From Pyrinomonadaceae bacterium (GTDB lineage Bacteria; Acidobacteriota; Blastocatellia; Pyrinomonadales; Pyrinomonadaceae), in assembly GCA_026129865.1 (NCBI GenBank), contig JAHCHG010000006.1, forward strand, positions 62,001-126,000: 64,000 nucleotides of DNA, in the 5' to 3' direction. Under the pieces are notes generated by a model. It ran no database searches, was not told the DNA's origin, and was given only the letters and a program-made list of their open reading frames with translations. Made by a program: the position numbers and the translations under genes. Below are positions 1 to 64,000 of the stretch, piece after piece (the first letter of the stretch is position 1; every line of letters begins with the position of its first letter).

Positions 1-103
1 AAGGCTCGTAAAACATTGACAGCACAAAGTTTTGTATGAGATTTTAAAAGCGGCTTAGATTTAGTTTCAGCGCCTTTATCCCCGCAAAATTCCGCATCGT
101 TAA

Positions 104-925
104 ATGACCCGAGACAAATTTAAAGTGATCGTTCTGACGCACGGAAATCCGCGCCTTTTGCTCGACGGTTTGTTGAAGATCGAGGAAATCGAAGTTGCGG
201 GAGTTTTTGTCGAAACCCGGACACAGCCGGAACGACCTTTTGTCGAAAAGCTGAAACGGTCGGTAAAATATGATGGTTACGGCGCAACATTTAAGAAATT
301 TGCGGCAAAAATTGTTGGTTCCGAAACCGAAGGCGGCGAAGCGCTAAACGCGGTCGCTGAAAATCAGAATGCGCTGAAGTCATTTGCCGAAAAAAAGGGA
401 ATCACACTTGAAACCGTTGAAAGTTATCACAGCGACGATGCGAAGGAGCTCATCCGATCGGTAGGCGCGGACCTTGGAATTTTGTACGGCACAAACATAA
501 TAAAAAAAGATGTGTTTTCGATTCCGCGGCTTGGTTCGATCAATGTCCATCAGGGTTTGGCGCCGCTTTACCGCGGCGGACCTTCGGTTTTCTGGGAGCT
601 TTTCAACGGTGAAAAAGAGGTCGGCGTAACCGTCCATTTCGTCGCGCCGAAGGTCGATACCGGTGATGTAATATTGCAAAAGTCGTTTCCGCTTGAATAC
701 GACTTTGATAAATACGATCTCGATTATGAGCGGTTTATGGAAGATTTTCGCGAAAACCTGCAGGTTCCGATGGCGGAAATGATCTGCGAATCGGTTCGTT
801 TGATAGCTGCCGGAAACGAGCCGCGGATAAAACAGGATCTATCGCTCGGAAAACGCTATCGTTTGCCTGTGAAAGCGGAAAAAGACGCGATGCTGCGAAT
901 TTTGAGAAAGCGCAGGCGGATCTGA
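104..925 (+). CDS. Formyltransferase-family protein (sugar N-formyltransferase-like)
   Basis: The 273-residue product belongs to the formyl_trans_N fold shared by Met-tRNA formyltransferase and sugar N-formyltransferases, which move a formyl group from N10-formyl-tetrahydrofolate to an amine. The catalytic triad is visible: Asn147 and His149 in INVH, followed by LYRGG, and Asp185 in VDTGD. The C-terminal OB-type domain of true Fmt is missing, and the gene opens a polysaccharide cluster, so an amino-sugar acceptor is more likely than initiator tRNA. The next gene, a NodB-type deacetylase, starts 5 bp downstream, which suggests co-translation. The family call is firm; the substrate is inferred. 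Confidence 0.8.
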   Translation: MTRDKFKVIVLTHGNPRLLLDGLLKIEEIEVAGVFVETRTQPERPFVEKLKRSVKYDGYGATFKKFAAKIVGSETEGGEALNAVAENQNALKSFAEKKGITLETVESYHSDDAKELIRSVGADLGILYGTNIIKKDVFSIPRLGSINVHQGLAPLYRGGPSVFWELFNGEKEVGVTVHFVAPKVDTGDVILQKSFPLEYDFDKYDLDYERFMEDFRENLQVPMAEMICESVRLIAAGNEPRIKQDLSLGKRYRLPVKAEKDAMLRILRKRRRI

Positions 926-930
926 CAATT

Positions 931-1911
931 TTGAAGAAAGAATTTTTACAAAAATTTCACAATCTCGGCGGTTTCGCTCCATTCAAATGGGCGAACCGGC
1001 GGCGTCCGGTCGTGCTCACCTATCACCGGTTTTCTGAGGAAAAAATATCGTTTCACACTTCGGTCGACGAATTTACTGCGCATCTTCATTACCTGCGGAA
1101 AAACTGCACTGTTTTGCCTTTGAAGACCATTATCGATCTCATCGATCGCGGCGAATATATTCCGGCAAATTCCGTCGCGATCACCATCGACGACGGATAT
1201 CTGGACGCGTACGAGCTTGCATTTCCAGTACTTTGGGATTTTGCATACTCGGCAACCGTCTTTGCGATCACCGATTTTGTCGGTGGCAAGATCTGGCTTT
1301 GGACCGACAAAATGCGCTATGCGATCGGCGAAACAAAAATGAACGAGCTGCGGATTTCGTTCGGCGATTACGGTACAATCGAAATGAAGCTCGGCGGCGA
1401 AGTTTATAAGGATGCCGACAAGCTGAATTCTCTTTTGAAAAAGCTGCCGGACGATGAAAAGGAGCGAAAGATCGAAGAGATCGCAAACCTGCTCGATGTA
1501 GCAATTCCGGAAATTCCGCCGGCGGAGTTTGCAGCTTTTAATTGGGAACAGGCGCGCGAAATGGATGAAAGTGCGGTTTTTATTGAATCGCATACGGTGA
1601 CGCATCCGATATTGACGAAAATCGACGACCACCGGCTTAAGTTGGAGCTTACCGAATCGAAGAAGGTGATCGAAAAAGAGCTGGACAAAAACGCCGAGAT
1701 CTTTTGCTATCCGAACGGCAGCTTGGACGAACGCGTTCGAAACGCGGTTGAAAATGCGGGTTACAAAAACGCGGTTACGACGGATTTCGGGTTTGTCGAT
1801 CCGCGCGGAGACAGCTTTTTGATGCACCGCATGGACGCCCAAAACGACGTGCTCGATCTGGCGCAGAGCGTAAGCGGATTTGAGAGTTTCAAGCGAAAGC
1901 TTCGCAAATAA
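931..1911 (+). CDS. Polysaccharide deacetylase (NodB domain)
   Basis: The 326-residue product is a carbohydrate esterase family 4-like deacetylase. The first catalytic motif is TIDDGY with Asp87-Asp88, and the metal-binding HTVTH motif lies at residues 221-225. The start is TTG at 931, five bases after the stop of the formyltransferase, and the protein aligns from about residue 25 (PVVLTYHRF). No signal peptide is evident, so it may act on a cytoplasmic or lipid-linked amino sugar. Its tight pairing with a formyltransferase suggests removal of an N-acetyl group before reformylation, which is an inference. A repeat element follows the gene. Confidence 0.83.
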   Translation: MKKEFLQKFHNLGGFAPFKWANRRRPVVLTYHRFSEEKISFHTSVDEFTAHLHYLRKNCTVLPLKTIIDLIDRGEYIPANSVAITIDDGYLDAYELAFPVLWDFAYSATVFAITDFVGGKIWLWTDKMRYAIGETKMNELRISFGDYGTIEMKLGGEVYKDADKLNSLLKKLPDDEKERKIEEIANLLDVAIPEIPPAEFAAFNWEQAREMDESAVFIESHTVTHPILTKIDDHRLKLELTESKKVIEKELDKNAEIFCYPNGSLDERVRNAVENAGYKNAVTTDFGFVDPRGDSFLMHRMDAQNDVLDLAQSVSGFESFKRKLRK

Positions 1912-1912
1912 C

Positions 1913-2003
1913 GGAGCGCAGGCAGCCTGCCTGCGCGTGAGGCTTAATAAAGTTTTGCGAAGAAATTAAAAAGAGACACACGCAGGCTGGCAGCCTGCGC
2001 TCC
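1913..2003. repeat. Palindromic MITE/REP-like element, copy 1
   Basis: A 91-bp intergenic element is bounded by 23-bp inverted arms. The left arm, 1913-1935, begins GGAGCGCAGGC; the right arm, 1981-2003, is its reverse complement with two mismatches. Between them is about 45 bp of A+T-rich DNA. A related element of about 100 bp lies at 63626-63725 with the same GGAGCGCAGGC termini. The right arm ends 4 bp before the asnB-like start codon and so occupies the place of a ribosome-binding site. It could be a non-autonomous mobile repeat or a regulatory hairpin; no coding capacity is seen. Confidence 0.75.
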
Positions 2004-2007
2004 TGCT

Positions 2008-3906
2008 ATGTGCGGAATTAACGGGATAACATTTACGAAGGCTCAGGGACGCGGCGCGAACGAAGCCGTCTTGCGAAAGATGCGCGACGTTCAAACGCAT
2101 CGCGGTCCCGACGATTCCGGTGAATTTTTTGACGAACACGCCGCGCTCGGGCATCGCCGACTTTCGATCGTCGATGTCGAACACGGGCATCAGCCGATGT
2201 TCGCCGGCGATCTTGTAATTGTTTATAACGGTGAAGTTTACAACCACACGGATCATCGTCCTGAGCTCGAATCGAAGGGTTATGAATTTCAAACGACCTG
2301 CGATACCGAAGCGATACTGCATCTTTACGCCGAATACGGTGCGGAATGCGTTCATAAACTTCGCGGAATGTTCGCGTTCGCGGTGTGGAATCGCCGCGAG
2401 AAGACGCTTTTTATCGCCCGTGACCGGCTGGGCGTAAAACCGCTTTACTACGTGCAAAAGAATAACGGCGATCTCTATTTTGCTTCGGAAATGAAATCGC
2501 TTCTTGCCGCAAATGCCGTAAAGGCGGAACTTAACTACAACGCGCTGCCCGATCAATTTGCAAATCACGGTCTATCCGGCGAGGAAACGCTTTTCAAAGA
2601 CATCAAACGCATCTTGCCCGGGCATCACCTAACATGGAAAAACGGTGAAATAAAGATCGAAAAATACTGGGATTTTTCCTTCGAACCAAAATCCGAGTTT
2701 CAGAGCGATTTGCACGCGGTCGAAGAATGGCGCGATCTCTTCCAAGAATCCGTCAAACTGCGCCTAATGGCGGACGTTCCGTTGGGCATGTTTCTTTCGG
2801 GCGGCATCGACTCAAGCGCGATCTGCGCCATGATGTCCGAGATGGTCGACGAGCCGATCAAGACGTTTTCCGTAGGATTTAAGGAGCGCGAGGCAAACGA
2901 ATTTCGCTACGCGCGGCTCGTCGCGGATAAATTTAAGACCGATCATCACGAGATAACGATCACTCCGCGGCAGTTTTTCGATGAACTCGAAAATCTTGTT
3001 TGGCACGAAGACGAACCGATCGGCTTCGATTCTTCGGTTCCGCTTTATTTCGTTTCTAAGCTCGCCGAACGGCATGTCAAGGTCGTTTTGACCGGCGAAG
3101 GCAGCGACGAGATGATGGCTGGTTACGGTCGTTATTCGAAAACCTTGCTGCTTTTGAAATACGGCGAGCGATATGAGCAGCTTGCGCCCGGATTTCTTCG
3201 TTCCGCTGTTAAATCGGGCGTCGGCGCGCTGCCGGGCGCGCTCGGGCAAAAACTCGAAAGGACGTTTTTGACGCGAAAATCCGATGTCGAAAATCTGTTT
3301 TTCGATAATTTTTCGATATTCAATAAACGTCAGCAGCGCGATCTTTTTTCGGCGGAAACGAAAGCAAGGATCGAAGACGAAAATCCCTATTCGATGCAGA
3401 ATCGCTGGTTCGACGCGTCCGACGCGGTCGAGGTTTTGGACAAACTTCTTTACTCTGATTCGAAAACCTATCTGCACGAACTCCTGATGAAACAGGATCA
3501 GATGTCGATGGCGGCGTCGATCGAATCGCGCGTGCCTTTTCTCGATCATAAACTCGTCGAATTTACCTCGAAATTGCCCGAAAAATTTAAGATCAGAAAC
3601 GGCGAAACCAAATGGATACTGCGCGAAGCGATGAAGGGAATTTTGCCGGACGAGATCTTAAACCGCGAAAAAATGGGCTTTCCCGTTCCACTGGACAATT
3701 GGCTGCGCGGCGAATTTAAAAATTTTGTCGATGAATATGTTTTGAGCGAAAGATCGATGGATCGCGGAATTTTTAACAGCGACTTTGTTCGCAAACTCGT
3801 TGCGGAACATAATTCCGGCGTCGATCATACGAACAGAATTTTCCGCCTTATAAATTTTGAGATCTGGATGCGAAGAGTGGTTGAGGGCGAACAAACGGGC
3901 ATTTGA
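2008..3906 (+). CDS. asnB: Asparagine synthase (glutamine-hydrolysing), AsnB type
   Basis: The 632-residue product is a two-domain amidotransferase. The start is fixed by MCGINGI, because Cys2 is the N-terminal nucleophile that releases ammonia from glutamine. The ATP-pyrophosphatase loop SGGIDSS lies at residues 264-270. Length fits the family. AsnB homologues are common inside exopolysaccharide clusters, where some amidate sugar acids rather than make asparagine; its position here favours that but does not prove it. No Shine-Dalgarno sequence is visible, since the inverted-repeat arm ending at 2003 occupies the expected site. Confidence 0.87.
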   Translation: MCGINGITFTKAQGRGANEAVLRKMRDVQTHRGPDDSGEFFDEHAALGHRRLSIVDVEHGHQPMFAGDLVIVYNGEVYNHTDHRPELESKGYEFQTTCDTEAILHLYAEYGAECVHKLRGMFAFAVWNRREKTLFIARDRLGVKPLYYVQKNNGDLYFASEMKSLLAANAVKAELNYNALPDQFANHGLSGEETLFKDIKRILPGHHLTWKNGEIKIEKYWDFSFEPKSEFQSDLHAVEEWRDLFQESVKLRLMADVPLGMFLSGGIDSSAICAMMSEMVDEPIKTFSVGFKEREANEFRYARLVADKFKTDHHEITITPRQFFDELENLVWHEDEPIGFDSSVPLYFVSKLAERHVKVVLTGEGSDEMMAGYGRYSKTLLLLKYGERYEQLAPGFLRSAVKSGVGALPGALGQKLERTFLTRKSDVENLFFDNFSIFNKRQQRDLFSAETKARIEDENPYSMQNRWFDASDAVEVLDKLLYSDSKTYLHELLMKQDQMSMAASIESRVPFLDHKLVEFTSKLPEKFKIRNGETKWILREAMKGILPDEILNREKMGFPVPLDNWLRGEFKNFVDEYVLSERSMDRGIFNSDFVRKLVAEHNSGVDHTNRIFRLINFEIWMRRVVEGEQTGI

Positions 3907-3927
3907 TCAAAAGACGAATAATACTCA

Positions 3928-5442
3928 ATGAATATCGAATATATCTGCCATGCATGCATGGTTATTGAAACTGAAGATCTGACGATCGCGACCGACCCGT
4001 GGCTTGATGGCGCGGCTTATTGCGGGAAATGGTACCTGTTTCCCAAACCGGTCAACGGCGAAACGCTGCAAAATGCGAATGCGATTATGATCTCGCACGG
4101 GCATGAAGATCATCTTCACGAAGACACGCTTCGGACGCTGCCAAAAGACGCGAAAGTCCTTTATCCATACGGCTTTTTCGGCGGCGCGAAAGAGTATATC
4201 GAGAGTCTTGGCTTTTCGGATGTTCGCGAATGCACTACGCATAAAACCTACAAAATTTCGGAAAAAACCTCGATCACTTATCTTTTGAACGGACACGATT
4301 CGATAATGGTCATCGAATCCGGCGGCGAGGTGCTTGTAAACGTAAACGACGCGCTGCATTCATCGCCGGAAACCGTGATCGAACATTATTTGACGGAGAT
4401 TCGCGCAAAATGGCGCAAGATCGATTACCTGTTCTGCGGTTTTGGCGGCGCTAGCTATTTTCCGAATACGATGCATCTTGCGGGGAAAGACGATTTTGAA
4501 ACGAGTCTCGTGCGCGAACAGCTTTTCGCGCATAATTTCTGCCGCGTTGTCGCCGGTCTGAAACCGAAGATCGCCGTTCCGTTTGCGGCGGATTTTTGTT
4601 TGCTCGATGACGACCAGCGGTGGATAAACGAAGCCCGTTTTCCGCGCAGGAAAATGGCGGATTATTATGCAAAGCATTTTTCCGAAACGGGTTACGAACC
4701 TAGAATTGTCGACATGTATTCCGGAGACCGGATCGAAAACGGTGGGGTTCGAAAGCTTTCGCCGTATCGCGATAAAATGAAAAACGGCGAACTCGAACAT
4801 CTTATCGACGAACAATATTCGGAGGAGATCGCCGCAAAACGCCACGAATCGTTTATAGATGATTCCAAAGCGGTAGGGCTTGTGTCAGATCTAAAGGCAA
4901 ACCTCGAGAAACGCCGGACGCTGTTTCCTGCGGAAAAATTGGACCGGTTGAAATTTGCGGTTCGTTTAACGGATGTTCGCGACGATCCTTTTATCAACAT
5001 TTCGTTCAGCGGCGGCGAACCAAACATCGAACGAGGTGAAAAAGTTTCGGAGGAATCTTTGCTGACGATGTCCATGACCGGCGAACGACTCGCTTATTCG
5101 ATCGGCAGCGATTGGGGCGCAGACGTAGTGAGCATCGGCTACGGCGCTGAGATCGAGATCAACGACAAGCGCGCCGCCGAGGTCGATCTGGAAAGCATCT
5201 GCATGAATCTGCTCGCCTGTTACCCGACGATCAAAGATCTAAAGAAAACGCCGTTTCGGACGATGCAGTTTCTGCTGCTAAATCCGCCGCGCTTTACGAC
5301 ATCGATCCGAAAGATCAAGAAATTTAACGCCGAGAGCGAAAATTACGACCGCAAGACGTGGCTGCTCGAAAAACCGGACGAGATCAGACGGCGATACAAT
5401 TTGCCGGAACTTGAAAAAGATTTTCTGCCGCGCAAAGATTAA
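3928..5442 (+). CDS. Metallo-beta-lactamase-fold hydrolase
   Basis: The 504-residue product begins with a UlaG/CMP-Neu5Ac-hydroxylase-like MBL domain. A DPWLDG strand near residue 23 precedes the metal motif HGHEDH at residues 57-62, and further His and Asp ligands are likely in the next 150 residues. The C-terminal half (about 300-504) matches nothing I recognise. There is no signal peptide, so the enzyme is cytoplasmic. It lies 21 bp after the asnB-like gene and before a HicBA pair, in the same direction, and probably belongs to the polysaccharide operon. The exact reaction is unknown. Confidence 0.72.
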   Translation: MNIEYICHACMVIETEDLTIATDPWLDGAAYCGKWYLFPKPVNGETLQNANAIMISHGHEDHLHEDTLRTLPKDAKVLYPYGFFGGAKEYIESLGFSDVRECTTHKTYKISEKTSITYLLNGHDSIMVIESGGEVLVNVNDALHSSPETVIEHYLTEIRAKWRKIDYLFCGFGGASYFPNTMHLAGKDDFETSLVREQLFAHNFCRVVAGLKPKIAVPFAADFCLLDDDQRWINEARFPRRKMADYYAKHFSETGYEPRIVDMYSGDRIENGGVRKLSPYRDKMKNGELEHLIDEQYSEEIAAKRHESFIDDSKAVGLVSDLKANLEKRRTLFPAEKLDRLKFAVRLTDVRDDPFINISFSGGEPNIERGEKVSEESLLTMSMTGERLAYSIGSDWGADVVSIGYGAEIEINDKRAAEVDLESICMNLLACYPTIKDLKKTPFRTMQFLLLNPPRFTTSIRKIKKFNAESENYDRKTWLLEKPDEIRRRYNLPELEKDFLPRKD

Positions 5443-5463
5443 TCGGTAAGGAGTAAGAATTAA

Positions 5464-5685
5464 ATGGATTTAACATTGACGACGATCTTTCGAAAAGTCC
5501 CCGAAGGCTATATCGGTTATGTAGAAGAACTTCCGGGAGCAAATACGCAGGGCGCAACTCTCGAAGAAGCGAGAGAAAATCTCAAAGAAGCGATCGAAAT
5601 GGTCTTGGAAGCCAATCGTGAACTCGCCGCGGAAGAGTCGATGGAATCTGACATTCGAGAATTACTTGAACTAAAAGCGGCATGA
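5464..5685 (+). CDS. hicB: HicB-family antitoxin
   Basis: The 73-residue protein has the HicB partial RNase H-like fold pattern: a beta strand, then the GYIGYVEELPGANTQG segment and a helix rich in Glu that starts at TLEEA. HicB neutralises HicA by covering its active site. A strong purine-rich Shine-Dalgarno (AAGGAG) precedes the ATG. The gene overlaps the next one by ATGA at 5682, as usual for this pair, though here antitoxin precedes toxin. No separate DNA-binding tail is obvious at this length. Family call good; activity untested. Confidence 0.83.
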   Translation: MDLTLTTIFRKVPEGYIGYVEELPGANTQGATLEEARENLKEAIEMVLEANRELAAEESMESDIRELLELKAA

Positions 5686-5873
5686 AACGCCGAAAATTGA
5701 TTAAGCATTTGCGAGAAAACGGCTGCGAACTCTTGCGCGAAGGCGGCAGCCATTCAATCTTCGTTAATCGCAAAACCAGAAAATCAACCGCGGTTCCAAG
5801 GCACAACGAAATAAACGAATTTCTGTCGAAAAAGATCTGCCGCGATCTGGAAGTTCCAGCGCCCGGCGAATAA
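5682..5873 (+). CDS. hicA: HicA-family mRNA interferase toxin
   Basis: The 63-residue product is a double-stranded-RNA-binding-like HicA toxin. The start KRRKLIKHLRENG and the catalytic-site motif GGSHSIF with His24 are typical, as is the PRHNEI segment near residue 45. HicA cleaves mRNA when free of HicB. It is translationally coupled to the upstream antitoxin through a 4-bp overlap, and the next formyltransferase gene begins 10 bp downstream, so the toxin-antitoxin pair sits inside the polysaccharide operon rather than on its edge. Confidence 0.85.
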   Translation: MKRRKLIKHLRENGCELLREGGSHSIFVNRKTRKSTAVPRHNEINEFLSKKICRDLEVPAPGE

Positions 5874-5883
5874 TCTCAGAAGA

Positions 5884-6669
5884 ATGAAATCCATTTTGAT
5901 CTGCCACGAAGGCGCAAAACTCGAAGAAGAAGGCTTGGGTGCGTGGCTGGCGTCGTTTTCGGATCTTGCCGGCATCGTCATTTTGCGCGAAAAGGGTCAG
6001 AGAAAATTTAAACGCGTCAGGAAAGAGATCGAACGTTCGGGGTTTTTACGATTTCTGGACGTCGCCGCTTTTCGGGTGTTTTACAAACTTCGTTTTGCTG
6101 CGGACGACCTCAGCTGGGAGCTCGAAAAACTCCGGGAAATAAAAGAAGAATACGGCGCGCTCGGCGATGTGCCGCGGCTTGTAACGCACAGTCCGAATTC
6201 TAAGGCGGCGGAAAAGTTCTTAAAAGAACACGCGCCTGATATAGTCATCGCCCGCTGCAAGGTTATCCTGCAGAAACGCATTTTTTCGATCGCAAAAACT
6301 GGAACTTTCGTAATGCATCCCGGCATCTGTCCCGAATATCGGAACGCGCACGGCTGTTTTTGGGCGCTCGCCGCGGGCGACACGGAAAAGGTTGGAATGA
6401 CGCTACTCAAGATCGACGAAGGCGTCGATACCGGTCCTGTTTACGGTTATTTTTCATACGATTTCGACTCGTTGAACGAATCGCACATCAAGATCCAGAC
6501 GCGCGTCGTTTTGGATAATCTGGACGCGATTCGCGACAAGCTGATTGAGATTCACGAAGGAAAAGCCGAAAAATTAGATACCGAGGGACGCGAATCGGGA
6601 GTTTGGGGACATCCGTGGCTTTCGCAGTATATTAAATGGAAGCGGCGTGCGCGCCGCGAGGGAAAATGA
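5884..6669 (+). CDS. Formyltransferase-family protein, catalytic Asn replaced
   Basis: The 261-residue product has the formyl_trans_N core. The His145 motif (VMHPG) and the Asp182 motif (VDTGP) are in place, but the Asn expected two residues before the His is Val143, and the following loop reads PEYRNAHG instead of the RG form. The acceptor may differ, or the protein may be a specialised member of the family with altered chemistry. It overlaps the next gene, a NodB deacetylase, by ATGA at 6666, repeating the gene pairing seen at 104-1911. The polysaccharide role is inferred from context. Confidence 0.72.
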   Translation: MKSILICHEGAKLEEEGLGAWLASFSDLAGIVILREKGQRKFKRVRKEIERSGFLRFLDVAAFRVFYKLRFAADDLSWELEKLREIKEEYGALGDVPRLVTHSPNSKAAEKFLKEHAPDIVIARCKVILQKRIFSIAKTGTFVMHPGICPEYRNAHGCFWALAAGDTEKVGMTLLKIDEGVDTGPVYGYFSYDFDSLNESHIKIQTRVVLDNLDAIRDKLIEIHEGKAEKLDTEGRESGVWGHPWLSQYIKWKRRARREGK

Positions 6670-7454
6670 AGCGAATCGCGCTAATGTATCACGATATCGT
6701 CGCCGCGAAAGATTTCGCGTCGAGCGGTTTCGCGGGCGCGGATGCCGATATTTACAAGCTCGAGGCGGCAAGGTTTTCAGAACATCTGAAAGCGATTTCC
6801 GATGAAAAGATCGCCGCAGTTTCAGCTTTCGAACCGGAATCAGAAAGCGCGAATATTTTCATCACATTTGACGATGGCGGTCGCGGCGCGATCGAGCATG
6901 CCGCCGGAATCCTGGAGAAACACGGGTGGCGCGGTCATTTTTTTATTGCGACCGACCGGATCGGCATGGATGGATTCGTAAACGAAGACGAGATCAAAGA
7001 ACTCGACGCGCGCGGGCATATCATCGGCAGTCATTCCGCGTCGCATCCGCTTAGGTTTTCCAGCATCGGTCGCGGGAAAATGTTGGACGAATGGCGGACG
7101 AGCCGTTCGATATTGTCCGAAATTCTTCAAAAAGAGATCAGGATAGCGTCGGTGCCCGGCGGGCATTTTTCAAACGAGGTCGCGGAAACCGCCGAAGAAT
7201 CGGGCATAGAAGTGTTGTTTAATTCCGAACCGGTCGCGGATGTTTATTCCGTCGGAAAATGCCGTATTTTCGGGCGTTATACGATCAAACAAAACACGTC
7301 TGCGGCGGAAGCCGCGGCGATCTCGCGCGGCGATCTCGCGCCTCGATTGCGGCAGTTTGCGCTTTGGAACGCAAAAAAAGCTGCGAAAAAAGCCGGCGGC
7401 GAGGCGTATGTAACGATCCGCGAAAAGATTTTTAACCGAAAAGGAAGAAAATGA
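6666..7454 (+). CDS. Polysaccharide deacetylase (NodB domain), second copy
   Basis: I place the start at the ATG at 6666 (MKRIALMYHD), which overlaps the upstream stop by 4 bp; an in-frame ATG at 6636 would add ten residues with no homology. The 262-residue product has the Asp pair in TFDDGG at residues 69-70 and the metal motif HSASH at 123-127. It is shorter than the deacetylase at 931 and lacks the inserted helical segment of that protein. The downstream glycosyltransferase also starts with an ATGA overlap, so the three genes form a coupled unit. Confidence 0.82.
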   Translation: MKRIALMYHDIVAAKDFASSGFAGADADIYKLEAARFSEHLKAISDEKIAAVSAFEPESESANIFITFDDGGRGAIEHAAGILEKHGWRGHFFIATDRIGMDGFVNEDEIKELDARGHIIGSHSASHPLRFSSIGRGKMLDEWRTSRSILSEILQKEIRIASVPGGHFSNEVAETAEESGIEVLFNSEPVADVYSVGKCRIFGRYTIKQNTSAAEAAAISRGDLAPRLRQFALWNAKKAAKKAGGEAYVTIREKIFNRKGRK

Positions 7455-8620
7455 ACAACAACGGCAAATCCAAAGCGCTCAGAGGGCGCGACATCGTCTG
7501 TTTTCCACAGGACTGGACGGGCGATCCGCTTTCGAAAACGCATATCATGCGTATTCTGGCGCGCGAAAACCGCGTGCTCTGGGTAAATTCGATCGGGCTG
7601 CGCGCGCCTTCCGTTTCGACGGCGGATTTTAAGCGTTCGTTCGAAAAGCTCGCCCGCGCCGTGGATCCGATGAAAGAGGTCGAACCGAATCTTTTTGTGA
7701 TGAGTCCTTTGTCAATCCCGGCGTACGGCAGCGCGGCGATCCGGAAATTTAATCAGAGATCGCTGCTCTGGCAGATCCGGCGGTCGATGCGGAAACTCGG
7801 CTTTAAAAATCCGGTCAATTACACGTTTCTGCCTTCGGCTGCGCTGCTTGCGCGAAAGCTCGGCGAAGATTTTTTGATCTATCACTGCGTGGACGAATAT
7901 TCGCAGTTTTCGGATATTTCGACCGATACGATCTTAAAATTGGAAAAAGAACTGATCGAAAAATCCGATCTCGTCGTCGTTTCGGCGGAAAAGCTTCTTG
8001 AAGATAAAAAGGATCTGCATGAAAACACGCATCTCGTCCGCCACGGCACGGACTGGGCGCATTTCCGCACTGCGCTCGACGATGACACGCAAATTCGGGC
8101 GGAAATAAAAGATCTTCCGCGACCGATCATCGGTTTTCACGGTCTTCTGGCGGACTGGGTCGATTTTGAGCTTTTGGGCAAGACCGCGAAACATTTCGAA
8201 AACGGTTCGGTAGTTTTGATCGGAAAAGTAACGGCGGACGCGGCGGAAATGGCGAAAAAGATCGAAAAATTGCCGAACGTCCACTTTCTCGGGCGTAAGC
8301 CCTATGCGGAGCTTCCCGCGTACTGCAAGGCTTTCGATGTCGCGCTCAATCCGTTTGCGATCAACGATCTGACACTGGCGGCTAATCCTTTGAAAGTCAG
8401 GGAATATCTCGCTGCGGGATTGAAAGTGGTTTCGACCGATATTCCCGAAGTAAAGATTCTCGATCATTGTTTGATCGGCGAAGATCACGCGCGCTTTATC
8501 GGAAAGATCGAAGAAGCGTTAAACGACAAAACGCCGCGCGAAGCGATCAGCGATTCGATAAAACACGAAAGCTGGGAAGCGCGCGTCGATGAAATCCGCG
8601 AATTGATCGCAAAAAGCTGA
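7451..8620 (+). CDS. Glycosyltransferase (GT4-like, TuaH-type)
   Basis: The 389-residue protein has two Rossmann halves. The N-terminal part contains IVCFPQDWTGDP and a middle segment DFLIYHCVDEYSQF; the C-terminal donor-binding half contains PRPIIGFHGLLADWVD and the NPFAINDLTLAANPLK stretch that resembles the conserved nucleotide-sugar site of GT-B enzymes. It should add a sugar to a growing cell-surface chain in the cytoplasm. It overlaps the preceding deacetylase by 4 bp and is 7 bp from the next gene. Donor and acceptor cannot be told. Confidence 0.75.
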   Translation: MNNNGKSKALRGRDIVCFPQDWTGDPLSKTHIMRILARENRVLWVNSIGLRAPSVSTADFKRSFEKLARAVDPMKEVEPNLFVMSPLSIPAYGSAAIRKFNQRSLLWQIRRSMRKLGFKNPVNYTFLPSAALLARKLGEDFLIYHCVDEYSQFSDISTDTILKLEKELIEKSDLVVVSAEKLLEDKKDLHENTHLVRHGTDWAHFRTALDDDTQIRAEIKDLPRPIIGFHGLLADWVDFELLGKTAKHFENGSVVLIGKVTADAAEMAKKIEKLPNVHFLGRKPYAELPAYCKAFDVALNPFAINDLTLAANPLKVREYLAAGLKVVSTDIPEVKILDHCLIGEDHARFIGKIEEALNDKTPREAISDSIKHESWEARVDEIRELIAKS

Positions 8621-8627
8621 AAAGATC

Positions 8628-9248
8628 TTGACCGGCTCAAAAAAAATACGAATTGCGATCGCGCTTGTTTTCGCAGCTGCTGCGTGGACGTTTATCGCAC
8701 CGTTTGCAGCGCGGTTTCTGATCGTTGAAAAACCGCTCGAAAAAGCCGACGCGGTCTTTGTTTTAAGCGGCGCGTCGAAATATAAGGAACGTGCGAAAAA
8801 GGCGGCGGAACTTTACAAAGCGGGCATCGCGCCGAGAATCTTTTTGTCCGATGACGGAATAAAGGCGGGCTGGTCGAACGAAGAAGAAAGAAATCCGCCG
8901 TTCGTCGATCTGGCAAAAGGAACGCTGATCGAACACGGCGTTCCGCCTGAAGCGATCGAAATCTTGCCGGGCGATGCACGCTCGACCTATTCCGAAGCCG
9001 GAATTCTTTGTACAAAGATCCAAAACTCTGAAATAAAGTCGGTTTTGCTCGTTACTTCGCCCTATCACACACGGCGCACTCTCGGAATTTTTAACAAAAC
9101 CTGCGGCAAAGACGCCGCGCTCGGCATCGCATCGCCGCAAACCGGCGATCAAACCGCCAACCCGAACACCTGGTGGCTCTCGCCAAACGGATTAGCGGAC
9201 GTTTTCGGCGAATATGTGAAATTGTTGTATTATTCGGTATCTTATTAA
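8628..9248 (+). CDS. DUF218 / YdcF-like envelope protein
   Basis: The 206-residue product starts with TTG at 8628 and has one N-terminal membrane segment (residues 8-27), placing the rest in the periplasm. The DUF218 core is clear: KADAVFVLSG, then YKAGIAPRIFLSDDG, and LLVTSPYHTRRT. Proteins of this family, such as SanA, ElyC and YdcF, are tied to envelope or exopolysaccharide assembly, but their reaction is poorly known. It is seven bases after the glycosyltransferase and likely the last gene of that transcript before the beta-helix gene. Confidence 0.77.
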   Translation: MTGSKKIRIAIALVFAAAAWTFIAPFAARFLIVEKPLEKADAVFVLSGASKYKERAKKAAELYKAGIAPRIFLSDDGIKAGWSNEEERNPPFVDLAKGTLIEHGVPPEAIEILPGDARSTYSEAGILCTKIQNSEIKSVLLVTSPYHTRRTLGIFNKTCGKDAALGIASPQTGDQTANPNTWWLSPNGLADVFGEYVKLLYYSVSY

Positions 9249-9274
9249 GGTGTTTTGCAATCTAGAATTAAGAG

Positions 9275-10849
9275 ATGAAAGCTTTAGAAAAACCCGAATG
9301 GAAACGTCGCGAAGAACGCCGAACGCCGCAGCTTATTTGGCTTGCATTAGCGCTGCTGACGATTTCCGTATTAAGCGTTTCAGCCTATTTCTTCATCGAG
9401 AATTCCGCATTATCCAACGTTTTAATAAGCGCAGATCAAAAAAATAGCCGATCGATAAATGTACGTTCAGGAGGAGATTTTCAGAAGGCTATCAATGAAG
9501 CGAAACCCGGCGATACGATTCTACTTGAACCCGGCGCACATTTTGTAGGCAATTTTCGGCTTCCCTTCAAAGAAGGCGGCGATTATGTAACCATCCGAAG
9601 TGCGGCTCCGGATAAAGATCTTCCTGCCGAGTTTACGCGCATAAATCCCGAACAATACCGGCAATTTTTGCCAAAGCTGTCTTCTTCGACGCTTAATCCG
9701 GTAATGATGACGGACGACAGGGCACATCATTACCGGTTTATCGGAATCGAATTTGGAGGGACTAAGGACGGAAACGGAAATATCATCCAGATTGGAACCG
9801 GAGAAGAGCGGACATTGGAAGAAATACCTCACCATATTGAGTTTGACCGTGTTTTTATCCACGCCGAATCGCCGCTGGGACAAAGACGCGGCATCGCTGC
9901 TAACGGCAGATATATAAAAATTGCGAATAGCTATATTTCCGGCATGCGCCGCAAGGGCGACGAGAGCCAGGCAATCGCCGTTTGGGCGAGCGACGGTCCG
10001 GTAGAGATCACAAACAACTATCTCGAGGGTGCGGGAGAAAACATTTTATTCGGCGGTGGAAGCTCGTATTTAAAACTTGTCCCGACGGACTGTCTGGTGC
10101 GCGACAATCATTTGAACAAACCGCTGGAATGGAGAAATGACGACTGGCTCGTTAAAAATCTTTTTGAAATTAAGAACGGAAAGCGGATAAAGGTCGAAAA
10201 CAATCTTATGACCAATAATTGGGCGATGGGACAGGAAGGCACAGCGGTTCTCTTTACCGTTCGTGAAGATAACGGAAAGGCGACCTTGATCGAAGATGTA
10301 ATGTTTATCAATAATATCGTCCGGAGTTCTGGGAACGCTATTAATATTTTAGGATCGGAAGGTTCCGGCGGACATCGCCTCTCGATAATCAATAATATTT
10401 TTGACGACATCGACAATGAAAAATGGGGTGGTCGTGGGTTTTTTCTACTTGCGACAGACTGGAACGGCGTTAATATCGAAAATAATACTATTGTGCAAAA
10501 AGGCAGCATTACCATCGGGTACGGTAAACCTATTAAGGGTTTCGTTTTTCGTGAGAATATAGTTTTCCACAATGACTACGGTTTTCACGGGGACAATACA
10601 ACGGTGGGCGTTCCGTCGCTTGAAAAGTATTTTCCGAATTACATCGTAACCGGAAATGTGATCATCGGGAGCGAGCCAAAATTCGGAATAAGCAATTTTT
10701 ATCCTGCAAATGTGAACCAGGTCGGGTTTGAAGATTTTAAGTCCGGAAAGTACCTTCTGAAAGAAAACAGCCCGTATGATAACAAAGGAGCCGGCAGTAA
10801 ACCTCTAGGCGCGAAACTTGATATTTCCGCCGTTGGACGAAGTAATTAA
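9275..10849 (+). CDS. Membrane-anchored right-handed beta-helix protein
   Basis: The 524-residue product has a short basic N-terminus, one transmembrane helix at about residues 19-41, then a long parallel beta-helix with repeated short strands rich in Asn and Gly, such as ITNNYLEGAGENILFGG and KVENNLMTNNW. This is the pectate-lyase/C5-epimerase type fold, so it may bind or cut an extracellular polysaccharide; no catalytic residues could be assigned. It is a clear paralogue of residues 40-550 of the protein at 12167, sharing motifs NILFGG and NKPLEW/SKPLEW. Context suggests a role in processing the polysaccharide of this cluster. Confidence 0.7.
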   Translation: MKALEKPEWKRREERRTPQLIWLALALLTISVLSVSAYFFIENSALSNVLISADQKNSRSINVRSGGDFQKAINEAKPGDTILLEPGAHFVGNFRLPFKEGGDYVTIRSAAPDKDLPAEFTRINPEQYRQFLPKLSSSTLNPVMMTDDRAHHYRFIGIEFGGTKDGNGNIIQIGTGEERTLEEIPHHIEFDRVFIHAESPLGQRRGIAANGRYIKIANSYISGMRRKGDESQAIAVWASDGPVEITNNYLEGAGENILFGGGSSYLKLVPTDCLVRDNHLNKPLEWRNDDWLVKNLFEIKNGKRIKVENNLMTNNWAMGQEGTAVLFTVREDNGKATLIEDVMFINNIVRSSGNAINILGSEGSGGHRLSIINNIFDDIDNEKWGGRGFFLLATDWNGVNIENNTIVQKGSITIGYGKPIKGFVFRENIVFHNDYGFHGDNTTVGVPSLEKYFPNYIVTGNVIIGSEPKFGISNFYPANVNQVGFEDFKSGKYLLKENSPYDNKGAGSKPLGAKLDISAVGRSN

Positions 10850-10878
10850 AAATCTGATCTTATTCAGTTGAATTAGGT

Positions 10879-11673
10879 ATGAGTCAATCTAAGGCTGACA
10901 TTATTAAAAAATGGGAAGATGTCGAAAGAGAAAGGAGTGCGTCCGAAGCATTCAAACATTCTCAAAATGACCTTCGAATACCCGATCACATTATCGAGAG
11001 ATATTTGAATCCAAAGGAGTCCACCAATTTCCAACTCGAGTATTCATATTATTTGCTGGGCGATGTAACCGGACTAACGGTTCTGGATTACGGTTGCGGC
11101 GAGGGTGGAAACTCAGTCATTTTGGCAGCCCGCGGCGCAAACGTTATTGGCGTGGATATTTCACCGCATTCGCTGGAACTGGCTAGGAAGCGTCTGGACG
11201 CTCACGGATATTCCGAGTCGACTGACTTTCGCGTTGGCTCCGCGCATGAATTGCCGCTTGAGGGTGAATCGGTTGATGTCGTATTTGGAATGGCAATTCT
11301 GCACCACCTCGATTTAGAACTCTCCTCTGCCGAAATTTTTAGGGTCCTTAAGAAAGGTGGGCGGGCAATTTTTCAAGAGCCGGTTAGAAATTCGAAACTG
11401 ATAAAAATAATACGAAAGATGATCCCTTACGAAACTCCCGACCTTTCGCCTTACGAGCGACCATTGACGGATGAGGAATTAGCTAGGTATGCAGAACCAT
11501 TTTCGGAATACAAGAGCCGTGCGTTTTCGCTTCCGTTTGTAAATTTAGCTGAAGTTTTGAGATTGCGTGAGTCAGTTTACCGGAAGTGTGTTGCAGTGGA
11601 TGGCGCTCTCTTGAAAAAAATTCCGTCGATTGGGTTCTATTCATCGATCCGCGTTGTGGAATTAACAAAATAG
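10879..11673 (+). CDS. Class I SAM-dependent methyltransferase
   Basis: The 264-residue protein carries motif I LDYGCGEGG at residues 69-77, an acidic motif II ending in VIGVDIS, and a Methyltransf_11-type stretch with MAILHHLD. The first 60 residues are helical and probably cover the active site. It should methylate a small molecule or sugar with S-adenosylmethionine. It lies 29 bp after the beta-helix gene. Synonymous codon choice looks more A+T-rich than the upstream operon, which may point to later acquisition, though I judged this by eye. Confidence 0.78.
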   Translation: MSQSKADIIKKWEDVERERSASEAFKHSQNDLRIPDHIIERYLNPKESTNFQLEYSYYLLGDVTGLTVLDYGCGEGGNSVILAARGANVIGVDISPHSLELARKRLDAHGYSESTDFRVGSAHELPLEGESVDVVFGMAILHHLDLELSSAEIFRVLKKGGRAIFQEPVRNSKLIKIIRKMIPYETPDLSPYERPLTDEELARYAEPFSEYKSRAFSLPFVNLAEVLRLRESVYRKCVAVDGALLKKIPSIGFYSSIRVVELTK

Positions 11674-12166
11674 GCGTTAAGTTCAAAAAAAGTCCAACGC
11701 GCCGGTCTCTCTTCATAAGCAAATTGCGTAAAAGTTTAATGCTCCGCTCGCCAATCTACGGTTCCGTTGGCACGTGCATATGCCGCTCTTCCAACGATTT
11801 TACACTTAAAACCTAAGCTGTCGCTCGTGCTCGAATCCGAAACCCTGCCTAAGCTTTTAAAGGTTTGATGCTCGAAAATTCGCTGATGTTGATGTGTGGT
11901 TGAAAACCCGGTTTGTTGGTGAGTTTATAATTTCTGCCGAATCACAGGTCTTTCCTCAATCTTATTTACACTCCGCCGCCGGCAGAAACCCCTCTAACTG
12001 AAAGAGATACAAAAAAGATCAAAAAACTGAAAGATAAACAAGATTAAACATCTTTTAAAGATAGGCACAGTTGTCTAATCAGCAGCGATGTCTCCCATAG
12101 TTTCCATCCCGGAAACGTCGAAAACCAAAACCAAATTCAATTCCGCAGATTTCAGGAGTTTAGTCA
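11674..12166. other. 493-bp non-coding leader region
   Basis: No open reading frame with coding character is seen here. The last 200 bp hold A-rich runs spaced along 12000-12048, as in bent or UP-element DNA, a 13-bp palindrome at 12050-12062 (ATCTTTTAAAGAT) and a small hairpin GTTTCC-ATCCC-GGAAAC at 12100-12116, 50 bp ahead of the next start codon. The region most likely carries the promoter and 5' leader of the beta-helix/VCBS gene. I do not recognise a known riboswitch. Confidence 0.4.
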
Positions 12167-14683
12167 ATGATCAATTTTAATCTGAAATGTACCCGTGTCT
12201 TTAAAATTCAAGATCCTTTGCGAGGCGTCCTCATCACGCTTGCGTCGTTATTATTTGTAATTTCGCTGAACTACGGAGCGTCAGCTGCAACAATATCAGT
12301 GCCAAGTGCTCAATTTCCTTGCGATACGGCAAATCGCCCTTACCCACCGGCAGAGGACAACTGTCTGCAGTCCGCAATCAACATTGCATCCCCGGGAGAT
12401 ACAATTCTCCTACAACCCGGCATGACCTTCGTCGGTCCGTTTCTTTTAAGATACAAGAATGACGCCTCCGGGCGGTTTATTACGATTCGGAGTGCGAGCA
12501 GCAAGCTCCCGCCGGAAGGACACCGGGTAAATCCGTCGTTTTCCGCCGAAATGCCGAAGCTTGTAACCGTAAATTACGATCAAGTATTCAAAACCGAACT
12601 TCGCGTAGAGAACGGTGTCGCGAAACCCGCGCATCACTATTACCTCATGGGACTGGAAATTTTCCAGCAAGGAAATGTCAACTCTTACGCGTTGATAAGG
12701 TTAGGAAGATACAAAGAGCTCGACGGGTTTCCCGAACAAACTTCTTATGATCGCATTCCTCATGATTTTGTCATCGACCGATGCTTTATCCACGGGAATC
12801 CTGAAGGGAATGTAAAGAATGCGATTGAAATGCAGAGCGCTCGCACAAGCGTTATCAATTCCCACATTTCTGAAATTCACAGTATCTATAATGAATCGCA
12901 CGGAATTATCGGCTTAAACGGCAGCGGTCCGTTCAAGATCGTAAACAATGTGATTGAAGGATCGACTTCCAACATTCTGTTTGGCGGAGCAAATCCACAG
13001 GTGCCGGGGTTGGTGCCTTCGGATATTGAAATCCGCCACAACGTGCTCAGCAAGCCGTTGGAATGGTACGGAACGCTGCCGCATCGGAGTGTTAAAAACT
13101 TATTCGAATTAAAGAACGCGCGCAGAGTTATTTTTGACCGGAATCTTTTGGAGAATAACTGGGCAGACGGTCAGAATGGAACCGCAATTCAATTGACGCC
13201 GAGAAATGACGACGGAGAGGCGGATTGGAGCACCGTGGAGGACGTTACGCTCTCTAATAACGTGATTCGTCGAACTTTTCACGGCTTGACGATCGCCAGA
13301 TCTAGGAACGGTAGTATTGTCGAACAGCCGCCGCAGCGGATCAAAATCATTAATAATTTGTTCACAGAGATCGACCCGTCCGCGTGGTGCGGAAACTGTG
13401 ACGGCATTTCAACCGGAAAATTTATAAGCAATTTTCAGGATTCGATTGATGTTCGAATCGAGCACAACACAATCCTGCATACCGGAAGCATCGTAACGGC
13501 GAGCGGAGTTCCGAACACGGGATTCGTATTCAAGAACAACCTTATTCCCCATAACGACTACGGTTTTCAAGGTGCCGACGTACAGATCGGTAATTCGACG
13601 CTGGCGACTTATTTTCCGGGTGCTGAGTTTCGCCGGAATGTTCTGGTGAACAATACAGATGGATTGAATTTGAACAATTTTTATCCGACGAATAACGAAT
13701 TTCCGGAAAACATCGCGAGTTCCTTTATCGACGGTTCCAATGCCGACCGGAATTTGCGCAATTATCGTTTGATTCCGAACAGCGGTTATCGAAATCAGGC
13801 TGATGACGGGCGCGACATCGGCGCGAACATCGATCTGCTCAACGCTGCGCTCAAGAGTTCCGATTTTGATTCCGATGGTAAGACGGAGATCGCGGTTTTC
13901 CGCCCGTCTGAGGGCTCGTGGTACATCCGCAATAGTGCCGATGGCTCGAACCGCAGCTACCGTTTCGGACTCGCGGGCGATGTTCCGACCGCCGGCGATT
14001 ATGACGGCGACGGGCAGAGCGATTACGCTGTATATCGACCTTCGACCGGCACCTGGTACATTCTGCGAAGTTCCGACAGCCAGTATTCGGTTTCGCGTTT
14101 CGGCGTTTCGGAAGATATTCCGGTTCCGGCGGATTACGATGCGGACGGCAAAACGGACATCGCCGTTTTTCGACCTTCTTCCGGCACATGGTATGTTCAG
14201 GGAACGCGTTCGGGCGTTATACAGGCGCGTTTCGGAATGAACGGCGACAAACCGGTCGCGGCTGATTACGACGGCGACGGTCGAACCGATTTCGCGGTCT
14301 GGCGTCCTTCGACCGGTGAGTGGTTCGTTTATCAAAGCTTTTCGCGCAATTATCGCGTGATGACATTTGGAATGAACGGCGACATTCCGGTTTACGGCGA
14401 TTTCAATGGAGATCAGAGACTCGATATTGGAGTCTTTCGTCCGTCGGAAGGAACCTGGTATTTGAACGATATTCACTTTAGTTCGCTGACTGCGAACCGG
14501 TTCGGAATGCCGGGAGACACGCCGATCATAGGGGATTTTGACGGCGACGGAAAAACCGATCTTTCCGTCTGGCGACCGGGAACGGGCGTCTGGTATTCGC
14601 AGCGCTCAACCGCCGGATTCAGCGCCGTGAACTACGGAATGAACGGCGATATTCCGGTGTCGAACGCGGTATTGGCACGGTAA
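12167..14683 (+). CDS. Secreted beta-helix protein with C-terminal VCBS/FG-GAP repeats
   Basis: The 838-residue product has a hydrophobic export segment near residues 19-40, a right-handed parallel beta-helix at about 45-555 related to the protein at 9275, and a C-terminal array (about 562-838) of roughly six repeats. Each repeat has a calcium-type DxDxDG loop (DFDSDGKTE, DYDGDGQSD, DYDADGKTD), the phrase FRPSxGTWY and a closing RFGxxGD. Such arrays form integrin-like propellers that bind calcium and glycans or attach proteins at the surface. The beta-helix may act on polysaccharide and the propeller on adhesion. Catalytic residues are not assigned. Confidence 0.77.
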   Translation: MINFNLKCTRVFKIQDPLRGVLITLASLLFVISLNYGASAATISVPSAQFPCDTANRPYPPAEDNCLQSAINIASPGDTILLQPGMTFVGPFLLRYKNDASGRFITIRSASSKLPPEGHRVNPSFSAEMPKLVTVNYDQVFKTELRVENGVAKPAHHYYLMGLEIFQQGNVNSYALIRLGRYKELDGFPEQTSYDRIPHDFVIDRCFIHGNPEGNVKNAIEMQSARTSVINSHISEIHSIYNESHGIIGLNGSGPFKIVNNVIEGSTSNILFGGANPQVPGLVPSDIEIRHNVLSKPLEWYGTLPHRSVKNLFELKNARRVIFDRNLLENNWADGQNGTAIQLTPRNDDGEADWSTVEDVTLSNNVIRRTFHGLTIARSRNGSIVEQPPQRIKIINNLFTEIDPSAWCGNCDGISTGKFISNFQDSIDVRIEHNTILHTGSIVTASGVPNTGFVFKNNLIPHNDYGFQGADVQIGNSTLATYFPGAEFRRNVLVNNTDGLNLNNFYPTNNEFPENIASSFIDGSNADRNLRNYRLIPNSGYRNQADDGRDIGANIDLLNAALKSSDFDSDGKTEIAVFRPSEGSWYIRNSADGSNRSYRFGLAGDVPTAGDYDGDGQSDYAVYRPSTGTWYILRSSDSQYSVSRFGVSEDIPVPADYDADGKTDIAVFRPSSGTWYVQGTRSGVIQARFGMNGDKPVAADYDGDGRTDFAVWRPSTGEWFVYQSFSRNYRVMTFGMNGDIPVYGDFNGDQRLDIGVFRPSEGTWYLNDIHFSSLTANRFGMPGDTPIIGDFDGDGKTDLSVWRPGTGVWYSQRSTAGFSAVNYGMNGDIPVSNAVLAR

Positions 14684-14702
14684 GAAACGCGACCTAAGAA
14701 AG

Positions 14703-14916
14703 GGCAGAAACGCGACCGCTAGGGAGCGTGCAAGTCTCCCGCTACAAAGTAGCCGCAGAAATGCGAGAGCGGTGACACGCTCCCTTGCAGTCGCGTTTCT
14801 GCCTTTGGATTTGGCGGTGTTTTGGGCAATGCTGTGTGGACGCACGCTCCCTAGCGGTCGCGTTTCTGCCGTTTGTGCGGGAGTTTTGCACGCTCCTTAG
14901 CGGTCGCGTTTCTGCC
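14703..14916. repeat. Cluster of four 29-bp repeats in mixed orientation
   Basis: One forward unit (14703-14731, beginning GGCAGAAACGCGACCGCTAG) is followed by three inverted copies at 14775-14803, 14842-14870 and 14888-14916. The copy at 14842-14870 is an exact reverse complement of the first; the others differ at about three and one positions. Spacers are 43, 38 and 17 bp. A fragment GAAACGCGACC also occurs at 14694-14704. The cluster sits between convergent genes, and the last unit ends one base before the kinase stop codon. Mixed orientation and uneven spacing argue against CRISPR; a REP-type family is more likely. Confidence 0.82.
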
Positions 14917-14917
14917 T

Positions 14918-17347
14918 TTACTCTGAGCTTGTGTCGATCTTTGCCAGGATCTCTTCGAAACGGGGATCGGTGCGGAGCGGTTTCAGCATTTTATCGTTTT
15001 CGTACCAGGCTTTATTCTCATTTCCGAGTTTGATCGCGCGTTCCATCCAGTAAAATGCCTGATCCAGATCGCCGAGCTGGGCGTTTGCCGAGGTCATCCA
15101 GTAAGCCATGTCATGGTCGGCTTTTGCAAGGTTTTTCGCTTCGTCTGTCAACTGGGCGCGAGCTTCTTCTTTGCGGTCGCAATGTGCGAGGAACATCGCG
15201 TAAAGCGGGCGAATTCCGTCCATCTGGTCGTTTTCGTCCAAAACCTTTTTCATCATCGCCAGCGCTTCTTGTTCCTTTCCGGAATAAAGCAGGACGGTGG
15301 AACGGAAAATTCTGATCAAAGGATGATTCGGTTCGAGCTTTGCACCTTTGTCTAGCTCGACGACCGCTTCTTCATATTTTCCCTGATAAAGATAGATCCG
15401 CGCCTGATTATAGCTCGCGACGACGCGGGCGGCTGGGTCGAGCCGGACAAGCTTTTCCCATGCGTGAATCGCCTCGTCATATTCGCCGTCGAGCCGGTGC
15501 ATTGTGCCTTTTACAAAATAAAGCGGCGCTTCGTTTGGAAATTGTTCTTCGAGAATTTTGATCTCGGCGCGCGCCTTTCTTTTCTCACCGCGCGACAGAT
15601 AGATCAGGATCATCAAAACGCGCGCTTCGACGACATTCGGATCGTATTTAAAAGCTTTGCTGAACGCCGTTTCCGCGTAGGTATAATCTTCAGCGTCGCC
15701 CATTCCCTTGAAAACGCGGTTCGCGTAACATGCGCCGAGTCCGCTGTATGCAAGCGCAAAGTGCGAATCGAGCTCGATGGCGCGTTTGAAGTTTGCGATC
15801 GCAGCTTTGCAGTCGTCGTTAGAAACGGTTCGAAAGATAAACCGCCCGAAATTATCGCGCCCGCGCAGATATTCTTCATATGCTTCGGCGCTGTCCGTGG
15901 CGCGTCGACCAAGTTTTTCCTGCTCGCCGGTCGAAAGTTCAAGTCGAAGTCCTTCTAAAATGCGCATCGCGATCATATCCTGCAGCGCCAGAATATCTTC
16001 GCCCTCGGCATCGATCCGGTCGCTCCAGAGAATGTCGCCTGTTACAACGTTTAGCAGCTGAGCCGTGACACGCATTCGGTCGCCGGCGCGAAGGAAACTT
16101 GCCGAAAGCACGGCGTGAACACGAAGTTCGCGACCGACCTCGCGCGGGTCGAAATCTTTCCCCTGATATTTTGCGATCACCGAAGACGGTCTAACGATCA
16201 GCGATTTCAGCTGCGCAAGTTCCGTAATTACAGCGTCGGCAAGCGCAAATTCATAAAAATCGGACGCCGGATCCTGACCGAGATTTTTGAAAGGCAAAAT
16301 AGCTACTGTTTTCTTTTCGTGCCCGCTCGCTGTAAACGTCGTGTCCGGAGAATAGGTCGGTGTGATAGCACCTGACGGCGTGTTATCGAACGATCTGTCT
16401 GCCTGCGATTTGCCGGTCAGCCAATCCCAGGCTTTCTTGACCGGATTTTTGTCCTCGATGTGCCCGGGTTTGAAAGTATCGCCCTGTAAAACCGGGACTC
16501 CGGAAATTTCCTGTAAAACGGCACGAAGGTCGTCTCTCATATCTGCAATTTTCTGATAACGGTCTTTCGGATCTTTCGCCAGTGCGCGGTCGATGATCGG
16601 CTGAAGACCCGGCGGAATCGGCTCCGGACGCAGATCTGCGATCGGTTTCGGAGTTCCATGTAAAACTTTGTGGCGGACGTCGATCACAGTTTTTCCCTGG
16701 AACGCCCAAATACCGGTAAGCATTTCATAAAGCAAAACGCCGGTCGAAAAAATATCCGCCCGGTGGTCCGTTTTTTCGCCTTTTGCCTGTTCCGGTGCAG
16801 CGTATGTCGCCGTGCCGTAGGGAACGCCGAGCTCCGTCAGATCTGCTTTATCGCCGTCGCCCTGCGATTCGCCGGTTTCCATCATTTTGGCAAGCCCAAA
16901 ATCAAGGATCAACGCCTGTCCGTTTTCCTTGACCATGACGTTTCCGGCTTTTATGTCGCGGTGAATAATGTTTAAAGAATGTGCGTATGCGAGCGCGTCG
17001 CAAACCTGGATGGCAATGCTTAAAGCGCTTTTCAGATCGAGCGGACGTCCGTTGACAAGCTGGCGGACGTTTTTGCCCTTCACATACTGCATCGCAATAT
17101 AAAAAACGCCGTCGTCCGAGTGGTAATCATAGATCGTACAAACGTTTTGATGATCTAACTGCGAACAAAGCTGGGCTTCTCTAGTAAATCTTGTAAAATT
17201 TGAAGTTCGGGCGGTAAGCTCGGGCGGCAGAACCTTTATCACTACGAGTCGGTCAAGCTTAGTGTCACGGGCTTTATAGACTGTGCCTTGACCGCCCGCA
17301 CCGATTTTCTCCAAGATTTCGTATTGATTAATTTTCGAGCCAACCAT
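14918..17347 (-). CDS. Ser/Thr protein kinase with TolB-like and TPR domains
   Basis: The 809-residue product has an intact Hanks-type kinase domain at residues 8-275: glycine loop GAGGQGTV, Lys38, HRDIKAGN with Asp131, DFG at 149-151 and an APE segment. After a linker rich in Ser, Thr and Pro comes a TolB-N/FlgO-like domain (about 345-480, beginning KTVAILPFKNLG) and then several TPR repeats up to about 790. There is no transmembrane helix, so unlike many bacterial PknB kinases it is soluble. It probably phosphorylates partners recruited by the TPR part. Neighbours give no clear target. Confidence 0.88.
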   Translation of the reverse strand: MVGSKINQYEILEKIGAGGQGTVYKARDTKLDRLVVIKVLPPELTARTSNFTRFTREAQLCSQLDHQNVCTIYDYHSDDGVFYIAMQYVKGKNVRQLVNGRPLDLKSALSIAIQVCDALAYAHSLNIIHRDIKAGNVMVKENGQALILDFGLAKMMETGESQGDGDKADLTELGVPYGTATYAAPEQAKGEKTDHRADIFSTGVLLYEMLTGIWAFQGKTVIDVRHKVLHGTPKPIADLRPEPIPPGLQPIIDRALAKDPKDRYQKIADMRDDLRAVLQEISGVPVLQGDTFKPGHIEDKNPVKKAWDWLTGKSQADRSFDNTPSGAITPTYSPDTTFTASGHEKKTVAILPFKNLGQDPASDFYEFALADAVITELAQLKSLIVRPSSVIAKYQGKDFDPREVGRELRVHAVLSASFLRAGDRMRVTAQLLNVVTGDILWSDRIDAEGEDILALQDMIAMRILEGLRLELSTGEQEKLGRRATDSAEAYEEYLRGRDNFGRFIFRTVSNDDCKAAIANFKRAIELDSHFALAYSGLGACYANRVFKGMGDAEDYTYAETAFSKAFKYDPNVVEARVLMILIYLSRGEKRKARAEIKILEEQFPNEAPLYFVKGTMHRLDGEYDEAIHAWEKLVRLDPAARVVASYNQARIYLYQGKYEEAVVELDKGAKLEPNHPLIRIFRSTVLLYSGKEQEALAMMKKVLDENDQMDGIRPLYAMFLAHCDRKEEARAQLTDEAKNLAKADHDMAYWMTSANAQLGDLDQAFYWMERAIKLGNENKAWYENDKMLKPLRTDPRFEEILAKIDTSSE

Positions 17348-17592
17348 ACGTTGTTTGGATTTGAATAACTACTTCTTGGTTGGATTCAATTCGGGTTCAA
17401 ATTCTGTGAATAAATAATGAAAGCGAAGCTTAAAATTATTAAAAAAACTGAAGTTCAATCAAGCCAAGATAACAGACCTAAGAATTCTCACCCATCGAAC
17501 AATCAATGTCAATTCACCTAAAATGAAATAATATCGCACAATATTTTAGACTGTTTTAACCGGCAAACTGCCGGTTATTCCGGTGTAACCGT
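17348..17592. other. Non-coding gap between glutaredoxin and kinase genes
   Basis: Both flanking genes read on the - strand, so this should hold the kinase promoter and the glutaredoxin 3' end. An 8-bp perfect hairpin (AACCGGCA-AAC-TGCCGGTT) lies at 17558-17576. It is followed by A rather than T residues on the - strand, so it is not a convincing intrinsic terminator. The rest is A+T-rich without recognisable structure. Confidence 0.35.
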
Positions 17593-17814
17593 TCAGCCGC
17601 GCAGCGGGTCGCCCCAGCCCGATTGAATATGTTCGCCGTTTTCGACAATGCACGGAACAACCAGATCGCCGCCCGAAATTTCCAGCATTTCCCGCTTTCG
17701 CACCGGGTCGTCCTGGGCGTTGTATTCGATAAAGTCGATCCCGTGCTCGGTATAATGATCGCGGGCTTTGTCGCAATATGGACAGCCCGGTTTTGTATAA
17801 ATTATTAAAGACAT
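17593..17814 (-). CDS. Glutaredoxin family protein
   Basis: The 73-residue protein is a minimal thioredoxin-fold glutaredoxin. The dithiol site CPYC is at residues 11-14, VVPCIV carries the cis-proline (Pro54), and the GW close to the end is typical. Such proteins reduce disulfides or glutathione mixed disulfides in the cytoplasm, or act on peroxiredoxin-like partners. It stands alone on the - strand and is divergent from the 2Fe-2S gene at 17959. An overlapping frame at 17546-17776 is a shadow. Confidence 0.87.
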   Translation of the reverse strand: MSLIIYTKPGCPYCDKARDHYTEHGIDFIEYNAQDDPVRKREMLEISGGDLVVPCIVENGEHIQSGWGDPLRG

Positions 17815-17958
17815 TTAAGTTTTTCTCCCAGGCTTTATTCTAACAAATACGACCTGAATCGAAAAAGCGTCGATCAATTTGCATTTGTTTACCATCATCG
17901 TAAATAAGCCTTATCATTGCCATTGGACGAAAACGGGTTTGAAAGTTAAATTTACAGA

Positions 17959-18318
17959 ATGAAATTGGAAGACTACAAAGATGTATTCGAACCTTTCGAC
18001 CGGCTGGTCGAGATAGAAATTCTCGGAATCAAGGTAAAGGTTCCTGAAAACAACACATTGCTTCGCTGTTTTCAATTTCTTTCGATCGAAACGGTCTCGC
18101 TTGGAGATTTTTGCTGGAACGGCGACTGCGCCAATTGTCGCGTATGGCTGGAATCGACTTCCAAGGATAAACCGGTTCTATCATGCCGCACGACCGTGAA
18201 AGAAGGTATGAAGATCGTTAAAATGGCAGACGAAATTTCTCTGAAACCGTCGGGTGACGATAAATCGGAAGTTGTGCTCGATGATTACAGAGCAGTTCCT
18301 TCCGATTCGATCTTTTAA
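17959..18318 (+). CDS. Small stand-alone 2Fe-2S ferredoxin-like protein
   Basis: The 119-residue product has four cysteines, Cys52, Cys57, Cys60 and Cys76, in a CX4CX2CX15C layout close to the N-terminal 2Fe-2S domain of succinate dehydrogenase iron-sulfur subunits rather than to plant ferredoxin, whose last spacing is much longer. The surrounding FCWNGDCANCR is a good match to that domain. No other cofactor domain is present, so it probably shuttles electrons between partners not encoded nearby. It converges on the rhodanese gene with only 3 bp between stops. Confidence 0.75.
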   Translation: MKLEDYKDVFEPFDRLVEIEILGIKVKVPENNTLLRCFQFLSIETVSLGDFCWNGDCANCRVWLESTSKDKPVLSCRTTVKEGMKIVKMADEISLKPSGDDKSEVVLDDYRAVPSDSIF

Positions 18319-18321
18319 ACA

Positions 18322-18642
18322 TCAATATTTCGGCACGGACGAATCGATCTCCTCCGACCAGGCATTTATTCCGCCGCGCAAATTTTTCATCTCACCCGTA
18401 AATCCGGCTTGCTGAAGAGCCATGATCGCCCGTGCACTTCTGCCGCCGGCGTGGCACTGCATGATCAATTCCTTCGAATCGTCCAACTCGTCGCGCCTTT
18501 TGACAATTTCCGCAAGCGGAATAAGTTTTGCGCCTTCGATCCTGGCAAATTCAAATTCGTCCGGCTGACGAACATCGATAAGTTGTACGTCTTCGCCGGC
18601 ATCCATTTTCGCTTTCAGCTCCTGAACAGTAATTTCCTGCAT
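18322..18642 (-). CDS. Rhodanese-like domain protein
   Basis: The 106-residue product is a single rhodanese domain: LIDVRQPDEF near residues 21-30, then the active-site loop CHAGGRSA with Cys63, and the closing GGINAW. A one-domain rhodanese of this size usually handles persulfide sulfur in the cytoplasm, for example in sulfur delivery or detoxification. Its start ATG has a GGAATT-type upstream region, with no strong Shine-Dalgarno. Neighbouring glutaredoxin and 2Fe-2S genes suggest a local redox or sulfur theme, which is an inference. Confidence 0.87.
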   Translation of the reverse strand: MQEITVQELKAKMDAGEDVQLIDVRQPDEFEFARIEGAKLIPLAEIVKRRDELDDSKELIMQCHAGGRSARAIMALQQAGFTGEMKNLRGGINAWSEEIDSSVPKY

Positions 18643-18730
18643 AAATTCAATTCCTTGTTAAGTTGATCGTTTCACAAATGATTCTACCGAATGAGCCGGC
18701 TTAAATCGAGAATCGAAGGGCGAAAAATGC

Positions 18731-18758
18731 TTGCAATGTAACGTTTTGTGTTTACAAT
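18731..18758 (+). promoter_or_regulatory. Sigma-70-like promoter of the efflux operon
   Basis: TTGCAA at 18731-18736 and TACAAT at 18753-18758 are separated by 16 bp, matching the sigma-70 hexamers at 4/6 and 5/6 positions. It lies about 85 bp ahead of the membrane-fusion gene in an otherwise empty 200-bp gap, so it is the likely start of the efflux transcript. Found by eye. Confidence 0.5.
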
Positions 18759-18842
18759 TCTTTACAGTTAAATCCTTCGTAATGCGAGAATCAATCGCTA
18801 CAATCGAATCTTCGGAACATTTTGAGACGAAAAAAGATTTAA

Positions 18843-20144
18843 ATGCGAATAAAGCTAATTTTAGGTTTAACAGTTTTGACCACGGCAGCGGCTGCTTTTT
18901 CCGCCTGCGGAAGTCTGCGCGCGGATGATAAGAACGCTGCCGGTCCGGCAGGTGAACAAAATCCGGTCGTGTCGATCTCGACCGCCAAGGCAGAAGCGCG
19001 CGAAGTGCCAGCTTTTATTCAGGCGACCGGAAGTTTGATCGCAGATGAAACCTCTAACATCGCTCCAAAAACCGCGGGTAAGATCGTGAACGTCTATGTA
19101 AATATAGGAGATTTCGTCGGCGCGGGAAAAGTGATCGCACGGATCGACGACCGCGACGCCCGGCTTCGTCTGGCGGAATCGGAAGCAAGCGTCAAGCAGG
19201 CGCAGGCTGCAGTTCGCGCTGCCGAAGCGCGTTTGGGACTATCACCGAACGGAAAATTCAATTCGTCTTCGATCCCCGAAGTTCGCGCGGCGAACGCCAA
19301 TTATGCGCAGGCGCTGGCTGAGCTCCGGCAGGCGGAAGCAAATGAAAATCGTTACCGCGATCTGGTCGAATCAGGCGACATCGCAATGGTAACTTACGAA
19401 CAGTATCGGACGAACCGCGACACGGCACGCGCCCGCGCGGAATCCGCCAAACAGGCGCTTGAAACTGCAGTTAACGCGGCGAAACAAAACAACGAATCGA
19501 TCAGAACCGCGGAAGCGGCGGTCGAATCTGCCCGCGCACAGGCGGCGACATCGAGACAGGCTATTGAGGATACGATCATTCGCGCGCCGTTTTCCGGATT
19601 TATCAGCGAACGACAGACGGCGGTCGGCGAATATGTAACTTCGTCAACGCCGGTCGCGACGATCCTCCGGTCGAATCCGATCAAAATTCAAATTCAAGTT
19701 GCCGAAGGCGATATTCCACAAATTGCTATCGGTCGCGGCGTTTCGATCCAGGTCGATGCCTTTAAGGATCGAAGATTCGGCGGGACAGTTACGGCGGTTA
19801 ATCCGGCGCTCGATGCCGCGTCGCGTTCCGCGATCGTCGAAGCGCAGATCGAAAATAACGACAATTCGCTTCGTGCCGGGATGTTCGCAACTGCCCGAAT
19901 CGTCCGCGAAGGAGGAAGCACCGGCATTTTCGTTCCCAAAAGCGCAGTTTACAACGATCAGGCGACGCAGAGCTTTCGAGTTTTTGTGATTGTTGAAAAT
20001 GTTGCAAAACTGCGTGTTATTCAACTCGGCAATGAGGAAAACGACTTTTATCAAATCCTAACCGGGGTGAATGCCGACGAAGTGGTCGCAACCGGTAATC
20101 TTGATCAGCTTTATGAAGGCGCCAAGGTAAGTTCCGGGTTTTAG
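18843..20144 (+). CDS. RND efflux periplasmic adaptor (membrane fusion protein)
   Basis: The 433-residue product is an AcrA/MexA-type adaptor. A lipoprotein signal with lipobox FSAC places the acylated Cys at residue 22. Then follow the lipoyl half-motif (PKTAGKIVNVYVNIGDFV), a long coiled-coil hairpin rich in Ala, Glu and Arg (about 100-225), the second lipoyl half (IRAPFSGFISER) and the beta-barrel domain with GMFATARIV. It links the inner-membrane pump encoded next with the outer-membrane channel. The substrate is unknown. Confidence 0.9.
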   Translation: MRIKLILGLTVLTTAAAAFSACGSLRADDKNAAGPAGEQNPVVSISTAKAEAREVPAFIQATGSLIADETSNIAPKTAGKIVNVYVNIGDFVGAGKVIARIDDRDARLRLAESEASVKQAQAAVRAAEARLGLSPNGKFNSSSIPEVRAANANYAQALAELRQAEANENRYRDLVESGDIAMVTYEQYRTNRDTARARAESAKQALETAVNAAKQNNESIRTAEAAVESARAQAATSRQAIEDTIIRAPFSGFISERQTAVGEYVTSSTPVATILRSNPIKIQIQVAEGDIPQIAIGRGVSIQVDAFKDRRFGGTVTAVNPALDAASRSAIVEAQIENNDNSLRAGMFATARIVREGGSTGIFVPKSAVYNDQATQSFRVFVIVENVAKLRVIQLGNEENDFYQILTGVNADEVVATGNLDQLYEGAKVSSGF

Positions 20145-20350
20145 GTTTCGAGTTTGGCTGCGTTTCATTTGTGATCGGGAAGTTTCGGAAAATGGGACAA
20201 ATTACCCGGTTCGAAGATATTTTGTCTTGGATACCGGCACGAGAAGTTCGAATGAGATCGGACGATTGAGCGGTAGGTTTATGGGATATCTAACAAATTC
20301 AGATATCAAGCGTCGGAAATTTAATTAGAGGGAATTGAGTCTTACCCGAG

Positions 20351-20379
20351 ACTCGAAACTCGAAATTCTCGAGTTTCGA
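20351..20379 (+). repeat. ACTCGAA heptamer pair and hairpin before the RND gene
   Basis: The heptamer ACTCGAA occurs twice in tandem (20351-20364) and is followed by its reverse complement, so that 20353-20363 pairs with 20369-20379 (11 bp). The hairpin ends 11 bp before the RND pump start codon. A single related TTCGAGT lies at about 20148-20154. It may hinder or tune translation of the pump, or be a short tandem repeat without function. Confidence 0.5.
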
Positions 20380-20390
20380 CAGCGAATATA

Positions 20391-23300
20391 ATGCAATGGC
20401 TTGCTGAGATATGTGTTAAGCGTCCTGTTTTTGCGACCGTTATTATTTTGTTTTTAACGGTTGTCGGCGGGTTTAGTTTTTTTACGCTTGGGGTCGATCG
20501 GTTTCCAAAGATCGACGTTCCGACGATCTCGGTTTCAACCCGCAACTCCGGCGCTTCGCCGCGCGAGATGGAAACCGAAGTGACGGACATTATCGAAGGC
20601 GCGGTCAACACTGTTCCGGGTATCGAAGAAATGCGTTCGAGCTCTTCGCGCGGGAGTTCCAATGTAACGATCACATTTAATCTCGAAAAAGATCCGGATC
20701 AGGCATATCAAGAACTTCAGCAGAAAATTTCGACTGTTATTAACCGGCTGCCCGACACAGCCGATCCGCCGGTCGTGCGGAAATCCGATCCCGATTCGTC
20801 TCCGGTTCTAATTTTCAGCGTCAGCGCGCCGCGAACGGCTATCGAGCTGACAAAGCTCGTCGAAAATCTCATCCAGGAACGTATAGAGTCTGCCGACGGC
20901 GTCGGTGAAGTTCAGATCTTCGGCGCGCGCCAGCGTCAGATAAAAGTTTACATAAACCCGAATCGGCTGCGGGCGTTTGATCTGTCGGTGACTGAGGTAA
21001 CAAACGCAGTTCGCTCGCAGAATCTGGAATTGCCGGGCGGCGATCTGACCGAAGGCGCGCGGACGCTCGGCGTTCGAACGATGAGCCGTTTGAACGAGAT
21101 CGAACAATTTAATGAAATCGTCGTTTCGACGAAAAACGGATTTCCGGTAAAGATAAAGGACATCGGGCGAATTGACGACAGCGGTGCGGACGCGACTTCC
21201 GCGGCTTCGCTCAACGGAACACAGTCGGTTTCCGTTGCGATTAGAAAGCAGTCCGGTTCTAATACGATCGCGGTAATTAACAACGTTAAATCGCGAATGG
21301 ACGAGATAATTCCGAATCTTCCGTCGGATTTTAACGTCGTAAAAACGCGCGATCAGTCTGAATTTATTGAAAATTCGCTTCACGCGATCGAAGAGCATTT
21401 GATAATCGGCGGTTTGCTTGCAGCGATCGTGGTGTTTCTATTTTTATGGAACTGGCGAACGACGATCATCGCGGCGCTGGCTATTCCGACCTCGATCATT
21501 GCTGCTTTTGCTGCGATCGCCTGGCTTGGTTATTCGCTCAATCAGATGACGATGCTCGCGTTGACGCTGATGGTCGGCATTGTTATCGACGACGCGATCG
21601 TAGTTCTGGAGAACATTTACCGGTTTATTGAAGAAAAGGGAATGTCGCCTTTTCAGGCGGCGATCGAAGGAACGCGTGAGATCGGTCTGGCGGTTTTGGC
21701 GACAACTCTTTCGCTGCTGGCAGTTTTCATTCCGGTCGGATTTATGACCGGCATCGTCGGCAGATTTATGTCGTCGTTCGGTTTAACCAGCGCGGCGGCG
21801 ATCGCCGTTTCGCTGATCGTTTCCTTTACGATCACGCCGATGCTCGCTGCCCGGTGGATCAAAGCCAAAAAAGGATCAAATTTCAAAGTTCAAGGTTCAA
21901 AGTCGGAAGAAGTTGATGAAATTTATCACGAAGAGCCGGCAGTTGCAGACGAAAAAATCCAAAATCCAAAATCCAAAATCCAAAATGAAAGTAAGGATTC
22001 ATGGTTTTACAGCAAGATCGACGGTGCGTACACATTTCTTCTAAAACTCTCGATGCGGTTTCGCTGGGCTGTCGTTTTGATCTGTATTTTGACGGTGGCG
22101 TCGATCTATCCGCTGTTCAATTTCGTTGGAATGGCGTTCCTGCCGGATGAGGACGAATCGGCATTCGATGTGAATTTCCGCGGACCGCAGGGAACTTCAC
22201 TTTCGGCGACGCAATCGATTTTGGACAGGATCGCCCGTGATATTCGCGAACAGATCCCGGAAGTTAAAAGTACGCTCGTGCTTGCCGGATTCGGCGGCGG
22301 AAGCGGCGGGCGAATTTTTGTAACGCTTAAAGGCATCGACGAACGCGATAAATCTCAAGCCGATCTGATAAATCAAACGCGCGGTATAACGAAAAAATAC
22401 TCCGGCAAAGATTATCGGGTCAGCGTTTCCGGTTCGTCGTCGATCTCGGGAAGTTTAGGTTTGGGACGCGGCGGTTCCGGCATCGGGTTTTATATCTCCG
22501 GTCCCGATCAGGAAAAATTAAAACAATACGGCGATCAGCTTGTCGCACAACTCGAAAACGATCCGCTTTTCCGCGATCCCGATACGTCGAGCGAAGAAGG
22601 CGCGCCGGAACTCCAGGTTTCGATCGACCGTCAAAAAGCCGCCGATTTCGGAGTGCGCGCGGGCGATGTCGCACAGGCGCTGAACATTTTTACGAACGGA
22701 CAACAGATATCGACATTTAGCGAAGGCACGGAACAATACGACGTCGTCGTTCAGGCGGACGAGCCGTTTCGCCGCGACCGCAGCAATTTGCGGTATTTTA
22801 CGATCAATTCATCAAGCGGCGTTCCGATAAATCTCGACCAGCTCGTCAAGATCGACGAAGGCATTGCTCCGGCGTCGATCAGCCGTTTGAATCGCCAGCG
22901 ACAGGTGACGATCTCTGCCGGCTTGCCGCCGAATGCTTCCGAATCCGACGCGGTTAGAAAACTGCAGGATTATGCTTCGCAGTTAGGTTTGCCGGCGGAA
23001 TACCGAACCGGCGTAACCGGACAGTCAAAGGAACTCGAACGCGCTTACAGTTCTTTTATGTATGCGTTTTTGCTGTCGTTCGTGTTTATGTATCTGATTC
23101 TCGCAGCGCAGTTCGAATCTTTTATTCATCCCGTAACCATCATGCTGACGCTGCCGCTCGCGGTGCCGTTCGCGCTGCTTTCGACGGCGATCGCCGGACA
23201 GACGCTGAACATTTTTTCCGCGCTCGGGATCTTGCTTTTGTTCGGAATTGTCAAAAAGAACGCGATCCTGCAGATCGATCACACCAATCATTTGCGGTCG

Positions 23301-23720
23301 CAGGGAATGACTCGATATGACGCGATCATTCAGGCAAACCGCGACCGGCTTCGTCCGATATTGATGACGACGCTTGCGCTGGTCGCAGGTATGATCCCGT
23401 TGACGCTCGGAACCGGTGCCGGCGCGGCGACGAACCGTTCGATCGGTATTTTAGTTGTCGGCGGGCAGTCGCTTTGTCTGCTGCTGACGCTGCTTGCCGT
23501 TCCCGTGTTCTATTCGTTGTTCGACGATATTCAGCGATCACAGATCTGGCACGGTTTTTTACGCAGATCTGACGGATTACGGACATCCGTGTTTCGCCCG
23601 GCGTATGAAAAGATCGCGGGTTTATTCAGAAGCGCGGCAAAAGACGGGACGGACGAAGCGGAGATCGAAACAAAAAGCGAAAAAGGTGAAGAATATGTTG
23701 GGCATTTGCCGGTTAAATAA
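20391..23720 (+). CDS. RND efflux pump, HAE-1/AcrB-like inner-membrane transporter
   Basis: The 1109-residue product has twelve predicted membrane helices and two large periplasmic loops. The proton-relay Asp pair is at residues 400-401 in IVIDDAIVVLEN, and the matching Lys lies in FGIVKKNAILQID of TM10. The signature GxSxxxTxxG-type flexible loops and the AxAIPTS stretch also fit. An unusual low-complexity insertion at about residues 497-533, in the cytoplasmic loop between the two halves, is encoded by heptamer repeats. Drug, solvent or lipid substrate cannot be told. The TolC-like gene begins within its last 26 bp. Confidence 0.93.
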   Translation: MQWLAEICVKRPVFATVIILFLTVVGGFSFFTLGVDRFPKIDVPTISVSTRNSGASPREMETEVTDIIEGAVNTVPGIEEMRSSSSRGSSNVTITFNLEKDPDQAYQELQQKISTVINRLPDTADPPVVRKSDPDSSPVLIFSVSAPRTAIELTKLVENLIQERIESADGVGEVQIFGARQRQIKVYINPNRLRAFDLSVTEVTNAVRSQNLELPGGDLTEGARTLGVRTMSRLNEIEQFNEIVVSTKNGFPVKIKDIGRIDDSGADATSAASLNGTQSVSVAIRKQSGSNTIAVINNVKSRMDEIIPNLPSDFNVVKTRDQSEFIENSLHAIEEHLIIGGLLAAIVVFLFLWNWRTTIIAALAIPTSIIAAFAAIAWLGYSLNQMTMLALTLMVGIVIDDAIVVLENIYRFIEEKGMSPFQAAIEGTREIGLAVLATTLSLLAVFIPVGFMTGIVGRFMSSFGLTSAAAIAVSLIVSFTITPMLAARWIKAKKGSNFKVQGSKSEEVDEIYHEEPAVADEKIQNPKSKIQNESKDSWFYSKIDGAYTFLLKLSMRFRWAVVLICILTVASIYPLFNFVGMAFLPDEDESAFDVNFRGPQGTSLSATQSILDRIARDIREQIPEVKSTLVLAGFGGGSGGRIFVTLKGIDERDKSQADLINQTRGITKKYSGKDYRVSVSGSSSISGSLGLGRGGSGIGFYISGPDQEKLKQYGDQLVAQLENDPLFRDPDTSSEEGAPELQVSIDRQKAADFGVRAGDVAQALNIFTNGQQISTFSEGTEQYDVVVQADEPFRRDRSNLRYFTINSSSGVPINLDQLVKIDEGIAPASISRLNRQRQVTISAGLPPNASESDAVRKLQDYASQLGLPAEYRTGVTGQSKELERAYSSFMYAFLLSFVFMYLILAAQFESFIHPVTIMLTLPLAVPFALLSTAIAGQTLNIFSALGILLLFGIVKKNAILQIDHTNHLRSQGMTRYDAIIQANRDRLRPILMTTLALVAGMIPLTLGTGAGAATNRSIGILVVGGQSLCLLLTLLAVPVFYSLFDDIQRSQIWHGFLRRSDGLRTSVFRPAYEKIAGLFRSAAKDGTDEAEIETKSEKGEEYVGHLPVK
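21883..21986 (+). repeat. Two heptanucleotide tandem arrays inside the RND gene
   Basis: Three copies of TCAARGT lie at 21883-21903, and 4.7 copies of AAAATCC lie at 21954-21986. Both are heptamers, so their reading frame rotates with each unit, and together they encode most of a 37-residue Lys/Ser/Gln/Asn-rich insertion in the cytoplasmic loop between the pump halves. Heptamer arrays of this type are known as STRRs in cyanobacteria; the resemblance is by pattern only. Confidence 0.7.
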
Positions 23721-25467
23721 GTCAAAAGTAGTTTTGCCCTTGATGGCGGCAGCATTTTTCGCGTTTGCGTTGGGAACATTCGCACAAGATACGCCGCCGC
23801 CGGCAAGGGTCGACAATCTTCCGAAGATTCCTGCTGCCGTCCTGCCGGACGAACCGCCGCCGGTCGCGCCCGATTTCCGCGCTCCTGCACGCGAACTTCC
23901 CGGTGCGGAACGCGTCGGAGTTGATGTTTCCGATCAAATGCCGCTGACATTGGAACAGGTCGTTCAAATGGCGCTTGAGAACAACAACGACATCGAAACA
24001 TCGAAGGTCGACGTAAAAATTGCCGAATTTAACCTTCGCTCGGCTCGCGGAATTTTCGATCCGCGCCTGGTTTCCGAAAGTTATTACGAACGCGCGACGA
24101 CGCCGGTCGCGTCAACGATCGGCGGTGCGGTGAACGGTTCTTTGACGGCGACCCGATATTTCGGTTCTGCCGGCGTCAACGGTTTTTCGCCTTTCGGCGG
24201 AGCGAGCTATTCTGCAAATTTCAGTTCTTCGCGCCTGACGACGAGCAATACCAACGCTACGCTGAATCCGCAGTTTCCTTCGACGTTAAATTTTAATTAT
24301 GTTCAGCCGATCCTCCGCGGCAGAAAGATCGACGCGAACCGGAGGAGCATTGAGATCGCCAAGAAAAATTTGAGTTTGAGCGATTCGCAGTTTCGCCGGC
24401 AGGCGATCGATGTGATCTCGCAGGTCGAACAGGCGTATTGGGATCTCGTTTTTTCGTTGAGAAATCTGCAGGTGCAGCTCGACGCCGTAAAACAGGCAAA
24501 ACTGCAGCTTGAAAGCAACCAGCGATTGGTAGAAAAAGGCGCGCTGCCGCCGATCGATATCGTCGCGGCAAATTCACAGATCGCGACCTTTGAACAGAAC
24601 GTTTACACAGCGCAGGAAAATGTAACACAGGCTGAAAATGTTCTGAAAACACTGGTGCTGCCGGACCGGACCGACGCTGCCTGGTCGCGCCCGATCACGC
24701 CGGTTTCGCCTATTTCTTTGGACGCTCCGCGCGTTGCGCTGGAAATTGCGATCGCCGATGCGCTCCGCAATCGACCGGAAATTACGCAATTTGAAACCAG
24801 CGCTGAGATCAACGAGATCGATAAGAGATTTTATAAAGATCAAACGAAACCGCAGATAGATCTGGTTGGAACTTACACGGCGCAGGGACTCGCGGGAAGC
24901 GTGACGGGGATTCGAGAAGTACCGCCGAACCTAACCGGCGGGTATTTTTCGTCGATAGGAAACCTCGCAGCACAGGATTATCCGACGTTTCGTGTCGGCG
25001 TGACGATCTCGCTGCCGTGGGGAAACCGCACGGCTCAGGCAAATCTCGGCAGAACGCTTGCAGAAGGCGACCGGATCAAAAATCAGCGTGCACAAACCGA
25101 GCAAATTATCGAAGCGCAGGTGAGAAACGCGCTGCAATCGCTCCGCTCGGCGGAAGCCCGCTTAAATGCCGCGATCGCCGCACGCGTTTCGGCGGAGCAG
25201 CTTTTTGAAAGCGAACAGAGACAGTTTCGCGCGGGAACAACTACTTTTTATCTGGTTTCTCAGCGGCAAACGGAACTTCTATCCGCACGCGGGCGCGAAC
25301 TTCAGTCGCAGACTGATCTGAACAAAGCGATATCCGAATTTCAACGTGCGACGGGAACGACGCTTTCGGTAAATAATGTCAGCGTAACCGACGGCGGCAA
25401 CCTGCAAAGGTCGCCCGAGCGCCGGATTGATGTAGCGAATACGCGATCGCTGCTGGACGAAAAATAG
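23695..25467 (+). CDS. TolC-family outer-membrane efflux protein
   Basis: The start is placed at the ATG at 23695, giving a 590-residue product with a signal peptide (residues 9-29, ending in FAQD). It has a Shine-Dalgarno AAAGGTGAAG and overlaps the RND gene by 26 bp. An upstream in-frame ATG at 23494 would only add residues read from the pump gene. The body shows the repeated helical pattern of TolC proteins: LTLEQVVQMALENNNDIE, then RRQAIDVISQVEQAYWDLVF, and a second half with VRNALQSLRSAEARL. It completes the tripartite exporter. Confidence 0.9.
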   Translation: MLGICRLNKSKVVLPLMAAAFFAFALGTFAQDTPPPARVDNLPKIPAAVLPDEPPPVAPDFRAPARELPGAERVGVDVSDQMPLTLEQVVQMALENNNDIETSKVDVKIAEFNLRSARGIFDPRLVSESYYERATTPVASTIGGAVNGSLTATRYFGSAGVNGFSPFGGASYSANFSSSRLTTSNTNATLNPQFPSTLNFNYVQPILRGRKIDANRRSIEIAKKNLSLSDSQFRRQAIDVISQVEQAYWDLVFSLRNLQVQLDAVKQAKLQLESNQRLVEKGALPPIDIVAANSQIATFEQNVYTAQENVTQAENVLKTLVLPDRTDAAWSRPITPVSPISLDAPRVALEIAIADALRNRPEITQFETSAEINEIDKRFYKDQTKPQIDLVGTYTAQGLAGSVTGIREVPPNLTGGYFSSIGNLAAQDYPTFRVGVTISLPWGNRTAQANLGRTLAEGDRIKNQRAQTEQIIEAQVRNALQSLRSAEARLNAAIAARVSAEQLFESEQRQFRAGTTTFYLVSQRQTELLSARGRELQSQTDLNKAISEFQRATGTTLSVNNVSVTDGGNLQRSPERRIDVANTRSLLDEK

Positions 25468-25575
25468 CGGTGGGTTGGAAGCAGTCCGAACAATCCCATT
25501 TTCAAATTAAAATGATTGCTGCGGTTATGCTTCCAAAATTGTCAGTTCGCCGTCGGGCGAAAGCAAGGACGATCT

Positions 25576-25794
25576 TTACTTGTGGCGGTACGTAATTCTT
25601 CCTTTTGTCAGATCGTAAGGCGAAACCTCAACATCGACCTGATCGCCGACCAGAACGCGAATTCGGTTTCGGCGCATTCTTCCAGAAAGCTGTGCAAGTA
25701 CAATATGGTCGGTCTTGCCGACCTGAACCTTAAAACTGGCTCCGCGCTGTTTATCAATAACCAGCCCGGCTACTTCTACCATTTCTTCTTTCAT
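25576..25794 (-). CDS. infA: Translation initiation factor IF-1
   Basis: The 72-residue product matches IF-1 along its whole length: a single OB-fold with VEVAGLVIDK, then LSGRMRRNRIRVLVGDQV and the C-terminal DLTKGRITYR. IF-1 binds the 30S A site during initiation. Length is the usual 71-73. It lies alone here rather than in the ribosomal-protein cluster, which is found in several phyla. Confidence 0.94.
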   Translation of the reverse strand: MKEEMVEVAGLVIDKQRGASFKVQVGKTDHIVLAQLSGRMRRNRIRVLVGDQVDVEVSPYDLTKGRITYRHK

Positions 25795-25873
25795 GATTTT
25801 TTCTCCTATAATTTGTTTTATCCGTCGTATTGACCTGCAATAGCAGCGGATTTTTCGTCAATACAAAAAATAC

Positions 25874-25896
25874 CTCCGGCAAACCGTTTGCCGGAG
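25874..25896 (-). terminator. Rho-independent terminator of the RRM gene
   Basis: A 10-bp perfect stem (CTCCGGCAAA with TTTGCCGGAG) closes a 3-nt loop, and on the - strand it is followed by GTATTTTTTG. It lies about 40 bp after the stop of the RNA-binding protein gene. A short T run on the other side makes it partly bidirectional. Confidence 0.85.
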
Positions 25897-25937
25897 ATAT
25901 TTTTCAAATTGTTGCCCGTTTATCGAGCGTTTCTTCC

Positions 25938-26219
25938 CTAGTAGCGTGAACCGCCTGCCGCGCTGCGGTCTACCCGCGGTTTCGCTTCGTTGACCTTCAG
26001 TTCACGACCGTCAATTTCTTTGCTGTCGAGCTGTGAAATGGCGTTTTGCGCCTCTTCTTCGGTCGACATTTCGACAAATGCGAATCCGCGCGAACGACCC
26101 GTGTCGCGGTCTTCGATAACATTGGTCGATTCAACCGTTCCGATCTCGCCGAATAGTTTTTCCAAATCCTGTGCCGATGTATCGAAGGAAAGATTTCCTA
26201 CATAAAGTTTCGTTGACAT
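25938..26219 (-). CDS. RNA-binding protein, single RRM domain
   Basis: The 93-residue product is one RNA-recognition motif with RNP2 LYVGNL at residues 5-10 and RNP1 RGFAFVEM at 44-51, followed by a short basic tail. Bacterial single-RRM proteins of this type bind single-stranded RNA and are often cold-induced. The gene has a 330-bp non-coding upstream region and a good terminator at 25874-25896, so it is transcribed alone. Confidence 0.92.
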   Translation of the reverse strand: MSTKLYVGNLSFDTSAQDLEKLFGEIGTVESTNVIEDRDTGRSRGFAFVEMSTEEEAQNAISQLDSKEIDGRELKVNEAKPRVDRSAAGGSRY

Positions 26220-26551
26220 AATAACATTTACCTTTTCCCTAAGTTTCGGGAATTCTAAAAGAAGTTTCGAATCGATTTTGGCTTCGGAGAATAAAACGTT
26301 GATCTAACGAAGAATCGGTTTCGGCGGCTCAATAATTTCAAGAGCGACTTCTGTAATAAAAAATGAACCTGCTCTTATAACTAATCCAAATAAAACCGTT
26401 TTTGACGAGCGCAACAAAATTTGATGCAAGAGAAGTATTGTCTTTAGGATGCCACTAACGCTAAATAGTTGCAAAGAAAATAAATAATAAATTTCCGCAT
26501 CGACCGAGATTTAATGTGCATTCACATCTGCCCGCCGCCGCCGTGCCAATT
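26220..26551. other. 332-bp non-coding region upstream of the RRM gene
   Basis: Both flanking genes read on the - strand, so this is the promoter and 5' leader of the RRM gene plus the 3' end of the VWA gene. It is A+T-rich. No convincing promoter hexamers, hairpin, RNA gene or small ORF could be identified. Cold-shock RNA-binding genes often have long structured leaders; a folding test would be needed to see whether this one does. Confidence 0.35.
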
Positions 26552-27694
26552 TTACTCTGGTGCGAAATAAGATTTTCTTCCTATAAATGTGTATTCAGGA
26601 TGATCCTTCACCTTTATTTGTATACGCCGCTGTTTACCGTTGCGCGACTGATCTTGCGGGTAATATCCGATCAAATATCGATTTGTGATGCCGCCAAGCA
26701 TTTTTTCATAGATCTCCGCCGGCTGGTCCGGGGTTTCGAGTGCGCTGGCAAATCCACCGGAGGCGCTTGCGACGGCGACCATAGAGGTTTGATCTTCGAA
26801 AACCTGCTCAACGTTTATTTCGGGTCCAAAACTCGTCGGACGGCGATACTCTTTCGGCAATGCGTTCTTTTTTTGAACTCGTTCGGTGCTTGTTAACCCG
26901 AGAAAGGAAGGACCGGAAATCACAGAATAGATCGTAGCTTTCGACCGTTCGATCCGGTCGAAAAGTTCGTTGATCGAAAATGGCTTTGCAAAAAAACCGA
27001 GTCGTTTGTTCTCATAATCGTTTACTCGAGGAATTGAAGCGCGCTCGTCTCCGTCAGATTGAAGAATAATGATCGGACGAAGGTCTTCTTCGTCGAATAA
27101 TTCTTTTAAACTCACCCACAATGCAGTATATTGCTGGCTTTTCCCTAAATTACCGCGTCTGGATGTTCTGGCGAGTTTATCGAGTGTTTGGTTAAGCAGC
27201 GCTTTATCGGAAGTAAAATCTACAAGTAATTTTACATCGTCGGTTACGATCGCGACCTCATCCTGAGGCTCAAGTTGTTCGATCAAAACCTTTGCGGCAG
27301 CGACACTGTTTTGAATGTAAGGCTTCTGGCTTCCGCTGTAATCGATTATCAAAACTATCGAGCGCGGAACTTTGTCGGTTCCGAGCGAGAACACTTCAAT
27401 TTCCTGTTCTGCTCCGTCTTCGAAAATTTCAAAATCTTCAGCTTTTAGACCCGAAACGAATTTTCCGGATCTGTCGAGCACCAGATATTCATTGACGACA
27501 AGATCGGTTTCGATCTTTATGAGGTCTTCGTCTTCGATTGCCGGCGGGTTTTTTGGGTAGTCGCTTCGTTTTGCCTTATCTTTAAGGCTCCAGCCAAATT
27601 TCAACTTCGGCTTTTCGTCTTTGATGGACTGACCGAAAATGTTCGATCCAATAAAAGAAAAAGTCAAAATTGCCAGAATGGTTAAAAACTTCAT
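26552..27694 (-). CDS. VWFA-related protein of the acidobacterial type
   Basis: The 380-residue product has a signal peptide (residues 1-21, ending IFGQ) and, after a 40-residue linker, a domain that starts IETDLVVNEYLVLDRSG and leads into a von Willebrand factor A fold. The MIDAS motif is DYSGS at residues 118-122. The overall plan corresponds to the VWFA-related family TIGR03436 found largely in Acidobacteria. It is probably exported and mediates metal-dependent adhesion or complex assembly; the partner is unknown. Confidence 0.82.
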   Translation of the reverse strand: MKFLTILAILTFSFIGSNIFGQSIKDEKPKLKFGWSLKDKAKRSDYPKNPPAIEDEDLIKIETDLVVNEYLVLDRSGKFVSGLKAEDFEIFEDGAEQEIEVFSLGTDKVPRSIVLIIDYSGSQKPYIQNSVAAAKVLIEQLEPQDEVAIVTDDVKLLVDFTSDKALLNQTLDKLARTSRRGNLGKSQQYTALWVSLKELFDEEDLRPIIILQSDGDERASIPRVNDYENKRLGFFAKPFSINELFDRIERSKATIYSVISGPSFLGLTSTERVQKKNALPKEYRRPTSFGPEINVEQVFEDQTSMVAVASASGGFASALETPDQPAEIYEKMLGGITNRYLIGYYPQDQSRNGKQRRIQIKVKDHPEYTFIGRKSYFAPE

Positions 27695-27796
27695 AGCTGA
27701 AACTTTCCGATTTGTCGCAAGGCTTCAAAACCGTCGTCAGGAGCGGAAGAAATTCTTCAAACCGAAAGAACGATACGCAATTTTAATTTTTAAGTA

Positions 27797-30214
27797 CTAT
27801 TTCGCAGTCTTTTTTCCCTTTAACCTATTCTCCATCTCGAGGATCGTGTGCGTTGTTTGTATCACTGTGTCGGGATTTAAACTGATCGAATTGATTCCCT
27901 TTTCGACCAGAAATTCGGCAAATTCGGGATAATCCGAAGGCGCCTGCCCGCAGATCCCGATCTTTTTGCCGTTGCGAATAGCAGCCTCGATCGCCATTGC
28001 GACCATTTTTTCGACGGCGCCGTTCCGTTCGTCGAAAAGATGCGCGACCATTTGCGAATCGCGGTCTAAACCGAGCGCAAGCTGCGTCAGGTCATTGGAA
28101 CCGATCGAATATCCGTCGAAAACTTTTAGAAATTCGTCTGCGAAAACAACGTTTGCCGGCAATTCGCACATCGCGTAAATTTCAAGCTCGTTTTCGCCCT
28201 GCACCAAGCCGTATTCCGCCATCAGCGCGATCACTTTTTCGCCTTCTTCGACCGTTCGGCAAAACGGGATCATCGCCTTTACGTTGACCAATCCCATATC
28301 TTCGCGAACGCGCTGCAAAGCGAGGCATTCCAGACGGAATCCGGCGCGGTAGCGGTCGTCGTAATACCGCGAGGCGCCTCGAAAACCGAGCATCGGATTT
28401 TCTTCTTCCGGTTCATATTCGGCACCGCCGATAAGACGCGCATATTCGTTCGATTTGAAGTCGGACATGCGGACGATAACCGGTTTCGGATAGAACGCCG
28501 CCGCGATCTTGGCAATGCCTTCAGCCAATTTTCGAACGAAAAATTCCTTCGGATCTTCCTCGCCGATACGCGATGAAATTTCCTCAATGTCCTGCCGATT
28601 CCGCAAGTTCGGGTAATTCACCAGCGCCATCGGATGTACTCCGATATTGTTGTTGATAATGAATTCGAGCCGCGCCAAACCGACGCCATCGTTCGGATAC
28701 ATCGACGCAGCAAACGCGCGGTCGGGATCGCCGACGTTCATCATAACCTGCGTGTTCGGACGACGCTCTTCGGTGATTACGCGGCGCTCAACTTTGAAAT
28801 CGACCTTTCCGTAATAAATATTTCCGCGTTCGCCTTCGGCACAGGAAACGGTGGCATCGGTGCCGGTTTTCAAAATCTCCGTCGCATTTTCGGTTCCGAC
28901 AATGCACGGAAGACCGAGTTCACGGCTGATAATTGCGCTGTGACACGTTCGACCGCCGCGGTTCGTGACGATCGCCGAAGCACGCTTCATGATCGGTTCC
29001 CACGCCGGGTCGGTCATGTCCGTTACAAGAATATCGCCTTCCTTAAACGTGCGAAGTTTGTCGGGATCGAGCAAAACATGAACATTCCCGTGTCCGATCT
29101 TTTCTCCAACGGCAACGCCGGTTACAAGCGGAGCGCCGTGATTATCGGATAATTTATAAGTTTCAATGTAATTTTGCTTTTTCTGTGCGTGAACGGTTTC
29201 AGGGCGTGCCTGCAAAATAAAAAGTTCGCCGGTTACGCCGTCCTTCGCCCACTCAATGTCCATCGGCTGGTGATGCCCGGCGCGCGCCGAATAATGATCT
29301 TCGATCGCACAAGCCCATTCGGCAAGCTGCAAAACTTCAAATCCGGCAAGACAAAAACGGTTCCGCTGCGAAGGTACGACATCGCGAACCTGAGTTCCGG
29401 TGCCGTCGTCGGCGAAGACCATTTTCACCTCTTTCACACCCAATTTTCGAGTTATTATCGGTCGAAACCCTTTTTTCAAAGTCGGTTTAAAAACGTTCCA
29501 TTCGTCCGGCGTCGCCATACCCTGCACGACCGCTTCGCCCAATCCCCACGCGCCGTTAATGACGACAGCTTCGCGGAAACCGCTTTCCGTATCGAGCGTG
29601 AACATAACGCCGGAACAGGCGATGTCGGAACGCACCATCGGCTGAATTCCGATCGAAAGTGCAACGTCGAAATGATCGAATCCTTTCGCCGTTCTATAAG
29701 AGATCGCGCGGTCGGTCCAAAGCGAGGCGTAACATTCGTGACAAGCTTTTATTAAATTTCGGTCGCCGACAACGTTTAGGATCGTGTCCTGCTGACCGGC
29801 AAATGACGCGTCAGGAAGATCTTCGGCGGTCGCCGAAGAACGAACCGCAACTGCAAAATTCTTTTTCCCTATTCTATTTCCGAGCTCGTCGTATGCTTTG
29901 ATGATCGCATCTTCGATCTCCTGCGGAAACGGAGTTTCGAGCATAAGCGCACGCGCTTCGCTGCCAACGCGGGCAAGTTCGTCCAGATCGTCAACGTCAA
30001 GATTTTTCAGCAGCGAGATCAGCTTTTTTCTCAATCCGCCGATGTTCAAAAGCATGTTGTAAGCTTCGCTTGTCGTCGAAAAACCATCGACGGCGCGGAC
30101 GCCTTTTGAGGTCAATTCACGAAAGAGTTCACCGAGACTCGCACATTTGCCGCCGACAAGCGCAACATCATCTGCCGACACTTCGCTTAAATTCAGAACT
30201 AAAGGTTTTGTCAT
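27797..30214 (-). CDS. ppsA: Phosphoenolpyruvate synthase
   Basis: I place the start at the ATG at 30214 (MTKPLVLNLSEV), giving 805 residues, close to the family length; an upstream in-frame start would add 12 unconserved residues. The N-terminal ATP-grasp domain begins with VALVGGKCASLGEL. The phosphohistidine is His425 in GGRTCHSAI, and the C-terminal PEP-binding barrel ends with GICGQAPSDYPEF, carrying the catalytic Cys. It makes PEP from pyruvate and ATP for gluconeogenesis and suggests growth on organic acids. Confidence 0.95.
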   Translation of the reverse strand: MTKPLVLNLSEVSADDVALVGGKCASLGELFRELTSKGVRAVDGFSTTSEAYNMLLNIGGLRKKLISLLKNLDVDDLDELARVGSEARALMLETPFPQEIEDAIIKAYDELGNRIGKKNFAVAVRSSATAEDLPDASFAGQQDTILNVVGDRNLIKACHECYASLWTDRAISYRTAKGFDHFDVALSIGIQPMVRSDIACSGVMFTLDTESGFREAVVINGAWGLGEAVVQGMATPDEWNVFKPTLKKGFRPIITRKLGVKEVKMVFADDGTGTQVRDVVPSQRNRFCLAGFEVLQLAEWACAIEDHYSARAGHHQPMDIEWAKDGVTGELFILQARPETVHAQKKQNYIETYKLSDNHGAPLVTGVAVGEKIGHGNVHVLLDPDKLRTFKEGDILVTDMTDPAWEPIMKRASAIVTNRGGRTCHSAIISRELGLPCIVGTENATEILKTGTDATVSCAEGERGNIYYGKVDFKVERRVITEERRPNTQVMMNVGDPDRAFAASMYPNDGVGLARLEFIINNNIGVHPMALVNYPNLRNRQDIEEISSRIGEEDPKEFFVRKLAEGIAKIAAAFYPKPVIVRMSDFKSNEYARLIGGAEYEPEEENPMLGFRGASRYYDDRYRAGFRLECLALQRVREDMGLVNVKAMIPFCRTVEEGEKVIALMAEYGLVQGENELEIYAMCELPANVVFADEFLKVFDGYSIGSNDLTQLALGLDRDSQMVAHLFDERNGAVEKMVAMAIEAAIRNGKKIGICGQAPSDYPEFAEFLVEKGINSISLNPDTVIQTTHTILEMENRLKGKKTAK

Positions 30215-30349
30215 ATTGCTTTTAAGTTTCCAGTTAGAGTTTGCGAACAATTATAACCTGTTCGGAAAACTTGTCCACCGGTATTGCTAAAAGCATCAAA
30301 GACAAATCACTTAGATCTTCGATTATTGATCGAGAGATAAGCAGCGCGG

Positions 30350-30790
30350 TCAATACCACGAGATGCGCAATTTGCCGTCCGCAAATGCGGCGTCCGGTCC
30401 GCAGCCTTCGACCTTCGGATCTATAATTTCAATTTTGACCCAAAGTTTTCGACCCATTACAGCAATTATGCGCTCGAGCGGGAAGTCATTATTTCCCAAG
30501 TGCCATGCGTAAACCTGCGATTTGTCCGCTGTGCTGCCGGTCGCATTGGTGTAGATCAGGTTTCTTCTAAATCCTTTATCGCGCTTTTTAAAGACTCCGA
30601 TAATCCAGCCGAAATCGTCCGCTTTTACCGATCTGTCCTTCGTAACCTTAAGAATCAGATCGCCGGAGATCTTTTCAGAAATTTCCGTCCGGTCATCTGT
30701 AAGCTCAAACTCGAGTTTGTTTTGACCAAAGATCGACAAGCCGGACAGAAACAATATCGAGAGCGCAGAAATTATTACAATTCGTTTCAT
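30350..30790 (-). CDS. Exported protein of unknown function
   Basis: From the ATG at 30790 the 146-residue product has a signal peptide (MKRIVIISALSILFLSG...IFGQ) and a small beta-rich domain containing RTEISEKISGDLILKVTKD and a single late pair CGPD/FADG. No family is recognised. It reads in the same direction as, and lies between, ppsA and the PilT-like gene, but a terminator at 30850-30877 separates it from the latter. The stop codon precedes ppsA by 135 bp. Confidence 0.6.
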   Translation of the reverse strand: MKRIVIISALSILFLSGLSIFGQNKLEFELTDDRTEISEKISGDLILKVTKDRSVKADDFGWIIGVFKKRDKGFRRNLIYTNATGSTADKSQVYAWHLGNNDFPLERIIAVMGRKLWVKIEIIDPKVEGCGPDAAFADGKLRISWY

Positions 30791-30849
30791 AGAAATCTTT
30801 ACCAAGCCGCAGAAATTCGAAAATTCGACGACGGCTATGTTCAAAATAA

Positions 30850-30877
30850 AAAAGACGGAGCGAACCCCGTCTTTTTA
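30850..30877 (-). terminator. Rho-independent terminator of the PilT-like gene
   Basis: AAAAAGACGG and CCGTCTTTTT form a 10-bp stem around an 8-nt loop, with a T run (CTTTTTTATTTT) on the - strand, about 20 bp after the stop of the PilT-like ATPase gene. Confidence 0.85.
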
Positions 30878-30897
30878 ACGCGTATTTTTTCCAAAAT

Positions 30898-32667
30898 TTA
30901 CATCTTTATTCCTTCACGTTTCAGTAAACTTTCAAACGATGGCTTGTCGACCGCTTTGATATAAGCATCGCGCGGTTCGACGAGACCTTTTTTCACAAGG
31001 TCCATCAACGCGTCGTTGAGCATTACCATTCCATGCGATTTTCCGGTCTGCATTGACGAAGCAATCTGGAATGTTTTTCCTTCACGGATAAGATTTGAAA
31101 TTGCCGGCGTGACGATCAAAACTTCGAGCGCCGCTACGCGTCCGCCGCCTTTTTTAGGCAAAAGCGTTTGGGCTATTACGCCGCGCAGAGATTCGGAAAG
31201 CATTACGCGAATCTGCTGCTGGCGGTCGGCGGGAAATTGATCGATGATGCGGTCGACGGTCGACGCTGCCGTTGTCGTATGCAGTGTTCCGAAAACGAGA
31301 TGCCCGGTTTCAGCCGTCTCGATCGCGATTGAAATAGTTTCAAGATCGCGCATTTCACCGACGAGCAGAATGTCGGGATCTTCACGAAGCGCCGCGCGCA
31401 ATGCGTGTTTGAACGATCCGGTATGATTTCCTACCTCGCGCTGGTTTACAAGACATTTTTGATTTTCATGCGTGAATTCGATCGGATCTTCGATCGTAAT
31501 TATATGATCTTCACGCCTTTTATTGATCGAATCGACCATTGCGCAAAGCGTTGTCGATTTGCCGGAACCGGTCGGTCCCGTTACCACGACCAGACCTTTC
31601 GAAAGATCGCAAAGTTCCATTATCGCTCTGGAAAGACCGAGTTGTTCAGCTGTCAGGATGTCAGCCGGAATTATTCGAAAAACTCCGCCCATTCCTTTAC
31701 GATCGGCAAACACGTTTGCGCGAAAACGCGCGAGCCCCTGAATTTCATACGCGAAATCGGTGTCATGGCATTCGTCAAATTCGTCAAGATTTTTCTCCGG
31801 CATGATCGAAGAAAGAAGTTCACGCATCAAAGACGGCGTTAAAACACCTTCCGCACATTCGAGCTTCGCAATCCTGCCGTCGACGCGCACCATCGGCGGC
31901 ATCGAAACGCTTAAATGCAGATCCGACGCGCCGATCGAAGCCATCCGGCGAAACAGATTGTTCATGCGGTCCTGCGCTTTCGAACCCACCGGACTCGATG
32001 CGGCGGGTGTGAACGATGCATTTTCGTTAGAGCCGACCGACTCCGAAACAGGCTCGGCTGGTGAATCTACCACGGGAACATCAAACGATTCCGCGGATGG
32101 ACTTTCAAACCACGCTTTTGCTGCAGAAACCTCCTGAACGGACTCGACTTCCGCGTTGTCTTCGGCATACTGATATTCTGTATTGAATTGTCCCAAGGGA
32201 TTCCGGTTGGCGAAGTTTTCGACGGTTGGCACTGCCGCATCTGCATCACCCGCTTGTTCAAATCCATTTGCCGACGGTTCCTGAAGATCCGAAACCGCAG
32301 CGCGAATTGTTGAAGAAAATGGCTTCGGCTCTTCCGCGGCGGGCTCTTGCGGCAGGATGTCTTCGTTTAAGAGCGGTCGAATCGTAACGTTAAATCCGGC
32401 AGGCGATTTCTTAACCAGAAAACTAAAACTTCCGAGATTGTGATTATGGACAAATTCGACTTCGGATTGATTCGGAAGCTGCTGCTTGACCGCGGGCGGA
32501 ATTAGCGGAAATACGATCGTCGAGATCTGCGTTCCCAGCAAAGGCGTGTTCGCCACTTCGGTCGTTCCGCTGCCGTCGATCATATACGGAGTCTTATTCG
32601 GTTCAAGATGCAGTTCGTAACCGCATGCAGACAAAAGGGTTTGCAGATATTCGCTAAGTTTTTCCAT
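30898..32667 (-). CDS. PilT-like ATPase with duplicated N-terminal domain
   Basis: The 589-residue product ends in a normal PilT retraction ATPase. Its PAS-like N-domain is at about residues 232-335 (GASDLHLSVSMPPMVRVDG), with Walker A GPTGSGKS at 364-371, Walker B and His box in GEMRDLETISIAIETAETGH, and a tail QTGKSHGMVMLNDAL. Before it, residues 1-100 form a divergent second N-domain (YELHLEPNKTPYMIDGSG), joined by an acidic, Ser/Pro-rich linker (101-230). Standard PilT has about 350 residues and one N-domain. No other pilus gene is in the window. It may drive pilus retraction or a type II secretion-like motor. Confidence 0.8.
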   Translation of the reverse strand: MEKLSEYLQTLLSACGYELHLEPNKTPYMIDGSGTTEVANTPLLGTQISTIVFPLIPPAVKQQLPNQSEVEFVHNHNLGSFSFLVKKSPAGFNVTIRPLLNEDILPQEPAAEEPKPFSSTIRAAVSDLQEPSANGFEQAGDADAAVPTVENFANRNPLGQFNTEYQYAEDNAEVESVQEVSAAKAWFESPSAESFDVPVVDSPAEPVSESVGSNENASFTPAASSPVGSKAQDRMNNLFRRMASIGASDLHLSVSMPPMVRVDGRIAKLECAEGVLTPSLMRELLSSIMPEKNLDEFDECHDTDFAYEIQGLARFRANVFADRKGMGGVFRIIPADILTAEQLGLSRAIMELCDLSKGLVVVTGPTGSGKSTTLCAMVDSINKRREDHIITIEDPIEFTHENQKCLVNQREVGNHTGSFKHALRAALREDPDILLVGEMRDLETISIAIETAETGHLVFGTLHTTTAASTVDRIIDQFPADRQQQIRVMLSESLRGVIAQTLLPKKGGGRVAALEVLIVTPAISNLIREGKTFQIASSMQTGKSHGMVMLNDALMDLVKKGLVEPRDAYIKAVDKPSFESLLKREGIKM

Positions 32668-32798
32668 TTATTTTGATAGATTTTTCCGGACGGGATGGGA
32701 TAGAAAGATCGAGCTTCTCTGGACAAAGCTCAAAGAAAGACTAACACAAACAAACAATGTTTGTCACTAATTGTGCGAAATAAATTTGATGGTGCGCT

Positions 32799-34685
32799 CT
32801 AAACCGCCAGTTCCAGCGCGGCGCGAACTTTTGGCGGCTGGATCTGAACGAGACTCTGCGGCGCATCGGCAAGCCAGGTCGTCGGGCAAACTCCGCAGGT
32901 CGTACATTTTTCGACCGCCGGACACGGTTTTGACGAAAGTGCTTCTTGAGATTTTTCGTGTTCGGTTTTTAAAAAATCAAACGACAAACCCGAATCAACT
33001 ATTGACCACGGCAGAAATTCTTCATAACTGCGATCACGCGAAGTGTGAAACGCCGGATCAATTCCCGTAACTCTTAACGCTTCCTTCAAATTTCCTTTCA
33101 AACGCGCTGCCGTTTCGATAACTTTCGCCACATTTCTGTCGCCCGAAGAAAATAACGCCTGTTCGTGTGCAATTCTCGCGCTCATCGCGCGGACTTCGAC
33201 GTTCGGAATTTTTGATAATTTTTTAGAAACCCATTTCAAACGATTCTTCAATTCCTTTTCATCGCAAATCGCGTCCCATTGCAGAGGCGTGTTCGGCTTC
33301 GGCACGAAACCGTTGAGCGACGGAATAATTTTTCCCGCAAAACCGAATTTCTTTCCGGCTTCGAGCATACGGTCTTTGACGCGCTCGACAAGGACGATCA
33401 TTTCTTCTAAATCTTCGTAAGTTTCCGTCGGCAGACCGACCATCAGATAAAGTTTGACGGTCAACATTCCGCAGTCGAAAACCGCGCCGCAGATGTCAAC
33501 GATCTCGTCGTTCGTCAGATTTTTATTGATAACGCGCCTCAATCTGTCCGAACCCGTTTCCGGCGCAACGGCGATCTGCTGATCTTTTGATTCGACGAGC
33601 GCGTCGAGCAATTCGTCGGAAATTTGATCTAAACGCAAAGACGAAACCGAGATTCGATATTCCATTTTGCGAAGCTCGCTTAAAATCGTCGAGATTTCGG
33701 GATGATCGCAAACAGCGGTTGAAACGAGTCCGATTTTATTCGTTTTTCCGCGCCATTCCTGCGCTTTTGCAAGGATGTCCTTTGCCGGAACGACGCGCGG
33801 CGGATAATAATTGTAGCCAGCCCAGCAAAATCGGCAGCCTTGCGAACAGCCGCGCGATATTTCTACAAGAAGACGTTCGCCCATTTCCGCGTTCGGCGAC
33901 CAAACCGAGGTCGAAGGGCAGAAAATATCTTGATTTATCAAAAAATCTGCAAGTTCGGTTTCGCCGCGTTTCATCGCGCGTCGCAGAGTTCCTTCCTTCG
34001 GATTTGTCGCGGCAAGTGCGCGTCCGACTCGTTTCGGAACGCCTTCTTCGTTCGGCACGTAATCGAAAACCGTTCCGTCTTCGTTGTGAATCACATCATA
34101 AAGCGAGGGAATATAAAAACCGCGTCCGATCTTTGCGAGATTAAGTAAAATATCTTCTTTATTTCCGTGTTCAAAGATCGCGTCAGTCAGTTGAAATGCG
34201 AGAATTTCGCCTTCACCGACAGCAATAATGTCGGTAAAATCGGCAATCGGTTCGGGATTTAGGAAAGAAGCCGCGCCGCCCATCACGATTAGCGGATCGA
34301 AATGAGTTCGATCTTTCGACCAGACGGGAATCTGCGACATCTGCAGCATTCGCGCCATATTTAAATAATCGGTTTCAAACGAGATCGAAAACGCGACGAC
34401 ATCAAATTTATTAACCGGAGTTTGAGTTTCTAAAGATAAAAGCGGCGTGCGTGATTTTTCATATTCACGCATTTCGTCAGCATCTGGCAGAAAAACTCTT
34501 TCACAGGAAACTTCGGGAATTTTGTTGAAAAGTTCATACATCGTATGAAGCCCAAGATTCGCCATTCCGATGCTGTGAGTGTTCGGATAGCACAACGCAA
34601 TGCGAAGCGATGCGCCTTGCTTGTTTGCAAAACCTTCTTCGGCTGCAAGTTTTCGTTTATAGCTTTCAACTATTCTTTTGGACAT
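32799..34685 (-). CDS. B12-binding radical SAM protein (TIGR03960-like)
   Basis: I take the ATG at 34685 (MSKRIVESYK) as start rather than a GTG 12 bp upstream, giving 628 residues. The N-terminal third is a cobalamin-binding-like Rossmann region (CYPNTHSIGMANLGLHTM). The radical SAM cluster motif CSQGCRFC is near residues 279-286. Late Cys residues in CTTCGVC close the protein. The order fits TIGR03960, a family often found next to a TIGR03936 partner linked to RNA modification; no such partner is adjacent here. The chemistry is unknown. Confidence 0.78.
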   Translation of the reverse strand: MSKRIVESYKRKLAAEEGFANKQGASLRIALCYPNTHSIGMANLGLHTMYELFNKIPEVSCERVFLPDADEMREYEKSRTPLLSLETQTPVNKFDVVAFSISFETDYLNMARMLQMSQIPVWSKDRTHFDPLIVMGGAASFLNPEPIADFTDIIAVGEGEILAFQLTDAIFEHGNKEDILLNLAKIGRGFYIPSLYDVIHNEDGTVFDYVPNEEGVPKRVGRALAATNPKEGTLRRAMKRGETELADFLINQDIFCPSTSVWSPNAEMGERLLVEISRGCSQGCRFCWAGYNYYPPRVVPAKDILAKAQEWRGKTNKIGLVSTAVCDHPEISTILSELRKMEYRISVSSLRLDQISDELLDALVESKDQQIAVAPETGSDRLRRVINKNLTNDEIVDICGAVFDCGMLTVKLYLMVGLPTETYEDLEEMIVLVERVKDRMLEAGKKFGFAGKIIPSLNGFVPKPNTPLQWDAICDEKELKNRLKWVSKKLSKIPNVEVRAMSARIAHEQALFSSGDRNVAKVIETAARLKGNLKEALRVTGIDPAFHTSRDRSYEEFLPWSIVDSGLSFDFLKTEHEKSQEALSSKPCPAVEKCTTCGVCPTTWLADAPQSLVQIQPPKVRAALELAV

Positions 34686-34862
34686 AAAACTAAGCACTAT
34701 ACACTTTTGTACGATCTTCCGCCACTAGTTTATGAAATTATTAAATCCGCTTTCTTGTTATTTTCTTCCGAGATATAATTCACACTGGACTATTATTTAA
34801 TCTGCCGGTTTCTACGAGGATTTGGGAATTAGGAACCTCTTCGAAACTGATAAGCAAAATTA

Positions 34863-36125
34863 ATGATGAAATTTGGGCTTATTTTAGTTGGAATCCTTTT
34901 CGGCGCCGTTACTACTTTCGGTGCCGCGCAGCTTGATCCGGCATTCGGTAATGGCGGCAAGGTTCATATTAATTTCGGCGGCGCCGGGCAGGCGGATTTT
35001 GCCAGCGCGCTGGTTATTCAGCCGGACGGAAAGATCGTCGCTGCCGGTCGAACTTACCAAAGCTCTCTTGACCTTAATTCTTCAAATTTTGTCGTCGTTC
35101 GGATCGAATCGAGCGGAAATCTGGATTTTTCATTTGGGTTTTTCGGAACCAGAACGACTGATTTCGACGGAAACCGCGATGAGGCGACGACCATTGCGCT
35201 TCAATCGGACGGGAAAATTCTAGTCGGCGGTTTTCGCGATACTAATGTGTCTTCGCGATTTTCATTTGCTATCGCCCGATACACTTCCGACGGAAATCTT
35301 GACCCGGCGTTCGGTTCCAACGGAAAGGTAACGACCGATTTCGGCGAAAGAGGCGCGCGGATCGGAAAGCTTTTAGTTCTGCCCAGCGGAAAGATCGCAG
35401 CGCTCGGATCAAATCAGGGAAACGACCTGACAGATCGCGCAGTTATGGCGGTTTACAATTCGAACGGATCGCTCGACACGAGTTTCGGGTCGGGCGGAAA
35501 AATGATCCTCGGATTCGGCGGTGCCAGTTATTTGGGCTCCGCCGCGCTTCAGGCAGACGGAAAACTTGTTGTCTCGCTGGGCGCGGTTTTTCAGCCTTGC
35601 GGCAGTGCGAACTGCACAACTCTTGTTCCGATTCTGATGCGATTTAACCAAACGCTGACGCCGGATCGAAAGTTCGGAAGGCGGCAGGGGCGCGAATACG
35701 GTGCAGCGGGGACCGAATTCGGCTCGCCGGGCGGGTTTTCGACGGTTTTGGTCGAAGCCAATGGCAGTATCATCGGCGGCGGAAATCAAATGGCGCGGTA
35801 TTACTCGACGGGAAATTTTGCGAGTTTTCTGACGCCTGTCGGTTATCCCGTTTTCGGGCTTTCTCAAAAATTCGACGGCAAATTCGTCGCATGCGGAAGT
35901 GTTACGCAGACGGCAACGCTCAAGGACATCCGTCTTTCCTTGCTCGACTCCGACGGAAACACGATCGGCAGCGGCGTTACGGACGTCTTCGGCAACGACG
36001 ATGAATGCAGCGCGGTCGCTGTCCAGCCGGACGGAAAAATTCTCGTCGCCGGCAGCACGAAAGTTGACGAAAGTGGAAATTTTTACGATTTTCTCGTTCT
36101 TCGCTACAATAGCATCACACAATAA
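34863..36125 (+). CDS. Exported delta-60 repeat beta-propeller protein
   Basis: The 420-residue product has a signal peptide (residues 1-21) and a series of about 50-60-residue repeats of the delta-60 type: LDPAFGNGGKV, LDPAFGSNGKV, LDTSFGSGGKM, each followed by a strand pair with QPDGKIVAAG or QADGKLVVS. These form an extracellular beta-propeller; no enzymatic motif is seen. It converges on the 36139 gene with 13 bp between stops. A TATAAT at 34774-34779 may be its -10 element, though the -35 is weak. Confidence 0.8.
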   Translation: MMKFGLILVGILFGAVTTFGAAQLDPAFGNGGKVHINFGGAGQADFASALVIQPDGKIVAAGRTYQSSLDLNSSNFVVVRIESSGNLDFSFGFFGTRTTDFDGNRDEATTIALQSDGKILVGGFRDTNVSSRFSFAIARYTSDGNLDPAFGSNGKVTTDFGERGARIGKLLVLPSGKIAALGSNQGNDLTDRAVMAVYNSNGSLDTSFGSGGKMILGFGGASYLGSAALQADGKLVVSLGAVFQPCGSANCTTLVPILMRFNQTLTPDRKFGRRQGREYGAAGTEFGSPGGFSTVLVEANGSIIGGGNQMARYYSTGNFASFLTPVGYPVFGLSQKFDGKFVACGSVTQTATLKDIRLSLLDSDGNTIGSGVTDVFGNDDECSAVAVQPDGKILVAGSTKVDESGNFYDFLVLRYNSITQ

Positions 36126-36138
36126 AATCAAAAAATCT

Positions 36139-36522
36139 TCAATTTTTCGAATCTTTGGAAGCTACTTCGGCAAGAGCGTTTTCGTGTTTGATTCCGACTC
36201 GCAGCCGGCGGTAGGCGCTCATCAATTGGTTTGCCAGCCAGGGAATTGTGAAAAATGAGATGAGAAGTCCGCGCCAGTCAGAAAAGAGCAGGCGAAAATC
36301 CGAAATCATCAAGACAAAAAGCGTTACCCAATGGCTGAAGCAGTATTCGCAGGTGAAAACGTAGAAAAATTTTCTAATGAAGATCGATTTGGCGTTTTCG
36401 CTTCTATCGGAGGCGAATTTTCTCGGTTCGGCGAAGATCTCTTCCTGCGTTACCGTCCAGGCGATCGAAGATACGACGATCGAGAGGATGACGAGCCAGT
36501 AAATTTGCGTTCCGATCTGCAT
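36139..36522 (-). CDS. Small membrane protein with CEYC motif
   Basis: From the ATG at 36522 the 127-residue product has two or three hydrophobic segments (about residues 6-23, 60-78 and 83-96) and the motif FTCEYCFSHWVT near residues 55-66. A Cys pair followed by Trp resembles DUF1360-type membrane proteins. It follows rpoD by 84 bp in the same direction and may be read through with it. An alternative TTG start at 36555 would add 11 residues. Function unknown. Confidence 0.55.
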   Translation of the reverse strand: MQIGTQIYWLVILSIVVSSIAWTVTQEEIFAEPRKFASDRSENAKSIFIRKFFYVFTCEYCFSHWVTLFVLMISDFRLLFSDWRGLLISFFTIPWLANQLMSAYRRLRVGIKHENALAEVASKDSKN

Positions 36523-36606
36523 GTTTAAAATGAATTTTGCGGTTTGCGTGATCAAAAATCAACGTAAACCGCAAATTTTCGCCTGAAGGCGATACTCTGA
36601 ACTTGC

Positions 36607-38337
36607 TTACTGCTTGCCTTCAAGAAAGGCTTTTAGGCGGCGCGAGCGCGACGGGTGGCGCAGCTTTCTCAAAGCCTTTGCTTCGATCTGGCGAATTCTT
36701 TCACGCGTTACGGCAAAATGTTGACCGACTTCTTCGAGCGTATGTTCCGAGCCCGTATTTCCGAGTCCGAAGCGCATTTTGATCACTTTTTCTTCGCGCG
36801 GCGTCAAGGTCGCCAAAACTTCATCCGTGATCTCTCTCAAATTAGAAAACGTAACGGATTCCGCCGGATTTAAGATAGATTTATCTTCGATAAAATCGCC
36901 TAAGTGAGAATCTTCTTCTTCACCGATCGGCGTTTCGAGCGAGATCGGTTCCTGTGCGATCTTCAAAACCTTTCGCACCTTTGAAACCGAAATATCCATC
37001 TTTTTAGCGATCTCTTCGCTCGAAGGTTCGCGACCGAGTTCCTGAACGAGTGCGCGCGACGTCCGGATCAATTTATTGATGGTTTCGATCATATGAACCG
37101 GAATTCTGATCGTTCGCGCCTGGTCGGCGATCGCACGTGTGATCGCCTGTCGAATCCACCATGTCGCGTATGTCGAAAATTTATATCCGCGGCGCCATTC
37201 AAATTTATCGACCGCCTTCATTAAACCGATGTTGCCTTCCTGAATCAGATCGAGAAACTGCAATCCGCGGTTCGTGTATTTTTTAGCGATCGAAACGACG
37301 AGACGAAGATTGGCTTCGACAAGCTCGCGTTTTGCCTGTCCGGTTTCCTGTTCGCCGATCAGAATCGTCTGCAGCGATCGTTTTATACGCGCGCTGGAAA
37401 GATAATATTTCTCTTCGATCCCGGCGATCGATTTTTTCGCCTCTTCGATCTTTTGATTCTGTTCTTTTTTAGTTTCTGGAGAAACCTTTTTGCCTTCTAA
37501 AACTTCCTCGGCTTTCCGGATGATACGGTCGTTCTTACGAATATCGTCGGAAACCTTTCTGATCGCGTTGATAAGCAGCTGAATCGCCTTGTCGGTCATT
37601 TCAAGCTGCTTTATTTCCTGAGCGACCTCGATGCGGTAGCGTGCTACCTGACGCCGCAGTGCGGTCAGTTTTTTCGTCGGTTTTCCCTTCGCTTTCTTCT
37701 GCTCTTCGCGCATTTTTACCAGCGCCTTTAGAGCGTTATTGTAGTTTTGTTCAATGTGCGAAATGCCTTCGAGCGTCCAGCGCAGATATTCGTCGACCTT
37801 GTCTTCTTCGCCGCTAAGTTCAGCCTGTTCGGAAAATTTTACGATCTCGCGAATATTGGCTTTGCCGGCTTCGAGATCTTTTCCGATCTTCAAAAGCCTT
37901 TCAACGGCGATCGGCGAACGAGAAATCGCTTTATGCGTTTTAATGATCCCGCGTTCGATCCGTTTTGCGATCACGACTTCGCCTTCGCGCGTAAGAAGCG
38001 GAACGACGCCCATTTCACGAAGATAAAGTCGAACCGGATCGTTCGACTTATCAAGCGTTCCGGCAGACAGATCGAGATTTTCATCTTCATCATCGTCGTC
38101 GCCGTCCATCGCCAGCTGCGCAGCCTGTTCAAGCAGCTGTTGATCGGCGTCGGCAACGGTAATATTTGCGCCTTCGAGACGGTTTAATACGTCTTCTATC
38201 TCGTCCGGCGACATCATTTTATTGGGGATTTCGCGATTGAGGACGTCGAAGCTGAGAAACTTTTTCTTAGACCCGAGCGCGATCAGGCGGTCCATCAAAT
38301 CCTCTTTCAAATCTTCTTTATCGTCGTAGTCTGCCAT
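36607..38337 (-). CDS. rpoD: RNA polymerase primary sigma factor RpoD
   Basis: The 576-residue product has every region of a primary sigma factor: a region 1.1-like helical start, an acidic stretch ([13 protein letters not shown]), region 1.2 ([21 protein letters not shown]), a non-conserved insertion, region 2 ([26 protein letters not shown]), region 3 and region 4 ending [20 protein letters not shown]. It recognises sigma-70 promoters genome-wide. It lies 190 bp downstream of dnaG, the familiar macromolecular-synthesis arrangement without rpsU. Confidence 0.96.
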
Positions 38338-38527
38338 ATATGTTAAAAAGTTTTTTTGATTACAATCTATCTTTAATAGTTGTTTGCAAGTTCAAATTAA
38401 ACGCGCGCACGGCTTAAAAAGTTTCACGCGAGGCGAAACCGTGAAATATATCAGGTTTTTCGGACAAACTAAAGCATCGCAATGGCGATTTCGACCGGTA
38501 ATGGACTGCGACCGTTAATTAAGAAAT

Positions 38528-40375
38528 CTATTGTCCGAGAAGTTTCCGCTCAAGATCTCGTTTCATCCTTGCCAGTTCGATCTGTTTTACGACAAGCTGG
38601 TCCCGCAGTTCGAGATCCTTAATTTGTTCCGCATAAACAAGTTCCTGCGAAATATCGAGGATCATATTGCCGATCGCCATCGACCGGAGTGCGACCAGAC
38701 AGTTCTCAGCTTCGCTCAAGCAATCGTCGATTGCGTCGCCTTCCGCGCGTGCGGGTTCGCTCATTAAAAGAACCGGTACAAAATCCTGCGACGCCGGATC
38801 TTCCTTCGTCAGCTCAAGCAGCGTTTCATTGTTTACCGGCAGACGCTTTTCCTGAATCTCACAAAGCGCGCGAAAAACGCTCGCCGTTGAAAGCAGTTCG
38901 TAGTCGGTTTCCTCAAGTTCCGGAATGATCGCGTCGCGCAATTCTTCGTCGTAAACCAGAAGTTCCAGCAGACGAAGTTCCGCAACGGTCATTTTTGCCT
39001 GCGTCGCACGTGCGACCTGCTGTTTTATCGCCTCAGGCTCGACGCGCGTACCGGCATTTACCGATTTCCAAAGATCTCGTTTGAGTATCTGATCGTCCAC
39101 GCGAAGAAAATCCATCGCCTGGTCAAACGATTCTCGTTTTTGTATTGGGTTTCGGACAGCCGATAAAACGGGGATAATTTCCTCTATCGCCTTCGCTTTT
39201 CCGCGGGGCGATGCAAGGCTGCGCGATCCCGCAACTTGTTCTAAAACAAAATTTAAGTAAGGAAAGGCTTGTCCTCTAAGATGGTTATAGCTTTCTGCGC
39301 CGTGTTCGCGGATGTAATCGTCAGGATCCTGCCCGTCGGGCAATATAAGGATCTTTATGTCGAAATCCGCAGAAACAAGCGTCTCAATAGCTCTTCGCGC
39401 TGCCTTTATTCCTGCACTGTCGCCATCATAGTTAACAACCACGCGCTTCGCAAACCTTCCGAGCAATTTCGCCTGATTTTCCGTGAACGCCGTGCCGAGA
39501 CTCGCTGCGGTATTCATTATTCCAAATTGGTGAAGAACTATAAGATCAAGATAACCTTCGACCAGAATCGCGAATTTCTTTTTTCTGATCTCGTCCTTAT
39601 TTTGAAACAGCCCGTAGAGATGATCGCCTTTTGTATATGCCGGCGTTTCCGGCGAGTTCAAATATTTAGGTTCGCCTTTTCCCAGGATTCGGGCGCCGAA
39701 TGCGATCGGGTTTCCGTTTATGTCCAGAACCGGAAACATAATTCGTCCGCGAAAACGGTCGTAAACTCGTTTCTTTTCTTCGTTTACGCTGACCAAACCG
39801 CTCGCTTCGATCAATTTTTCGTCCGCGCCCTTTTCTTTTAGTAAATTATGAATTGCGTCCCAACTGTCCGGCGCAAAACCGATTCGAAACAATTTTTGCG
39901 TTTCTTTTGAAATTCCGCGGCTTTCGAGATATTCGCGCGCTGCTTTTGAATGCGGATTGTCCGATTGCAGATGATCTTCCCAAAACTCGAGCGCAAACTT
40001 GTTTAATTCGATAACCTGATCCGCGATCTTCTTTTTTGCTTCGCGCTTTTTCTTCGATTTTTGAAAGTTTTCGTCATCGACCGGTTCGGGCAAGGGAATT
40101 CCGGAGATGTCAGCGACTCGCTTTATCGCTTCAGGAAACGACAATCCCTCGATCTCCATTAGAAAATTATACGCCGTTCCGCCTTTACCGCAGCCGAAAC
40201 ATTTATAAAATCCTTTTGCCGGATTTACCGAAAACGAAGGCGTCTTTTCCTGATGAAACGGACAGCATCCCATCCAGTTCGCGCCCTTTTTCTTTAGCTG
40301 CGCGTACGGTTCAACGATCCGCAAAAGATCGGCGCGGTCTTTTAGATCATCAATGAAATGTTGGGGATAGAGCAT
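38528..40375 (-). CDS. dnaG: DNA primase DnaG
   Basis: The 615-residue product has the N-terminal CHC2-type zinc site (Cys38, His41, Cys59 and Cys62 in CCPFH and CFGC), the RNA-polymerase core with the TOPRIM acidic motif in VEGYLDLIVLHQFG, and NYDGDSAG for metal binding. The C-terminal helicase-binding domain is present. It makes RNA primers for replication. Its ATG lies 2 nt after the stop of the PIN-domain toxin gene, so the three upstream genes and rpoD may share one transcript. Confidence 0.96.
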   Translation of the reverse strand: MLYPQHFIDDLKDRADLLRIVEPYAQLKKKGANWMGCCPFHQEKTPSFSVNPAKGFYKCFGCGKGGTAYNFLMEIEGLSFPEAIKRVADISGIPLPEPVDDENFQKSKKKREAKKKIADQVIELNKFALEFWEDHLQSDNPHSKAAREYLESRGISKETQKLFRIGFAPDSWDAIHNLLKEKGADEKLIEASGLVSVNEEKKRVYDRFRGRIMFPVLDINGNPIAFGARILGKGEPKYLNSPETPAYTKGDHLYGLFQNKDEIRKKKFAILVEGYLDLIVLHQFGIMNTAASLGTAFTENQAKLLGRFAKRVVVNYDGDSAGIKAARRAIETLVSADFDIKILILPDGQDPDDYIREHGAESYNHLRGQAFPYLNFVLEQVAGSRSLASPRGKAKAIEEIIPVLSAVRNPIQKRESFDQAMDFLRVDDQILKRDLWKSVNAGTRVEPEAIKQQVARATQAKMTVAELRLLELLVYDEELRDAIIPELEETDYELLSTASVFRALCEIQEKRLPVNNETLLELTKEDPASQDFVPVLLMSEPARAEGDAIDDCLSEAENCLVALRSMAIGNMILDISQELVYAEQIKDLELRDQLVVKQIELARMKRDLERKLLGQ

Positions 40376-40377
40376 GA

Positions 40378-40785
40378 CTAAATTGTCTGGAGAAATTCGC
40401 CTGGAGAATAGGTCGTTACGGTTGAATTAGCGTAATCTGAAGTATTTCGAGTTACGATCGCATCAAGATTTTCCGTGATCGCAGATGCGCACCGAACGGC
40501 AGCCTCAAAATCCGAAAAACCGAGCCGCAGAGCATTCTTCAAAACCGATCTATCCGTTCGACAAACTTCAACCAGCTTTACTAACCCTTCAACAGCCTCT
40601 AAAGCAATATCATTACCTCTTGCTTTTCTGATTATATGAAACGCGTTGACGGAAGTTACTGTGGAAATGTAAGCGTCGATCTCTTTATTCTGAACACGTA
40701 TGAAAACTTCATTAGCCTGAGCAGCGAACTCCGGTCTATTCAGCAGAAAATCTAACACGACGTCGGTGTCGAGCAAGACGCGCAT
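40378..40785 (-). CDS. PIN-domain toxin (VapC-like)
   Basis: The 135-residue protein has the PIN-domain pattern: LLDTDVVLDFLL at residues 4-15 with the first Asp residues, a central SVNAF, and late FSDFEAAVRCASA and DAIVTRNTSDYANS that supply the remaining acidic residues for a two-metal RNase. It is a PIN_3-type VapC relative. Its start overlaps the antitoxin stop by 1 bp (TAATG), and its own stop is 2 nt before the dnaG start, so toxin, antitoxin and primase are tightly linked. Confidence 0.85.
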   Translation of the reverse strand: MRVLLDTDVVLDFLLNRPEFAAQANEVFIRVQNKEIDAYISTVTSVNAFHIIRKARGNDIALEAVEGLVKLVEVCRTDRSVLKNALRLGFSDFEAAVRCASAITENLDAIVTRNTSDYANSTVTTYSPGEFLQTI

Positions 40786-41039
40786 TATTTATACTTCTCC
40801 GCCAAACTGTCCGTATAATCTTTTCGGATCTCATCATCTGAGGGCGGGTTTTTTCCTTCCACGGACGCGATTCCGCGCAGCTCGTCAACAATCGCCTTTC
40901 TCTCTTCAATCGAAAGTTCCGTTTTATGCGGGTCGAGCTCGTTCAAATCTTCCCTTACGCTGCGCGAGTTTTTTTCGATGATATCGATTCTTTCGGCAAT
41001 CGGAAGATGTTTTATTTGTTCAATGAGTTCGGTTTGCAT
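40785..41039 (-). CDS. Antitoxin partner of the PIN-domain toxin
   Basis: The 84-residue product begins with an LPIAERIDIIE helix like that of short addiction-module antitoxins and ends with DDEIRKDYTDSLAEKYK, a tail typical of antitoxins that pair with PIN toxins in cyanobacteria and related groups. The middle is Glu/Lys-rich and probably disordered until bound. It is the first gene of the run that leads through the toxin into dnaG and rpoD. No promoter could be picked out in the 147-bp gap before it. Confidence 0.72.
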   Translation of the reverse strand: MQTELIEQIKHLPIAERIDIIEKNSRSVREDLNELDPHKTELSIEERKAIVDELRGIASVEGKNPPSDDEIRKDYTDSLAEKYK

Positions 41040-41186
41040 GATTTGACGCTCCCAATGATGAAATTATATCACCAATTTCAGGGAACAATTTGAATTTCAA
41101 TATTAAGAAGCTCAAGTCAGATATCAGAAAGTTTCTTGACTGTTACCCGGCGCTCCGAACTATTAATAATTCTAAAGACAGGTCGT

Positions 41187-41930
41187 TTACTTGACGATAA
41201 ATTCTTCCCCTTGCGGCACTAGCCACAATTCTAATTCCGAATCCTCGGTTTCATCTCCAAAGACTATTTTTAAGCGTTTCGGAGATATTTTGAAAGTTTT
41301 TGTCAGTTCTTCCAGTGCGAGAGAATTAATCTTCCGGGCAATATTCTTTTTTGCCCGAATCACCAGATAACCATTTAGATCTTTCTCTTGCGACAGGATC
41401 GCGGCAAAATCCTTCAGATTCGGCGCAAATTCACAGCCTTCGAATGCGTAGAAACCGTCAACAAATTCCTCGTTCTTAGAAACGGTAGGTTTCATTAAAT
41501 TCGCATCAGTCTTCTGAAATCTTTGAGGTGATAAAATTTCTTCTGCTTCAAAAGTTTTTTCTACTTCTGGAATATCTGATCCGAAAGGAACTTTCCAAAA
41601 TTGAATCCGCATTTTGCTCCGATTTTCGCCCCTGATGAGAGTTATGCGATTTTGGTCGAATCCGCGAAATCCGGGATAATTGAGACTTAAATGTTGTATG
41701 TAGCGAAGATTCGTTCCTTCCTGTGCTTCTTCGCCGTTAAAAACTATAAATCCTGCGGAACTCGGATCATTGCTCAATTCCGCCAAAAAATTGTCATAAT
41801 GCAGAGCAATTATTTCGCTGCAGTTATTTTCGAATTCATTAATTAAAACTGCTTTCGGTGTTTCTTGAGCAAAGGAGAATTGAGAAAAAAGCAAAACTAA
41901 AAAAAGTGAAACGAATTTTTTTAATTTCAT
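41187..41930 (-). CDS. Exported protein of unknown function
   Basis: The 247-residue product has a clear signal peptide (MKLKKFVSLFLVLLFSQFSFAQ). The mature part has about 150 residues with ENNCSEIIALHYDNFLAEL, GFIVFNGEEAQEG and WKVPFGSDIPEVEKTFE, then a repeat-like second half. No family is recognised. Its ATG lies 5 nt after the stop of the mutS2 3' relic at 41936-41986, which suggests that it was once the gene immediately after mutS2. Confidence 0.6.
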   Translation of the reverse strand: MKLKKFVSLFLVLLFSQFSFAQETPKAVLINEFENNCSEIIALHYDNFLAELSNDPSSAGFIVFNGEEAQEGTNLRYIQHLSLNYPGFRGFDQNRITLIRGENRSKMRIQFWKVPFGSDIPEVEKTFEAEEILSPQRFQKTDANLMKPTVSKNEEFVDGFYAFEGCEFAPNLKDFAAILSQEKDLNGYLVIRAKKNIARKINSLALEELTKTFKISPKRLKIVFGDETEDSELELWLVPQGEEFIVK

Positions 41931-41935
41931 AACTT

Positions 41936-41986
41936 TTACCGTTTCAATTCAACAACGGTCGCTCCGTTGCCGCCCTGGTTTTGCCG
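41936..41986 (-). pseudogene. Relic of the mutS2 3' end (16 codons and stop)
   Basis: Read on the - strand, these 51 bases give RQNQGGNGATVVELKR followed by TAA. This matches the QNQGGNGATIVELKQ end of the intact mutS2 at 42725, with two conservative or semi-conservative changes and most base differences at third positions. The surrounding 56-bp blocks (41938-41993 and 42727-42782) agree at about 47 positions. It has no start and no protein upstream in frame. It is best read as a displaced 3' end, with a toxin-antitoxin cassette between the two copies. Confidence 0.85.
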
Positions 41987-41988
41987 CG

Positions 41989-42456
41989 CTAAGAGGTTTT
42001 ACCTTCTGAATGGTCTAAAATTTTCGCTTTCAAAGCCTGCGAAATTCGGAAATTAGCATTTTCCAGCTTTTCTAAAATCTTCTCAATAGAATCAATAAAT
42101 CCTCTTTCTTTTGCCTTTAAAATTACGCCCAGAGTTCCGACAATCTTCACGCCCAGGTCTTGAGCGATCCGACGACCTTTTTTCTCATCAATAATTAGAA
42201 TGCTATTAGAAATCTCCAAACATAAAGCAATCGAACTCGCTTCGCCTTTATCTAAATTTAAATTCAGAGCGTCGTTCATTGAGCGATTTTTTATTTGCCG
42301 CACTTTCAACCAATCCGGCAGGTTGAGTCCGAATTCAGCTTTTACCTCTTCGGTGATGAGAATCTCGCCGAAAAGCGGCTTTAGAATCGGTAATTCCTGA
42401 ATTTTTTCTAAAACAATGAGGCAACTGGCATCAGCGACGACAATTTCACGACTCAT
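41989..42456 (-). CDS. DUF3368-type PIN-domain toxin
   Basis: The 155-residue product fits DUF3368: a first-strand Asp in VVADASCLIVLEKI, LNLDKGEASSIALCLEI in the middle with Glu and Asp, and a closing IIDEKKGRRIAQDLGVKIVGTLG. Such proteins are taken as RNase toxins paired with UPF0175 antitoxins. It overlaps the antitoxin by 4 bp. Its stop codon TAG at 41989-41991 lies just inside the edge of the 56-bp repeat that carries the mutS2 relic, as if the cassette was fused there. Confidence 0.83.
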   Translation of the reverse strand: MSREIVVADASCLIVLEKIQELPILKPLFGEILITEEVKAEFGLNLPDWLKVRQIKNRSMNDALNLNLDKGEASSIALCLEISNSILIIDEKKGRRIAQDLGVKIVGTLGVILKAKERGFIDSIEKILEKLENANFRISQALKAKILDHSEGKTS

Positions 42457-42683
42457 AGATTTTTCAAATCGTTTTCCAGATCTTTCTCATCGTAACCGAA
42501 AACCGAAACATTATATTTTCCTAGAAGTTCGAGAAATGCGCGTTTTGACAGCCCGGCGACATCGGCGGCTTGTCCCGAAGAAAGTTTTCCAAGTTCGTAG
42601 AGTTTGGCGGCGACGATCATTTTTATTTCAAAATCGCTTACATCAACATTTTTCGGTAAAGATAATTCTATTGTTGCGCTCAT
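42453..42683 (-). CDS. UPF0175-family antitoxin
   Basis: The 76-residue product fits UPF0175: IELSLPKNVDVSDFEIKM, AAKLYELGKLSSGQAADVAGLSKRAFLELL, a winged-helix-like core, then an acidic end. It is the expected partner of a DUF3368 toxin, with ATGA overlap at 42453. The 42-bp gap from the mutS2 stop contains a possible weak Shine-Dalgarno for this gene. With its toxin it forms the whole content between the two copies of the mutS2 3' end. Confidence 0.82.
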   Translation of the reverse strand: MSATIELSLPKNVDVSDFEIKMIVAAKLYELGKLSSGQAADVAGLSKRAFLELLGKYNVSVFGYDEKDLENDLKNL

Positions 42684-42724
42684 ATTTCAAATTTTCCGCT
42701 TCATTGAATCTTCTGTCAATAATT

Positions 42725-45175
42725 TCACTGTTTTAACTCAACAATGGTCGCACCGTTGCCGCCCTGATTTTGCGGGGCGAAGCCGAATTTTTCGACGTGC
42801 GGATGGTTTTTCAGAAAATGATGGACAAAATTTTTCAGCGCGCCGGTGCCGAAACCGTGGATTATTCGGATTTTTGGAACGCGCGCAATGTACGATTCAT
42901 CGAGAAAACGATCAAGTTCATATTCGGCGTCGGCGGTTGTTTGTCCGATCAAATTCAGTTCGACCGCGGCGTCCGGAGAATCGAGCTCGATGGTCGATTC
43001 TTTTGCTTTTTTCTGAAGCTTTTCGGCTCTCGACTCTTCGTTTTTTACTTCGGCGACGGGTTTAAGGTTTGAGAGTTTCTCGCGTAGACGCATCGAACCG
43101 ACAAGGATATCCGCGGTTTCGCCGTCGACCTTTTCAACTTTTCCGACCTGACCGAAACTAGTCAAAACGCGTGTGCCGGCTTCGATCTTTCCGTCTTTTT
43201 CTTCGACTATCTGCGGCTGTGCCTGATCGTCGAATGCGGAAACAATGTTGCGCGCTAAAGTAGGCAAATCCGTCGAATTATCCGACAATTTTGAAACAAC
43301 GGCGCGGTTGAGCTCGGCTTTTCGCGCGAGGCGTTCCTTTTCAAGCTTTGTTTTTAGAGCTTTGTCTTCGATCGTTTTGATAAAAGCTCTTGATTGGCGT
43401 TCGAATCCTTCGATCGTTTCCGACAATTTATTTTCAAATTCCTTCTGGCGCTGTTTTTCCTTTTTCGACGCTTCAATATCGAGCGAAGCAAATTTCATCG
43501 CGACGGCTTCGCGTTCTTCTTCGAGCGCTTTTGTCAGATCTTCCGCCTGGCGCGCTTCTTTTTGAAGTTTATGAAGATAGCTTTCGGCTTCTTGCGCGGA
43601 AATGTCGAGATTTTCCCGAGCCGCTGCGATCACGGAATCGATTATTCCGAAACGCCGTGCGATCTCGATACCGCTCGAAGCTCCGGCAATGCCGGTCAAC
43701 AAACGATAGGTCGGCTGAAGCGTCTTTTCGTCAAATTCGACCGAGGCGTTGATGACATTTTCGTCATTCGCCGCATAGATCTTCAGCCCGCGATAATGCG
43801 TCGAGGCGATGACCTGCGCGCTGCATTCGCGGCGAAAATGATCGACGATCGCAACTCCGAGCGCCGAACCTTCGTCGGGATCGGTTCCCGTGCCGACCTC
43901 GTCGAGCAAAACAAGCGACGGCGGACGGCATTCGCTCATCATTTCGGCAATATTCGAAATATGCGAAGAAAACGTAGAAAGATTTGCCGAAAGCGATTGA
44001 TGGTCGCCGATATCCGCGAGCACAGACCGGTAAAACGGGATCTTCGCGTCAGCCGCCGGAACGGGAAGTCCTGAGATCGCCATCAGGCTGAGCAATCCGG
44101 CGGTCTTCATTACCACGGTTTTGCCGCCGGCATTTGCGCCGGAAATTATCATTACCGGCTTTTCGTCCGATAGTTTAAAGCTGACCGGTACAATGTCGGA
44201 ACCGCCCGCAGCGGCAGACGAGTCCGATTTCATCTTTCGCAGATTTTCTTCGAGCAGAGGATGCCGGGCGTCGATCAATTCTAAAGTTTCGTCCTGCGAG
44301 ATACAGGGAACAACTGCGTTATATTTTTGCGCAAAAACAACTTTCGCCTTGATGAAATCCAGTTCGGCAACCGCGTTTACGGCGAGTTCGATCGCCGGAA
44401 GCTGCGCGCGAAGCTCTTCCGTTATCGCAAAAATTATTCTTGCGACCTCGCGTTCTTCTTTGCCTTTAAGTTTTTGAAGCTCGTTGTTGGCTTCGATGGC
44501 TTCGAGCGGTTCGATGAAAACGGTCGCACCTGATGACGACGAACCGTGCGCGACGCCCGAAACCTTTCCCGAAAAATCCGACTTAACGGGAATAACATAG
44601 CGTTCATTTCTAACCGTAACTATCTGATCCTGAATGGCATCGCCGCTTGCGCGAATCACTTTTTCGAGCGATTTCTGAAGCCGGACGCGCTGCGCGTTAA
44701 TTTCGTGACGAAGTCTTGAAAGTTCCGGCGAAGCCGAATCGTCCACCTCGCCGCTAGGCAAGAGTTTGCGGCTGATTCCGGACAAAATATCGAAAAGCGA
44801 AGTTGGCAGCATTTCGACGATCTGCCACAGCGTCGGCGCGGAATCTTTCTCCGGCGCGATCACACTTCGCGCGAAAAGCGCCTGGTTGCAGAGCCGCGCG
44901 ATCTCAAGAATAAGCTGCGGTTCGAGCGCGGCGTTTTTAATTCCAAGAATGGAAACCGCTTCCGAAGGATCTTCCAAACCGCTGAACGACCACGAAACTT
45001 GCTTTTCTTCGTTGATCGAAATGGTTTCCGAGATCGCCGAAAGATCGCGCTCGAGTTCGAGCCGGCTTGTCAGCGGGTTAAGGTTTTCTATACCGAAACG
45101 CCCCATCGGCGTTTGCGCATTTTTTGCGACCAGGGCAAGCAGACGGTCGTATTCAAGGGTTGCAAGGGAATTCAT
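42725..45175 (-). CDS. mutS2: Endonuclease MutS2
   Basis: From the ATG at 45175 (MNSLATLEYDRLLAL) the product has 816 residues; longer in-frame starts add a basic tail not seen in the family. A core of helices leads to the Walker A GANAGGKTVVMK near residue 350 and an ABC-type signature region (LVLLDEVGTGTDPDEG). The C-terminal Smr nuclease domain (about 740-816) contains LNLIGQT and RIIHGFGTGALKN. MutS2 removes branched DNA or rescues collided ribosomes. The last 17 codons are duplicated 740 bp downstream. Confidence 0.94.
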   Translation of the reverse strand: MNSLATLEYDRLLALVAKNAQTPMGRFGIENLNPLTSRLELERDLSAISETISINEEKQVSWSFSGLEDPSEAVSILGIKNAALEPQLILEIARLCNQALFARSVIAPEKDSAPTLWQIVEMLPTSLFDILSGISRKLLPSGEVDDSASPELSRLRHEINAQRVRLQKSLEKVIRASGDAIQDQIVTVRNERYVIPVKSDFSGKVSGVAHGSSSSGATVFIEPLEAIEANNELQKLKGKEEREVARIIFAITEELRAQLPAIELAVNAVAELDFIKAKVVFAQKYNAVVPCISQDETLELIDARHPLLEENLRKMKSDSSAAAGGSDIVPVSFKLSDEKPVMIISGANAGGKTVVMKTAGLLSLMAISGLPVPAADAKIPFYRSVLADIGDHQSLSANLSTFSSHISNIAEMMSECRPPSLVLLDEVGTGTDPDEGSALGVAIVDHFRRECSAQVIASTHYRGLKIYAANDENVINASVEFDEKTLQPTYRLLTGIAGASSGIEIARRFGIIDSVIAAARENLDISAQEAESYLHKLQKEARQAEDLTKALEEEREAVAMKFASLDIEASKKEKQRQKEFENKLSETIEGFERQSRAFIKTIEDKALKTKLEKERLARKAELNRAVVSKLSDNSTDLPTLARNIVSAFDDQAQPQIVEEKDGKIEAGTRVLTSFGQVGKVEKVDGETADILVGSMRLREKLSNLKPVAEVKNEESRAEKLQKKAKESTIELDSPDAAVELNLIGQTTADAEYELDRFLDESYIARVPKIRIIHGFGTGALKNFVHHFLKNHPHVEKFGFAPQNQGGNGATIVELKQ

Positions 45176-45200
45176 TTTTTTAGGGGTATTTGCAAAGCGG

Positions 45201-45482
45201 TCACTCGGACACTTCGACGCCTTTCCAAAAGGCAACGTAATTTTCGATATTTTTGGCGTCGTCCTTCGCCTGCGGATAATACCACGCCGCGTCGCTATTG
45301 GTTTCGCCGTCAACTGTTACATCGTAATAACTTGCGGTTCCTTTCCAACCGCAAACGGTATGCGTTTCGGTCGGCGAGAAAAACTCCATTTTTACCGAAT
45401 CGTGCGGGAAATAATGATTTCCTTCAACGACGATGGTTTCATCGCTTTCCGCTAAAACTTTTCCATTCCAAATTGCTTTCAT
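45201..45482 (-). CDS. DUF427 domain protein
   Basis: The start is the ATG at 45482 (MKAIWNGKVLAES), giving 93 residues, the usual length for DUF427. The family pattern is clear: HYFPHDSVKMEFF, then THTVCGWKGTASYYDVTV and AAWYYPQAKDDAKNIENYVAFWKG. The reaction is unknown; structural members form a small beta-barrel. It lies between mutS2 and the DCC protein gene on the same strand, 4 bp after the latter's stop, and is probably cotranscribed with it. Confidence 0.87.
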   Translation of the reverse strand: MKAIWNGKVLAESDETIVVEGNHYFPHDSVKMEFFSPTETHTVCGWKGTASYYDVTVDGETNSDAAWYYPQAKDDAKNIENYVAFWKGVEVSE

Positions 45483-45486
45483 AATA

Positions 45487-45882
45487 TTAAGTAATAAATT
45501 TCGACCGTATTTCGGGTGTCGGCAGCATGCATTGCTCCGATCTTCCAAACCAGTTGTATCTGTTTTTCGCGATAAACTTGTAAACCGCGTCGCGTATAGA
45601 CCGCGGAATAATTATCAGAGCGAATGCGATCGAATAAATTCCGCCCAAACCTTTTGCAATTCTCAGCGCGGCGTCCGAAAATAAGTAAGCTTTTTCATCT
45701 TCGATCAGCACTACCGAATCGGTCTCAGCGGGATCGATACCATTTTTTTTGAGTAACCCGATCGCGGTTTCCGATTGAAGCGGCGCAAATTTGAAGTAAC
45801 CGCGCGAATCGTGCCGGATGACGAAATTTACCCATCCGTTACAAAAATTGCAGACGCCGTCGAAAAGAATTATCGCGCTCAT
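45487..45882 (-). CDS. DCC-family thiol-disulfide oxidoreductase (DUF393/YuxK)
   Basis: The 131-residue protein is a thioredoxin-like DCC family member. The signature starts DGVCNFCNG with the Cys pair at residues 11-14, followed by FAPLQSETA and a conserved C-terminal NRYNWFGRSEQCMLP. It is probably a cytoplasmic disulfide reductase; substrates of the family are not known. It stands first in a two-gene unit with DUF427. Confidence 0.87.
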   Translation of the reverse strand: MSAIILFDGVCNFCNGWVNFVIRHDSRGYFKFAPLQSETAIGLLKKNGIDPAETDSVVLIEDEKAYLFSDAALRIAKGLGGIYSIAFALIIIPRSIRDAVYKFIAKNRYNWFGRSEQCMLPTPEIRSKFIT

Positions 45883-46024
45883 AGTGATAATGTTACGGCT
45901 TTGATGCTAAATCGTAAACCTTGTGCGAAACTTTCGCGAGAATTTTTTTCCGGTGTGAAACCTATTTTCGCAGCGTTCCGTAAAAGACAAATTGCAGTTT
46001 CAATTTAAATCTTTCCATTAAGCT

Positions 46025-47665
46025 ATGAAAAATAAATTTTTGCGTATTTGCGCCGCACTTGCTGCGCTGATCGTTGCCGCGCTGCCATTGAGCGCCCAGT
46101 TTCGACCTGACACTTTTGCGATTACGAACGCAAAGATCGTTACGGTTTCGGGCAAGACGATCGAAAAGGGAACGATCGTCGTTCGGAACGGTCTGATCGA
46201 ATCGGTCGGCGAAAATGACAAGGTTCCTGCCGATGCGAAGATTATCGACGGCAGCGGTATGACGGTTTATCCGGGATTTTTCGATACGAACACATCGCTT
46301 GCGATTCCGGCATCGACGCCGCGACCCGGCGGGCAGCAGGGCGCGCAGGCACAGAGTTCAAATTCGAATTATCCCGAAGGTCTACAGCCGGAAAAGAGAA
46401 CTTTCGATGAGTTGAAAGCGAACGAACAGGCTTTTGAAGCGCAGCGAAATACGGGAATAACGTCCGCGCTGACGGTTGGAAACGACGGCATATTCAACGG
46501 GCAATCGGCGGTAATAAACCTTTCCGGCGATTCAGTTTCGGCAATGGTCGTCCGGTCGCCGTTTGCGCAGCATATTACGTTTACGACGCTGCGCGGCGGG
46601 CAATATCCGACATCTCTGATGGGAACGTTTTCGGCGATGCGCCAGATGTTTTTGGACACACTGCGCCATATTGAATTAAAGAAGATGTACGCCGCCAACC
46701 CGCGCGGAATGCAGCGACCGCCCGCGGACGCTTCGCTCGAAGCATTGATTCCGGTTGTAACGGGTGCAATGCCGATCGTCTTTAACGCAAATACCGAACG
46801 CGAGATAATTCGTTCGCTTGACCTGGCGAAAGAATTCAAACTAAACGCGATGATCGCCGGCGGATTTGAAGCATGGAAAGTCGCGGAAAGACTTAAGGCA
46901 CAAAACGTTCCGGTTTTGCTGTCGCTCAATTTTCCCGAAAGAACAACTGCCGAAGCGAAAGATGCAGACCCGGAAACTTTGGAAACACTGCGGCTTCGCG
47001 TTGAAGTTCCAAAGAATGCTGCACGGCTGAAAGCGGCGGGCGTAAAATTTGCATTTCAATCGGGCGGCTTGAAAAACCTTTCGAAAGATTTCATCGGAAA
47101 TATCGCAAAGGCGGTTAACGCGGGATTGTCGAAAGAAGATGCAGTTCGCGCAGCGTCGCTCGGCGCGGCGGAGATACTCGGCGTTAACGATCGTCTGGGT
47201 TCGGTCGAAGAAGGCAAGATCGCCAATCTTTTCGCGGTCCGCGGCGATATCTTTGATAAGGATAAGCAAATTCTGCATATTTTTGTTGACGGAAACCATT
47301 TCGAAAATAAAGAAAAACCCAAATCGGAAATTAAACCCGGCGGCACAGCGCCAGCGGGAACATTTGCGCAGATCGGCGGTTCATGGAACGTAGCGATCGA
47401 TATTCCGGGAAGCCCGATCACGGCGACATACAATTTTATTCAGCAGGGCGGAACGTTTACGGGAACAATGCAGACGCAGTTCGGAACGACCAATATAACC
47501 GACGGAAAGGTTACCGCGAACGGGTTCAGCTTTGCGGCAACGGTCGAATTTGCAGGACAGACGTTCGATGTTTTTGTTAACGGAACCAAGGTCGGCGACC
47601 GGATCGAAGGAACTATAACTTCGCCGCAGGGTCCCGTAACATTCACCGGAACAAAAAATCCGTAA
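46025..47665 (+). CDS. Exported amidohydrolase paralogue lacking metal ligands
   Basis: The 546-residue product has a signal peptide (residues 1-24) and an imidazolonepropionase-like fold, but the metal-binding HxH after PGFxD is replaced by PGFFDTNTS (residues 83-91). The later His motif reads FNANTERE, and the strand that usually carries the catalytic Asp (NSDS) reads FQSGGLK. Residues 430-546 add a beta-rich lipocalin-like tail (ATYNFIQQGGTFTGTMQ). It should therefore be unable to hydrolyse amides by the family mechanism and may bind a peptide or partner. It is the first of three tandem paralogues. Confidence 0.78.
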   Translation: MKNKFLRICAALAALIVAALPLSAQFRPDTFAITNAKIVTVSGKTIEKGTIVVRNGLIESVGENDKVPADAKIIDGSGMTVYPGFFDTNTSLAIPASTPRPGGQQGAQAQSSNSNYPEGLQPEKRTFDELKANEQAFEAQRNTGITSALTVGNDGIFNGQSAVINLSGDSVSAMVVRSPFAQHITFTTLRGGQYPTSLMGTFSAMRQMFLDTLRHIELKKMYAANPRGMQRPPADASLEALIPVVTGAMPIVFNANTEREIIRSLDLAKEFKLNAMIAGGFEAWKVAERLKAQNVPVLLSLNFPERTTAEAKDADPETLETLRLRVEVPKNAARLKAAGVKFAFQSGGLKNLSKDFIGNIAKAVNAGLSKEDAVRAASLGAAEILGVNDRLGSVEEGKIANLFAVRGDIFDKDKQILHIFVDGNHFENKEKPKSEIKPGGTAPAGTFAQIGGSWNVAIDIPGSPITATYNFIQQGGTFTGTMQTQFGTTNITDGKVTANGFSFAATVEFAGQTFDVFVNGTKVGDRIEGTITSPQGPVTFTGTKNP

Positions 47666-47686
47666 ATCAGGCGCAGGAAAAAAGAT

Positions 47687-49048
47687 ATGAAAAAGATCAT
47701 TTTATTAGCGATTTTACTAAGCTGTGCGATCGGAGTTTCGGCGCAGCAGAAAGGCGAGCTTTTAATAAAGAATGCGACCGTCATGACGGCGTCCGGCGGA
47801 ACATTGCAGAACCGCGACATTTTGGTCAGAAACGGTAAGATCGTTCAGATCGGACGCGACCTGAAAGCTTCGGCAGATGCCCAAATCTTTGACGGCACCG
47901 GAAAATTTGTTACGCCTGGAATTATCGATGCGCATTCGCACGCGATGATGGACGCGGTCAATGAATTTTCGTTCGCCGTAACATCGATGGCGCGAATCCG
48001 CGACGTTTTGGACCCGACCGACATTTCCATCTATCGCGCGCTTGCCGGCGGCGTAACGGCGGCAAATCTGCTGCACGGTTCGGCAAACCCGATCGGCGGT
48101 CAAAATTCTGTTGTGAAATTCAAATGGGGACATCCGATTGAAGATTTTCTGATCGCAGACGCGCCGCCGGGAATTAAGTTTGCCATGGGCGAGAATGTAA
48201 AACGTTCAAACTCGCAGATCCAACCCGGTCAAACGCGGCGTTACCCTGCAACCCGAATGGGGACGGTCGAAGTGATCCGCGACGCGTTTGTCCGCGCGCG
48301 CGATTACAAGCAGGCTTGGGACGATTATCGCGCGAAAAAAACGAAAGTTCCGCCGCGCCGCGATCTTGAACTCGAACCGCTTGTCGAGGTTTTAGAAGGA
48401 AAACGGCTCGTTCACGCACATGGATATCGTTCGGACGAACATTTGAACCTGCTTTTGATCGCTAAAGATTTCGGATTTAAGGTAGCGACGCTTCAGCATG
48501 GTCTTGAGGCATACAAAATCGCGCCCGAGATCGCTAAATCCGGCACAGGCGTTTCGATCTTTGCCGATTACTGGGGTTACAAGATCGAAGCCTACGACGC
48601 GATCCCGTATAATGCGGCGATCCTTTGGAAAAACGGGGTCGTCGTTTCGATCAATTCCGATTCCGCCGAACGAATTCGCCGTTTGAACATTGATGCGGCG
48701 AAAATGATGAAATACGGCGGCGTTCCCGAAGAAGAAGCTCTGAAAATGATCACACTGAATCCGGCAAAACAGCTAGGAATCGACAAACGGACGGGTTCGA
48801 TCGAGGTTGGCAAAGACGCCGACATCGTCATTTGGAGCGCGCATCCGTTCAGCGTTTATGCGCATCCGGAAGTAACGATGATCGAAGGCGAAGTTTTCTT
48901 CGATCGTCAAAAGGACGTTGCAATGCGCGATCAGCTTGAAAAAGAACGCGAAGCATTGGAAAAGGCTGAAGCAAACCTTCCGCCGGAAAAACGCGGCAAA
49001 TCTGAAAAACCAAAAGAGAATCCTTCGCCGAACGGAGGTCTGCAATAA
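47687..49048 (+). CDS. Exported metal-dependent amidohydrolase (intact site)
   Basis: The 453-residue product has a signal peptide (residues 1-20) and keeps the ligand set of the family: HSH at residues 83-85 in GIIDAHSHAMM, VHAHGYRSDE, a LQHGLEAYK His, and Asp in SINSDSAERI. It probably hydrolyses an amide or peptide-like bond in the periplasm, though no substrate can be named. A late stretch rich in Glu and Lys (about 405-453) is extra. It overlaps the third paralogue by one base (TAATG at 49048), so the three are cotranscribed. Confidence 0.83.
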   Translation: MKKIILLAILLSCAIGVSAQQKGELLIKNATVMTASGGTLQNRDILVRNGKIVQIGRDLKASADAQIFDGTGKFVTPGIIDAHSHAMMDAVNEFSFAVTSMARIRDVLDPTDISIYRALAGGVTAANLLHGSANPIGGQNSVVKFKWGHPIEDFLIADAPPGIKFAMGENVKRSNSQIQPGQTRRYPATRMGTVEVIRDAFVRARDYKQAWDDYRAKKTKVPPRRDLELEPLVEVLEGKRLVHAHGYRSDEHLNLLLIAKDFGFKVATLQHGLEAYKIAPEIAKSGTGVSIFADYWGYKIEAYDAIPYNAAILWKNGVVVSINSDSAERIRRLNIDAAKMMKYGGVPEEEALKMITLNPAKQLGIDKRTGSIEVGKDADIVIWSAHPFSVYAHPEVTMIEGEVFFDRQKDVAMRDQLEKEREALEKAEANLPPEKRGKSEKPKENPSPNGGLQ

Positions 49049-50391
49049 TGATCAAGAAAATCCTAAACAATCTGTGTTTATCGCTGTTCATCTGTGGTTC
49101 GTTATTCATTTCAGCGTTCGCTCAAAATGGCGGAACGCAGCAGAACCTGACCGGACGTGACGGAGCGTTTGCCATAACCAATGCCCGGATCGTAACGGTT
49201 TCCGGCGACACGATCGAGAACGGAACCATTATTATAAGAAACGGAAAGATCGAAGCGGTCGGCGCAAATATCAGAGCCGGCGGCGGGGTTGAAACCATCG
49301 ACGGAAAAGGTCTGACCGTTTATCCGGGAATGATCGATGCCGCGACGAACATGGGTTTGATCGAGATCGGCGGCGGCGCTGCAGGCACCGTTGACGTAGC
49401 CGAAACCGGCAATATGAACTCGAACGCGAAGGCGATAACGGGAATCAATCCGAACACGTCGCATATCAATGTAACCCGCGTGAACGGAACAACTACCGTG
49501 CTTTCGCTGCCGGTCAGCGGTCTTGTTTCCGGGCAGTCGGCGATCATTAATTTGAACGGCGCGACACAGTCGGAAATGGCTGTGGTTCCGGTTTTCGGTT
49601 TGATCGTTAATTTTCCGCGAGTTACGACGTTCGAATTTGCACCCGGAGTCGGACGCCGGGCGATCGAATATTCGCAGGCGGTAAAACAGCGCGACAAGAA
49701 TGTCGAAGATCTGAAAAAGATATTTGACGAAGCCGCGCTTTACGCAAAAACGCGTGAAGCCTATGCCGCAGATAAATCGCTGCCTCATAAGGACATAGAC
49801 CTTAAGATGGAAGCGATGATCCCATATTTAAAAGGCGAAAAGCCGGTAATTTTTACCGCCGATCGCGAACGCGACATTCGCGGCGCGCTGAAATTTGCCG
49901 ATGAGTTAAAACTGAAAGCGATCATACTGGGCGGCGCCGAAGCGTGGAAAGCTGCAGACGATCTGAAAAAATATAATGTGCCGGTGATCTATACCAACAT
50001 GTGGTCGATGCCGCTCGGTCAGGACGCCGATTACGATTCGATGTACGCGGGTCCGGGCAAAATGAAAGCTGCCGGCGTTAAATTTGCCATCGCATCCGGC
50101 GACGACGGCGCGAACGCCCGCGATCTTCCGTACCAGGCGGGAATGAGCGCCGCTTACGGTCTGTCGAAAGAGGACGCCCTGAAAGCCGTAACGATCTATC
50201 CCGCAGAGATCCTCGGAATTTCCGACAAAATGGGATCGATCGAAACCGGAAAGGTCGCGAATATAGTAGTAACAGACGGCGACCTGCTCGACGCGCGAAC
50301 GAATATCAAATATTTGTTCATCAACGGCAGACTTCTCCCGTTAACCAGCCGCCACACGGAACTGTACGAGGCGTTTAAGAATAGAAAATAG
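49048..50391 (+). CDS. Exported amidohydrolase paralogue lacking metal ligands, second
   Basis: The 447-residue product has a signal peptide (residues 1-26) and shares the FAITNARIVTVSGDTIENGTI block with the gene at 46025. The HxH site reads PGMIDAATN (residues 93-101), the later His is replaced in FTADRERD, and the Asp strand reads AIASGDDGA. Thus it too seems to have lost the binuclear metal site. With two of the three genes degenerate in the same places, a structural or regulatory role beside the intact enzyme is plausible. Confidence 0.78.
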   Translation: MIKKILNNLCLSLFICGSLFISAFAQNGGTQQNLTGRDGAFAITNARIVTVSGDTIENGTIIIRNGKIEAVGANIRAGGGVETIDGKGLTVYPGMIDAATNMGLIEIGGGAAGTVDVAETGNMNSNAKAITGINPNTSHINVTRVNGTTTVLSLPVSGLVSGQSAIINLNGATQSEMAVVPVFGLIVNFPRVTTFEFAPGVGRRAIEYSQAVKQRDKNVEDLKKIFDEAALYAKTREAYAADKSLPHKDIDLKMEAMIPYLKGEKPVIFTADRERDIRGALKFADELKLKAIILGGAEAWKAADDLKKYNVPVIYTNMWSMPLGQDADYDSMYAGPGKMKAAGVKFAIASGDDGANARDLPYQAGMSAAYGLSKEDALKAVTIYPAEILGISDKMGSIETGKVANIVVTDGDLLDARTNIKYLFINGRLLPLTSRHTELYEAFKNRK

Positions 50392-50412
50392 CTTCATCAG
50401 ATAAAAACAAAT

Positions 50413-50448
50413 TCACCCGCGGAATGAATGCCTACCTTCCGCGGGTGA
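50413..50448. terminator. Bidirectional rho-independent terminator
   Basis: TCACCCGCGGAA (50413-50424) pairs with TTCCGCGGGTGA (50437-50448) in a perfect 12-bp stem with a 12-nt loop. A T-rich run follows on both strands. It lies between the convergent amidohydrolase and KDPG aldolase genes and should end both transcripts. Confidence 0.9.
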
Positions 50449-50461
50449 TTAATTTTTCCGT

Positions 50462-51112
50462 TTAGCTTTGCCGCGCTTGATTTACGATATCGATCAAGCG
50501 GACGGTTCGCTCGGTGATTAAACGACCGTTGCCCGATTTTGCAGCGGAAAGATCGCACAACTCCGAACCGATACCGACCGCTGATGCTCCTGCTGTGATA
50601 AAATCTCCGGCGTTTTCGATCGAAACTCCGCCCGTCGGTATCAGTTCGATATTAGGAAGCGGGGCTTTTAGGGAACGAATAAAATCGGCTCCGCCCATCG
50701 CGCCTGCAGGAAAAACTTTGACAAAATCTGCACCGGCATTCCACGCATCGACGATCTCCGTCGGCGTCAAAGCGCCCGGCAGAATTGCGACCTCTTTTTC
50801 TATACAAAGCGAGATAACGTCGAAATTCGTAGCAGGCGAGACGATAAATTGAGCGCCCGCGCCGATGCAAATGGACGCTTCTTCGCGCGAAACGACCGTT
50901 CCGGCACCGATCAGCGCGTCGCTGCCATATTCGCTCCGAAGCGTTTCGATCAGCGCCGGCGCTTGCGGCACGGTCATTGTGATCTCAAATATATTCACGC
51001 CGCCGGAGCGTATCGGTTCTACGATCCGGCGGGCGTTTTCGTGCGAATCGGCGCGAATTACGGGCATGATTCCGGTTAGTGCGATCTGGCGGATAACGTG
51101 AATTTTTTCCAT
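50462..51112 (-). CDS. eda: 2-Dehydro-3-deoxyphosphogluconate aldolase
   Basis: The 216-residue product is a TIM-barrel class I aldolase of the KDPG/KHG type. The Schiff-base Lys is in ADFVKVFPAGAMGG, the catalytic Glu in FEITMTVPQA, and LIGAGTVVS is the usual substrate loop. It cleaves KDPG to pyruvate and glyceraldehyde-3-phosphate, the last step of the Entner-Doudoroff or hexuronate route. It is divergent from the PfkB kinase at 51312, which would make its substrate. Confidence 0.9.
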   Translation of the reverse strand: MEKIHVIRQIALTGIMPVIRADSHENARRIVEPIRSGGVNIFEITMTVPQAPALIETLRSEYGSDALIGAGTVVSREEASICIGAGAQFIVSPATNFDVISLCIEKEVAILPGALTPTEIVDAWNAGADFVKVFPAGAMGGADFIRSLKAPLPNIELIPTGGVSIENAGDFITAGASAVGIGSELCDLSAAKSGNGRLITERTVRLIDIVNQARQS

Positions 51113-51311
51113 AAATTGGCGCCTGTGCGCTTAGGCTTTCTGCCTTCGCGGCTTAAATTTAGATCGATGATAACCGCTGAAAATTAATTTGAAAACCTTG
51201 CTTGAAAGCAGTCCGGACAAAGAGCCTGAAACCTACCGGATCGATCGGACGAATTTTTCGTTACGGTTAATTACTTGCCATAAAGGACTTGGGACTGGCA
51301 AGATATCAAAC

Positions 51312-52370
51312 ATGCTGAATCTAAAAGCGGGGCGGGGCACCTGCCAGGACATCGTTTCGCTGGGAGAAATTCTTCTCCGGTTCGATCCGGGCGAAGACCG
51401 GATACATACCGCGCGGTCGTTCAAAGTTTATGACGGCGGCGGTGAATATAACGTCGCAAAAAACCTTTCGCAAACATTTTCCCTCCGCGCGGCGATCGTT
51501 ACCGCGCTCGCGGACAATCCGCTCGGGCGGCTTGCCGAAAATCTTGCTCGCGGCGGCGGCGTCGATACCCGAGAAATAATCTGGCGCGCACAAGACGGCG
51601 TCGGCGCGAATACCCGAAACGGGATATATTTCATCGAACGCGGCTTAGGACAAAGGTCACCTTTGTCCAGCTTCGATCGTGCAAATACCGCCGTTTCTCA
51701 ATTAAAACCGGGCGATGTCGATTGGCAAAAGATTTTTTCCGAGCGCGGCGCGCGCTGGTTTCATACGGGCGGAATTTTTGCCGGACTATCCGAAACGTCC
51801 CCGCAGGCGGCTTTGGAAGCTATGAAACGCGCGCGGGAAAACGGTTCGATCGTTTCGTACGATCTCAATTACAGAGAATCGTTGTGGAAATCGCGCGGCG
51901 GTATTGCGGCTGCGAATGCGGTAAACCGGCAATTGCTGCCGTTTGCCGATGTCGTCTTTGGAATTCCGAATTTTGCCGCGCAGTACGACGGGCGCAAGAA
52001 CGACGATTTTAAGAATGCCGCAGCCGCAATGCAGGCGGATTTTCCAAATTTGAAGGTTATAGCCACAACATTTCGAAGTGTTCATTCGGCTTCGCGCCAC
52101 GACCTTTCCGCGAGCGTCTTTTTCGATGGAAACATAAAAAGATCGCGCGACTATCCGGGTATTGAGATTTTCGATCGCGTCGGCAGCGGAGACGCATTTG
52201 CTGCCGGGCTAATCTACGGGTTGATCGCCGACCGCGGTCTTGATTATGCGGTCGAATGCGCCGCGGCAGCTGCAGTTCATACTATGACGACGCCCGGCGA
52301 CAACTGTCTGGCATCGCTGGATGAAATCGAATCAATCATCGCCGGAAACGACGGTTTCGTCGTCCGGTAG
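51312..52370 (+). CDS. kdgK: PfkB-family sugar kinase, probable 2-keto-3-deoxygluconate kinase
   Basis: I choose the ATG at 51312 (352 residues). A TTG at 51189 in the same frame would add 41 residues without family similarity. The PfkB signs are YDGGGEYNVAKNLSQ near the start and the catalytic GDAF loop DRVGSGDAFAAGL near residue 300. Neighbouring KDPG aldolase makes 2-keto-3-deoxygluconate the best guess for the substrate, which is inferred from context. The intergenic region with the aldolase (199 bp) should hold divergent promoters. Confidence 0.82.
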   Translation: MLNLKAGRGTCQDIVSLGEILLRFDPGEDRIHTARSFKVYDGGGEYNVAKNLSQTFSLRAAIVTALADNPLGRLAENLARGGGVDTREIIWRAQDGVGANTRNGIYFIERGLGQRSPLSSFDRANTAVSQLKPGDVDWQKIFSERGARWFHTGGIFAGLSETSPQAALEAMKRARENGSIVSYDLNYRESLWKSRGGIAAANAVNRQLLPFADVVFGIPNFAAQYDGRKNDDFKNAAAAMQADFPNLKVIATTFRSVHSASRHDLSASVFFDGNIKRSRDYPGIEIFDRVGSGDAFAAGLIYGLIADRGLDYAVECAAAAAVHTMTTPGDNCLASLDEIESIIAGNDGFVVR

Positions 52371-52403
52371 AATTTTTTTATGCAAAACCACCGTTAAAAA
52401 AAG

Positions 52404-53588
52404 ATGAAGATAGGAAAAAATCGCGAAATGAAAATGATCGATATTCACGATATTCGAAATATCAATCAAACGGTTTTGCTGCATTTGATTCGTGAACGCC
52501 AGCCGATTTCGCGCGCGGAAATTGCCAAACTCACAGGTCTGCGCCCGGGCACAATATCGTCGATCGTAAACCGTTTGATCCGGAAAGGAGTAATTTACGA
52601 AGGCGCCGAAGGTCCTTCGAGCGGAGGTCGAAAACCGACCTATTTGTTCATCAACAGCGAATCCGCCTATGTTCTCGCCGTCAGCATCGGCGTTCGCGAA
52701 ACCACTTACGCGGTCAGCGATTTTACGGGAAGGATAATGACCGAGAAAGCGATCTTGACGAGCGGAGGAGATCCAACGGCATTTCTAAAATCGCTCGCCG
52801 CCGATATTCGGGCGATGATCAGCAGCAATTATGCGCGAGCAAATTTCGTTGCCGTCGGGGTCAGCGTTCCCGGACTTGTCAAACGGGATACCGGCGAATT
52901 GATCGTGTCGCCCAATCTCGAATGGAACAACCTGCCGGTAAAGAAAATCCTCGAAAAAGAACTGCAGTTGCCGGTTTACGTTGAAAACGATGCAAACGCC
53001 GCCGCATATTCCGAACTATGGTACGGTCCGCTCGAAGAAATTAAGGTCAAAACTCTGCTCTATATACTTGTCGTCGACGGGCTCGGTACCGGGCTGATTA
53101 TCAACGGCGAACTCCACGTCGGTTCTCAGGTCGGTTTGGGCGGTTTCGGACATATGAGCATTGAACCCAACGGCGAGGTCTGTTCGTGCGGACGAAGGGG
53201 CTGTTGGGAAACGCTGGCGTCCGACAGCGCGACTGTCGCGCGCTATCATCGATTGATGAGCAACAAAAACGACTCCGAATCGTTTTCGATCTCGGAGATC
53301 ATCGCCCGCGCCAATCGCGGTGACGAAAAAGCCGTAACAGCGCTTCGCGCGACCGCTGAATTCCTCGGCGAAGGTATTACCAGCATCGCGCACGGCTTGA
53401 GCCCCGAGATAATCGTCATCGGCGGCGAGATTTCTACCGCCTGGAATTTGATCGGCGATATCGTTAAGGAAAAAGTAAAAAGCAAATACTTAATCCCTTC
53501 GGTCGCAAAGCTGGAAATTCGCCCTTCGAGCGTTCCGCGCCCGAGCCTTTTCGGAGCCATTCCGATCGCCCTCCAAAACTACTTTTGA
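52404..53588 (+). CDS. ROK-family transcriptional regulator
   Basis: The 394-residue product begins with a winged helix-turn-helix (residues about 20-65, PISRAEIAKLTGLRPGTISSIV), which marks a NagC/XylR-type repressor rather than a sugar kinase. The ROK domain follows, with DANAAAYSELWYG, GLGTGLIINGELHVG and the zinc motif CSCGRRGCWE. It probably senses a sugar or sugar phosphate and controls the SSS/SDR/receptor operon downstream as well as the aldolase and kinase genes. It lies 34 bp after the kinase gene. Confidence 0.9.
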   Translation: MKIGKNREMKMIDIHDIRNINQTVLLHLIRERQPISRAEIAKLTGLRPGTISSIVNRLIRKGVIYEGAEGPSSGGRKPTYLFINSESAYVLAVSIGVRETTYAVSDFTGRIMTEKAILTSGGDPTAFLKSLAADIRAMISSNYARANFVAVGVSVPGLVKRDTGELIVSPNLEWNNLPVKKILEKELQLPVYVENDANAAAYSELWYGPLEEIKVKTLLYILVVDGLGTGLIINGELHVGSQVGLGGFGHMSIEPNGEVCSCGRRGCWETLASDSATVARYHRLMSNKNDSESFSISEIIARANRGDEKAVTALRATAEFLGEGITSIAHGLSPEIIVIGGEISTAWNLIGDIVKEKVKSKYLIPSVAKLEIRPSSVPRPSLFGAIPIALQNYF

Positions 53589-53672
53589 TCCTCGATCCAC
53601 AGAAATAAATCCTCCGGCAGTCGGTCGTTTCATCTGGAATTAAGCCGCTTATTGCTGCGTAAAGAATAATTA

Positions 53673-53702
53673 TTGACAAACCCGCTCGGCACGTGTTACA
53701 AA
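53673..53702 (+). promoter_or_regulatory. Strong sigma-70-like promoter of the sugar-uptake operon
   Basis: TTGACA at 53673-53678 is a perfect -35 hexamer, and TACAAA at 53697-53702 fits the -10 at 4/6 after an 18-bp spacer. It is 150 bp ahead of the symporter gene, in a 266-bp gap with no other coding content. The region between it and the ATG has no operator symmetry I could identify. Confidence 0.65.
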
Positions 53703-53854
53703 CTTAGTCATCAGTCAAAAGAAAGTCTTGTTTTTTGATCGCTAGAATTTAAAACGCGGCACAAAGAACCAAGCAGCTTTCGCGCTTTCGCGGATCAAAT
53801 TCAAGACATTTTTTCGAGTTCCACTTTAATTTAAGCCAAAACTAAGCAGGTTAT

Positions 53855-55714
53855 ATGCAGCTATCGGTTCTTGACCAGATCATCGTTGTCGCCTATCTTG
53901 CGGCGATCATGGCAATCGGTTTCGCGATGAAGCGACGAGCGGCAAAGGGAATGTCGTCGTATTTCCTGGGCGGACGGCAGCTTCCGTGGTGGGCTCTTGC
54001 GATGTCGGGCTCGTCGTCGTATTTCGATATAACCGGTACGATGTGGATCGTTTCCACATTTATCGCGCTCGGTTTAAAGGGAATGTGGGTCCACTGGCTG
54101 TGGGGTTTTCCGATTACGGCATTTTATTTAGCCTATATGGGCAAATGGATCCGACGATCCGATGCAATGACCGGCGCGGAATGGATGAAAACAAGGTTCG
54201 GAACCGGAAAAGCGGGCGATATTGCAAGGCTTTCTTATACGCTTTTTGCAATTTTGACCATCGCCGCACTCCTCGGTTACGGCGCGATCGGAATGGGTAA
54301 GTTCGGGTCGATATTCCTGCCTTTTTCTCCCAATGTCAGCGCATTTTTAATTTTAGGTATTACAGGAATTTATGTAGTCGCCGGCGGATTTCACGGAATC
54401 GTCCGGGTCGAGATCGTTCAGACGATCGTTTTGAGCGCCGGAGCAATTGCGTTTGCAATTATCGGCTACCTGCATTTTGACGAAGCTGCATTTGCCGCAA
54501 AGATCCCGAACGGTTGGATGGATATCATGCCTTCGTTTCGACCGGAATCGTTTCAGGGGCTCGTCAGCGGCGGAACCGATTATTCGCTGTTCGGAGCGCT
54601 TCTGGCGGTTTGGCTTGCAAAAGGACTACTGCTTTGTTTGAGCGGTCCGGAGCAGCTTTACGATTTTCAGAGATTTCTCGCCGCAAAAGACGAACGTGAC
54701 GCGTCGAAACTCGGGGCGCTGTGGGGTGCGATCCACACGGTTCGATGGTGTTTTGCAATGGCAATTGCGGTAATGGCAATCATGGGAATCGGGAATCTAG
54801 CGCTTGACGAGCAGCTTCGCGCAGATCCGGAAACCGCTTTGCCGCTGATCATCGGTTCTATGCTTCCCGTCGGTGTAGTTGGATTTATGCTTGCTGCTCT
54901 GCTTTCCGGTTTTTTGGCGACATTTAGTTCGACTGTCAACGGCGGCGCGGCATATCTTGTAAAAGACGTTTACCAGCGATATATCAATCCGGATGCCGAT
55001 GCGAAAAAGCTCGTATGGATAAGTTATATCTCTTCGGCGCTTCTTATCGTCGTAGGTTTGATAATTTCCGTTTTCGGGACATCGATCAATACGGCATTCC
55101 TTTGGATCTTCGGAACGCTTGCCGCGGGAATTCTGCCGCCGAACGTTCTGCGCTGGTATTGGTGGCGATTAAACGGACAAGGATATGCGGCGGGAGTTTT
55201 CGGCGGAATGATACTTTCGCTCGGTCAGGTCGTTTTGGACACGGCGTTTTTGAACGAACCGCTTCCGCTCTACATTGGATTTCCGGTTATCGCCGTTCTT
55301 TCGACGTTTATCACAATTTCGGTCGCGTTTTTAACTGAGCCGACGGATCTCGAAACACTCAAACAATTTTACGCAAAAGTACAGCCGGCGGGCGCCTGGC
55401 AGCCGGCGCGCCGCGCTGTTTTGGCGGAAGATCCGGAATTCAAAAAACAATCGACCTTCGCGCGCGAATTTACAAACACGATCATAGCGATGATCGGAAT
55501 AATCGCGCTCTATGTTTCGATGCTTTATCTCGTTCTGCACCGTCTGGCAATCGGGTTCGGGTTGCTCGGTATAACGCTCGCAACCGTGATCATTCTTTAT
55601 TTTACCTGGTATAAACATCTTCCTCCGCCCGCGGCGCTGCCGTCGGAAGAAACGGAAAATCTGAAGGCTGAAAGCGAAGAAAATCCGCTTGATGCAGACG
55701 AAACAACACGATAA
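53855..55714 (+). CDS. Sodium:solute symporter family transporter
   Basis: The 619-residue product is all-helical with about 13-14 membrane segments. It has the SSS signature features GMSSYFLGGRQLPWWALAMS, GLLLCLSGPEQLYDFQRFLAAKDE and a long C-terminal cytoplasmic tail after PADEDVE-like charged residues. The family imports sugars, amino acids or nucleosides with Na+. The locus, with GH38, SDR, KDG kinase and aldolase genes, makes a sugar likely. The SDR gene begins 2 nt downstream. Confidence 0.87.
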   Translation: MQLSVLDQIIVVAYLAAIMAIGFAMKRRAAKGMSSYFLGGRQLPWWALAMSGSSSYFDITGTMWIVSTFIALGLKGMWVHWLWGFPITAFYLAYMGKWIRRSDAMTGAEWMKTRFGTGKAGDIARLSYTLFAILTIAALLGYGAIGMGKFGSIFLPFSPNVSAFLILGITGIYVVAGGFHGIVRVEIVQTIVLSAGAIAFAIIGYLHFDEAAFAAKIPNGWMDIMPSFRPESFQGLVSGGTDYSLFGALLAVWLAKGLLLCLSGPEQLYDFQRFLAAKDERDASKLGALWGAIHTVRWCFAMAIAVMAIMGIGNLALDEQLRADPETALPLIIGSMLPVGVVGFMLAALLSGFLATFSSTVNGGAAYLVKDVYQRYINPDADAKKLVWISYISSALLIVVGLIISVFGTSINTAFLWIFGTLAAGILPPNVLRWYWWRLNGQGYAAGVFGGMILSLGQVVLDTAFLNEPLPLYIGFPVIAVLSTFITISVAFLTEPTDLETLKQFYAKVQPAGAWQPARRAVLAEDPEFKKQSTFAREFTNTIIAMIGIIALYVSMLYLVLHRLAIGFGLLGITLATVIILYFTWYKHLPPPAALPSEETENLKAESEENPLDADETTR

Positions 55715-55716
55715 TT

Positions 55717-56508
55717 ATGAGATTTGACGACAGATCTGTGGTAGTTACGGGCGGCGCGCTCGGGATCGGACAAGCGGTCAGCGAGCTTTTAGCCGCGCGC
55801 GGCGCGTACGTCGCAATACTCGATTGGAACGAAAGCGCGGGAAACGAAACCGCGGAAAAAATCATTACCGCAGGCGGCAGGGCGTTTTTTCAAAAGGTTG
55901 ATGTTTCCGATTTCGAAAACGTCAATCGCGCGGTCGAAAATGCCGGCAAGGTTTTCGGAAAATTGAACGCGCTTGTCGTAAGCGCGGGAATTCAGCGTTA
56001 CGGAACTGCCGAAACTACTCCGGAAGATCAATGGAATGAGGTGCTCGACATCAATCTCCGCGGCGCGTGGCACGCATCGCGCGCAATCATTCCATATTTG
56101 AAAAAACAGGGCGGCGGATCGATAGTTAACGTCTCGTCGGTTCAGGCGCTTGCCAGCCAGCAGAACGTTTTGGCATACACGGTCAGCAAACACGGACTTC
56201 TCGGATTGACCCGGTCGATCGCAATGGATTTTGCTCGAGACAATATACGCGCGAATGCCTTATGCCCGGGCACGGTCGACACGCCGATGCTGAAATGGGC
56301 GGCGAGTCTCGATCCCGATCCGCAGGCAGTTTATGACGCATGCAGCCGGATGCATCCGCTCGGCAGAATTGCGCAGGCACGTGAGATCGCCGAAGTAGCG
56401 GCTTTTCTCGCCCACGAAAGTTCATCGTTCGTAACCGGTGCGGTGTGGACTGTCGACGGCGGGCTGCTTACGCAGATCGGCGGTGTGCCCCAGACGGACG
56501 CCGTTTAG
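55717..56508 (+). CDS. Short-chain dehydrogenase/reductase
   Basis: The 263-residue protein is a classical SDR. It has the NAD(P)-binding TGGALGIGQ motif at residues 11-19, the catalytic Ser in VNVSSVQA and the YTVSK Tyr-Lys pair near residue 155, plus DNIRANALCPGTVDTPM. It likely oxidises a sugar or sugar acid imported by the symporter with which it is almost fused (2-nt gap). The exact substrate, such as mannose, fucose or keto-deoxy acid, cannot be read from the sequence. Confidence 0.88.
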   Translation: MRFDDRSVVVTGGALGIGQAVSELLAARGAYVAILDWNESAGNETAEKIITAGGRAFFQKVDVSDFENVNRAVENAGKVFGKLNALVVSAGIQRYGTAETTPEDQWNEVLDINLRGAWHASRAIIPYLKKQGGGSIVNVSSVQALASQQNVLAYTVSKHGLLGLTRSIAMDFARDNIRANALCPGTVDTPMLKWAASLDPDPQAVYDACSRMHPLGRIAQAREIAEVAAFLAHESSSFVTGAVWTVDGGLLTQIGGVPQTDAV

Positions 56509-56536
56509 TGATCGAAAAAAATTTGGGAGAAAATTT

Positions 56537-57574
56537 ATGAATGAATCAGCAAATACGCAACATGCGCCGGTAACGGCATATAACGCGCCGCCGCAGCTTG
56601 ATGCGGCGATCGACGCGATACCTCTGGTCAACGCGGATCGAATTCCGCAAAAGATCGGATATCTGACAAATTACAGTTTTCATATCTGGTACCAGATCGT
56701 GATCGAATTATTAGAAAGGCGCGGCGCCCGTTACGGGTCCGAGATCGTCATTCGCGACGCCGATCTGAGCGTGGCGAATCAAATAGAACAAGCGCGAGAA
56801 TTGCTAGGGGAGGTTGATGCTCTGATACTTACGCCGGCGGCGACCGAGGGTTTGGAGGAAATCCTGAAGCTTGCTAAAAACGCCGGCAAGCCGGTTCTCG
56901 TTGAGGCAAATCCAGTCGAAGGAATGTCGACGATGGTGGCGATCTGCGATTACGACGCGGGCTTCGATCTGGGTGTTTGGATTGGCGAAAACGTTAAGAT
57001 AAACGACGGTCGAGCTCTGCGGATACTCGATGTCGGACTGCCGACGCTTCGCCCGTGTCTGCTTCGCAGCGAAGGGTTTGCCGACGGCGTGAAAAGCGTT
57101 CAGCCGGAGGCGGTGGTCGCAGCTTCGATCAACGGCGAGGCGACGCCGTCAATTGCGCAGAGGATCGCATTTGAAACATTAAACGAAACGGGCGATGTAG
57201 ATGTAATTTTCGCGATGGACGATGAGACTGGACAAGGCGCTTACCAAGGTTATCTAGATGCCGGATACGACCCCGCATCGGTAACGATCGCCGGATTCGG
57301 CTTGGCGGGCGAACATGAAAAGGATTGGCTGATGCGGCGCGAGGCACTCAAGGTCAGCGCGGCGATGTTTCCGGAATATGTCGGGCTCCGCTGTATTGAC
57401 GGGGTGATGAAATTGTTGAACGGCATGCCGGTCGAAAAACGCGATGTTATCCCGACGATCCCGATGACGGCGGAAAAGCTCGAACTGTTTTACCCGAAAA
57501 AGGGCGGCGTTTGGACGCCGGATTTCGAAGCGATCGCCGCACTTTCCGTTAAGGGCAATTGCACAAAAGAGTAA
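56537..57574 (+). CDS. Sugar-binding protein (Peripla_BP_4 type) without signal peptide
   Basis: I set the start at the ATG at 56537, which has GGGAG ahead of it; an upstream ATG at 56438 would read through the SDR end. The 345-residue product has the two-lobe type 1 periplasmic-binding fold with IGYLTNYSFHIWYQIVIELL, DALILTPAATEGL and VDVIFAMDDETGQGAYQGYLDAG. It has no hydrophobic leader and no ABC transporter genes beside it. It is therefore likely cytoplasmic, perhaps a sensor or a lost transporter part. A LacI-type regulator lacking its DNA-binding domain is an alternative. Confidence 0.72.
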   Translation: MNESANTQHAPVTAYNAPPQLDAAIDAIPLVNADRIPQKIGYLTNYSFHIWYQIVIELLERRGARYGSEIVIRDADLSVANQIEQARELLGEVDALILTPAATEGLEEILKLAKNAGKPVLVEANPVEGMSTMVAICDYDAGFDLGVWIGENVKINDGRALRILDVGLPTLRPCLLRSEGFADGVKSVQPEAVVAASINGEATPSIAQRIAFETLNETGDVDVIFAMDDETGQGAYQGYLDAGYDPASVTIAGFGLAGEHEKDWLMRREALKVSAAMFPEYVGLRCIDGVMKLLNGMPVEKRDVIPTIPMTAEKLELFYPKKGGVWTPDFEAIAALSVKGNCTKE

Positions 57575-57611
57575 TTTTGGTTGGTTTGGAGAAATTTTCT
57601 GGAGGCTTGAA

Positions 57612-60600
57612 ATGAATAACTTATTATGCAGCAGGATCAAACGGGCGGGTTACATTTTTGCGCTCGCGGTGTTTCTTAATATCGGCGCTTTCGCGCAGTC
57701 GAATACCGGAACGATCACGGGGCAAATCCTGGATCTGAACGACGCGGTAATCCCGAATGCGACCGTTACGGTAACAAACGCCGGAACCGGCGAATCGAGG
57801 ACGGTTCAATCGAACAACGAGGGATTTTACGAAGTTCCCTCGCTTTCGACGGGCGTTTACCGGATAACGGCAGCGGCAGCCGGCTTTCAGGACACGACCG
57901 TCAGCGATGCACGCTTATCGGTCGGCGACCGTCTTCGTGTTAACGTAAAGATGAGCGTCGGCGGGGTCACCGCCGTCGTTCAGGTTGCCGATCAAACTCC
58001 GACCGACACGGAAACGTCAACACTCGGAGATACGATCGGAACCGCTCGCGTAGCTGATAATCCGGTCAACGGGCGCGACTTTACGCAGCTTTTGGCGACC
58101 GTTCCGGGTTCGGTTCAAACAACGAATCAATTTCAAACGACGATCAACGGAATTCCTTCAACCTTTGGCGGAACAAGCGTTTTAGTTGACGGGATCGATG
58201 CCAGCCGAGTCGACGTGAACGGAACCTCCAACGTTCTCGGTCGGATCGAATCGCGCGTCAACCGCATTTCTATCGACAGCATCCAGGAAATACAGGTCGT
58301 TGAGCAAAATTATTCGGCACAATACGGGCAGGCGCTCGGTGCGGTAATAAACCCGATTACAAAGTCGGGAACCAACGAGTTTCACGGCAGTCTTTTCGAA
58401 TTTTTTAGAAACGAAGCGCTCGACGCACCCGATGCGCTCGCCGGCAAACAGCGTTTTCGGCTGAATCAATTCGGCGGAAATGTGAGCGGTCCCATCTCCA
58501 AAGATAAAGTGTTTTTCTTTACGAATTACGAGGGCGTCCGCCAGGATCGGGGGCAATTTTTTAATGTACTCGTTCCACTGCAAAGTTTTCGCAATGCGAT
58601 GGTGCCGGCGATTCGACCGGTTGTAGATTCGCTTCCGCTGCCGACAGGTCCGAATTACATTAACGGTCCGGGCGGAACACGAGTTCTCGATACCGATTTT
58701 GGACAATACCTCGGTCAGCGGCTGGCAAATCTGCGCGAAGATACCGGTTCGATAAAGGTCGACTGGCGCCAGAGCGAAAAGAGCCAGTTTTCCGTACGGT
58801 ACAACCTTAACGATTCCGACACGGACGTGCCGTATGGAGTAGGTTCCGGGCAGATGGCAAACGGAAAACTGCGTACGCAGCTCTTTAAAGTTTCGCACAA
58901 TTATACGATCGATGCTTCGACGATCAATGAATTCGGATTCGGAATCAACCGAAATTACACGCGGACGGGAGCGGGCGACACAAGTATTCCGCGATTCGAT
59001 CTGACGTTTGTCGATTTTCGGATCAATCCGATCGGTCCGGCTCAGTTCGATCAGGAACGAACGGGAACCGTCTATCATTTTCTGGATTCTTTGACGATGA
59101 TTCGCGGGCGTCATTCGCTGAAAATGGGTGCGGACATCCGCTTAAACCGGCGCGATGCTCTTTCGATAACCCAGGACACGCTGACGTTTTTCTCCGCGAC
59201 GGATTTTCGAAACAATGCGCCATTTATCATATCCCGCGGCGGACATCCGGAATTGAGCTATGCAAACGAGAATTTCTCGTTTTTTGTGAATGACGATTGG
59301 AAGGCTCATCCGAGACTTTCGTTAAATCTCGGGCTTCGTTACGAGGTAAGTACGGTCAGCCGGGAAAAGGATGGTCTGCTTCAGAATTTCGATCTAAATA
59401 CGCTGCGGTATACTCCACCGGGCGAAAAAATACATAATGTCGATTCGAATAATTTCGGTCCGCGGGTTGGATTCGCTTTCGATATATTCGGAACTCAAAA
59501 GACGGTTCTTCGCGGCGGATACGGAATTTTCTACAATCGCGAACTTCCGGCAAGCTTCGGTTCGCCGCATGCCAATTCGTTCCCGCAGATCGCAACCGAT
59601 CTTTTCGATTATTTCTTCTGTGCGAGCCCGCCGCCGACCTTTGCGTATCCGGTCGATCCGCGAGTATTTGCCTGCGGACAGGCTGCGGCATTTGCGATCG
59701 AACGTGATTTAAAGACCGGCATGGCGCAGCATTGGTCACTGAATGTTCAGCAGGATCTTGGATTTGGGACGCTGACCGTCGGCTATGTCGGAAATCATGT
59801 AACTCATTTGCTTACCGACGGCGTGATAACTCCGCGTAACGTAAATCGCGCCGATCCGAATACCGGCGCACGACCGCTGACCGAGGCTTTCGGCGATATT
59901 TTTGCGGTCGGCGGTTACCCGCAGGCGAATTACAACGCTATGCAGGTTAATTTCAAACGCAATTTGGCTCAAGGATTGAGATTTAATTCGAATTATACCT
60001 GGTCGCACGCGATCGACGATGTAGTCGGATTTTTTAAGGATTATCAAAACCCGAATAATATGAGAGCCGAAAGAGCGAGTTCGGATCAGGATGTCAGACA
60101 TAATTTTTCGTTTGACGCCGGATACGACATTCCATTCAGAAAATGGTTCGAAAGCGGTCCGAACTGGCTTGTCGACGGCTGGCAGCTGAATACGATAATT
60201 CAGGCGCGCAGCGGTCTGCCGGTGAATGTTACGAGAACAGGCGGAATCTTCGGAGGCTTTGCATTCAGACCGGATGTTGTCCCGGGCGTCGATCCGTATT
60301 GTTCGAATTACAGTGTTCCGGATTGCCAATTTAATTCGGCGGCTTTTTCGATTCCCCCGGCAGGACGATTTGGGAATGCCGGACGGAATCTTTTGCGCGG
60401 ACCTAATTTTGCTCAAGTCGATGCTTCGATCTTTAAAAATACGCGGCTGACCGAAAGAACTTCGCTGCAATTGCGTCTCGAAATATTCAACTTGTTCGAT
60501 TTCGCAAATTATGCAGATCCTTCGGGCGGGTTGTCATGTTCGGGCTCGGTCGGAAACTGCGCCGCATTCGGAGTCAGCACATCGACCGTCGGCAATCAAC

Positions 60601-60665
60601 TCGGCGGGTTGCTCGGGTTTGGCGGACCGCGTCAGGTCCAATTGTCCGCTCGATTCAGCTTCTAG
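57612..60665 (+). CDS. TonB-dependent receptor with carboxypeptidase-regulatory domain
   Basis: The 1017-residue product has a signal peptide (residues 1-28), a CarboxypepD_reg-like domain (about 30-115, starting GTITGQILDLNDAVIPNATVTV), a plug region with ADNPVNGRDFTQLLATVPG, and a long beta-barrel ending in VQLSARFSF with the C-terminal aromatic that marks outer-membrane insertion. This Oar-like plan is common in Acidobacteria and may take up oligosaccharides. No TonB box could be named with certainty. A long inverted repeat follows the gene. Confidence 0.87.
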   Translation: MNNLLCSRIKRAGYIFALAVFLNIGAFAQSNTGTITGQILDLNDAVIPNATVTVTNAGTGESRTVQSNNEGFYEVPSLSTGVYRITAAAAGFQDTTVSDARLSVGDRLRVNVKMSVGGVTAVVQVADQTPTDTETSTLGDTIGTARVADNPVNGRDFTQLLATVPGSVQTTNQFQTTINGIPSTFGGTSVLVDGIDASRVDVNGTSNVLGRIESRVNRISIDSIQEIQVVEQNYSAQYGQALGAVINPITKSGTNEFHGSLFEFFRNEALDAPDALAGKQRFRLNQFGGNVSGPISKDKVFFFTNYEGVRQDRGQFFNVLVPLQSFRNAMVPAIRPVVDSLPLPTGPNYINGPGGTRVLDTDFGQYLGQRLANLREDTGSIKVDWRQSEKSQFSVRYNLNDSDTDVPYGVGSGQMANGKLRTQLFKVSHNYTIDASTINEFGFGINRNYTRTGAGDTSIPRFDLTFVDFRINPIGPAQFDQERTGTVYHFLDSLTMIRGRHSLKMGADIRLNRRDALSITQDTLTFFSATDFRNNAPFIISRGGHPELSYANENFSFFVNDDWKAHPRLSLNLGLRYEVSTVSREKDGLLQNFDLNTLRYTPPGEKIHNVDSNNFGPRVGFAFDIFGTQKTVLRGGYGIFYNRELPASFGSPHANSFPQIATDLFDYFFCASPPPTFAYPVDPRVFACGQAAAFAIERDLKTGMAQHWSLNVQQDLGFGTLTVGYVGNHVTHLLTDGVITPRNVNRADPNTGARPLTEAFGDIFAVGGYPQANYNAMQVNFKRNLAQGLRFNSNYTWSHAIDDVVGFFKDYQNPNNMRAERASSDQDVRHNFSFDAGYDIPFRKWFESGPNWLVDGWQLNTIIQARSGLPVNVTRTGGIFGGFAFRPDVVPGVDPYCSNYSVPDCQFNSAAFSIPPAGRFGNAGRNLLRGPNFAQVDASIFKNTRLTERTSLQLRLEIFNLFDFANYADPSGGLSCSGSVGNCAAFGVSTSTVGNQLGGLLGFGGPRQVQLSARFSF

Positions 60666-60686
60666 CTGAAAAATTTTCACGCGGGT

Positions 60687-60742
60687 GAGTTTCCGCGTTT
60701 TAAATCTCCATTGGGATATAACAAAATGAAGCGCGGAAACTC
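60687..60742 (+). terminator. Possible terminator/long inverted repeat after the TonB receptor gene
   Basis: GAGTTTCCGCG at 60687-60697 pairs with CGCGGAAACTC at 60732-60742 (11 bp) around a 34-nt loop. Five T residues follow at 60743-60747. It is 33 bp ahead of the GH38 start, so it may end the receptor transcript or attenuate GH38 expression. The large loop makes it a weaker call than a compact terminator. Confidence 0.55.
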
Positions 60743-60775
60743 TTTTTCATCAATCGTTATGGCTGGAGGCGAAAG

Positions 60776-63622
60776 TTGAATAAGTTCGGACCTATTATCA
60801 AGCAGGTTTTCGTTATCGCATTTCTTTGTGCCTTCGCTGCTTCGGCGCAAAATAAACTCCCCGAAAGTTCGATCAAAACAATTTATATAACGCCTCTATC
60901 GCATTACGATTTCGGCTTCGTCGAGCCGCCCGACGCCGTTCGCGAGCGCGCTGCTCGGCATATTGACGAAGTGATTCGGGTCGCGCAGGAAAATCCAAGT
61001 TTCAAATGGACGATCGAAAGCGTTTGGCAGGTTAACGAATGGCTCAAACGTCAGAAAAAGCCGACTTCGGTTTTGCCTAAAGATCGTGAAAGAATTGCGG
61101 TTTTGATGAATTTGATAAAATCCGGTCGAATCGCGCTGTCAACCTCGTGGGGCAGTATGCACACGGATTTTATGGGCGCGGAAGAACTAAACCGTCTGAC
61201 TTACGATTACGCAAAATTGGAGCGAACTTACGGCGTAAAATCCGAGATCGCCCTGCTCGACGATGTTCCGGGACATCCGACATCGCTCCCGAGCGTTCTG
61301 GCGGGCGGCGGCACGAAATACTTAGTAACGGGCGCAAATCTTTTTATTCAGCCGGCGACTTCGCTCGCGCCGGGAAACGTGCCTTTTTACTGGCAATCGC
61401 CGGACGGAAGCAAAGTTCTAACGTGGGTTTCGCAAAGCAAGCGCGGCGGTTATACGGAAGGTTTAACGGATTTTTATCTCGACCCTTTCTCGCTCGACCC
61501 TTACACGGACAAAAGACCGTTCGAAATGTTCAACCCGGAACTCGCGGGAAGATATACGCCATTAGAAGAAATGGAGATCGGCGTGACCGAACTCTTAAAT
61601 CGCTACAATAATGCGGGTTATAAATACGACGCGGTGATGGCGATGTATGCGCACGATTTTATCGAGCCGACCGATGTCATTAATCTGGAAAAGGCGGTCA
61701 AACTCTGGAATTCAGAACACAAAGAAGTTCAACTGAAGATCGCCACGCCGACGGAATTCTTAAAATATATCGAAACCAAATACGCCGCGCAGATTCCGAC
61801 GCACACGGGCGAATGGTCGGGCTTATGGAGTGAATCGAAAACGCAGTCGCCGAAAATTTCTGCGCTCGCGCGTTACGCGCACGACCACACGCCGGCGGCG
61901 GAAACGCTCTGGAGCGCGATTTCGATGACGCGAAACATTCCGTTCCCGATCGGCAACTTTTCGAGCGTTTATGATCTGATGCTGACCTACGACGAGCACA
62001 GCGGCGCGGGAAACAACGGCTGGATCCAGCTCAACAGCCGCCAGCCGCTCGAAGAACAAAATCGCCAGTACGTAAATTATATGAACGCGGCGACTTCGGA
62101 AGTTGATTTTCTTTTGACTCAAGGTTTGAGCGTTATCACTCAGCCTTCGCGCTTTGATTCGCAGGTTCCGCCTAAAAGCACGAACACCTGGAACGCAATA
62201 GTTTTTAACGGTTTGTCCTGGGAAAGAAACGATGTCGTCAAAATAAGATCACCGCGCGAAAATCTGCGGATCAATGAAATTAAGGATCTATCGAACGATC
62301 AACAAATTGTGTTCGACATAAATGAAAACGGCGAAGCGGTTTTTGTTGCGTCAAATGTTCCTTCGCTCGGTTACAAAACCTTTGAAATCACGACCGAAGC
62401 GGGCAGAAACATTTCGACTTTGAAAGCGGACGAAAACAAGTCGGAAGCGGCAAGCAAGATGTTTCAAATCAAAATGCGCGCCGACGGAAACGTCGAAAGC
62501 ATCAAAAATCTGCTGACAAACCGCGAGATCGTCAACAACAAAGGCGAATTGCCTTTTAACGATCTGCTTCGAGTCGAAGGTTCGGACGCGTCGAAAGTTT
62601 CCTATCCGTTCGCGCCTAAATTTACCGTCAGAAAAGGCGAGCAAATGACGCAGATCTGGGTTGAACGTGCGCGTTCGATCTATCCTCTGACGGTTCTGAC
62701 GATCTACGACGATCTCGACCGCGTGGAAATTCACAACGAACTAGACGCGGACAAAATTCCGTTCGCGGGCGGAAACAACAACTGGCACGATTCTTATTAT
62801 TTCGCGTTTCCGTTCAATGTTTCCAGAGAGAATTTAAAAGTAAAACGCGGCGGACAGAAATGGTTTGACACTTTGCCGGACGATTATCTGCCGGGCGCGC
62901 GAACCGATGCGGTAACGACGCAGCATCTGATCGGAATGACCGACGGCAATCAAAGCGTGATGCTCGCTCATCGGCAGGCGTTTCACTGGGTTTATCCGGG
63001 TTACGTTGATACAAAACTTCGCCCGAAAGACGCGCCGAAAGGTTTTCCCGCGATGTTTACGGGCAAATTCCCGCTGCCGGAAGCGACAATTTATTCACGT
63101 GCCGTGCGCCGCTCGAATCAAGCCGACACGCACGATCTCGGCGTGATAAATATGCCGACGGTCGAGCCGGGTTTGACAGGAAATTATGTTTTCGATTACG
63201 CGGTCGCGGCGGACGGGAAATTCGATGAATTAAAGGCTTGGACGCTCGGCGCAAATTTTAATCTTCCGCTGCGAGCCGAATACGCGGGCAGTCTGCCTTC
63301 GAGTTTGAGTTACAGCTTTTTCAATACGAACGCGCCGAACGTGCAGATCGTCGACGTGAAAACGATCTCCGATTCGGTCGTGCGCGGCGAGGTCAGCGCG
63401 TCTCCGCTCGATCCGCAGCTCGGTAAGGTTTTTGTCATTCGCCTGCAGGAATTTACAGGAAAAGCGGCGACGGCAGGTATCAATCTGCCCGTCAGGATCA
63501 AATCGGCGCAGATCATGAATTTAACGGAAAGCAAGATTCTGCAAAACATAACAAACATCGCGCCTTTAACGGTCGAACTGAAACCGTTTGAAACGAAAAC
63601 GATAAAGTTTGAAATACACTAA
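60776..63622 (+). CDS. Exported glycoside hydrolase family 38 (alpha-mannosidase-like)
   Basis: The 948-residue product begins with TTG at 60776 and has a signal peptide (residues 1-24). The GH38 pattern is present: the zinc-type SHYDFGF with His43 and Asp45, the nucleophile region LLDDVPGHPTS with Asp162 or Asp163, and LWTESKT-like later motifs near residue 345. The C-terminal half has the beta-sandwich domains of the family. It should cleave alpha-mannosides in the periplasm or outside. It follows the receptor gene and is likely part of the same uptake system. Confidence 0.85.
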   Translation: MNKFGPIIKQVFVIAFLCAFAASAQNKLPESSIKTIYITPLSHYDFGFVEPPDAVRERAARHIDEVIRVAQENPSFKWTIESVWQVNEWLKRQKKPTSVLPKDRERIAVLMNLIKSGRIALSTSWGSMHTDFMGAEELNRLTYDYAKLERTYGVKSEIALLDDVPGHPTSLPSVLAGGGTKYLVTGANLFIQPATSLAPGNVPFYWQSPDGSKVLTWVSQSKRGGYTEGLTDFYLDPFSLDPYTDKRPFEMFNPELAGRYTPLEEMEIGVTELLNRYNNAGYKYDAVMAMYAHDFIEPTDVINLEKAVKLWNSEHKEVQLKIATPTEFLKYIETKYAAQIPTHTGEWSGLWSESKTQSPKISALARYAHDHTPAAETLWSAISMTRNIPFPIGNFSSVYDLMLTYDEHSGAGNNGWIQLNSRQPLEEQNRQYVNYMNAATSEVDFLLTQGLSVITQPSRFDSQVPPKSTNTWNAIVFNGLSWERNDVVKIRSPRENLRINEIKDLSNDQQIVFDINENGEAVFVASNVPSLGYKTFEITTEAGRNISTLKADENKSEAASKMFQIKMRADGNVESIKNLLTNREIVNNKGELPFNDLLRVEGSDASKVSYPFAPKFTVRKGEQMTQIWVERARSIYPLTVLTIYDDLDRVEIHNELDADKIPFAGGNNNWHDSYYFAFPFNVSRENLKVKRGGQKWFDTLPDDYLPGARTDAVTTQHLIGMTDGNQSVMLAHRQAFHWVYPGYVDTKLRPKDAPKGFPAMFTGKFPLPEATIYSRAVRRSNQADTHDLGVINMPTVEPGLTGNYVFDYAVAADGKFDELKAWTLGANFNLPLRAEYAGSLPSSLSYSFFNTNAPNVQIVDVKTISDSVVRGEVSASPLDPQLGKVFVIRLQEFTGKAATAGINLPVRIKSAQIMNLTESKILQNITNIAPLTVELKPFETKTIKFEIH

Positions 63623-63625
63623 AGT

Positions 63626-63725
63626 CGGGAGCGCAAGCGTCTTGCTTGGGAATAAATACGAAGGACAAAGCAAAAATTATTTTGCCTCTTAACGAGGCAT
63701 TGCAGGCAGGCTGCCTGCGCTCCCG
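63626..63725. repeat. Palindromic MITE/REP-like element, copy 2
   Basis: This 100-bp element begins CGGGAGCGCA and ends in a reverse-complement arm TGCGCTCCCG; outer arms of about 25 bp pair with several mismatches. It is the same family as the copy at 1913-2003. It lies between the GH38 stop and the Tat-signal gene, 10 bp ahead of the latter's ATG. It has no coding capacity. Confidence 0.75.
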
Positions 63726-63735
63726 TGAAAAAATT

Positions 63736-64000
63736 ATGAGTGAACTAAAACGCAGAGATTTTCTAAAAACAACGGTTGCCGGCACATTTGCGGCAGGGAC
63801 ACTTTTGAAGAGAAGCGCGAAAGCGGAGAACAGTCCTTTGCCGTCGCCCGAAAAGATGGCTCAGCGATCAGGTTTGCCCGAAATTCCGACCTGCGATTCG
63901 ATGCGCTCGATCGTGATGCCGCATAGTTTCGGCGATCTTTTCAATCCGCCGGGACTGACCAATCAATGGGGCTGCGCGCAAGCCGCGATGGATGCGGTCG
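63736..64000 (+). CDS. Tat-exported protein, 5' part (runs off the window)
   Basis: The first 88 codons are visible, starting at the ATG at 63736 (MSELKRRDFLKTT). The twin-arginine motif RRDFLK and the following Ala/Gly/Thr-rich hydrophobic stretch define a Tat signal, so the mature protein folds in the cytoplasm before export, often because it carries a cofactor. After that come LPEIPTCDSMRSIVMPHSFGDLFNPPG and QWGCAQAAMDAV, which I do not recognise. The position after the GH38 gene links it to sugar metabolism. No function is proposed. Confidence 0.7.
   Translation, partial: MSELKRRDFLKTTVAGTFAAGTLLKRSAKAENSPLPSPEKMAQRSGLPEIPTCDSMRSIVMPHSFGDLFNPPGLTNQWGCAQAAMDAV

Follow-up and report, generated by a model that had tools for sequence, protein, structure and literature searches.

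A predicted accessory PilT-type ATPase with a duplicated N-domain in Acidobacteriota

The window, a stretch of 64,000 nucleotides from a Pyrinomonadaceae bacterium (contig JAHCHG010000006.1, positions 62,001 to 126,000), encodes a PilT-family ATPase with two N-domains in tandem. The protein is probably an accessory ATPase of the type IV pilus retraction type, with an activity predicted from its motifs. The first N-domain (N1) is a duplicate of the normal PilT N-domain (N2) with a modelled PilT N-fold. We consider it likely that N1 acts as an N2-like domain on a tether, partly disarmed, which would dock or regulate a retraction ring.

Gene structure and the ATPase core

The features of the gene are given below in window coordinates.

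30898..32667, (-), gene of the tandem-N PilT-family ATPase, 589 aa (open reading frame; TIGR01420)
32368..32667, (-), N1, extra PAS-like PilT N-domain, residues 1-100 (hhalign, AF2, Foldseek and VIA-align)
32422..32430, (-), S80-F81-S82 of N1, matching R-F-R of N2 (hhalign register)
31975..32367, (-), linker, residues 101-231, predicted to be disordered, net charge about -17 (AF2 pLDDT and composition)
31666..31974, (-), N2, normal PilT N-domain, residues 232-334 (TIGR01420 from residue 235; AF2 pLDDT 85-96 over residues 231-330)
31720..31728, (-), R314-F315-R316 of N2 (conservation of both arginines among N2 rows)
30901..31665, (-), RecA-like ATPase domain (CTD), residues 335-589 (PF00437; phmmer to P. 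aeruginosa PilT)
31552..31578, (-), Walker A GPTGSGKST (sequence)
31081..31104, (-), AISNLIRE, residues 522-529 (aligned with AIRNLIRE of P. aeruginosa and Geobacter PilT)
30849..30876, (-), weak terminator-like hairpin of 12 pairs just past the stop codon

The open reading frame, its coordinates and its strand had been given correctly in the earlier note, and the N-terminus of the protein is beyond doubt because an in-frame stop immediately precedes the ATG at 32667. The hairpin is regarded as weak, since the region holds three such sites whereas 4.6 are expected in shuffles. Membership of the PilT/PilU family is supported by TIGR01420 (pilT_fam), which matched residues 235-574 with 457.7 bits against a cut-off of 319.1; the model of the PilB extension ATPase (TIGR02538) reached only 136.4 bits, below its cut-off of 675.65. 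PF00437 was found at residues 347-505. The best PDB match by sequence was the P. aeruginosa PilT (3jvu, phmmer E-value 3e-115), ranked above PilU (6e-75). The catalytic motifs are intact, including the Walker A, the Asp box TIEDPIEF, the Walker B VGEMRD with the catalytic Glu, and the His box GTLHT. The AIRNLIRE motif is important for retraction, and the AISNLIRE of the window protein differs from it in one residue, in agreement with PilT membership.

By sequence, N2 and the ATPase core together make up a complete PilT. They resemble the P. aeruginosa PilT in this arrangement, in all the catalytic motifs and in AI(R/S)NLIRE; whereas the latter has one N-domain and about 350 residues, with neither N1 nor a long disordered linker. 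The usual PilT plan (a single N-domain and about 350 aa), which is typical and not strictly defining, is exceeded here by two N-domains and 589 aa. To our knowledge, the known PilT structures have a single N-domain, and a PilT with two of them was not found in the open-access literature searched.

The second N-domain and its linker

Residues 1-100 had been proposed in the earlier note to be a second, divergent PilT N-domain, and this proposal is backed by profile, fold and family evidence. A Pfam search with residues 1-134 alone gave no match up to an E-value of 10, MshEN included. The hhalign comparison of 20 N1 with 19 N2 sequences (the N2 alignment excluded L040, which has a deletion) gave a probability of 96.75, an E-value of 3.2e-10 and a score of 58.8, whereas 100 column shuffles reached at most 18.2 and the reversed control gave 10.7. 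An N1 profile free of N2 sequences also found the N-domains of separate ordinary PilTs, with E-values of 1e-11 to 1e-6 per genome. Structure prediction gave a PilT N-domain fold for residues 1-100, and no different fold was seen. The AF2 model of N1 from 33 sequences (L112, one of the 33 named loci, was omitted from the alignment) had a pLDDT of 90 and a pTM of 0.81, and N1 and N2 share the order of nine elements H-E-E-E-H-H-E-E-E. The top 30 PDB matches of N1 in Foldseek were all PilT or PilU (TMq 0.77-0.84, rmsd 1.5-1.8 Å, 14-20% identity); the VIA-align Z scores were 15.4-16.8 for PilT/PilU, against 13.9 for DotB and at most 12.7 for PilB. A chance resemblance between N1 and N2 was ruled out by the column shuffles, the reversed control and the fold matching.

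N1 is under purifying selection and is, from sequence comparison, conserved as much as N2. The identity to the window gene in eight relatives was 60-79% for N1 and 63-70% for N2. The dN of N1 was 0.136 and the dS 0.96 against L087, and dN was far below dS in these relatives wherever dS was estimable. Across the phylum, the surface of N1 shows little conservation: 17 rows had a mean column identity of 41% and no invariant columns, which makes one universal partner doubtful.

Some arginines of N2 are not kept in N1. Two arginine fingers are fully conserved in PilT-like ATPases; in PilB they are R271 and R286, which reach across the subunit interface to bind the Asp box and the phosphates of ATP (PMC5424180). 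By spacing, these map to R316 and R331 as the predicted arginine fingers of the window protein. PilT R81 and D32 are described as contacts between packing units in PMC6858323, and in the mapping made here they would correspond to R314 and D263. Arg is conserved in N2 at R314 (92/95 rows), R316 (93/95) and R331 (90/95), where the 95 rows pool two extractions and some proteins are counted twice. In N1, Arg occurs at residue 80 (the place of R314) in 2 of the 17 phylum-wide and 5 of the 33 family rows, and at residue 82 (the place of R316) in 4/17 and 0/33 rows, respectively. The place of R331 holds Arg (R97 in N1) in 6/17 phylum-wide rows and is kept in 29/33 family rows, so that the loss of the fingers is only partial. 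Both fingers together were found in two of the 17 phylum-wide N1 rows. By these counts, R316 (one of the two arginine fingers) and its neighbour R314, residues of N2 at the predicted intersubunit ATP site, are lost in N1.

The stretch between N1 and N2 is Glu/Ser/Pro-rich, as the earlier note had described (D+E 17%, S+T 18%, P 9-10% in the window protein), and its AF2 pLDDT was 31-45 over residues 101-220. Its description as an acidic linker holds for the family of the host (f1), where the net charge ranges from -6 to -34; whereas the linkers in f2, f3 and f8 are about neutral to slightly basic and Pro-rich. Acidity was therefore ruled out as a conserved linker trait, because the charge is not kept outside the family of the host. 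Within the otherwise variable linkers of L088-L119, a motif near VNDPEFxTxFSDxSTYEPP is conserved, which was detected in 23 of the 33 named relatives by HMM and in 16 by pattern. This motif was rejected as a general linker feature, since it is absent from the window protein and from 10/33 named relatives; no other protein carries it in the eight genomes searched. The linkers of L099, L103, L109 and L009 have a DRRxxDRR-like stretch directly before N2, which we take to be reminiscent of motifs near PilZ domains.

N1 might instead be a partner-binding N-terminal tier like the N1D of PilB, which would bind a cytoplasmic regulator or a small molecule and not the ATPase ring. PAS-type folds often bind ligands, and the linker motif resembles a peptide docking site. 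Regulatory N-terminal tiers are also present in extension motors; for example, an MshE-type c-di-GMP motif was found in the PilB of the same genome, and in the sister row L144 this position is taken by cNMP_binding and MshEN domains. However, N1 is matched by neither MshEN nor any other Pfam domain, it has no invariant residue phylum-wide, and the window protein lacks the linker motif. This possibility is therefore regarded as doubtful. The N-terminal tiers of PilB, MshE and GspE, members of the same ATPase superfamily, are likewise additional domains that precede N2; whereas they are of the MshEN/GSPII type, and that of the window protein is a copy of N2 itself.

Distribution, phylogeny and genome context

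A search for the same two-domain plan in other Acidobacteriota, which the earlier note had suggested, revealed a phylum-wide clade and not a one-off. A strong N1 (best E-value <= 1e-25) was found in 75 of the 162 genomes of the class by a profile search, counted by eye. Named records with N1 were obtained from a contig scan queried with the N1 of the host's family, with the surveys made within Acidobacteriota; they belong to Pyrinomonadaceae, other Blastocatellia or Acidobacteria MAGs, including Aridibacter famidurans and Chloracidobacterium sp. UBA3360. A wider N1 profile (E-value <= 1e-13) matched at most 112 of 396 genomes spread over the phylum, which is an upper bound for the tandem plan since five matches proved to be single-N when read (L133, L134, L135, L145 and L163). 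The tandem plan was present in 32 of the 40 phylum regions read directly (13/20 and then 19/20 in two batches), which were picked from strong or long matches and not at random. It was read in families f8, f12, f25, f29, f30, f32, f46, f61, f69, f77 and f81. Among the family genera, too few in number for mutual exclusion to be claimed, no overlap by eye was seen between the tandem-N form and the single-N PilT of 361-401 aa. In families f4, f6 and f7, none of the 11 genomes had a match better than 6e-28 (at most the strength of a PilB), and PilT and the tandem form therefore seem to be absent together.

Phylogenetic trees were reconstructed from the cores, with no PilU row included. In the tree of 69 cores, a clade of 42 rows (support 95/94) contained 41 tandem rows. 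This clade was placed inside the branch of the P. aeruginosa PilT (support 100/98); Geobacter PilT4 and the pil-locus PilT of this genome belong to a separate branch. Two tandem paralogs of f8 fell outside the 42-row clade on a long branch, and their placement is unsure; L140 and L141, whose shared branch is 4.2 long, were in the first tree and omitted from the second. One row inside the clade, L133, is an otherwise normal PilT without N1, which seems to be a loss. It could be taken as a sign that N1 is a neutral, functionless remnant of duplication; however, N1 is kept in many families of the phylum and is as conserved as N2, and such a remnant is very improbable.

The sister row of the tandem-N clade in both trees is L144 (G412, f33), a 627-aa open frame in which a PilT has N-terminal cNMP-binding and MshEN domains. 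From its domains, it may be a retraction motor that senses nucleotides. L144 and the window protein both have extra N-terminal modules on a PilT core; whereas these are nucleotide-sensing modules in L144 and a duplicated N2 in the window protein. The tandem-N PilT of L040 (G048, contig C139) has an N2 without its second half, joined straight to the Walker A, and a second copy of N1 is found at the end of the contig. This arrangement could be an assembly fault.

Among 31 other, larger proteins of the window that were scanned, none matched a pilus family at the E-values used, in line with the earlier note, which saw no pilus genes in view. The pilus partners were located elsewhere in the genome, which has four PilT-family and two PilB/GspE-type ATPases. 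Contig C19 carries pilB, pilT and pilC; its pilT, beside the other two genes, groups with Geobacter PilT4 in the tree and represents the housekeeping motor, and its PilB has the MshE-type c-di-GMP motif (62 bits against a cut-off of 38). Contig C2 carries another locus of the PilB/GspE type, which includes a pilin-like protein. Since pilB, pilT and pilC lie elsewhere, the window gene is considered an orphan accessory motor, and its link to pili rests on homology because no pilus gene is near it. At the contig C19 locus (L053, G000; 17126-18369), a MglB-like (Roadblock) protein and a small GTPase, read as MglA-like, adjoin pilB-pilT-pilC, which suggests a polarity control of pili.

No conserved operon with pilus genes was seen in the window or in the relatives' loci compared. 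One neighbour gene, presumably methylmalonyl-CoA mutase, recurs in 26 of the 45 relatives' loci (some genomes are counted twice) and is absent from the window; this looks like plain synteny. The orphan locus, with unrelated neighbour genes in the window and the relatives, might indicate that the protein is not a pilus motor and was recruited to another task. The co-transcription of Geobacter pilT1 with recA, as given in PMC5065972, was counted in favour of this reading. However, the PilT motifs are intact, including AISNLIRE, and PilT and the tandem form seem jointly absent from the 11 genomes of f4, f6 and f7. A non-pilus task is therefore considered improbable.

Tandem-N paralogs with damaged catalytic motifs, in which both N-domains are kept, were found in three lineages. 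In f30, L140 (G477) and L141 (G259) have about 775 aa with very degenerate ATPase domains, in which the Walker B and the His-box are unmatched, and linkers of about 320 aa rich in Glu, Pro and Ala. In f69, the Walker A Lys of L129 is replaced by Arg, and the His is kept, as GALHS. In f8, L039p and L165_o1 have GTLMT in place of GTLHT, and their N2 lacks the R331 equivalent. In both f8 genomes (L039 in G058 and L165 in G065), an intact single-N PilT adjoins the damaged paralog. The two-N plan can thus persist where catalysis is lost, which speaks for a structural or regulatory role.

These pairs in f8 are also relevant to a PilU-like role. PilU, a paralog of PilT, functions only in the presence of PilT, which may even be catalytically dead (PMC6821130, PMC13142100). 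The window protein might similarly depend on the housekeeping PilT for its action, with its own ring stacked on that of PilT and N1 as the clamp. Like PilU, it is an accessory PilT paralog that coexists with a housekeeping PilT in the genome, and the fold of its N1 matches the PilU N-domain (TMq 0.80-0.83 in Foldseek). However, PilU possesses only one N-domain, the core of the window protein is closer to PilT than to PilU by sequence (with the trees lacking a PilU row), and the catalytic motifs of the window protein look fully active. Such a helper role is rather unlikely.

Predicted role of the tethered N-domain

The favoured reading is that N1 docks or regulates the retraction ring. Six N2-ATPase units would form the usual PilT ring, and six N1 copies would hang on tethers outside it. 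N1 would act as an N2-like docking or decoy domain and not as a normal catalytic edge, since the N2 fold is kept without the full catalytic edge. It may bind an ATPase ring, belonging either to the protein itself or to the housekeeping PilT, or else some other component of the pilus base; this binding would recruit, stack or restrain the retraction motor. N1 would not be a second motor. In the full-length AF2 model (the truncated L092, L099, L112 and L117 were omitted from the 33 named loci), the ATPase domain was poorly modelled, with block means of 35-76 over residues 341-580, and the docking of N1 onto this domain is therefore unreadable.

A built-in decoy is also conceivable, and is unlikely in our estimate. 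The tethered, arginine-poor N1 would replace N2 on the ATPase domain, so that the packing units would be unable to fire. It would work as a brake or clutch, the strength of which would be set by the length and charge of the tether, and would represent a phylum-wide class. If this were true, N1 would act on its own ring or on the housekeeping PilT ring, and the tandem-N paralogs with catalytic damage would serve as brakes dedicated to the PilT of the adjacent gene.

The tandem-N design is widespread in the phylum, and its role may be in the regulation or docking of the motor. The presence or absence of N1 in one polypeptide offers a clean deletion test, and the damaged tandem-N paralogs bear on how PilU-type helpers act. 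A duplicated, partly disarmed and tethered N-domain, which is kept across much of a large and little-studied phylum, suggests an extra layer of retraction control that has no described counterpart in the Pseudomonas, Vibrio and Geobacter models.
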